A DNA stretch of 33,587 nucleotides from Coriobacteriia bacterium. Lineage in GTDB: Bacteria; Actinomycetota; Coriobacteriia; Anaerosomatales; SLCP01. Location: NCBI GenBank assembly GCA_014859265.1, contig JACUUN010000017.1, positions 1-33,587 of the forward strand, written 5' to 3'. A model generated the notes under the pieces. The model was not told where the DNA came from. It worked only from the letters and a program-made list of their open reading frames with translations, and ran no database searches. The stretch's first letter is position 1; every line of letters begins with the position of its first letter. Shown here one piece after another: positions 1 to 33,587 of the stretch. The position numbers were made by a program, and so were the translations under genes.

Positions 1-2
1 TC

Positions 3-134
3 CGCCTCCGCCAACTGCCCGATTCCGCACTGATTTCCCGACAGGCTCCTAGTGCACGCAATGAAGCGGTGCTCGTCGTCCGGCAGTTCGCAGGGGTGTT
101 GCGCAAGCAGGGCTTCGGGGAGGACACCGCATGA
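3..134 (+). CDS. 3' end of an unidentified gene running in from the left edge (...ARNEAVLVVRQFAGVLRKQGFGEDTA*)
   Basis: Open frame from the window edge to TGA at 132-134. The stop overlaps the next ATG (ATGA at 131-134), as in translationally coupled genes. Confidence 0.35.
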   Translation, partial: RLRQLPDSALISRQAPSARNEAVLVVRQFAGVLRKQGFGEDTA

Positions 135-178
135 CGGACGCCCAGAGGCACACGCTGAGGGCCGTCATCGACATGAGC
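131..178 (+). pseudogene. Truncated N-terminus of an unidentified gene (MTDAQRHTLRAVIDM...)
   Basis: ATG overlaps the preceding stop. The plausible N-terminus is cut off where the convergent XRE-ImmA gene ends (180); the frame stops soon after. Confidence 0.3.
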
Positions 179-179
179 G

Positions 180-1274
180 TTACTCTTCTGTCCAGTCGAA
201 CCTCGTCTTGAGGTCGTTCATGTGGCTGAATGGGATGATCTTCTCGCGCTGCAGACGGCCGACCACGATGCTTGGCGCGATTCCCACCTCGTCGGCAAAT
301 GTCATCACACGTGCCTTGCTGAGACGACTGTGCTGTGACTTGAAGGCCGCCCACCTGTCGGGCGGTACCAGGAAGTCGGCGGTGAATGCGTTCGCGCGCT
401 CCTCGGCGATCGAGTCGCCGTTCAGGTCCGAGATCCCGCCGCTGCGGCGCTTGTCCAGCAGCAGGTGTCCGGCCTCGTGGAAGAAGCTGAACCACAGCTG
501 GTCGTCGGTCTTGTAGCGCAACCCAAGTTGGATCACCGCGCGCGTACGGCTTGCCCACCAGCTCACAGCGTGACACCGGGTCTTGGGCAGATCGGGCACG
601 GACACGACCGCGACACCCGCAGAAGCGCACTGCTCGATCATCAGGGGTTGCCAGTACTCAGGAGCCGTGCGTGTCGCTGAACGCAACTCGCTCAAGACGG
701 CACGGAAGGTTGACTCGGTGAATGGCTCGGTGCGGATCTTCTCGGCCGCACGCTCGCCCGCGCGCAGCCATGCGGTGAGGGCGGGTGTCTCTGCTGTGTA
801 GGCCGTGCTCATTCGTGCTGCGAGACGCTTGTCCGACGCCCAGTAGTTCTGGTAGGCCGCGATTGAGGAGACGCCGAAGTAGGAGAGCAGCTCCTCGGCT
901 TGCTCGGCCGGACTCGTCTCCCGTGCTATCCAGCCCCGAGACCCCATCTCCCTGAGAGGGAATGACCTGACCCACTCGGTCTGTTCCGCGTGCTCGTCTT
1001 CGCGGCGGGTCCGAGCAAGAGCATCACGGTAGATCGACTCCCAGTTGTTCCACACAGACGACGGCACACCAAGGACGCGCTCCAACTCGATGGCGGTCTC
1101 GTACGAGAGCGAGGCCTTGCCGTTGATCAGCTGGCTCACGAACTTCTCGGTTCTTCCCAGACGCAGCGCGAAGTCAGCCTGAGTGATGCCGCGCTCATCC
1201 AGAATCTCGCGAATCTGCTCACCAGGTGCGATCGGGGTGTCTGCGCGAGCACTGTAGCGGTACTCATTCGCCAT
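180..1274 (-). CDS. XRE-family HTH protein fused to an ImmA/IrrE (COG2856-type) metallopeptidase domain; HigA-like antitoxin/regulator
   Basis: N-terminal HTH 'ERGITQADFALRLGRTEKFVSQLINGKASLSYETAIELERVLGV'; zinc-peptidase motif 'FFHEAGHLLLDKR' and 'AEERANAFTADFLVP'. Confidence 0.88.
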   Translation of the reverse strand: MANEYRYSARADTPIAPGEQIREILDERGITQADFALRLGRTEKFVSQLINGKASLSYETAIELERVLGVPSSVWNNWESIYRDALARTRREDEHAEQTEWVRSFPLREMGSRGWIARETSPAEQAEELLSYFGVSSIAAYQNYWASDKRLAARMSTAYTAETPALTAWLRAGERAAEKIRTEPFTESTFRAVLSELRSATRTAPEYWQPLMIEQCASAGVAVVSVPDLPKTRCHAVSWWASRTRAVIQLGLRYKTDDQLWFSFFHEAGHLLLDKRRSGGISDLNGDSIAEERANAFTADFLVPPDRWAAFKSQHSRLSKARVMTFADEVGIAPSIVVGRLQREKIIPFSHMNDLKTRFDWTEE

Positions 1275-1440
1275 GGTAGTCGGTCACCTCCAGGATGATG
1301 ATCTCGGTCACCGCACTCCAGTCGAGGCGGCCGTCTTGAGGGATGTAGACCGCGAAGAGGTGGAGCGCGCCAAGGCGCTGATAGCGTGATGCCCATGGCG
1401 CGGTTCTAACCCGCGCATCCAACGCGCCAAAGGTGAGAGG
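1264..1440 (-). CDS. Small ORF (about 52-58 aa) overlapping the start of the XRE-ImmA gene; candidate toxin, or C-terminal remnant of one
   Basis: Manual translation: (PLTFGA)LDARVRTAPWASRYQRLGALHLFAVYIPQDGRLDWSAVTEIIILEVTDYHGE*. No ATG; possible TTG start at 1422; in-frame TAG at 1441-1443; stop overlaps the downstream ATG region. Not in the supplied ORF track. Confidence 0.4.
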   Translation of the reverse strand, partial: PLTFGALDARVRTAPWASRYQRLGALHLFAVYIPQDGRLDWSAVTEIIILEVTDYHGE

Positions 1441-1575
1441 CTAGCTCTGGCTCGAAATACGCTCGCCCGGGTCCGCTGCAGCTTCCATTGTAAGAATCGG
1501 GTTCGGTCGAGGTATGACCGAGCGCTCATCATCGGGCTACCACCAGCAATCACACTACGTTCGTAGGTGAACTCG

Positions 1576-1609
1576 ACACACTATATTGTCAATTGACAAT
1601 ATAGTGTGT
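1576..1609. promoter_or_regulatory. Perfect 34-bp palindrome ACACACTATATTGTCAATTGACAATATAGTGTGT; probable operator in a divergent promoter region
   Basis: Base-by-base reverse-complement match centred at 1592/1593; contains TTGACA on both strands; lies between two divergently oriented units, each with an HTH protein. Confidence 0.7.
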
Positions 1610-1639
1610 GTGACGATATCCTGCGAGAAGGGGGCAGAA

Positions 1640-1927
1640 GTGGTGCCCCGAGACAGGCATCCGAATCGGCACGTCGAGGAAGCGCTGCGGTACGCAGAGA
1701 GCAAAGGGTGGCGGGTAGAGCCTGCAGGACGCAGCTCGCATGCATGGGGCAGGCTGTACTGTCCGCACAACAATCCCGAGTGTCGGTGTGGGCAACACTG
1801 CGTGTCGAGCATCGCGTCCACGCCCAGAGTCCCCGAGGATCATGCGAGACAGATTGTTCGCAGGGTCGACGGATGCATTATTGACGCAGACCTGCCGGAA
1901 GGAGGAGTCAACCGTGACGAAGTATGA
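1640..1927 (+). CDS. Small HicA-reminiscent Cys/His-containing protein, putative toxin of a two-gene cassette
   Basis: GTG starts at 1640/1643 preceded by GAGAAGGGGG. 'EEALRYAESKGWRVEPAGRSSHAWGRLYCPHNNPECRCGQHC...STPRVPEDHARQIVRRVDGC'. The ORF track starts upstream at TTG 1586, inside the palindrome. Confidence 0.65.
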   Translation: MVPRDRHPNRHVEEALRYAESKGWRVEPAGRSSHAWGRLYCPHNNPECRCGQHCVSSIASTPRVPEDHARQIVRRVDGCIIDADLPEGGVNRDEV

Positions 1928-2441
1928 GTACACGCTGCGCTTCGCCCTTCCGACTGCGAGCACCGACATGGACGCTGTTGCGGATACTCTGTATGGCAGC
2001 GGATGTGATGACGCGCTCGTTGGAATCGGCCGACCGGGCAGTGTTGCACTCGACTTCACGCGAGCGGCACCTTCGGCTCGGGAAGCCATGATGAGTGCTA
2101 TCTCCGATGTGACCCGTGCGCTGCCGGGAGCAACCCTCATCGAGGCTGCACCCGATTTTGTCGGGATCACTGACGTTGCGGACATCGTCGGCTGCACCCG
2201 CCAGAACATCCGACAGCTCATGGCCTTCGGTTCGTCCCGAGTTCCTGCCCCTGTGTGCGAGGGGAGGCCGGCTCTGTGGCATCTCTCAGCCATTCTGAAA
2301 TGGCTCGTCGCAGAGAAGCGCTACCAGGTTGACGCAGCCTTGCTCGATCTTGCCGACACCACGATGCGCGTGAACCTGGCCCTGTGCGCCTTGCAGGCGG
2401 AACCGGAACTCGAGGACGACCTGAGGGCCCTCCTCGCGTAA
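1914..2441 (+). CDS. HTH DNA-binding protein, putative cognate antitoxin/regulator
   Basis: GTG 1914 with GGAGGAG upstream; overlaps the previous gene by 14 nt. HTH-like 'GITDVADIVGCTRQNIRQLMAF' followed by 'ALWHLSAILKWL'. Confidence 0.7.
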   Translation: MTKYEYTLRFALPTASTDMDAVADTLYGSGCDDALVGIGRPGSVALDFTRAAPSAREAMMSAISDVTRALPGATLIEAAPDFVGITDVADIVGCTRQNIRQLMAFGSSRVPAPVCEGRPALWHLSAILKWLVAEKRYQVDAALLDLADTTMRVNLALCALQAEPELEDDLRALLA

Positions 2442-2446
2442 CCTGT

Positions 2447-2680
2447 ATCAGGGATTCGCCTCACACCGAGGGAGCGCACCTGCGCACCGCGCTGAACTTC
2501 TGCCGCGAGCACGCCTACCCGAGGGTGTATCTTTGGACCGTCGCCGGCCTCGATGCGGCCCGGCGCCTCTACGAGCGGGAGGGCTTCGAGCTGGCCGATG
2601 AGCATCGCGGCTCCCAGTGGGGCACCGAGGTGCTCGAGCAGAAGTGGGAGTGCCCGATCGCCGAGACGATAGGAGCGTGA
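2447..2680 (+). pseudogene. C-terminal fragment of a GNAT-family N-acetyltransferase
   Basis: 'HLRTALNFCREHAYPRVYLWTVAGLDAARRLYEREGFELADEHRGSQWGTEVLEQKWE' is the C-terminal half of a GNAT domain; no N-terminal half precedes it. Confidence 0.65.
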
Positions 2681-2686
2681 CGGCGC

Positions 2687-2740
2687 ATGCTGACCATCCG
2701 CCCCGAGACGCCCACGGACATCGCGGCTACGAAGTCGTAC
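2687..2740 (+). pseudogene. N-terminal remnant of a GNAT-family acetyltransferase (MLTIRPETPTDIAA...)
   Basis: Typical GNAT start 'MLTIRPETPTDIAA' that loses family resemblance within about 15 codons. Confidence 0.4.
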
Positions 2741-2832
2741 ACGAAGGAACTGGCACACGATGACGCCCCCCGCACGAGTCCGGTTCGCGTGAGGGGGACC
2801 GCCATGCGTGCGATGCCGAGATCGCGCGTCCG

Positions 2833-4017
2833 CTACGGCGCGGTCACCAGCGCCTCGGCATCCACAAGACCGGCACCTTGTTGGTTAGCCGTCAGGCCGG
2901 AGAGCCACTCCGCCGTCGACTGCAAGTCGGCCTTGACCTCATCCGGCGTGAGTCCCGATTTCAGCTGCAGCAGCAGCGCGACAGCGCCAGCGACGTGCGG
3001 AGCCGCCATGCTCGTGCCGCTGAGCGTCGCGTACGTGTCACCCCGGTAGGTCGAGTAGATGGATGCGCCCGGCGCGGCCAGATCGACCTCGGGGCCACGG
3101 CTGCTCCAATAGGGCTGCCCGTCCGAGGAGTCCGTCGCCGCGACCGCGATCACTTCCGCGTAGGCGGCGGGATACGAGACGGTCCCGTCTCCCGGGCCGC
3201 TGTTGCCGGCGGCGGCGACCTGCACGATGCCCGCGTTGTAGAGCTCGATCACGGCGTCGTGGAACGACTGGACGTTACTGCTCGTACCGAGGCTCATGTT
3301 GACCACACCGGCCCCGTTGTCCTTGGCCCACTGCAATCCTTCGATCACGTCGGAAAGCCAGCCGGAACCGTTGCGGTCGAGGACCTTGACCGCGTAGAGA
3401 CCGGCCGAGTGGGAGACCCCCACGACCCCGAACGTGTTGTCTTCAGCGGCGACGATACCGGCGACGTGCGTGCCGTGCCCGTTGTCATCGTTCCAGCTCT
3501 TCTTCGGGTTGATGGTGTTCACTCCGCCGAGCAGGTTGGCCCTCAGATCGGAATGGGTGCTGTCGATGCCGGTATCGATGATTGCGACCTTGACACCGGT
3601 TCCCGTGCTCGTCGCCCAGGCCTGATCGGCATCGATCCTATCGACGCCCCACGGCAGGACCTGATCGGGCGCGGGTGGTTTGGGTTTTCCCTTCCCTTCC
3701 GGCTTCGCGGCGGCCCCGACACGCGAGATCGAGACCCGGACGTCGTCGTCCACCCGTACCACACCGGATATCCGGGCGATACCCACCGTTGCTTGAGGCG
3801 GCAGAACGACCACCCAACCATTAATGATAGGAAGGCTTTTCAGAGGCGTTCCGAAGCGGCCGACGAGCGCCTCCTGGGCCGCCTCGTTGACGATCGTCTC
3901 GTCGAAGACGACGATTTTGCGCTCGGGCTGAGCCGATGCGGGTGGCGCGGCACCGGCAAGCGAGACAGGCCACAGGGCCAGAGAGATCAGGAGCAGGAAG
4001 ATGATGGGCTTTCGCAT
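2833..4017 (-). CDS. Secreted subtilisin-like (S8) serine protease
   Basis: Signal peptide; catalytic motifs 'VAIIDTGID', '[10 protein letters not shown]', '[12 protein letters not shown]'. Confidence 0.93.
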
Positions 4018-4255
4018 ATCGATCCTCCTCCCTTCGGGGTCTAGTTTTGTTGGAGGATCATACTTTCGACCACTATATACCCGCTACAAGCGAGGCACCA
4101 CTTTCCCTGATCGGCCAAGAAGCCCGCGAGAGCGCGCCAACATGGAACCGGACTCCCGTTCGGGTTTGGCGGCCTTCTTGCAGTATCATCTCCATGGAGC
4201 ACCTGAGACCGAGACCCGACCGTTGCAGCGGCGGGTACCCGGGAAAGGAGACCCT

Positions 4256-4642
4256 ATGAGACGCACGATGCTCGGTGGCAAGATCCACCGGGCGACCGTC
4301 ACCTCGGCCGACCCCGACTACGAGGGCAGTGTCACCGTCGACCTCGACCTGCTCGACGCGGCGGACATCCTCCCTGGCGAGGCCGTCGAGATCTGGGACG
4401 TCACGAACGGTGCGCGCCTCACGACCTACACGCTCGCCGGACCGCGCGGTTCGGGCGTCGTGTGCGTCAACGGAGCGGCGGCCCATCATGTGCGCGCAGG
4501 GGACCTCGTGATCATCGCCAGCTTCGTCTCGCTCGAGGATGCCGAGGCGCGCTGCTGGCGGCCGCGCGCGGTGTTCGTGGACGAGACGAACCGCGTGGTG
4601 GAGAGCAGGCCCGAACGACTTCCCGCCCAAGCTCCGGCATAG
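4256..4642 (+). CDS. panD: Aspartate 1-decarboxylase
   Basis: '[29 protein letters not shown]' with the Gly-Ser self-cleavage site; AAAGGAG RBS before ATG 4256. Confidence 0.93.
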
Positions 4643-4752
4643 CGGTGACGAGTTCGGCGGCGGGGGAGAGCGACGGGCCGATGTGGGTAAGTTCACTGAT
4701 GGCGGTCTTTCCGTGTGCCTTCTCGTGACACGTCGGCTCGAGGGAGTCACAC

Positions 4753-5454
4753 ATGGGCGTACATGATGAGGATCAGCGTCCCGCTCCAGAGGAGACACGC
4801 GGTGAGTTCCTCAAGTACGACGCTCCCGCGCATGCGCTGGGCAAGGCTGCCGAAGCAATCGACCGGATCAACGAACTCCAGGCTCAGCGCCTCATCCGTG
4901 ACGGGGTCTACTACATCGTGCTCGTCGATCTCGTCGGTTCGACGAAGTACATGGCCGAGTACGGCAACCAGAAGGCGGCGGTACGGATTCAGCACTTCGT
5001 CGCCAGTTCGCTCAACGCCCTTAAGACCGCGGACCTAAAGAACACCGCGATCTTCATCAAGGACATTGGGGACGCCGTGCTCCTGATCTTCCAGCACTTC
5101 CCGGATGTCTTGCGATGGCGGGCATCGTTCGCCGAGTACCTGGATGTGCCGGCACATCAGCCCCTTGAGATTCGCACGTGCGTCCATCTCGGCGAGGTGT
5201 CGCTGGAAGGGGTCAACCCGATCTCCCTGGCGGTGTCCCAGTGCTTCAAGATGGAGAAGATGGTCCAAGCGTCGGACATCGTTCTCACGGAACCCGCCTA
5301 TTGTGTCGCGTGGCCGACCCTCGTGAGCGCACACTCCGCCTTCGAGGACTACGACGCCGTCGGGTTGGACGGGTTCGAGGAGCCGGTCCCGCTGCACAAG
5401 GTGCTCGCCGCGGATTCGAGAGCGCTGACCGGACTCGTCGGTGAGGGCCTGTAG
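4753..5454 (+). CDS. Class III adenylate/guanylate cyclase-like domain protein (divergent)
   Basis: 'YYIVLVDLVGSTKYM' and 'FIKDIGDAVLLIF' match the metal/substrate motifs of class III cyclases. Confidence 0.7.
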   Translation: MGVHDEDQRPAPEETRGEFLKYDAPAHALGKAAEAIDRINELQAQRLIRDGVYYIVLVDLVGSTKYMAEYGNQKAAVRIQHFVASSLNALKTADLKNTAIFIKDIGDAVLLIFQHFPDVLRWRASFAEYLDVPAHQPLEIRTCVHLGEVSLEGVNPISLAVSQCFKMEKMVQASDIVLTEPAYCVAWPTLVSAHSAFEDYDAVGLDGFEEPVPLHKVLAADSRALTGLVGEGL

Positions 5455-5495
5455 CGCGCGGATGTGGTGCGGGGTGTATGTGCGGTGTGTGTGTG

Positions 5496-5524
5496 TAGAC
5501 ACCCAGGCGCCGGGTGGGTATACT
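5496..5524 (+). promoter_or_regulatory. Sigma70-type promoter for the infC operon: TAGACA - 17 nt - TATACT
   Basis: -35 at 5496-5501, -10 at 5519-5524, optimal spacing, upstream of a long leader. Confidence 0.6.
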
Positions 5525-5530
5525 CCCAAA

Positions 5531-5770
5531 ACCAACCGCATATCGCTCATGTAAGCGGGATCCCGCCCCTCGGGGTCGAAGAGGTCCCCACCTTGCGGCG
5601 CCATGATGGCAGCTGTCTGGTCGAGAATGAACGGCCGAGTGCGGGCTTGTGCCCGTGTCTCCTCGGCAGGTATTCCGTCCCGTCGGCAGCGTCGAAGCCG
5701 CGGGACGTCTTGTTTTGTAGGAATGTGATCCGGGGCGGAACGGATCGCGAACTGTGGAGGTGAGCTGCCC
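5531..5770 (+). ncRNA. Structured infC leader; candidate ribosomal protein/attenuation leader
   Basis: About 240-nt leader with a hairpin of GCCGAG/CTCGGC outer stem and GCGGGC-TTGT-GCCCG inner stem, followed by a terminator-like hairpin. Confidence 0.5.
5676..5717 (+). terminator. Intrinsic terminator/attenuator in the infC leader
   Basis: CGTCCCG-t-CGGC-(AGCGTCGAA)-GCCG-CGGGACG followed by TCTTGTTTTG. Confidence 0.6.
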
Positions 5771-6331
<561 letters not shown>

Positions 6332-6343
6332 GGAGTCGGCACC

Positions 6344-6541
6344 ATGCCAAAGCAGAAGACGCACAAGGGGACCGCGAAGCGGTTCAAGCTCACCGGTGGC
6401 GGCAAGATCAAGCGCGCCAACGCGTTCAAGAGCCACATCCTCGAGAAGAAGAGCCCCAAGCGCAAGCGGGCCTTCCGCAAGGACTCCTTCGTCCACAAGG
6501 CCGATGAGGCCGTCATCAAGAAAAACCTCGGCATCGGCTAG
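6344..6541 (+). CDS. rpmI: 50S ribosomal protein L35
   Basis: '[42 protein letters not shown]'. Confidence 0.96.
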
Positions 6542-6576
6542 GTCCGACGCTTCGAACCAGTAGGGAGTGACTCACC

Positions 6577-6936
6577 ATGCCTCGAGTAAAACGGGCGGTT
6601 GCCGCCAAGAAGAAGCGCCGGACGATGCTGAGCAAGGCGAAGGGGTACTACGGCAACAAGAGCCGCAGCTACCGCGCGGCCAAGGAGCAGGTCCAGCACT
6701 CGCTGCAGTACGCATACCGTGACCGCCGCAACAAGAAGCGTGAGATCCGCCGCTTGTGGATCACCCGCATAAATGCCGGCGCGCGCCTGAACGGCATGTC
6801 GTACTCGACGTTCATGAACGGTCTGAAGAAGGCCGGCATCGAACTGGACCGCAAGGTCCTCTCCGACATGGCCATCAACGATCCGGCCGCCTTCGCCAAG
6901 CTGGTGGAGCTTTCCAAGGAGAAGGTCTCCGCTTAA
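6577..6936 (+). CDS. rplT: 50S ribosomal protein L20
   Basis: '[39 protein letters not shown]' and gene order infC-rpmI-rplT. Confidence 0.97.
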
Positions 6937-6968
6937 GCACGGCGCATGCCGCGACATCGCACCATCAA

Positions 6969-6993
6969 GAACGCCGCCTCCGGGCGGCGTTCT
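6969..6993 (+). terminator. Terminator downstream of rplT
   Basis: GAACGCCGCC-TCCG-GGCGGCGTTC perfect 10-bp stem; T tract is weak. Confidence 0.65.
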
Positions 6994-7186
6994 GCGTTGG
7001 AAGTGAGCGTGAATTACGCGGGGTGGGCCGGGGTGGCCACGAGGTTCGTGTGCACCTCGGTCATGAAACGGAAAGAGTCTACTCACACTCCCGGTGTAGC
7101 CTGCGTTCGCGGGCTGGGGATCGCTCCTCGGCACCGCGCCAACAGTCATCGGCTCCCCCTCGGCCGGTACGGAGAGGGGAGTTGCT

Positions 7187-7669
7187 ATGAAGAGAACGGT
7201 CATGTTGGTATGCGCTATGGTGCTCGCAGGCAGCGTGGGGTTCGCGGGGGCGTACTTCACCGCGCAGACCTCGGTGCCAGAGAACGTGATCAGCGCGGGG
7301 ACGGTTGCGGTCACCGCGGCCCCGGCGTCCGAGGCCATCTCGATGGAGAACCTCGCACCCGGCCAGCCCCAGAGCCGGGTGCTGACCGTCACCAACACCG
7401 GCTCGCTGCCGGTCGACGTGAGTGTGACCGAGGCGAAGCGCGCGGGCATCACCGAGTTCTACAACGCGCTCGTTTGTTCCGTGAATGCTGGCGGCCAGAG
7501 CATTTACGAGGGCGTACTGGCCGGGATGCAGACCGCACCGGTGCGCCTCGTACCAGGCGAGAGTGCCGAGCTGGAATTCGCCGTCACCATCCCGGCCGAG
7601 GCGGGCAACAACCTGGTCGGTGATTACGTCAAGCTCACTCTCTACGTGGATGCGGTCCAGGCACCGTGA
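7187..7669 (+). CDS. TasA/CalY-like secreted protein with SipW-dependent-type signal sequence
   Basis: 'VGFAGAYFTAQTSVPENVISAGTVAVT' resembles SipW-class signal regions; followed by 'LAPGQPQSRVLTVTNTGSLPVDVSV'. Confidence 0.75.
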   Translation: MKRTVMLVCAMVLAGSVGFAGAYFTAQTSVPENVISAGTVAVTAAPASEAISMENLAPGQPQSRVLTVTNTGSLPVDVSVTEAKRAGITEFYNALVCSVNAGGQSIYEGVLAGMQTAPVRLVPGESAELEFAVTIPAEAGNNLVGDYVKLTLYVDAVQAP

Positions 7670-8007
7670 GGATGAGATCGTTCGCCTTTCCGGTCGCCGC
7701 GCTCGCGTTCATCATCGCGACTCATGGGGCGGTGGTGGTGACCGGCGGTTCGATGGAGCCGACCCTCAGCGCCGGTGACCTCTGCATCTACCGGCGAACC
7801 GCCAGCGTGCGGCCCGGGCAGGTGGTTGTGTTCGAACGGGAGGGAGCGGGCCTCGTGGTGCACCGGGCGGTAACCGTCGGGTTGCGGGGTGAGGTTCGCA
7901 GCAAGGGTGACGCGAACGAGAGCGCAGACCGCGAGCTCGTCGTTCCCGAGCGTGTGTGTGGCCCGGTGATGCTCGCGCTGCCAATCGGTTGGCTCGCGCA
8001 TCGCTGA
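7666..8007 (+). CDS. Small signal peptidase I of the ER/archaeal/SipW type (S26B)
   Basis: 'VVTGGSMEPTLSAGDL' (Ser), 'LVVHRAV' (His), 'SKGDANESAD' (Asp). Start codon overlaps the previous stop (GTGA). Confidence 0.8.
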   Translation: MRMRSFAFPVAALAFIIATHGAVVVTGGSMEPTLSAGDLCIYRRTASVRPGQVVVFEREGAGLVVHRAVTVGLRGEVRSKGDANESADRELVVPERVCGPVMLALPIGWLAHR

Positions 8008-8040
8008 CCAGGTCTGGTGTGCTACACTTCTCAACCAATC

Positions 8041-8362
8041 GCACAGTGAGAAGCGATGATGGAGAGGAGCTGGCGCACTAGGCTCCACCACCAGGAATAG
8101 GGCCCACGACTGGAAGGTCCCGGTGGAGAGGCGCTGGCGGTTCGCTCCGGAGCTGCGACCTGAACGCGCGCCGCAGGCGCGCCGGTAGGGAAGCCGGATC
8201 CCCCGATAGCGGGACGTCGTGGCAGCAAGGCCACGACGTGCCGGACGTGCGTAGTCCGGAGCGCAGAGCGGGTCCGCACGGGCGGGCCAATCGAGGTGGT
8301 ACCGCGGGAGCCGACTCTCGTCCTCAGGTCTAGACTTGGGGATGTGGTCGGCTCCCTTCGTT
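8041..8362 (+). ncRNA. T-box riboswitch-type leader upstream of pheS
   Basis: T-box-like sequence GAGGTGGTACCGCGGG (8293-8308) just upstream of an aminoacyl-tRNA synthetase, overlapping a terminator stem. Confidence 0.8.
8306..8362 (+). terminator. Terminator half of the T-box switch
   Basis: GGGAGCCGAC (8306-8315) pairs with GTCGGCTCCC (8347-8356), then TTCGTT; inner CC.CAGGTCTAGACTTGGG pairing. Confidence 0.65.
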
Positions 8363-8404
8363 GATGGCATACGACGCACGGGGCACCTTCTGAGAGAGGC
8401 ACAG

Positions 8405-9469
8405 ATGAGCATCATCGACGAACTCGAATCCTTGAAAGCCGAGACGCTCGCGCGCATCGCAGACGCGGCAGACCTCGCCGTGCTCGACGCGGTGCGGGTG
8501 GAGGTCCTCGGCAAGAAGGGTTCACTCACCGGGGTCTTGAGGGGTCTAGGCGCGCTGCCTGCCGAGGACCGGCCTGCGGTGGGTAAAGCCTCCAACGAGG
8601 TCCGCACGGCGCTCGAGCAGGCACTCGATGAGCGCAAGGCGCTTCTGGCCGATGTCGCGCTCTCCGCGCGCGTGGCCGCCGACGCAATCGATGTGACCCT
8701 TCCCGGACGCAAGCGGCTGCCCGGACGCAAGCATCTCATCAACCAGATCACCGACGAGGTTGTCGACATCTTCACCGGGCTCGGCTACGCAGTTGCCGAG
8801 GGCCCCGAGGCCGAGCTGGACTACTACAACTTCACCGCGCTCAACCACCCGCCCACTCATCCGGCGCGCTCGGCGACGGACACCTTCTACGTTCGCGATC
8901 TCTCCGAGGAGGTCCCGGGCCAGACCGGTCCCGTCACCGATGTGCTGCTGCGGACACACACGAGCCCGGTGCAGGTCCGGGTGATGGAGCGCCAAAAGCC
9001 GCCGGTCTACGTCATCGTGCCCGGCCGGGTGTACCGGCGCGACATCGCCGACCCGAGCCACCTGCCTCAGTTCCACCAGATCGAGGGCCTCGCGGTCGAT
9101 GAGGGCATCACCTTCGGCGACCTCAAGGGCACGCTCGACTACGTGTGCAAGGAGCTCTTCGGCAAGGACCGCAAGACGCGCTTCCGTCCGCACTTCTTCC
9201 CGTTCACGGAGCCGAGTGCGGAGGTCGACGTCTCGTGCGGCATCTGCGCGGGCTCGGGGTGCCGCTTCTGCAAGTACACCGGCTGGCAGGAGATCCTCGG
9301 CTGCGGCATGGTCGACCCCAACGTCTTCGGCTACGTCGATATCGATCCCGAAGTGCACACCGGATTCGCCTTCGGCATGGGTGTGGAGCGTATCGCCGCC
9401 CTGCGCTACGACATTCCCGACCTCCGCATGCTCGTCGAGGGGGACATGCGTTTCTTGAGGCAGTTCTAG
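8405..9469 (+). CDS. pheS: Phenylalanine-tRNA ligase alpha subunit
   Basis: 'MSIIDELESLKAETLARI...'; 'LNHPPTHPARSATDTFYV'; 'GCGMVDPNVFGYVDIDPEVHTGFAFGMGVERIA'. Confidence 0.96.
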   Translation: MSIIDELESLKAETLARIADAADLAVLDAVRVEVLGKKGSLTGVLRGLGALPAEDRPAVGKASNEVRTALEQALDERKALLADVALSARVAADAIDVTLPGRKRLPGRKHLINQITDEVVDIFTGLGYAVAEGPEAELDYYNFTALNHPPTHPARSATDTFYVRDLSEEVPGQTGPVTDVLLRTHTSPVQVRVMERQKPPVYVIVPGRVYRRDIADPSHLPQFHQIEGLAVDEGITFGDLKGTLDYVCKELFGKDRKTRFRPHFFPFTEPSAEVDVSCGICAGSGCRFCKYTGWQEILGCGMVDPNVFGYVDIDPEVHTGFAFGMGVERIAALRYDIPDLRMLVEGDMRFLRQF

Positions 9470-9523
9470 GTCCGCCGAACCCGCATGGTCTCCCGCACCT
9501 GATACGAAAGGACGAATGCCGAG

Positions 9524-11944
9524 ATGCACGTCTCGATGAAATGGCTCAAAGAACTCGTGGACGTCGACCTCACCGTCGAGGAGCTGGTCGATCGGCTCGA
9601 CATGACCGGTACCGCTGTCGAGTCGGTGCGTTCGGTCGGCGAGGGGATGGAGGGAATCGTGGTGGGCTCGGTGCTCGTCAAGGAGCCACACCCGGACGCC
9701 GACAAGCTGTCGTACTGCTCGGTCGATGTCGGGGCGGGCGAGCCGCTTCGCATCGTTTGCGGCGCGACGAACTTCGAGGCGGGTGACCGGGTCCCGGTTG
9801 CGTGCGTCGGCGCGACCCTGCCCGGTGGTTTCACCATCAAGAAGACGAAGCTTCGCGGCGCGGTGAGCGAGGGCATGATGTGCTCCGCTCCCGAGCTGGG
9901 GCTCGGCGGCGACGCGGGCGGCCTGCTCGTGCTGCCGCCTGATACTCCGGTCGGCATGGCGTTCGGCGAGTACCTCGGCCAGGCCGACACCATCATCGAG
10001 CTCGAGGTCACCCCCAACCGGCCGGACTGCCTCTCGATAGCCGGCGTCGCGCGTGAGGTCGCCGCTATCACCGGTAAGCAGGCGACGGTGCCCGCCTCCG
10101 TGCCCGCCGAGTCCGGAGCACCGGCACACCGGGCGGTCAGCGTCGAGATCGCTGACCCCGATCTGTGCCCCCGCTACACCGCCCGGCTCATCCGCGGAGT
10201 GAAGATCGGCCCGTCGCCCGAGTGGCTTACCGAGCGCGTGACCGCGTCCGGCGCGCGGCCGGTGAGTAACATCGTCGACATCACCAACCTCGTCATGTTC
10301 GAGCTCGGCCAGCCGCTGCACGCGTTCGATGCGGCAACCCTCGCCGTACGCGATGGCGTGGCGGCCGTGACGGTCCGCCGTGCACGCAACGGCGAGCGTC
10401 TCACTACGCTCGACGGTCAGGAGCGGGTGCTCGACTCCGAGATGCTCGTCATCGCCGATGACAGCGGCGCGATCGCACTCGCGGGAGTGATGGGTGGCGA
10501 GAACACCGAGGTCTCCGGGCAGACCGTCGACATCCTTCTCGAGTCGGCGTGCTTCGAGCCGACCTCGACAAGCCGCACGAGCCGCTCCCTCGGGCTGATC
10601 TCCGAGGCGTCGACCCGCTTCGAGCGCGGTGTGGACCCCGAGGGCTGTGTTCGCGCTGCTGACCGGGCAGCAGCGCTGATGGCGGAGATCGCCGGCGGGA
10701 CCGTCGCGCCCGGCGTGGTCGATGTCTACCCCATGCCGGCCGCCCCGCGCGAGCTCGAGTTGCGCGTCAGCCGGATGAACGCGATCCTCGGCACGGACAT
10801 CTCCGCGACTGAAGCGGGCAGGATCCTGGCGGCCCTCGGACTCGGCGTGGAGACGTACAACGATGGCGACACGCTTCGCATTACCGTCCCGACGTTCCGC
10901 CCGGACCTCGAGCGTGAGATCGATTTTGTGGAGGAGGTCGTGCGCGTCTGGGGCATGGAGCGGGTGCCGGTCACGCTGCCGGCCGGCCGGGGCCGCATCG
11001 GCCGGCTCACAGCGCACCAGCGCTGGATGCGGCGCATCGACGCTACCATGCGCGCCGCGGGCCTGAACGAGACGATGACGTACTCCTTCGTCGATTCGGC
11101 CGACCTCGGCCGCGTCCGCATGACCGTGCCCGACGACGGCCTGCTCGTCGAACTCGTGAATCCGATGTCCGAGGAGCAGGCGGTGATGCGCACCTCGCTC
11201 CTGCCCGGTCTGCTGCGCTCGGTCTCCTACAACCAGCGCCGCGGTGTTCCCGATGTGCACCTCTACGAGATCGGGACGGTCTTTTCGACGAGCCCAGGCC
11301 GCAAGCTCCCGCGCGAGCACGGAGCTGTCGGTGGCGTGATGGCCGGCCTATGGTCCCGCCCGGGCTGGACCGGCGATGATCATCCGCTCGACTTCTTCGA
11401 CGGCAAGGGCGTCATCGAGGCGCTCGCCGAGGACCTCTCGCCCCGCCACTTCCAGGTACGCCCTGCCGATCTGCCCTGGCTCCAGCCGGGACGCAGCGCC
11501 GAGGTGCTCCTCGACAGCAAGGTCGCGGGCTGGCTCGGCGAGGTCCATCCGTCGGTCGCGGCAGCCTTCGAGGCCGATGCGCCGGTGGTCGCCTTCGAGC
11601 TCGACGTCGAGGTGCTGCTCTCGACCGCCCGGGCAGTGAGGACGTACACCGAGGTCCCGCGCCATCCTGCGGTGACACTCGACGTGGCGCTCGTGGTCGA
11701 CGAGTCGGTGAGTGTCGAGCGCGTCGAGCAGGCGATCCGCAAGGCGGGAGGCGTGCTGCTCGACACGGTGCGGCTCTTCGACGTGTACCGCGGTTTGGGT
11801 GTCCCCGAGGGTTCGAAGTCGCTCGCCTGGGCGCTCTCGTACCGCGTGCCGGACCGCACACTCACCGACGAGGAGGTCCGCCCCGTCCACGAGAAGCTGC
11901 TGCGTAAGGTATGCGGTGCGGTGGGGGCCGAACTGCGTTCATAG
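9524..11944 (+). CDS. pheT: Phenylalanine-tRNA ligase beta subunit
   Basis: 'MHVSMKWLKELVDVDLTVEELVDRLDMTGTAVE'; tRNA-binding, B3/B4, B5 and ferredoxin-like anticodon-binding regions; follows pheS. Confidence 0.96.
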   Translation: MHVSMKWLKELVDVDLTVEELVDRLDMTGTAVESVRSVGEGMEGIVVGSVLVKEPHPDADKLSYCSVDVGAGEPLRIVCGATNFEAGDRVPVACVGATLPGGFTIKKTKLRGAVSEGMMCSAPELGLGGDAGGLLVLPPDTPVGMAFGEYLGQADTIIELEVTPNRPDCLSIAGVAREVAAITGKQATVPASVPAESGAPAHRAVSVEIADPDLCPRYTARLIRGVKIGPSPEWLTERVTASGARPVSNIVDITNLVMFELGQPLHAFDAATLAVRDGVAAVTVRRARNGERLTTLDGQERVLDSEMLVIADDSGAIALAGVMGGENTEVSGQTVDILLESACFEPTSTSRTSRSLGLISEASTRFERGVDPEGCVRAADRAAALMAEIAGGTVAPGVVDVYPMPAAPRELELRVSRMNAILGTDISATEAGRILAALGLGVETYNDGDTLRITVPTFRPDLEREIDFVEEVVRVWGMERVPVTLPAGRGRIGRLTAHQRWMRRIDATMRAAGLNETMTYSFVDSADLGRVRMTVPDDGLLVELVNPMSEEQAVMRTSLLPGLLRSVSYNQRRGVPDVHLYEIGTVFSTSPGRKLPREHGAVGGVMAGLWSRPGWTGDDHPLDFFDGKGVIEALAEDLSPRHFQVRPADLPWLQPGRSAEVLLDSKVAGWLGEVHPSVAAAFEADAPVVAFELDVEVLLSTARAVRTYTEVPRHPAVTLDVALVVDESVSVERVEQAIRKAGGVLLDTVRLFDVYRGLGVPEGSKSLAWALSYRVPDRTLTDEEVRPVHEKLLRKVCGAVGAELRS

Positions 11945-12004
11945 TGGATGTGGGCTCCTGCCAAATGCAATCATAACGCATACAGGTATCAATAGATAAG
12001 AGAT

Positions 12005-12047
12005 AACCGCATCAGAGTTGACGCATATGCGGTTGCACCGCTATCAT
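12005..12047 (+). promoter_or_regulatory. arg operon promoter with overlapping inverted repeat
   Basis: TTGACG (12018-12023) - 18 nt - TATCAT (12042-12047); AACCGCAT (12005-12012) / ATGCGGTT (12027-12034) inverted repeat overlaps the -35 region. Possible ArgR site. Confidence 0.5.
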
Positions 12048-12079
12048 CTCACCACGGGCCGATAGGGAGAGGATGAGCG

Positions 12080-13120
12080 GTGATCGACATCGCGATCGTA
12101 GGAGCACCGGGATATGCGGGAGCCGAGATCACGCGGCTCGTCGCTGGCCACCCGAAGTTCCGCCCGGTGATACTCACCTCGGCGGCGGCGGCAGGACGGC
12201 GGGTCGGTGATGTCTACCCGAGCCTGGCACCTTACGTTGACGCAGTCTACGTGGAGTTCGACGCGGCGGTCATCGCATCGCGATGCAAGGTCGCCTTCCT
12301 GGCAGTGCCGCACACGGCCGCTCTTGAGATAGCCCCCGTGCTGCTCGAGGCTCACATGACCGTCATCGATGCGTCTGCGGACTTCCGCCTCAAGGACCCC
12401 ACTGTCTACGAGCAGTGGTACGGGGTGGCACACACCCAACACGACCTGCTGGCCGAGGCGGTCTACGGCCTGCCCGAGCTCGACCGTTCGACTCTGCCCG
12501 GTGCGCGCCTCGTCGCTTGCCCGGGCTGCTATCCGACTGCCGCGCTTCTCGCCGCTGCACCCGCGCTCGGAAGCGGCATCGCGCGCGCCGACCGCGTCAT
12601 CGTCGATGCGAAGTCGGGAGTATCGGGCGCCGGCAGGACTCCGGGTCCGGGCACGCACTTTCCGGCGGTCAACGAGTCGCTCGCGCCGTATAAGGTGACC
12701 TCACACCGCCACACGCCCGAGATCGAACAGGGACTCTCGCTCGTCTCGGGGGTCGAGACCCGGGTCGTATTCACGCCCCATCTCGTGCCGATGACCCGCG
12801 GCCTGCTCGCCACGGTCTACCTCGATCTGGCCGAGGCGATTTCCGATGCCGACGCGGTCGCGCTCTACCGGGAGCGCTATCGCGGCGAGCCGTTCGTGAC
12901 CGTGCACGAGGCCGGACGCATGCCGACCACCCTCGAGGTCCGGGGCTCCAACCGCGCCCACATCGGCATCGTCGTCGACCAGCGCGCAGGTGTGCTCATC
13001 GTCGCGTGCGCCATCGACAACCTCGTGAAGGGGGCGGCTGGCCAGGCAATCCAGTGCGCGAACATCGTTCTCGGCATCGAAGAGACTGCAGGGCTCGACG
13101 TGCCGGTCCCGGTAGTGTGA
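12080..13120 (+). CDS. argC: N-acetyl-gamma-glutamyl-phosphate reductase
   Basis: 'IAIVGAPGYAGAEITRLV', 'LVACPGCYPTAALLAAAP'. Confidence 0.95.
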   Translation: MIDIAIVGAPGYAGAEITRLVAGHPKFRPVILTSAAAAGRRVGDVYPSLAPYVDAVYVEFDAAVIASRCKVAFLAVPHTAALEIAPVLLEAHMTVIDASADFRLKDPTVYEQWYGVAHTQHDLLAEAVYGLPELDRSTLPGARLVACPGCYPTAALLAAAPALGSGIARADRVIVDAKSGVSGAGRTPGPGTHFPAVNESLAPYKVTSHRHTPEIEQGLSLVSGVETRVVFTPHLVPMTRGLLATVYLDLAEAISDADAVALYRERYRGEPFVTVHEAGRMPTTLEVRGSNRAHIGIVVDQRAGVLIVACAIDNLVKGAAGQAIQCANIVLGIEETAGLDVPVPVV

Positions 13121-13125
13121 GCGGC

Positions 13126-14358
13126 ATGTCGGGGCAGGTATACGACATCTCACCAGCCGAAGGGGGCGTGCTCGCGCCCGCGGGGTTTGCGGCTGCGGGC
13201 GTGGCCGCCGGCATCAAGAAGCGCCCCGGCGCCCGCGATGTGTGCGTGCTCGACGCCGGCACGCCGGTGCCCTCCGCGGCGGTCTTCACCGTCAATACCA
13301 TGGCCGCGCCCCCCGTCGAGGTGAGCCGCGCGGCCCTCGCCGACGGGCTGCTGCGCGCATGGGTCATCAACGCCGGCAACGCCAACGCCTGCACCGGAGA
13401 GCCCGGGCTGGCCGATGCGCGGGCCATGGCGGCGAGGGCCGCCGCGGCGTTCGGCTGCGACCCGTCGGATGTCGGTGTGGCCTCGACCGGCGTCATCGGC
13501 GTGCCGCTGCCGATGGACCGCGCGCTCGCGGGTATCGAGGACGCGGCTGGCGCGCTCGGTACCTCGGCGGAGCACGATACCGCGGCGGCGGAAGCCATCA
13601 TGACCACCGACACCTTCGTCAAGCAGGCCGCATTCGCCATCGAGGTCGACACCACCGTCTACACGGTGGGCGGCATGGCGAAGGGCAGCGGGATGATCGA
13701 GCCCAACATGGCCACGATGCTCGCCTTCGTCACCACCGACGCGCCACTGACCCCCGGGGCGTGCAGCGCACTCCTCGGCACAGCTGTGGCGTCCACCTTC
13801 AACCGGATCACCGTCGACGGCGACACGTCGACCAACGATACGTGCGCGCTCATGGCGAGCGGTGCTGCAGGCGGCGAGTCCATCGGCCCAGGTCATCCGC
13901 ACCTGCCCGCTATCGCCGCCGCGATCACCCGCACCTGCGCCGAGCTCGCCCGCATGATCGTGCGCGACGGCGAGGGGGCGACCAAGCTCGTCGAGGTCAC
14001 GGTTTGCGGCGCGGCGAGCGAGCAGGATGCCGAGGCGGCAGCGCGCGAGATCGCGAACTCTCCGCTCTTCAAGACTGCGCTCTTCGGCCGCGACGCGAAC
14101 TGGGGCCGGGTCGCCATGGCTCTCGGCAACTCCGGTGTGGCCGTCGACCCCTCGCGGGTAGAGATCGTGTTCGCGGGTATCACCACCTGTGAGGGGGGCA
14201 CCGCGGTGGCGTTCAGCGAGGAGGAGGCGGCCAAGGCGCTCGCGCGCGATGAACTCGAGGTCAGGGTCGACCTGCACCTCGGCCCGGCCGAGGCGACGGT
14301 GCTCACATGCGACCTCACCTACGAGTACGTGCGTATCAACGGCGAGTACCGGACGTAG
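13126..14358 (+). CDS. argJ: Bifunctional glutamate N-acetyltransferase/amino-acid acetyltransferase
   Basis: 'GGMAKGSGMIEPNMATMLAF' (autocleavage region), 'VDGDTSTNDT', operon context. Confidence 0.95.
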   Translation: MSGQVYDISPAEGGVLAPAGFAAAGVAAGIKKRPGARDVCVLDAGTPVPSAAVFTVNTMAAPPVEVSRAALADGLLRAWVINAGNANACTGEPGLADARAMAARAAAAFGCDPSDVGVASTGVIGVPLPMDRALAGIEDAAGALGTSAEHDTAAAEAIMTTDTFVKQAAFAIEVDTTVYTVGGMAKGSGMIEPNMATMLAFVTTDAPLTPGACSALLGTAVASTFNRITVDGDTSTNDTCALMASGAAGGESIGPGHPHLPAIAAAITRTCAELARMIVRDGEGATKLVEVTVCGAASEQDAEAAAREIANSPLFKTALFGRDANWGRVAMALGNSGVAVDPSRVEIVFAGITTCEGGTAVAFSEEEAAKALARDELEVRVDLHLGPAEATVLTCDLTYEYVRINGEYRT

Positions 14359-14383
14359 GTGCCACGGAGTGAAGGACGAGGCG

Positions 14384-15301
14384 ATGGAACACCTGCTTCA
14401 GAAGGCCGAGACACTGACCGAAGCCCTGCCGTGGATCAAGCGCACCTGGGGCCGTACGGTCGTGCTCAAGTATGGTGGCGCCGCGATGACCGACCCCGAG
14501 CTCCGCGAGCACGTCGCGTCCGACATCGTGCTCATGAAGCTCGTGGGCGTGAATCCCGTGATAGTCCACGGGGGCGGACCGGCGATCACGTCGTACATGG
14601 AGCGCCTCGGCATGCCAGTGGAGTTCTTCGACGGCCTGCGCGTCACCAGCAGCGAGGCCATGGAGGTCGTGAAGATGGTGCTTGTCGGCAAGGTCAACAA
14701 GGACCTCGTCACCGCTATCAACGGCCACGGACGGCTCGCCGTCGGCATCGCCGGCGACGACGCGAACCTCATCAAGGCGCGCCCGATCTCCGACCGTCTC
14801 GGACGGGTCGGTGAGGTAACCGCGATCGACACGACGGTGGTACACAAACTCATCGCCGACGGCTTCATCCCGGTCATCGCGAGCGTAGCGATCGGTGAGG
14901 ACGGGGAGGCCTGCAATATCAACGCCGACCTCATCGCGGGCGAGCTCGCCGCTGCGCTCGACGCCGACAAGGTCATCTTCCTCACCGACGTCGACGGGTT
15001 GTACGAGGACTTCGAGGACAAGGACTCGCTCATCAGCGCGCTCTCGCTCGACGAGGTCGAGGAGATGATCGCCTACGACCGCCTCGCGAGCGGGATGATT
15101 CCCAAGGTCGCGGCGTGCGCACGCGCTCTCAGGGGCGGCGTCACCCGGGCGCACATCCTCAACGGTATGCTCCCGCACTCGCTGCTGCTCGAGGTCTACA
15201 CCGACAGCGGTGTCGGCACGATGATCACCCGCGGTGGCGAGAGCCTCGGCCTGCCTGACAACGGCACCTACACCGCCTACGAGGGCGAGGTGACTCTCTG
15301 A
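14384..15301 (+). CDS. argB: Acetylglutamate kinase
   Basis: 'VLKYGGAAMTDPELREHVASDIVLMKLVGVNPVIVHGGGPAI'. Confidence 0.95.
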   Translation: MEHLLQKAETLTEALPWIKRTWGRTVVLKYGGAAMTDPELREHVASDIVLMKLVGVNPVIVHGGGPAITSYMERLGMPVEFFDGLRVTSSEAMEVVKMVLVGKVNKDLVTAINGHGRLAVGIAGDDANLIKARPISDRLGRVGEVTAIDTTVVHKLIADGFIPVIASVAIGEDGEACNINADLIAGELAAALDADKVIFLTDVDGLYEDFEDKDSLISALSLDEVEEMIAYDRLASGMIPKVAACARALRGGVTRAHILNGMLPHSLLLEVYTDSGVGTMITRGGESLGLPDNGTYTAYEGEVTL

Positions 15302-15303
15302 TC

Positions 15304-16521
15304 ATGGGCGAGCGGTTCGACACTCTCGCAGCGAAGGACGCAGCCTTCGTCATGCCCACCTACACTCGCCAGCCCATCCTCTTCGTCGAGGGACGGGGGA
15401 TGCGCCTCTACGACGATGAGGGCCGCGAGTACCTCGACTTCGTCTCCGGCATCGGGGCGGTGAACCTCGGCCACGCGCACCCCGCGGTGACTGAGGCCGT
15501 ATGCCAGCAGGCATCGCGTCTCGTGCATGTGAGCAACCTCTACTACGTCGAGCAGCGCGCCGAGCTGGCCGAGGAGCTCTCCGCTCTCCTCGGCGGCGGC
15601 TGGAAGGCGTTCTTCTGCAACTCCGGAGCAGAGGCCTGCGAGGGAGCCATCAAGCTCGCCCGCCGGTGGGGGACCGCGCACAAGGGTCCGGATGCCACAT
15701 ACATCATCACCGCCGAGCGCAGCTTTCACGGGCGCACGCTCGCTGCGCTCGCGGCCACCGGACAGCCGTCCAAGCAAGAGGCGTTCGCGCCGCTGCCGAC
15801 CGGCTTCACTCACGTCCCGGTGAACGACTTCGCCGCGCTTGAGGCCCAGCTCGGCCGCACGGTGTGTGCGGTCATGCTCGAGGTCATCCAGGGCGAGGGC
15901 GGCGTGTACCCTTGCGATCTCGAGTACCTGAAGCAGGTGCGGCGCCTGTGTGACGAGCGTGGGGCGCTCCTCATCTTCGACGAGGTGCAGACCGGTTTCT
16001 GGCGCACCGGCGAGACCCCCTTCGCACATCAGGCGCTCGGGGTGAGGCCCGACGTAGTGGCGCTCGCCAAGGCGCTCGCCAACGGCCTTCCTGCGGGTGC
16101 GGTGATGGCGAACGGCACGGTGGCCGAGGCGTTCGCTCCGGGCGACCACGGATCGACCTTCGGCGGCGGCCCGGTGATCTGCGCGGCGGCGCGCGCGACC
16201 ATCGCCGCACTGCGCGACGAGGACCTTGGTGCCCGGTGCGCCCGCGACGGGGCCCATCTGCGCTCGGGGCTCGAGCAGCTCGCCCGCGAGACAGGTGCTA
16301 TCAGCGAGGTTCGCGGTCGGGGGCTCATGCTCGCGGCGCACTTCAACGCTCCGATTGCGGCAGGCCTGGTCGCGGCAGGCCTGGAGCGAGGTCTCGTTCT
16401 GAACAACATCGGGACGGATATCATGCGTTTTCTGCCCCCACTCGTGTGTGGAAAGGCCGAGATTGATACACTTTTGCACGTTCTGTCCGAGCTCATCGAA
16501 GACAGGGACGGTGCATCGTGA
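15304..16521 (+). CDS. argD: Acetylornithine aminotransferase
   Basis: PLP aminotransferase class III: 'FFCNSGAEACEGAIKLARRW', 'LIFDEVQTGFWRTG', 'HGSTFGGGPVICAAA'. Confidence 0.94.
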   Translation: MGERFDTLAAKDAAFVMPTYTRQPILFVEGRGMRLYDDEGREYLDFVSGIGAVNLGHAHPAVTEAVCQQASRLVHVSNLYYVEQRAELAEELSALLGGGWKAFFCNSGAEACEGAIKLARRWGTAHKGPDATYIITAERSFHGRTLAALAATGQPSKQEAFAPLPTGFTHVPVNDFAALEAQLGRTVCAVMLEVIQGEGGVYPCDLEYLKQVRRLCDERGALLIFDEVQTGFWRTGETPFAHQALGVRPDVVALAKALANGLPAGAVMANGTVAEAFAPGDHGSTFGGGPVICAAARATIAALRDEDLGARCARDGAHLRSGLEQLARETGAISEVRGRGLMLAAHFNAPIAAGLVAAGLERGLVLNNIGTDIMRFLPPLVCGKAEIDTLLHVLSELIEDRDGAS

Positions 16522-17453
16522 CGACTAGGCTCGCAGGCAGGGACCTTCTCACACTCGCAGACTTCTCACCGGCCGAGATACGGCTCGTGCTCGACACCGC
16601 GCACGCGCAAAAGGCCGCATGGGCGGCGGGGGAGCGCGACGCTCCGCTGGCAGGCATGGCTGTCGCACTCATCTTCGAGAAGCCCTCGGTGCGCACGAGG
16701 GTATCGTTCGAGATCGCGTGCACGCGCCTCGGCGCAACGCCCGTTGTTCTGTCCGGTCCGGACTCTGCCTTCTCGCGCGGTGAGACCGTGGCCGACACCG
16801 CGCGCGTGCTCGAGCGGTACTGCGAGGCGATCGTGCTCCGCACCTTCGAGCAGACCAAGCTTGATGAGGTCGCGCGCGTCGCCAGTGTACCGGTCGTGAA
16901 CTCGCTCTCCGATGACCACCACCCGTGCCAGGGCCTCGCCGATCTACTGACGATCGAGGAGCACCTCGGTCGCCTCGAGAGCGTTAAGCTCGCCTACGTC
17001 GGTGACGGCAACAACATGGCTCATACCTACCTGCACGGTGGGGCGCTCACCGGTATGGACGTGAGGATCGCCACACCGCCGGGTTTCGAGCCCTCGCCGG
17101 TCATCGTAGAGGAGGCGCGGGCGATCGCGGCCGGGACCGGCGCGCGTATCACCGTCATCCACGATGCCGCCGCTGCGGCATCAGGTGCCGACATCGTCGC
17201 AACCGACACCTGGGCCTCGATGGGCCAGGAGGACGAGCATGACGAGCGGCTTCGCGTGTTCGCCCCGTTCCGTGTGGACGAGACCCTCATGTCCTGCGGG
17301 GCCGACGGCGCGCTCTTCATCCACTGCCTGCCTGCCCACCGGGGCGAGGAGGTCACCGATGAGGTCATCGATTCGGAGTGCTCGGCCGTCTTCGACCAGG
17401 CCGAGAACCGGCTGCACGCGCAGAAAGCACTGCTGAGCCTGCTCTTGGGCTAG
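16518..17453 (+). CDS. argF: Ornithine carbamoyltransferase
   Basis: 'FEKPSVRTRVSFE', 'HPCQGLADLLTI', 'FIHCLPAHRGEEV'; GTG overlaps the argD stop (GTGA). Confidence 0.95.
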   Translation: MTTRLAGRDLLTLADFSPAEIRLVLDTAHAQKAAWAAGERDAPLAGMAVALIFEKPSVRTRVSFEIACTRLGATPVVLSGPDSAFSRGETVADTARVLERYCEAIVLRTFEQTKLDEVARVASVPVVNSLSDDHHPCQGLADLLTIEEHLGRLESVKLAYVGDGNNMAHTYLHGGALTGMDVRIATPPGFEPSPVIVEEARAIAAGTGARITVIHDAAAAASGADIVATDTWASMGQEDEHDERLRVFAPFRVDETLMSCGADGALFIHCLPAHRGEEVTDEVIDSECSAVFDQAENRLHAQKALLSLLLG

Positions 17454-17485
17454 GACACCCATCTCTACTGAGGGAGACGACGATC

Positions 17486-17917
17486 ATGAAGAAACGGGTC
17501 ATGCGACAGAGCGCGATCAGGCGCATCGTGCGCGCCGAGCGCGTACGTACCCAGCGCGACCTGGTGGACATGCTCAAAGCCGAGGGCTTCGTCTGCACAC
17601 AGGCCACCGTGTCGCGCGACGTCACCGAGATGGGTCTGCGCAAGCTGCCCGAGGGCGTGTACGTACTGGCCGAGGACCTGCACCTCCAGCGCATGATCTC
17701 CGAGCTCGTTGTGAGCGTGGTCGGCACCGGTGCACTCGTCCTCGTGAAGTCTACGCCCGGTACCGCACCAGGTGTCGCCGCTGCGCTTGACGGCGCCGAG
17801 CTTGACGGCGTGCTCGGCTCGATTGCGGGAGACGACACGATCCTTATCATCGCTGCCGATGAAGAGAGCGCAGTACGTATCCGTGAAGGCATCGAGAAGT
17901 TCCGTGGTGCCCGCTAG
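17486..17917 (+). CDS. argR: Arginine repressor
   Basis: 'RTQRDLVDMLKAEGFVCTQATVSRDVTEMGLRKLP' and C-terminal 'GTAPGVAAALDGAELDGVLGSIAGDDTILII'. Confidence 0.94.
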   Translation: MKKRVMRQSAIRRIVRAERVRTQRDLVDMLKAEGFVCTQATVSRDVTEMGLRKLPEGVYVLAEDLHLQRMISELVVSVVGTGALVLVKSTPGTAPGVAAALDGAELDGVLGSIAGDDTILIIAADEESAVRIREGIEKFRGAR

Positions 17918-17946
17918 TAGCGATCCGGCAGGAAGGGATCCCCAAA

Positions 17947-19173
17947 ATGGCACGTGAGAAGTGCGTACTGGCCTACTCGGGCGGACTGGACACCTCCGTC
18001 GCCATCAAGTGGATCGCCGAGAACTACGACCTCGACGTGGTTGCTCTCGCGATCGACGTTGGCCAAGAGCGTCAGGACCTCGAGTTCGTCCGCCAGAAGG
18101 CGCTCGACATCGGGGCGATCGAGTCGGTGGTCAAGGACGTCCGCGACGAGTACGTGGAGGAGTATCTCGCCAAGGCGCTCAAGGCCAACGCGCTCTACGA
18201 GAACAAGTATCCGCTCGTCTCGGCGATGTCGCGCCCGATCATCGTGAAGCACCTCGTAGAGGAGGCGCATCGCTGCCGGGCGAAGTACATCGCTCACGGC
18301 TGCACTGGCAAGGGCAACGACCAGGTCCGCTTCGAGGTCGGCATCGCTGCGCTCGACCCGGACATCGAGGTACTCGCACCGGTCCGCGAGTGGGACCTGT
18401 GCACGCGCGAGCTCGAGATGAACTACGCGGCCGAGCGCAGCATCCCCGTGCCGACCACCAAGGACAACCCGTATTCGATCGACGACAACCTGTGGGGTCG
18501 TGCGATAGAGTGCGGCGTGCTCGAGGACCCCTGGGTCGAGCCGCCCGCCGACATCTACACGCTCACCGCGGATTCGCGCGGCAACACCTGCGACGAGCCC
18601 GAGTACGCGGAGATCAGCTTCGAGCAGGGCATCCCGATCGCGCTCAACGGTGAGCTCTGCAGCTTCCACGACATCATCGATAGCATGAACGAGCTCGCCG
18701 GCAAGCACGGCTTCGGCCGCATCGACATGATCGAGAACCGGCTCATCGGTGTGAAGTCCCGCGAGATCTACGAGGTGCCGGGCGCACTCACACTCATCAC
18801 CGCGCACAAGGCCCTCGAGGACCTGTGCCTCGAGCGCGAGCTGCTGCACTACAAGCTGCAGATAGAGCAGAAGTGGGCCGAGCTCGTCTATAACGGCATG
18901 TGGTTCTCGCCGCTCAAAGAGGCGCTCGACGGCTTTGTCGAGACCACCCAGCAGCTCGTGACCGGCGACGTGCGCCTGCGCTTCTTCAAGGGCAGCTGTG
19001 TGACGGTCGGCCGCCGCAGCCCATACTCGCTGTACGACTACAACCTGGCGACCTACGATGAGGCTGACACCTTCGACCACAAGGCAGCCAAGGGCTTCAT
19101 CGACCTGCACGGTCTGCCGGTCAAGGTCTGGGCCCGTCAGCGCCGCAAGGTCGGCAAGGAAGGCGAAGTGTAG
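17947..19173 (+). CDS. argG: Argininosuccinate synthase
   Basis: 'CVLAYSGGLDTSVAIKWI', 'AHGCTGKGNDQVRFE'. Confidence 0.97.
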   Translation: MAREKCVLAYSGGLDTSVAIKWIAENYDLDVVALAIDVGQERQDLEFVRQKALDIGAIESVVKDVRDEYVEEYLAKALKANALYENKYPLVSAMSRPIIVKHLVEEAHRCRAKYIAHGCTGKGNDQVRFEVGIAALDPDIEVLAPVREWDLCTRELEMNYAAERSIPVPTTKDNPYSIDDNLWGRAIECGVLEDPWVEPPADIYTLTADSRGNTCDEPEYAEISFEQGIPIALNGELCSFHDIIDSMNELAGKHGFGRIDMIENRLIGVKSREIYEVPGALTLITAHKALEDLCLERELLHYKLQIEQKWAELVYNGMWFSPLKEALDGFVETTQQLVTGDVRLRFFKGSCVTVGRRSPYSLYDYNLATYDEADTFDHKAAKGFIDLHGLPVKVWARQRRKVGKEGEV

Positions 19174-19174
19174 C

Positions 19175-20590
19175 GTGAGTGACGCCAAGAAACCCTGGGG
19201 CGGCCGGTTCGAGCGCTCCCCGAGCAAGTTTCTCGACGAGTTCGGAGCATCGCTGCCCGTAGACAAGCGGATGTGGGCCGAGGACATTCAGGGCTCGATC
19301 GCGCACGCTCGCATGCTCGCCAACCAGGGGGTCATCAGCGAGGGTGACGCGGACGCCATCGAGTCCGGGCTCTCACAGATCTACCGCGAGATCCGCGACG
19401 GTTCCTTCGACTTCAGAATCGCCGACGAGGACATCCACATGGCCATCGAGCGCACGCTCACCGAGCGCATCGGGCCGGCCGGAGGCAGGCTGCACACCGC
19501 GCGCAGCCGCAACGACCAGGTCGCGCTGGACACGCGGCTGTTCGCCAAGCGCCGGGCGGTCGAGCTCCTCGGCGCCACCGCGAAGCTGCGCGAGACGCTC
19601 GTTCGCCTCGCCTCGGATCATGCCGACACGGTGATGCCCGGCTACACCCACCTGCAGAAGGCGCAGCCGGTACTCTTCGGCCATCACCTGCTCGCGTACT
19701 TCTGGATGCTTTCGCGCGATGCGACGCGCTTCCGTCACGCGCATGAGGCCGCCGATGTCATGCCGCTCGGCAGCGCGGCGCTCGCAGGGACGACCTTCCC
19801 GGTCGACCGCCGCTTCGTCGCCGACCGCCTCGGCTTTGTCGAAGTGAGCGCGAACTCGATGGACAGTGTCTCCGACCGCGATTTCCTCCTTGACCTCACC
19901 TACGCCTGTACGGTGACGATGATCCATCTGTCTCGGCTGTGCGAGGAGCTCATCCTCTGGTCGTCCGAGGAGTTCGGTTTCGTGAAGATGGACGACACGT
20001 ACGCGACCGGTTCGAGCATCATGCCGCAGAAGAAGAATCCGGACTTCGCCGAGCTCACACGTGGCAAGGCCGGGCGCGTCGTAGGGGACCTCGTCGGCCT
20101 GCTCACGGTGCTCAAGGGCCTCCCGCTCGCCTACAACAAAGACATGCAGGAGGACAAGGAAGGCGCGTTCGACGCGATCGACACCACGCTCGATTGCCTG
20201 GTCGTCGTCGATGGCATGCTCGCCACGATGTCGGTCGACACCGCGCGCATGCGCGTCGCGGCGCATGGCGGGTTCATGGCGGCGACCGACCTCGCCGACT
20301 ACCTCGTTGGTACCGGCATGCCCTTCCGCGAGGCGCATGAAGTCGTCGGCCGTCTCGTGCTCACGCTCGAGCGCGAGGGGCGCACTCTGCAGGAGCTCTC
20401 CGTGGCCGAGTTCGCCGCTGTCGATCCCGCCTTCGGCTCGGACGCCCCGGCGGCTGTCAACATCGATGGTGTCGTGGCGCGCAGGGTGAGCGAGGGCGGT
20501 ACGGGCGGAGAGGCCCTCGCAACCCAGCTCGAAAGGGCCCGCGACGTGCTCGCGGCCGACACTACCTGGCTCGAGGCGCTCGCCGAGTAA
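19175..20590 (+). CDS. argH: Argininosuccinate lyase
   Basis: GTG 19175 'VSDAKKPWGGRFERSPSKFLDEF'; 'GSSIMPQKKNPDFAEL'. Confidence 0.96.
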   Translation: MSDAKKPWGGRFERSPSKFLDEFGASLPVDKRMWAEDIQGSIAHARMLANQGVISEGDADAIESGLSQIYREIRDGSFDFRIADEDIHMAIERTLTERIGPAGGRLHTARSRNDQVALDTRLFAKRRAVELLGATAKLRETLVRLASDHADTVMPGYTHLQKAQPVLFGHHLLAYFWMLSRDATRFRHAHEAADVMPLGSAALAGTTFPVDRRFVADRLGFVEVSANSMDSVSDRDFLLDLTYACTVTMIHLSRLCEELILWSSEEFGFVKMDDTYATGSSIMPQKKNPDFAELTRGKAGRVVGDLVGLLTVLKGLPLAYNKDMQEDKEGAFDAIDTTLDCLVVVDGMLATMSVDTARMRVAAHGGFMAATDLADYLVGTGMPFREAHEVVGRLVLTLEREGRTLQELSVAEFAAVDPAFGSDAPAAVNIDGVVARRVSEGGTGGEALATQLERARDVLAADTTWLEALAE

Positions 20591-20606
20591 GAAGGGAGCG
20601 CGCCAG

Positions 20607-22382
20607 ATGCCCGAGCTCGACAACGCTGCCATCGCACGGGAGCTCGAGGTCATGGGCGACCTCCTCGAGATAGCTGGGGCCGACCGGTTCCGGGTGCTGA
20701 GCTACCGCAAGGCGGCGAACTCCATCCGTGCATGGCCCGAGCAGCTCTCCGTGATGGCCGAGGCCGACCGCCTGACCGAGGTCCCAGGCGTGGGCAAGAA
20801 GCTCGCCGCCAGCATCGCCGAGATGTTGCACCACGGGACCTTCCCTGAACTCGAGGCCGCGAAGACCGAGTATCCCGCGGGCCTTGTCGAGCTCACCCAG
20901 GTCGCCGGGGTCGGTCCGACGCGGGCCCGGCAATTCTACGAGAAGCTCGGCGTGGATTCGGTCGATGCGCTTCTGCACGCGCTCGATTCGGGTGAGATCG
21001 TCCGGGTGGGCGGCATGGGGGAGAAGACGGTCGCCAACATACGGCATGGGGTGGAGTCCTACCTGGCGCACCGGGGCCGCATGCTGCTGATGGACGCTCT
21101 ACCGCTCGCCGAGCGCCTCGCTGGAGAGCTGCTCGAACACCCTGCCGTGCTGAGCGCGACACCCGCGGGCTCGCTCAGGCGCATGCAGGAGACGATCGGC
21201 GACATCGACATCATCACCGTCTCTGAGGACACTCCCGCGGTGATGGAAGCCGTGCGCTCGCTTCCGGCGGTAGCGCGCGTGCTCGGCAGCGGTGAGACGA
21301 AGACGAGCGTGCTCACCACCTCCGGACTACAGGTCGACGTCCGTGTAGTGGCACCCGACCAGGCCGGTGCGGCGCTGCAGTACTTCACCGGCAGCAAGGA
21401 ACACAACGTCCACCTGCGCGAGATCGCCAAGCGGGCCGGCATGAAGGTGAACGAGTACGGGGTGTTCCGCGTCGCCGAGGACGGTACCGAGGTCGAGCGG
21501 GTAGGCGGTGCGACCGAGAACGAGGTGTACGAGGTCCTCGGCTTCGCGCAGACGCCTCCGCCGGAGATTCGCCACGATACCGGCGAGATCGAGGCCGCGC
21601 TCGCCGGCGACCTTCCGCGCTTGCTTGAACTCGCCGATATTCGCGGCGACCTCCACGCGCACACCACGAGTACGGATGCGCACTCGACGCTCGCGGAGAA
21701 CCGGGCGATGGCCGCCGACCTAGGCTACGAGTACCTGGTCGTCACCGATCACGCCGAGAACCTGCGCATGGTCCGCGGCATGACCGTTCCCGAGCTCGAG
21801 GAACAGTGGGCCGAGGTCGACGAGCTCAACGACTCGCGCGGCGACCTGCCCTACATCCTGAAAGGCGTGGAGCTCAACATCGGATCGGATGGGACGGTCG
21901 ACTACGATCCTGGTGTGCTCGCTCGCTTCGACTTCTGCATCGCGTCGCTGCACTCGGGCTGGGGAGAGGAGGGCGCTGCGGTGACCGCACGGCTTCTGCG
22001 CGCCATGGAAAACCCCTACGTCGACATCATCGGTCACCCGACCGGCCGCATCATCGGCAGGCGCGATCCCATCGCGCTCGACATGGACGCGGTGCTCACC
22101 AAGGCAGCCGAGACCGGTACGATCATGGAACTCAATGCATACCCGGATCGGTTGGACCTCAGGGACACTCACCTGAGACTCGCCATGCGGCATGGAGTGC
22201 GCGTCGCAATCGGGACCGATGCGCACCGCTCAGAGCACATGCGCTACATGCGCTACGGTGTGGCGACCGCGCGTCGGGGATGGGTCACACACGACCTGTG
22301 CTTGAACGCGCAGCCGCTCGATGTGGTGCGCTCGTGGCTAAGACGCGCGTCTGAGTATCCTCCCACTGACCACCAGGCATAA
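20607..22382 (+). CDS. polX: DNA polymerase/3'-5' exonuclease PolX (family X polymerase plus PHP domain)
   Basis: Helix-hairpin-helix 'VPGVGKKLAASIAEML', polymerase 'GSLRRMQETIGDIDIITVS' and 'VDVRVV', PHP 'DLHAHTTSTDAHSTLAENRAMAADLGYEYLVVTDH'. Confidence 0.93.
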   Translation: MPELDNAAIARELEVMGDLLEIAGADRFRVLSYRKAANSIRAWPEQLSVMAEADRLTEVPGVGKKLAASIAEMLHHGTFPELEAAKTEYPAGLVELTQVAGVGPTRARQFYEKLGVDSVDALLHALDSGEIVRVGGMGEKTVANIRHGVESYLAHRGRMLLMDALPLAERLAGELLEHPAVLSATPAGSLRRMQETIGDIDIITVSEDTPAVMEAVRSLPAVARVLGSGETKTSVLTTSGLQVDVRVVAPDQAGAALQYFTGSKEHNVHLREIAKRAGMKVNEYGVFRVAEDGTEVERVGGATENEVYEVLGFAQTPPPEIRHDTGEIEAALAGDLPRLLELADIRGDLHAHTTSTDAHSTLAENRAMAADLGYEYLVVTDHAENLRMVRGMTVPELEEQWAEVDELNDSRGDLPYILKGVELNIGSDGTVDYDPGVLARFDFCIASLHSGWGEEGAAVTARLLRAMENPYVDIIGHPTGRIIGRRDPIALDMDAVLTKAAETGTIMELNAYPDRLDLRDTHLRLAMRHGVRVAIGTDAHRSEHMRYMRYGVATARRGWVTHDLCLNAQPLDVVRSWLRRASEYPPTDHQA

Positions 22383-22403
22383 CGTTGCGGTACCATCTCG
22401 CGT

Positions 22404-23060
22404 ATGGAACCGAACCTCCCGGATCACTCCCTGCTCCTGTCGCGCTCGTTCTTCGCACGCGATCCGCGCATCGTTGCGCGCGGGCTCCTCGGATGCGTGG
22501 TCATCTCGCATAAAGGGAGCGCTGTGACCGGCGGGCGCATCGTAGAGGCCGAGGCCTATCTCGGCGCGGATGACTCTGGCAGCCATGCGGCCACCAGGGG
22601 CATCACATCGCGAAACGCCGTGATGTACGGGCCTCCTGGCCACGCCTACGTGTACTTCACCTACGGCAACCACCACATGTTGAATTTCGTGTGCGAAGCG
22701 GAGGGCACGGCGGGCGCGGTACTCGTACGCGCTCTCGAGCCGTTCTACGGGCTTGCCGAGATGGCTGCGCGGCGCGGCAACAGGCCTGCCGGTGAGCTCA
22801 CCAACGGCCCCGGAAAGCTCACCGAGGCACTCGGCATCGATCTGTCGGACAACGCATGCCCGCTCAACGAGAAGGGGATATTCGTCTACGATGCACCTCG
22901 ACCCGCCGCCGAGCAGGTGGCCGCCTCCGGGCGGATCGGTCTTGCGGATGGTCACGAACACGAGTACCGGTACTACCTGCGCGACAACTCTTTCGTATCC
23001 CGTGGACGCACCGGCCCGGTACGCAGGCCGGTTCGTGCGACAGACAGGAGTGAGCCGTGA
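22404..23060 (+). CDS. 3-methyladenine DNA glycosylase (AAG/MPG family)
   Basis: 'IVEAEAYLGADDSGSHAATRGITSRNAVMYGPPGHAYVYFTYGNHHMLNFV'. Confidence 0.93.
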   Translation: MEPNLPDHSLLLSRSFFARDPRIVARGLLGCVVISHKGSAVTGGRIVEAEAYLGADDSGSHAATRGITSRNAVMYGPPGHAYVYFTYGNHHMLNFVCEAEGTAGAVLVRALEPFYGLAEMAARRGNRPAGELTNGPGKLTEALGIDLSDNACPLNEKGIFVYDAPRPAAEQVAASGRIGLADGHEHEYRYYLRDNSFVSRGRTGPVRRPVRATDRSEP

Positions 23061-24019
23061 GCATCGCACTGAAAGACATCTACCGCATCGCAGTCGAGAA
23101 GGGCATCGCCGCCGACGCGCGTGACCGCGCGGAGATCGACCGGGTGCTCGCGAACGCCAAGAAGGCGCATGACAAACTCGACGAGGACGAGCGTGAGTTC
23201 TTCGACACCGAGAAGTTCACCAACCCCTACTCGGATACCAGGATCTCCGTCGGCGACCCCGATTCTGAGGTGCGCGGCCTGCTCGTCGGCATCGACATGG
23301 AAGTAGGCGAGGTCGTGCTCGCTGACCGCTTGCGCGAGAAGGGTGAGCCGGTCGATCTCATCTTTGCCCATCACCCCGAGGGCGCCGGCTACGCCGGCCT
23401 CCACGAGGTCATGTACATGCAGGCCGACCTCTGGGCCGCCCAGGGTGTCGCTATCGGTGCGGCGGATGCGCTCATCGAGCCTCGGGCGCAGGAGATCCGG
23501 CGCAAGGTGATGCCGGCGAACCACTATCGTGCGGTCGACGCTGCCAGATTACTCGGGTTCTCGATGATGTCCTGCCACACCCCGGCGGATAACAGCGTCA
23601 ACGTCTTCGTGCAGCACTTCCTCGAGGAAGAGGCTCCGGTGACCCTCGAGGAGGTCGTGAAGGCGCTGCGTCGAATCCCCGAGTACGCCGACGCAGCCAG
23701 GAAGGGATACGGGCCGTCGCTCATCTCGGGCTCGGGCTTGGCACGGCCCGGGCGCATCGTCGTCGATATGACCGGGGGGACCGAGGGCCCAACTGAGGCG
23801 CTCGAGCGTCTCTCCGCCGCGGGCGTGGGCACCCTTGTCGGTATGCACTACTCCGAGGAGCACCGCACCAAGGCCGAGGAACTGAAGGTCAACCTCGTCA
23901 TCGCCGGCCACGTGTCATCGGACACGCTCGGCATGAACCTCATACTCGATGAGATCGAGCGCGCCGGCGAACTCGCGATACACTGCACCTCGGGGATGGT
24001 TCGCTTCAAGCGCACGTAG
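23057..24019 (+). CDS. NIF3-family (NGG1p-interacting factor 3) protein
   Basis: 'LLVGIDMEVGEVV', 'DLIFAHHPEG', 'ALIEPRAQEIRRKVMPANHYRAVDAARLLGFSMMSCHTPADN'; start overlaps the previous stop (GTGA). Confidence 0.75.
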   Translation: MSIALKDIYRIAVEKGIAADARDRAEIDRVLANAKKAHDKLDEDEREFFDTEKFTNPYSDTRISVGDPDSEVRGLLVGIDMEVGEVVLADRLREKGEPVDLIFAHHPEGAGYAGLHEVMYMQADLWAAQGVAIGAADALIEPRAQEIRRKVMPANHYRAVDAARLLGFSMMSCHTPADNSVNVFVQHFLEEEAPVTLEEVVKALRRIPEYADAARKGYGPSLISGSGLARPGRIVVDMTGGTEGPTEALERLSAAGVGTLVGMHYSEEHRTKAEELKVNLVIAGHVSSDTLGMNLILDEIERAGELAIHCTSGMVRFKRT

Positions 24020-24058
24020 GCGCGGCGAGCATTTCGCCAACCGGAGAGGCCGTGTCGC

Positions 24059-26296
24059 CTAGGGCTTCTTCCCGGGCGGCTTGGCTGGATCGGTTGTGTC
24101 GTCTGACGGCGGAGGCGGTTCGGGCGCGGGTTTCGGTTCGGGCGCAGGTGGCGGCGTCGGATCCTTGCCTTTCGAGACCTGGACTGAAACCACGTCGTTC
24201 GGGCGTGCCGATGAGCCGGCGGCAGGGCTCTGCGTGACAATCGTCCCGGCAGGCGCCGTGTCGTGGTAGACCTCAGCGGCAGCCAGTCCGAGGCCGGTTT
24301 CCTCGAGTGCGGTTCGTGCTTGTGCGAGCGTCATTCCGACGAGGTCTGGTACTGGCACCTGGAGAGGTTGCTGTACGAACGTGTACTCGGGTTTGCCAAC
24401 CTTCTCGAAGTCCAGCTTGGGCCGACCTTCGAGCGCTGCCTTCATGAAGTCCGCCCAGATGGGGGCCGCAACCGTGCCGCCGAAGCCTCGGCGTCCGCGG
24501 ACGTTGAGCATCGGCTTCTCCTCCTGGTAGAAGCCTACCCATACGGACGTCACGAGGTCTGGCGTGTACCCGACGAACCAGGCGTCGCGGTAGTTCTGGC
24601 TGGTACCGGTTTTGCCGGCCGCCGGCCGGCCGATGTCGGCCCGGCGCGCCGTGCCGCCGGTGATGACGCCCCGCAGTACCGTGGTGGCCTCCCCCGCGAT
24701 CTCCGGTTCAAGGGCGGGTACGCCCTCAGGATCCGCCTCGAAGACCACATCTCCATGCCGGTCGATGACCTTCGTGATTGCGACGGGCTCGTAGTGCACG
24801 CCGTTCGTGGCCAGCGTGCCGAAAGCCGAGGCCATTTCAAGCGGGGTCACATTCTGCGAACCGAGGGCGATCGAAGGGTAGGGGGGGATCGCCGAGGTGA
24901 TGCCCATGCGACGCGCCACGTTCGCGACCTTCTCGGCCCCGGTGCTCTCGTCATCGTTGAGCTCCCAGATAAGCCGGGCGAACACGGTGTTGACCGAGGA
25001 CCGCGTCGCCGCGTCCATGGTGATGAAGCCGCGGCCGCGACCCTCGCTGTTGGAAACCTCCCAGACGGGGGTGGTGGGGATCCGTGCCGGCGACGAGGAG
25101 TCAACGTATCGGGAGGGCGGCATCCCGGCCTCGAGGGCGGCGACGAGGACGAACGTCTTGAAGCTTGAACCGGGCTGGCGTCTGCCTTGCGTGGCGAGGT
25201 TGAACTTGTTGGTCTCGAAGTCCCGGCCGCCGACCATCGCCTTGATGAAGCCGTCCCGGGGATCGATGGAGACCAGTGCAGTGTCGGGGTCTTCCGGCCG
25301 GCCCAGGGCGTCGCTGACCGACTTCTCGGCCGCTGCCTGCATTCGCATGTCGATCGTCGTGTGGACCTCGAGGCCTCCCTCGAATACGAGTGAAGGACTG
25401 TACTCCCGCTGCAGGAGCTTCTTGACGTGCGCCACGAAGTACGGAGCGGCGTAAATGCCGTCCGCCGGCTGTGGTGCCCGCTTCAGCTCGAGCGGGGTCT
25501 CGCGCGCGACTGCATACTCCTCGGCGGTGATGTAGCCGTTGGCGAGCATGCGCGAGAGAACCAGGTTGCGCCGCCTGGTCGCTCCCTCCGGATTCGCGTA
25601 CGGCGACAGGCGGCTCGGCTGCTGCGGCAGACCCGCGAGGAGTGCGGCCTCGGGCAGGGTGAGATCGTTGGCGTCCTTCGAGAAGAACGTCTGGGCGGCT
25701 GCCTGCGCGCCGTACGCACCCTCACCGAAGTAGATCGCGTTGAGGTAAAGCTCCAGGATCTCATCCTTGCTCTTGCGCTTCTCGAGTTCGCGGGCGAGAA
25801 ACGCCTCCCGGACCTTGCGTGCGAGCGAGATGTCGGTCCGCTCATCGAGGAGGACCGTGTTGCGGATGTACTGCTGGGTGATGGTCGAGGCGCCCTCGTC
25901 GGGTGACCCAGTCACGATGTCCCTGATGGCCGCGCGTGCGATACCGTACAGGTCGATGCCGTCGTGGCTGTAGAAACGCTCGTCCTCGACTGCAACGACT
26001 GCGTCAACAAGGTCGGTAGCGATGGCTGACATCGGCACGACGGTCCGGTTCTCGAGGTAGAGGCGCGCGAGCAGCACTCCGTCCGCCGAGTAGACGCGCG
26101 TGGTCTGTGCGACTTCGAACGCATCGGGGGATTCGTAGTCAGGGAGGTCCTGCAGCCATGAGCTGAGGACTCCGTACGCACCAGCGGTTCCGAAGAGGAG
26201 CAGAGTGAGTACGCCAAAGAGGCCGGCAGCCAGCACTCCCAGCACGATTCGTGGCCCCCCGCGCGAACGCCTGGCACGTCTGCGCCTGGTTGACAT
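24059..26296 (-). CDS. Class A penicillin-binding protein with one C-terminal PASTA domain
   Basis: Transglycosylase 'EDERFYSHDGID...GASTITQQYIRN'; transpeptidase 'PGSSFKTF', 'SSVNTVF', 'GKTGTSQNYRDAWFVGYTPD'; PASTA 'VPDLVGMTLAQARTALEETGL'. Confidence 0.94.
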   Translation of the reverse strand: MSTRRRRARRSRGGPRIVLGVLAAGLFGVLTLLLFGTAGAYGVLSSWLQDLPDYESPDAFEVAQTTRVYSADGVLLARLYLENRTVVPMSAIATDLVDAVVAVEDERFYSHDGIDLYGIARAAIRDIVTGSPDEGASTITQQYIRNTVLLDERTDISLARKVREAFLARELEKRKSKDEILELYLNAIYFGEGAYGAQAAAQTFFSKDANDLTLPEAALLAGLPQQPSRLSPYANPEGATRRRNLVLSRMLANGYITAEEYAVARETPLELKRAPQPADGIYAAPYFVAHVKKLLQREYSPSLVFEGGLEVHTTIDMRMQAAAEKSVSDALGRPEDPDTALVSIDPRDGFIKAMVGGRDFETNKFNLATQGRRQPGSSFKTFVLVAALEAGMPPSRYVDSSSPARIPTTPVWEVSNSEGRGRGFITMDAATRSSVNTVFARLIWELNDDESTGAEKVANVARRMGITSAIPPYPSIALGSQNVTPLEMASAFGTLATNGVHYEPVAITKVIDRHGDVVFEADPEGVPALEPEIAGEATTVLRGVITGGTARRADIGRPAAGKTGTSQNYRDAWFVGYTPDLVTSVWVGFYQEEKPMLNVRGRRGFGGTVAAPIWADFMKAALEGRPKLDFEKVGKPEYTFVQQPLQVPVPDLVGMTLAQARTALEETGLGLAAAEVYHDTAPAGTIVTQSPAAGSSARPNDVVSVQVSKGKDPTPPPAPEPKPAPEPPPPSDDTTDPAKPPGKKP

Positions 26297-26395
26297 GCTC
26301 CCTGCTCACCTCCGATTTTGTATTATCCCACCCTGCGCTAGTATCGTGCCAGGTGACCAGAGATGGTGTCACCAAACCGATACGACGAGTCCGCC

Positions 26396-28813
26396 ATGCC
26401 TAAGGTTCTCACAAACGCAAGACCCGAGCTGCTCGCGCCTGCCGGAGGACCCGAGTCACTGCGCGCTGCGGTCAATAACGGCGCCGATGCGGTCTACCTT
26501 GGTGTGGACCGGCTCAACGCGCGGCGAGGAGCCGAGAACTTCACACTCGACAGTCTCCGGAAGGCGACCCGCTTCGCGCATCTGCGCGGCGTAAAGGTCT
26601 ATCTGACCGCCAACGTCGTAATCCGGCCTTCCGAGATGGGGGAGGCGCTCTCCCTCGTCGACGAGGCATGGGCGAGCGGGGTCGATGCGATTATTGTTCA
26701 GGATCTCGGGCTTGCCCGTGCAGTCGCGCTAGAGCTGCCAGAGGTGCGATTGCACGCATCGACGCAGATCAACGCGCACAACACGGCTACCATATCGGAG
26801 CTTGACCGGCTCGGCTTCTCGCGTGTGACGCTGGCCCGGGAACTCTCGCTCCCGGAGATAGAGGAGATTGTGCGGGAGGCCCCTGTCGAGGTCGAGATCT
26901 TCGTGCACGGCGCACTCTGCTTCTGCTACTCGGGCCAGTGCCTGCTCTCCTCGGCGGTCGGCGGGCGCTCGGCCAACCGGGGCATGTGTGCCCAGCCGTG
27001 CCGCCTGCCCTACGAGCTGCTCGACGAGAAGGGCAAGCACCTCGAGACGCCCGGACGTTACCTACTGAGTCCCCGTGACCTTGCTGCGGTCTCGCTTCTG
27101 CCGCGGATCGTCTCGGCGGGCGTGAGCGCGCTGAAGATCGAAGGCCGGATGAAGAGCCCGGAGTACGTTGCTATCGTCACTGGCGTCTACCGCGCGGCGC
27201 TGGACCGGGCACTTGCCGATCCGGAGGGATTCGAGGTGACCGAGGCCGAACTCGACGCGCTCGCCGGAGCGTTCAACCGGGGGTTCACGACGGGCTACCT
27301 TGACGGTATCCGCGACCATCGGCTGATGGGATACGACCGGCCGAACAATCGCGGCGTGCCCGTGGGGCGTGTGACCGACGTCGTGGAACGGGCGGCGATC
27401 GTGGCGTTCGAGAAGGCGGTCGAGACTGGTGACACGCTGGAGTTCTGGACGAGGCGCGGGCGTTTCGGCCAGAAAGTCGGGGCGCTTACGGTCGATGGCA
27501 ACGAGCGCCCTGTGGCCCCGGTCGGATCGCGTGCGAGCATGCGGGTCGACAAGTCCGTGTCCGCCGGAGACCGGGTGTTTCGGGTGGCGAGCGCGGCGCT
27601 CGAGAACGCTGCTCGGCGCACATTCGTGCCGGAGGACGCCGGCCGCACGGTGAAGACACGCGTGAGCGTGCGCGCGCTCGTGGGAGAGCCCCTCGAGATA
27701 GCGATCGGGGCGGGAGAGCATCGCGGTGTCGCTTGCGGCCCCGCGCTCGAGCCCGCCCGCACCAAGCCGCTTACGGCCGCCGATATCACCGAGCACGTCG
27801 GCCGCCTCGGGGGGACGCCCTTCGTCGCTGAGGCATGGGACATCGAACTCGGGCCGGACGCTGGCGCGGGCTTCTCATTACTGCACCGGGTACGCCGGGA
27901 AGCGGTCGAGGAGCTCGAGCGTTCGATGCTCGCGGCCTACGACCGGCGTACGCCATCCCATCCGCAGCCTCAGGCTACGCGTGGGCCGGGCCGCACCGCC
28001 CGTTGCGACATGCCCGATCTCGTCGTGTGGACGACGCGTCTCGCCACGGCGAAGGCGTGCCTTGCAGCGGGCGCCCACCGGGCGATTGTGCCCGCGTGGG
28101 CCCTCGAGCATGATGCCGAGGTCTTCTCCAGGGTTGCGGTCGAATTCAAACACATGGTGAAGAACCGCGAGGTCGGCTGCGCGCTCGCAAAGGCACGGCC
28201 AGGACGCGCGCTTGTTGTCGGCAACCTCGGTCTCGTGCGCCCGGCTGCGGAAGCGGGCGCCGACGTTTGGGCGCACTGGGGGTTGAACGCCGTCAACCCC
28301 GGCACGGTGGCAGTGCTTGCGGAAGCCGGGGCAGGGGGCGTGTGGCTGTCTTCTGAGGTGTCGGGCTGGGAGGTGGCGACGATCGTCGCCACCTCGAATG
28401 TTCCCACAGGTATAGCGATCCTGGGCCGACAGGAACTCATGGTGACCGAGCATTGCGTGCTGATGTCGTCCGGGCCCTGCTCGCAGCGGTGCGGCACGTG
28501 CACCCGCCGAGAGCGCTGGTATGCGCTCCGCGATCGGAAGGGCTACGGCTTCCCCGTGATCAGCGATGCCGAGGGCCGCTCGCACATCTTCAACGCAATA
28601 CCGCTCGACCTTACCCGCGCGCTGCCGGAGATACTCGAGGCGGGTGTCGCGGCGGTCCGGCTCGACTTCACGGTGGAACACCTGCAGATGGCCCAGAGCC
28701 TCACCCGTCAGGTCCGCGAGGCCCTCGAGTCCGCCATCGCGGGACACCCGCCTGTTGCCGATGCGCTGCTGGAGCCGGCGACCGCCGGTCACTTCTTCCG
28801 CGGGGTACGCTGA
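26396..28813 (+). CDS. U32-family peptidase (DUF3656-type, RlhA/YegQ-like)
   Basis: 'PELLAPAGGPESLRAAVNNGADAVYLGVDRLNAR', 'FVHGALCFCYSGQCLLSSAVGGRSANRGMCAQPCRLPY'. Upstream alternative ATG at 26363. Confidence 0.87.
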   Translation: MPKVLTNARPELLAPAGGPESLRAAVNNGADAVYLGVDRLNARRGAENFTLDSLRKATRFAHLRGVKVYLTANVVIRPSEMGEALSLVDEAWASGVDAIIVQDLGLARAVALELPEVRLHASTQINAHNTATISELDRLGFSRVTLARELSLPEIEEIVREAPVEVEIFVHGALCFCYSGQCLLSSAVGGRSANRGMCAQPCRLPYELLDEKGKHLETPGRYLLSPRDLAAVSLLPRIVSAGVSALKIEGRMKSPEYVAIVTGVYRAALDRALADPEGFEVTEAELDALAGAFNRGFTTGYLDGIRDHRLMGYDRPNNRGVPVGRVTDVVERAAIVAFEKAVETGDTLEFWTRRGRFGQKVGALTVDGNERPVAPVGSRASMRVDKSVSAGDRVFRVASAALENAARRTFVPEDAGRTVKTRVSVRALVGEPLEIAIGAGEHRGVACGPALEPARTKPLTAADITEHVGRLGGTPFVAEAWDIELGPDAGAGFSLLHRVRREAVEELERSMLAAYDRRTPSHPQPQATRGPGRTARCDMPDLVVWTTRLATAKACLAAGAHRAIVPAWALEHDAEVFSRVAVEFKHMVKNREVGCALAKARPGRALVVGNLGLVRPAAEAGADVWAHWGLNAVNPGTVAVLAEAGAGGVWLSSEVSGWEVATIVATSNVPTGIAILGRQELMVTEHCVLMSSGPCSQRCGTCTRRERWYALRDRKGYGFPVISDAEGRSHIFNAIPLDLTRALPEILEAGVAAVRLDFTVEHLQMAQSLTRQVREALESAIAGHPPVADALLEPATAGHFFRGVR

Positions 28814-28835
28814 TGCGGTGACGCGGGGTGGCGCG

Positions 28836-31496
28836 CTACCGGACGATCAGCTGCTTGGTCACCGACGACGTCTGGTCGTTGGAGTCCGTGACCCAGAGCA
28901 CCACGTCGTAGGTGCCCGGTTCGACGAAGGCGTGCGTGATCTTCACACCCTCCGCCCCGGTCCCGTCTCCGAACTCCCAGAGGTAGAACACGATCGTGCC
29001 TTCGGCCTTGGAACTGGCTGCGTCGAACGTGACAGGCTGGTCGACCAGCGGCTCGACGGGCGAGACTGTAAACGAAGCGGTTGGAGGCGGAGCTACCCGC
29101 ACACCGGTCGAGACGACGATGCGTACGGTCGAGCCGACCTCGATCTCGGTACCCGATGCGGGATCCTGGCGAGCCACGATGCCGGCAGACACACCGCGGA
29201 TCTCCTCCTCGGCGACCGTGATCTCAAGCCCGAGGGTGGTGAGCTCGGCGATCGCCCGCTCCTTCGTCATGCCGATAAGCTCGGGCAGCGGTATCGTTTC
29301 GGGCCCGGTATGGATAGAGCACGAGCCGGGTTTGACGCCGGTCAGGAAGAGTCCCTGGAAGGTGTCAGTACACCACTCAGTTGTCAGCTCGCCTGACTCC
29401 CGGCACACCGATGCGTTCTCGAGACCTTGAGGCCGCTGGAACTCGGCGGCCTCCCGGCCCTCCAGCGCTCTCTTCATGAAGACCGCCCAGATTTCGGCCG
29501 GGAATGAGCCGCCGGTCACCCGGCGCCCGTGGACGTCAGTCATCTCCCGTTGCCCTTCCGGGTAGCCAACCCACACCGCTGCCACCAGGTCCGGCGTATA
29601 TCCGACGAACCAGGCGTCCCGGTACTTCTGAGTCGTTCCCGTTTTGCCCGCGGCGGGTCTTCCGATTCCGGCTGCAGTGCCGGTGCCACGCGAGATGACA
29701 CCGCGCAGGACATCCGTGGTGAGATAGGCGACTGCCGGGTCGAGCACGGCGCTCACCACTGGTTTGGTCTCGAACAAGCTCTCGCCGTCGGCACTCGTCA
29801 CCGAGCGGATGGCGAACGGCTCCGCGCGCGACCCGGCCGCTGCGAGCGTGCCGTAGGCCGACGCCATCTCCAGGGGCGTGACACCCTGTTCGTGGCCGCC
29901 GAGTGCGATGGCCGGCACCGGGGTAATCTCGCTCTTGATGCCCATGACGTTCGCAGTGTCGACGACATCAGACGGACCGACGTCGAGTATGAGCTTAGCG
30001 AAGACCGAGTTCACAGATTTCTCTATCGCCTCGCGCAGTCGTATCGGCCCTTTTCTGCCCCCGCTCGCACCGGTGACCTTCCAGGTCTGGCCGTTCGGGA
30101 GGACGAACTGGGAGGGCCCGGCCTCGAATACGTCCTCGGCCGTCACGCCCTCCTGGAGCGCTGTGACGAGCACGAATGGCTTGAATGCCGAGCCAGTTTG
30201 GCGGCCCTGTCCCTGGACCGCGACGTTGAACTGCTGCGTGGCGAAGTCCCGCCCGCCTACCATCGCAAGAATCTCGCCGGTCTTCGGGTCGAGAGCGACA
30301 AGAGCGGCCGAGGGGTCATCCTCACGGTCCAGGGCCTCGGCGACCGAAGCTTCAGCGGCACGCTGCATCTTCAGATCGAGGGTGGTGCTCACGCTGATGC
30401 CGCCGCGGAAGACGGCCTCGGCACCAAACTCGTCGATGAGCTGGGCCTTCACGTACTCCATGAAGTACGGTGCGGTCACGTTACCGTTGCCGAGGCCCGC
30501 AAGCACGAGTTCGGCTCCAGCGGCCTCCGTGCGCTGGGCCTCGGTGATCATGTCCTGGTCGGCCATCTGGCGCAGCACGGTCCCACGCCGGTTAGCCGCT
30601 TCGGCTGGATCGAGGTAGGGCGAGTAACGGCCTGGCGACTTGATCACGCCCGCGATCATGGCGGACTCCGCGAGGCTGAGGTCGGTCACGCTCTTGCCGA
30701 AGTATGCCTGCGCAGCGGCCTCGACGCCGTAGGCTCCATGTCCGAAGTAGATGGTGTTGAGGTAGAGCTCGAGAATGCGGTCCTTGCTGTAGCTCTTCTC
30801 GATGCGGTAGGCGAGGATCGCCTCGGACACCTTGCGCTTGAGTGTTTGCTCCGGGGTGACGAAGGCGTTCTTCACGTACTGCTGGGTGACCGTAGAGCCA
30901 CCCTGCGCCGTGGAGCGCGTCCGTATGTCGACCCACAAGGCGCGCGCGATACCGATGGGGTCGACGCCCTTGTGCTCGTAGAAGCGCGAGTCCTCGGTGG
31001 CAATCACCCCGTTGCGCAGTTCTTCGGGTATATCCGCGAGCGGACGGTCGGTGCGGTTCTGATCGGCGAAGAGCTTCGCCAGCACTTCGCCGTTGCGGTC
31101 GTAAACCACCGAAGTCTGGTCGCGGCCCTTGGCCTTGCCCTCAGGATCCGGCAGGTCGCGGAGGATCGAGGCATAGACGACGCCGCCGGTCACGACGAGC
31201 GCTATGAGCAGCACCAGCGCGGTGATACCGGCGAGCTTCAGCGTGCGTCGGCGGCCCGGTCTTGCCTCCTTGCGCGACGGGCTGCGCCGGTTGGCTTCGG
31301 CTGCGCGCCCGCGCGTGGGTTTGCGGGAAGGAGCGCGCCTGGCAGGAGGGCGATGCGCGATACCCGAGCGCTGCTGAGTGCCGCGGGAGCGGGGCGCCTC
31401 GCCGTCCATCCGCTTTCTCACGCGGGGCCTGGGTTTTGGCCGCTCGTTGCGGTCCCTGCCGGATCGGCGTTTTGCATCGTCGTTGTACGCGCTCAT
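28836..31496 (-). CDS. Class A penicillin-binding protein with PASTA and C-terminal PKD domain
   Basis: 'EDSRFYEHKGVDPIG...GGSTVTQQYVKN'; 'TGSAFKPF', 'KSVNSVF', 'GKTGTTQKYRDAWF'; PASTA 'IPLPELIGMTKERAIAELTTLGL'; PKD-like 'PVTFDAASSKAEGTIVFYLWEFGDGTGAEGVKITHAFVEPGTYDVVLWVTDS'. Confidence 0.93.
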   Translation of the reverse strand: MSAYNDDAKRRSGRDRNERPKPRPRVRKRMDGEAPRSRGTQQRSGIAHRPPARRAPSRKPTRGRAAEANRRSPSRKEARPGRRRTLKLAGITALVLLIALVVTGGVVYASILRDLPDPEGKAKGRDQTSVVYDRNGEVLAKLFADQNRTDRPLADIPEELRNGVIATEDSRFYEHKGVDPIGIARALWVDIRTRSTAQGGSTVTQQYVKNAFVTPEQTLKRKVSEAILAYRIEKSYSKDRILELYLNTIYFGHGAYGVEAAAQAYFGKSVTDLSLAESAMIAGVIKSPGRYSPYLDPAEAANRRGTVLRQMADQDMITEAQRTEAAGAELVLAGLGNGNVTAPYFMEYVKAQLIDEFGAEAVFRGGISVSTTLDLKMQRAAEASVAEALDREDDPSAALVALDPKTGEILAMVGGRDFATQQFNVAVQGQGRQTGSAFKPFVLVTALQEGVTAEDVFEAGPSQFVLPNGQTWKVTGASGGRKGPIRLREAIEKSVNSVFAKLILDVGPSDVVDTANVMGIKSEITPVPAIALGGHEQGVTPLEMASAYGTLAAAGSRAEPFAIRSVTSADGESLFETKPVVSAVLDPAVAYLTTDVLRGVISRGTGTAAGIGRPAAGKTGTTQKYRDAWFVGYTPDLVAAVWVGYPEGQREMTDVHGRRVTGGSFPAEIWAVFMKRALEGREAAEFQRPQGLENASVCRESGELTTEWCTDTFQGLFLTGVKPGSCSIHTGPETIPLPELIGMTKERAIAELTTLGLEITVAEEEIRGVSAGIVARQDPASGTEIEVGSTVRIVVSTGVRVAPPPTASFTVSPVEPLVDQPVTFDAASSKAEGTIVFYLWEFGDGTGAEGVKITHAFVEPGTYDVVLWVTDSNDQTSSVTKQLIVR

Positions 31497-31685
31497 GTCA
31501 CCTGTTCATCGGGGGCCACCCGTGCGATGGCATGCGTCGACCCGGATGCAGGGCCGGGCGTTCGGGGGTGTGTATCGTGCTAGAGTATGACACGCAAACA
31601 CCAGGTCGGCATCCGCGAGTCACCGAAGCGTAACCGCAGGCCCTGTCGAGTCCGTATCCACCGAGATGAAGGAGCACGCAAGACC

Positions 31686-32894
31686 GTGCTGTCCGCAGAC
31701 GAGCAACTCCATGTGATCAAGAGCGGCGTGGCCTACCTTGTGCCCGAGGACGCGATGCGCGCCAAGCTGGCCCAGGGCCGGCCGCTCGTGGCCAAGCTCG
31801 GGGTCGATCCCACCGCGCCCGACCTCCATCTCGGCCATGCCGTGCCCCTGCGCAAGCTCAGGCAGTTCCAGGATCTCGGTCACGAGGTGGTGCTCATCAT
31901 CGGCGATTTCACCGCGCTCATCGGCGATCCCTCGGGCCGCAACTCGACGCGTCCCGCCCTGTCGGCCGAGGAGATCGAGGTGAACGCGCAGACATACATA
32001 GAGCAGGCGTTCAAGATTCTTGACCCTGCCCGCACGACGATGCGGCGCAACTCCGAGTGGCTCGCAGGGCTCGGCTTCGCCGATCTGATACGGCTGACCA
32101 GCCGCTTCACCGTGGCGCGCATCCTTGAGCGCGATGACTTCCAGAAGCGGTACCGCGAGGGCGTGGGCATCTCGCTTCACGAGCTGCTCTACCCCATGGC
32201 TCAGGCGTACGACTCGGTTGCTATCCGCGCCGACGTCGAGCTCGGCGGCAACGACCAGCTCTTCAATCTGCTCGCCGGACGTGAGCTCATGGAGAAGGAG
32301 GGCATGGAGCCGCAGGTGTGTCTTACCCTGCCCCTTCTGGAGGGCACGGACGGCATCCAGAAGATGAGCAAGTCCTACGGCAACTACGTGGGACTTACCG
32401 ATGAACCGGCCGATATGTTCGGCAAGATGATGTCTATCCCCGATGAGCTCATGGTGAAGTACTACCGGCTGTGTACCGCATTACCGGTAGAGGAGGTCGA
32501 CGTTCTCGAGGAACAGCTCGCCAGCGGTGGTCTCCACCCGAACCTCGCCAAGAGGCGGCTCGCCCGTGAGGTCGTCGGCTTGTACCACTCCGCCGAGATC
32601 GCAGTGGAGGCGGAGCGGGCCTTCGACCGGGTCTTCAAGGAGCGCGACGTGCCCGAGGACATCCCAGAGCACGTGGCCGATCTGCCCGGAGAGGTGTTCC
32701 TGCCGGGCCTTCTGAAGGACGCCGGGTTGGTGCCTTCGAACGGGGAAGGACGTCGCATGATTGCCGGTGGAGGGGTGCGCATTGACGGCCAGCAGGTCAA
32801 CGCCGACGCGCTCAACGTGCCGCGCGACCGGGTGCTGGGCGCCGTCATCCAGGTGGGGAAGCGACGGTTCGTGCGGGTCGTCGCCCGGTCCTGA
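31686..32894 (+). CDS. tyrS: Tyrosine-tRNA ligase
   Basis: 'KLGVDPTAPDLHLGHAVPLRKLRQFQDLGHEVVLIIGDFTALIGDPSGRN', 'KMSKSYGNYVGL', C-terminal S4 domain. GTG 31686; the track start at 31587 is likely too far upstream. Confidence 0.95.
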   Translation: MLSADEQLHVIKSGVAYLVPEDAMRAKLAQGRPLVAKLGVDPTAPDLHLGHAVPLRKLRQFQDLGHEVVLIIGDFTALIGDPSGRNSTRPALSAEEIEVNAQTYIEQAFKILDPARTTMRRNSEWLAGLGFADLIRLTSRFTVARILERDDFQKRYREGVGISLHELLYPMAQAYDSVAIRADVELGGNDQLFNLLAGRELMEKEGMEPQVCLTLPLLEGTDGIQKMSKSYGNYVGLTDEPADMFGKMMSIPDELMVKYYRLCTALPVEEVDVLEEQLASGGLHPNLAKRRLAREVVGLYHSAEIAVEAERAFDRVFKERDVPEDIPEHVADLPGEVFLPGLLKDAGLVPSNGEGRRMIAGGGVRIDGQQVNADALNVPRDRVLGAVIQVGKRRFVRVVARS

Positions 32895-32958
32895 GCGACG
32901 CGGTTCGCACGCCCTCCGTGCGGGTATATACAGAGTCCGGGCCGTTCCGGTTCGGGGA

Positions 32959-33144
32959 TTGCGCTGTCCGCAGGGTAGTGATAGCCTAGGCGGGCCGCAC
33001 TTTTCGGCTTCGTATCCGATTCGAGACGCAGGTTGATAATGACCAACTGCCAGGGGTCGTTCGTATAGAAGGTGACCGGGTCGCACAGGGCGACGGGTCA
33101 CCGTCGTAGCGGATGCCTTCTGGCCGAGCCAGAAGGCGTTTTTC
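32959..33144 (+). ncRNA. Candidate structured non-coding RNA between tyrS and the rRNA operon
   Basis: Possible promoter TTGCGC-17-TAGCCT (32959-32987), several hairpins including GGTGAC...GTCGC-ACAGG-GCGAC...GTCACC (33072-33103), and a terminator at 33116-33144. Confidence 0.4.
33116..33144 (+). terminator. Strong rho-independent terminator
   Basis: GCCTTCTGGC-CGA-GCCAGAAGGC followed by GTTTTT. Confidence 0.88.
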
Positions 33145-33208
33145 ATGCCCGTGTGACGGGCCGGAAAGCACCCCCGGGGAGCGAATCGAAGAAAGCCACG
33201 AAGAGTTG

Positions 33209-33237
33209 TTGACAGAGGGCGAGGGAATGCGTAATGT
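33209..33237 (+). promoter_or_regulatory. rRNA operon promoter: TTGACA - 17 nt - TAATGT
   Basis: Consensus -35 with 17-nt spacing, about 290 nt upstream of 16S. Confidence 0.6.
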
Positions 33238-33504
33238 ACCTCCTCGCCGCCGAGTTACGGAATGGTGGCACACGGCGGGAAAACCGCAGGAACTGTAGGG
33301 ATTCTCGCCGAGCCTGAACCTTGAAAACCGGATACTGTGACAAGCCAGTAGGTTCGCGAAATGCGAATCACATAACCAAACCCGTCAACCGAGAGGGTCA
33401 ACAAAAGGCCAAACCGGAATGACAACCCGGATCCAAACCGTGTCGGTTTCCTTGCCGGCGCAGGTGGATCCAACCGGATCGAGCAAGATCCAACCTTCGT
33501 GGAA

Positions 33505-33523
33505 TACGGACGCAAGGTCCGTA
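33505..33523 (+). other. Perfect hairpin in the rrn leader directly 5' of 16S
   Basis: TACGGAC-GCAAG-GTCCGTA. Confidence 0.55.
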
Positions 33524-33529
33524 ACACTT

Positions 33530-33587
<58 letters not shown>

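Follow-up and report, generated by a model that had tools for sequence, protein, structure and literature searches.

At the left end of the window, by which we mean the whole 33,587-nucleotide stretch of Coriobacteriia DNA analysed here, two gene modules point away from each other across a short seam, and a perfect palindrome stands just upstream of the rightward module:

180-1274, minus strand: XRE-type helix-turn-helix (HTH) plus ImmA/IrrE (Peptidase_M78) protein, related to the B component of PD-lambda-2 (Pfam and PADLOC matches)
1264-1335, minus strand: C-terminal remnant (about 24 codons) of a HigB-like partner, recognised from intact homologues in relatives
1336-1471: seam of 136 bp between the two modules, with no blastn match in the loci compared
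1576-1609: 34-bp perfect palindrome, probable PDC-M06 operator (core plus lineage-specific palindromic arms), from its self-complementarity and the conservation of its core
1585-1600: putative operator core ATTGTCA-AT-TGACAAT (family consensus GGTTGTCA-NN-TGACAACC), conserved 5' of M06A
1593-1622, plus strand: promoter predicted by sequence match (-35 TTGACA at 1593-1598, 18-bp spacer, -10 TATCCT at 1617-1622)
1640-1927, plus strand: M06A (PDC-M06A), 95 aa (PADLOC E=1.3e-36)
1914-2441, plus strand: M06B (PDC-M06B), 175 aa, presumed autorepressor (PADLOC E=7.2e-66)

The sequence ACACACTATATTGTCAATTGACAATATAGTGTGT, at exactly 1576-1609, is its own reverse complement (17 pairs with no loop), and no other perfect palindrome without a loop in the window is as long; the runner-up, GAGGTGGCGACGATCGTCGCCACCTC at 28370-28395, has 26 bp and 13 pairs. 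From base composition a 34-bp palindrome would be expected by chance about 1e-5 times per window and 7e-4 times per 2.34-Mb genome. As an initial annotation of this DNA had described, the site is AT-rich in GC-rich surroundings (10 G/C in 34, or 29%, against 66% for the window) and carries TTGACA on both strands, at 1593-1598 on the plus strand and 1587-1592 on the minus strand. That annotation also had the palindrome facing a divergent XRE-ImmA unit. The divergent orientation is correct; however, M06A starts 31 bp 3' of the palindrome whereas the XRE-ImmA start codon (1274) is some 300 bp off, and since the HigB-like remnant and the seam intervene, the description is true only in a loose sense.

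Both proteins of the rightward cassette strongly match the PADLOC models for the two components of PDC-M06, a phage-defence candidate whose function in defence is presumed. The PDC series consists of unpublished candidates from Payne et al. 2021 (according to PMC11811056), and a full-text literature search for PDC-M06 found no paper. M06A is modelled as an alpha-beta-beta-beta-alpha protein (pLDDT 77), and its His34 and Cys residues are invariant in the alignment. This topology and the invariant His34 would fit the HicA fold with its catalytic His, but a PDB fold search gave no significant match, M06A has no Pfam match, and the Pfam and NCBIfam HicA and HicB models match neither M06A nor M06B at E<=1; identity with HicA by fold was thus not obtained, and the label "HicA-like" given by the initial annotation is unproven. 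M06B is modelled with higher confidence (pLDDT 91.6) as a ferredoxin-like N-terminal domain, a winged HTH (residues ~82-137) and C-terminal helices. The N-terminal model has the order beta-alpha-beta-beta-alpha-beta and its structure matches are to ferredoxin-like domains only, and not to a HicB-type RNase H-like domain. In sequence pattern and in weak matches the M06B HTH resembles those of the AlpA/MerR type: it is weakly similar to the AlpA structure 8c3t (E=0.11), and the protein matches a PHROG family named 'excisionase and transcriptional regulator' (1.4e-21). Its relatives in SSU5 and Cyrano are annotated as excisionase/regulator or as HicB. M06B differs from AlpA/excisionase-type phage regulators in having the extra ferredoxin-like domain and an operon partner, M06A. 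On the far side of the cassette (2441-2652), about 1 kb that separates M06B from a GNAT acetyltransferase fragment in the related locus L010 is missing from the window.

M06 loci were gathered by protein similarity alone from genome contigs, whole-genome searches, plasmids and phages, and a core was counted as present at 12 or more of its 14 positions, a match that we estimate to arise by chance at roughly 1e-3 per locus. By this measure the core GGTTGTCA-NN-TGACAACC lies 5' of M06A in 132 of 156 loci, at a near-constant distance from the gene. Core and cassette occur together in three phyla (Actinomycetota, Pseudomonadota and Cyanobacteriota), and on a cyanobacterial plasmid (L123) the core is exact; the initial annotation's view that the palindrome controls the cassette next to it gains support from a core that stands just upstream and travels with it. 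When one mismatch was allowed, 25 of 28 M06 genomes had a single core site, two had none and one, a Janthinobacterium, had two, which belong to two M06 copies that each have their own palindrome with different arms. A global M06B regulon is unlikely because there is essentially one site per genome. The source genome has a single exact core site; a further core-like site with one mismatch, ATTGTCATTTGCCAAC, was seen at G000:C26:31328-31343. The nearest relatives of the window cassette (L006 and L010; M06B 86% identical) keep only the 16-bp core, with 8 pairs against 17 in the window, which shows that an M06 locus can do without the full 34 bp. Most viral contigs in which the exact core occurs have no M06, and their copies look like chance matches.

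Some observations count against reading the core as an operator. A good core is missing in 24 of the 156 loci, largely divergent members of the family, and two SSU5-type elements (L122 and L125) have a different inverted half-site, GTTGAC..GTCAAC, upstream. These two and a third, L121, are SSU5-type phages or phage-plasmids in which divergent M06-like pairs, annotated as HicA/HicB or excisionase, lie close to replication genes. At many Pseudomonadota loci (L066, L031 and similar ones) M06 lies directly 3' of a tyrosine integrase gene, which suggests that these are mobile islands.

The predicted -35 box, TTGACA, sits in the right half of the core, 5' of the GTG start of M06A. This hexamer is perfect in 113 of 123 unique M06 operators, and in 89 the best -10 match stands at a 17-bp spacer. 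Thus the candidate operator overlaps the predicted promoter of the M06 operon, whose -10 box is 17-18 bp past the -35. The leader implied by the predicted start is very short (~10 nt here and shorter in Pseudomonadota), which again counts against an operator. We nevertheless read the palindrome, with a probability of about 0.85, as the autoregulatory operator of the two-gene PDC-M06 cassette, overlapping its -35 box, because the core and its position are conserved, a promoter appears to be embedded in it, it is nearly unique in each genome and the operon encodes an HTH protein, and also because the core was not found at relatives of the XRE-ImmA gene. Most likely a symmetric dimer of M06B, with or without M06A, would bind the 16-18-bp core and block RNA polymerase at TTGACA-18-TATCCT; the cassette would in this way repress its own expression, in the manner of toxin-antitoxin operons and many defence operons, until phage infection or an imbalance of M06A lifted the repression. 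That M06B is the protein that binds, that it represses rather than activates, and that either of these events releases it, we infer from the sequence.

In its layout the site is like the operators of type II toxin-antitoxin operons (HicAB, YefM-YoeB and MazEF), where a short palindrome also lies over the promoter and the HTH protein is the product of the second of two genes; negative autoregulation is presumed for M06. The M06 site differs from them in being a single extended dyad, with outer arms that remain complementary although their sequence varies, and the M06 proteins cannot be recognised as belonging to those families. If the assignment is right, an unstudied and widespread defence candidate gains a simple diagnostic operator, and since this occurs in three phyla and is nearly unique per genome, regulation of PDC-M06 becomes directly testable.

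Outside the 18-bp core, column conservation falls yet arm complementarity continues. We compared 80 clusters of M06 loci (<75% identity) with shuffled sequences; the resulting z-scores are indicative, as shuffling removes relatedness only in part. Arm pairs 10-13 contain 155 Watson-Crick pairs where 90 are expected (z 8.5) and arm pairs 14-18 contain 146 where 101 are expected (z 5.3), and pairs 19-24 show no excess. All four Watson-Crick pair types are used, and sliding the partners by 1-3 bases abolishes the excess. Arm lengths are bimodal, at 8-9 or at least 12 pairs, with about one third of the loci, the window included, in the longer class. Among 26 loci whose M06B proteins are linked at >=92% identity and have the recognition-helix region in common, the arms are nearly all different and are mostly palindromic for 12-19 pairs, and the loci L069 and L070, whose M06B DNA is identical over 450 nt, have arms that differ by one compensated pair. 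No clear arm extension was seen in three control sets, namely 85 other palindromes in the same loci, 30 CIRCE operators and 14 exact-core copies outside M06, in the last of which pairs 10-13 are paired at 0.34 against 0.76 at M06. Mismatches of the G-T and A-C kinds are about equally frequent in the arms (22:17 in 123 loci; an apparent G-T excess of 17:8 in a smaller set of 77 loci shrank to this), and the lack of a clear preference points to DNA rather than RNA. The symmetry of the arms outside the core is real and needs no fixed sequence, and flanks that are free in sequence yet self-complementary are an unusual property in an otherwise ordinary kind of site. The covarying arms, like the M06 operator itself, appear undescribed in the literature searched. 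Coevolution of the arms with protein specificity is unlikely, since near-identical M06B HTH regions have different arms, and hypervariability of the arms under diversifying selection was rejected, for arm divergence (~0.49) is no higher than that of the far-upstream flank (0.50).

These findings fit either a dispensable structural selection or event-driven template switching, and both of these add to the operator reading rather than compete with it. The idea that the arms are a by-product, with replication template switching at the short, permanently conserved hairpin copying arm onto arm into perfect palindromes that later decay, is one that we hold tentatively and at somewhat less than even odds. 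That template switching can homogenise the arms of inverted repeats is documented (PMC8604942, PMC7202029), and the bimodal lengths and decay cases such as L072/L187 agree with it; the absence of clear extension from the same-locus palindromes, the CIRCE operators and the non-M06 cores speaks against it. That the arms are selected as a DNA structure, a cruciform or single-stranded hairpin read by M06B, M06A or supercoiling, so that the extended dyad would supplement the conserved core with a structural input, strikes us as rather unlikely. Its evidence is the pairing excess at pairs 10-18 in register and in all four pair types, the different and still palindromic arms beside near-identical M06B proteins, the compensated pair of L069/L070, the lack of a G-T preference, which points to DNA, and the predicted single-strand fold of the window palindrome (-17.6 kcal/mol, z=-5.8). 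Against this are the bimodal lengths, since the many loci that end at 8-9 pairs indicate that the extension is dispensable. Still more doubtful, in our estimation, is a new kind of operator made of an 18-bp recognition core and arms selected for self-complementarity alone. Were it true, the second signal would be a cruciform or hairpin and not a sequence, and the defence cassette would have a structural switch responsive to phage or to supercoiling. The question raised is whether operator flanks are selected for DNA structure alone, or whether conserved operators drive template-switch mutation locally.

Two other accounts would replace the operator. One is that the palindrome is a transcription terminator or an mRNA hairpin (an attenuator or the RNA target of a toxin), as a strong stem just 5' of a start codon might suggest. 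This is very improbable: we found no match to an intrinsic terminator (a G+C-rich stem followed by a T run) at the palindrome, and an Rfam search there returned no family. With the -35 box inside the stem, transcription is predicted to begin beyond it, and the larger set of 123 loci shows none of the wobble enrichment expected of an RNA element.

The other, put forward in the initial annotation, is that M06B and the divergent XRE-ImmA regulator share or compete for the palindrome as a cross-regulated double switch, and it bears on what the left-hand module is. The XRE-ImmA protein matches Pfam HTH_3 (7e-11) and Peptidase_M78 (1.9e-6) and the PADLOC model PD-Lambda-2_B (1.9e-35), so that the gene and the tail of a HigB-like A gene beside it resemble part of the PD-lambda-2 defence system (Vassallo et al. 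2022, PMC9519451). Searches of other genomes in this order gave ten XRE-ImmA relatives, most of which (e.g. L093 and L096-L100) have an intact upstream HigB-like gene of ~112-125 aa. Their own operator, TTTACCnnnTCGGTAAA, lies 5' of that gene and is exact in six; in L093-L100 the motif is often repeated there. No palindrome comparable to that of M06 was seen at the XRE-ImmA relatives, which carry TTTACCnnnTCGGTAAA instead. In the window TTTACCnnnTCGGTAAA was not found, and a search of the source genome at up to 2 mismatches gave one weak match elsewhere only. By blastn, 190-1335 matches the XRE-ImmA relatives, with DNA homology stopping at ~1335, and 1472-2476 matches the M06 relatives L006/L010 (83.6%). 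The modules also occur apart: in the same family there are genomes with XRE-ImmA but no M06, and in the same genus one genome has M06 and its operator core beside an unrelated Fe-S protein gene, with no XRE-ImmA. The double switch is thus least probable of all, for although the palindrome lies between two divergent HTH genes and has TTGACA on both strands, no promoter-like match was found on its minus strand, the relatives' operator is missing, the HigB-like gene is truncated, the homology breaks at 1335/1472 where the seam joins the modules, and M06 stands beside an Fe-S gene elsewhere, which together leave a two-regulator model unsupported.

The XRE-ImmA unit is instead a broken PD-lambda-2-like remnant that is not part of the switch. 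Compared with PD-lambda-2 itself, its A component is truncated, with the N-terminal part and its own operator gone, and it is not connected with the palindrome; no C component was seen before the contig end (the contig starts at window base 1). Besides this remnant (1264-1422 and 180-1274), the source genome has a second short XRE-ImmA fragment, at C36:851-1015, which is 89% identical to residues 309-363 of the XRE-ImmA protein.
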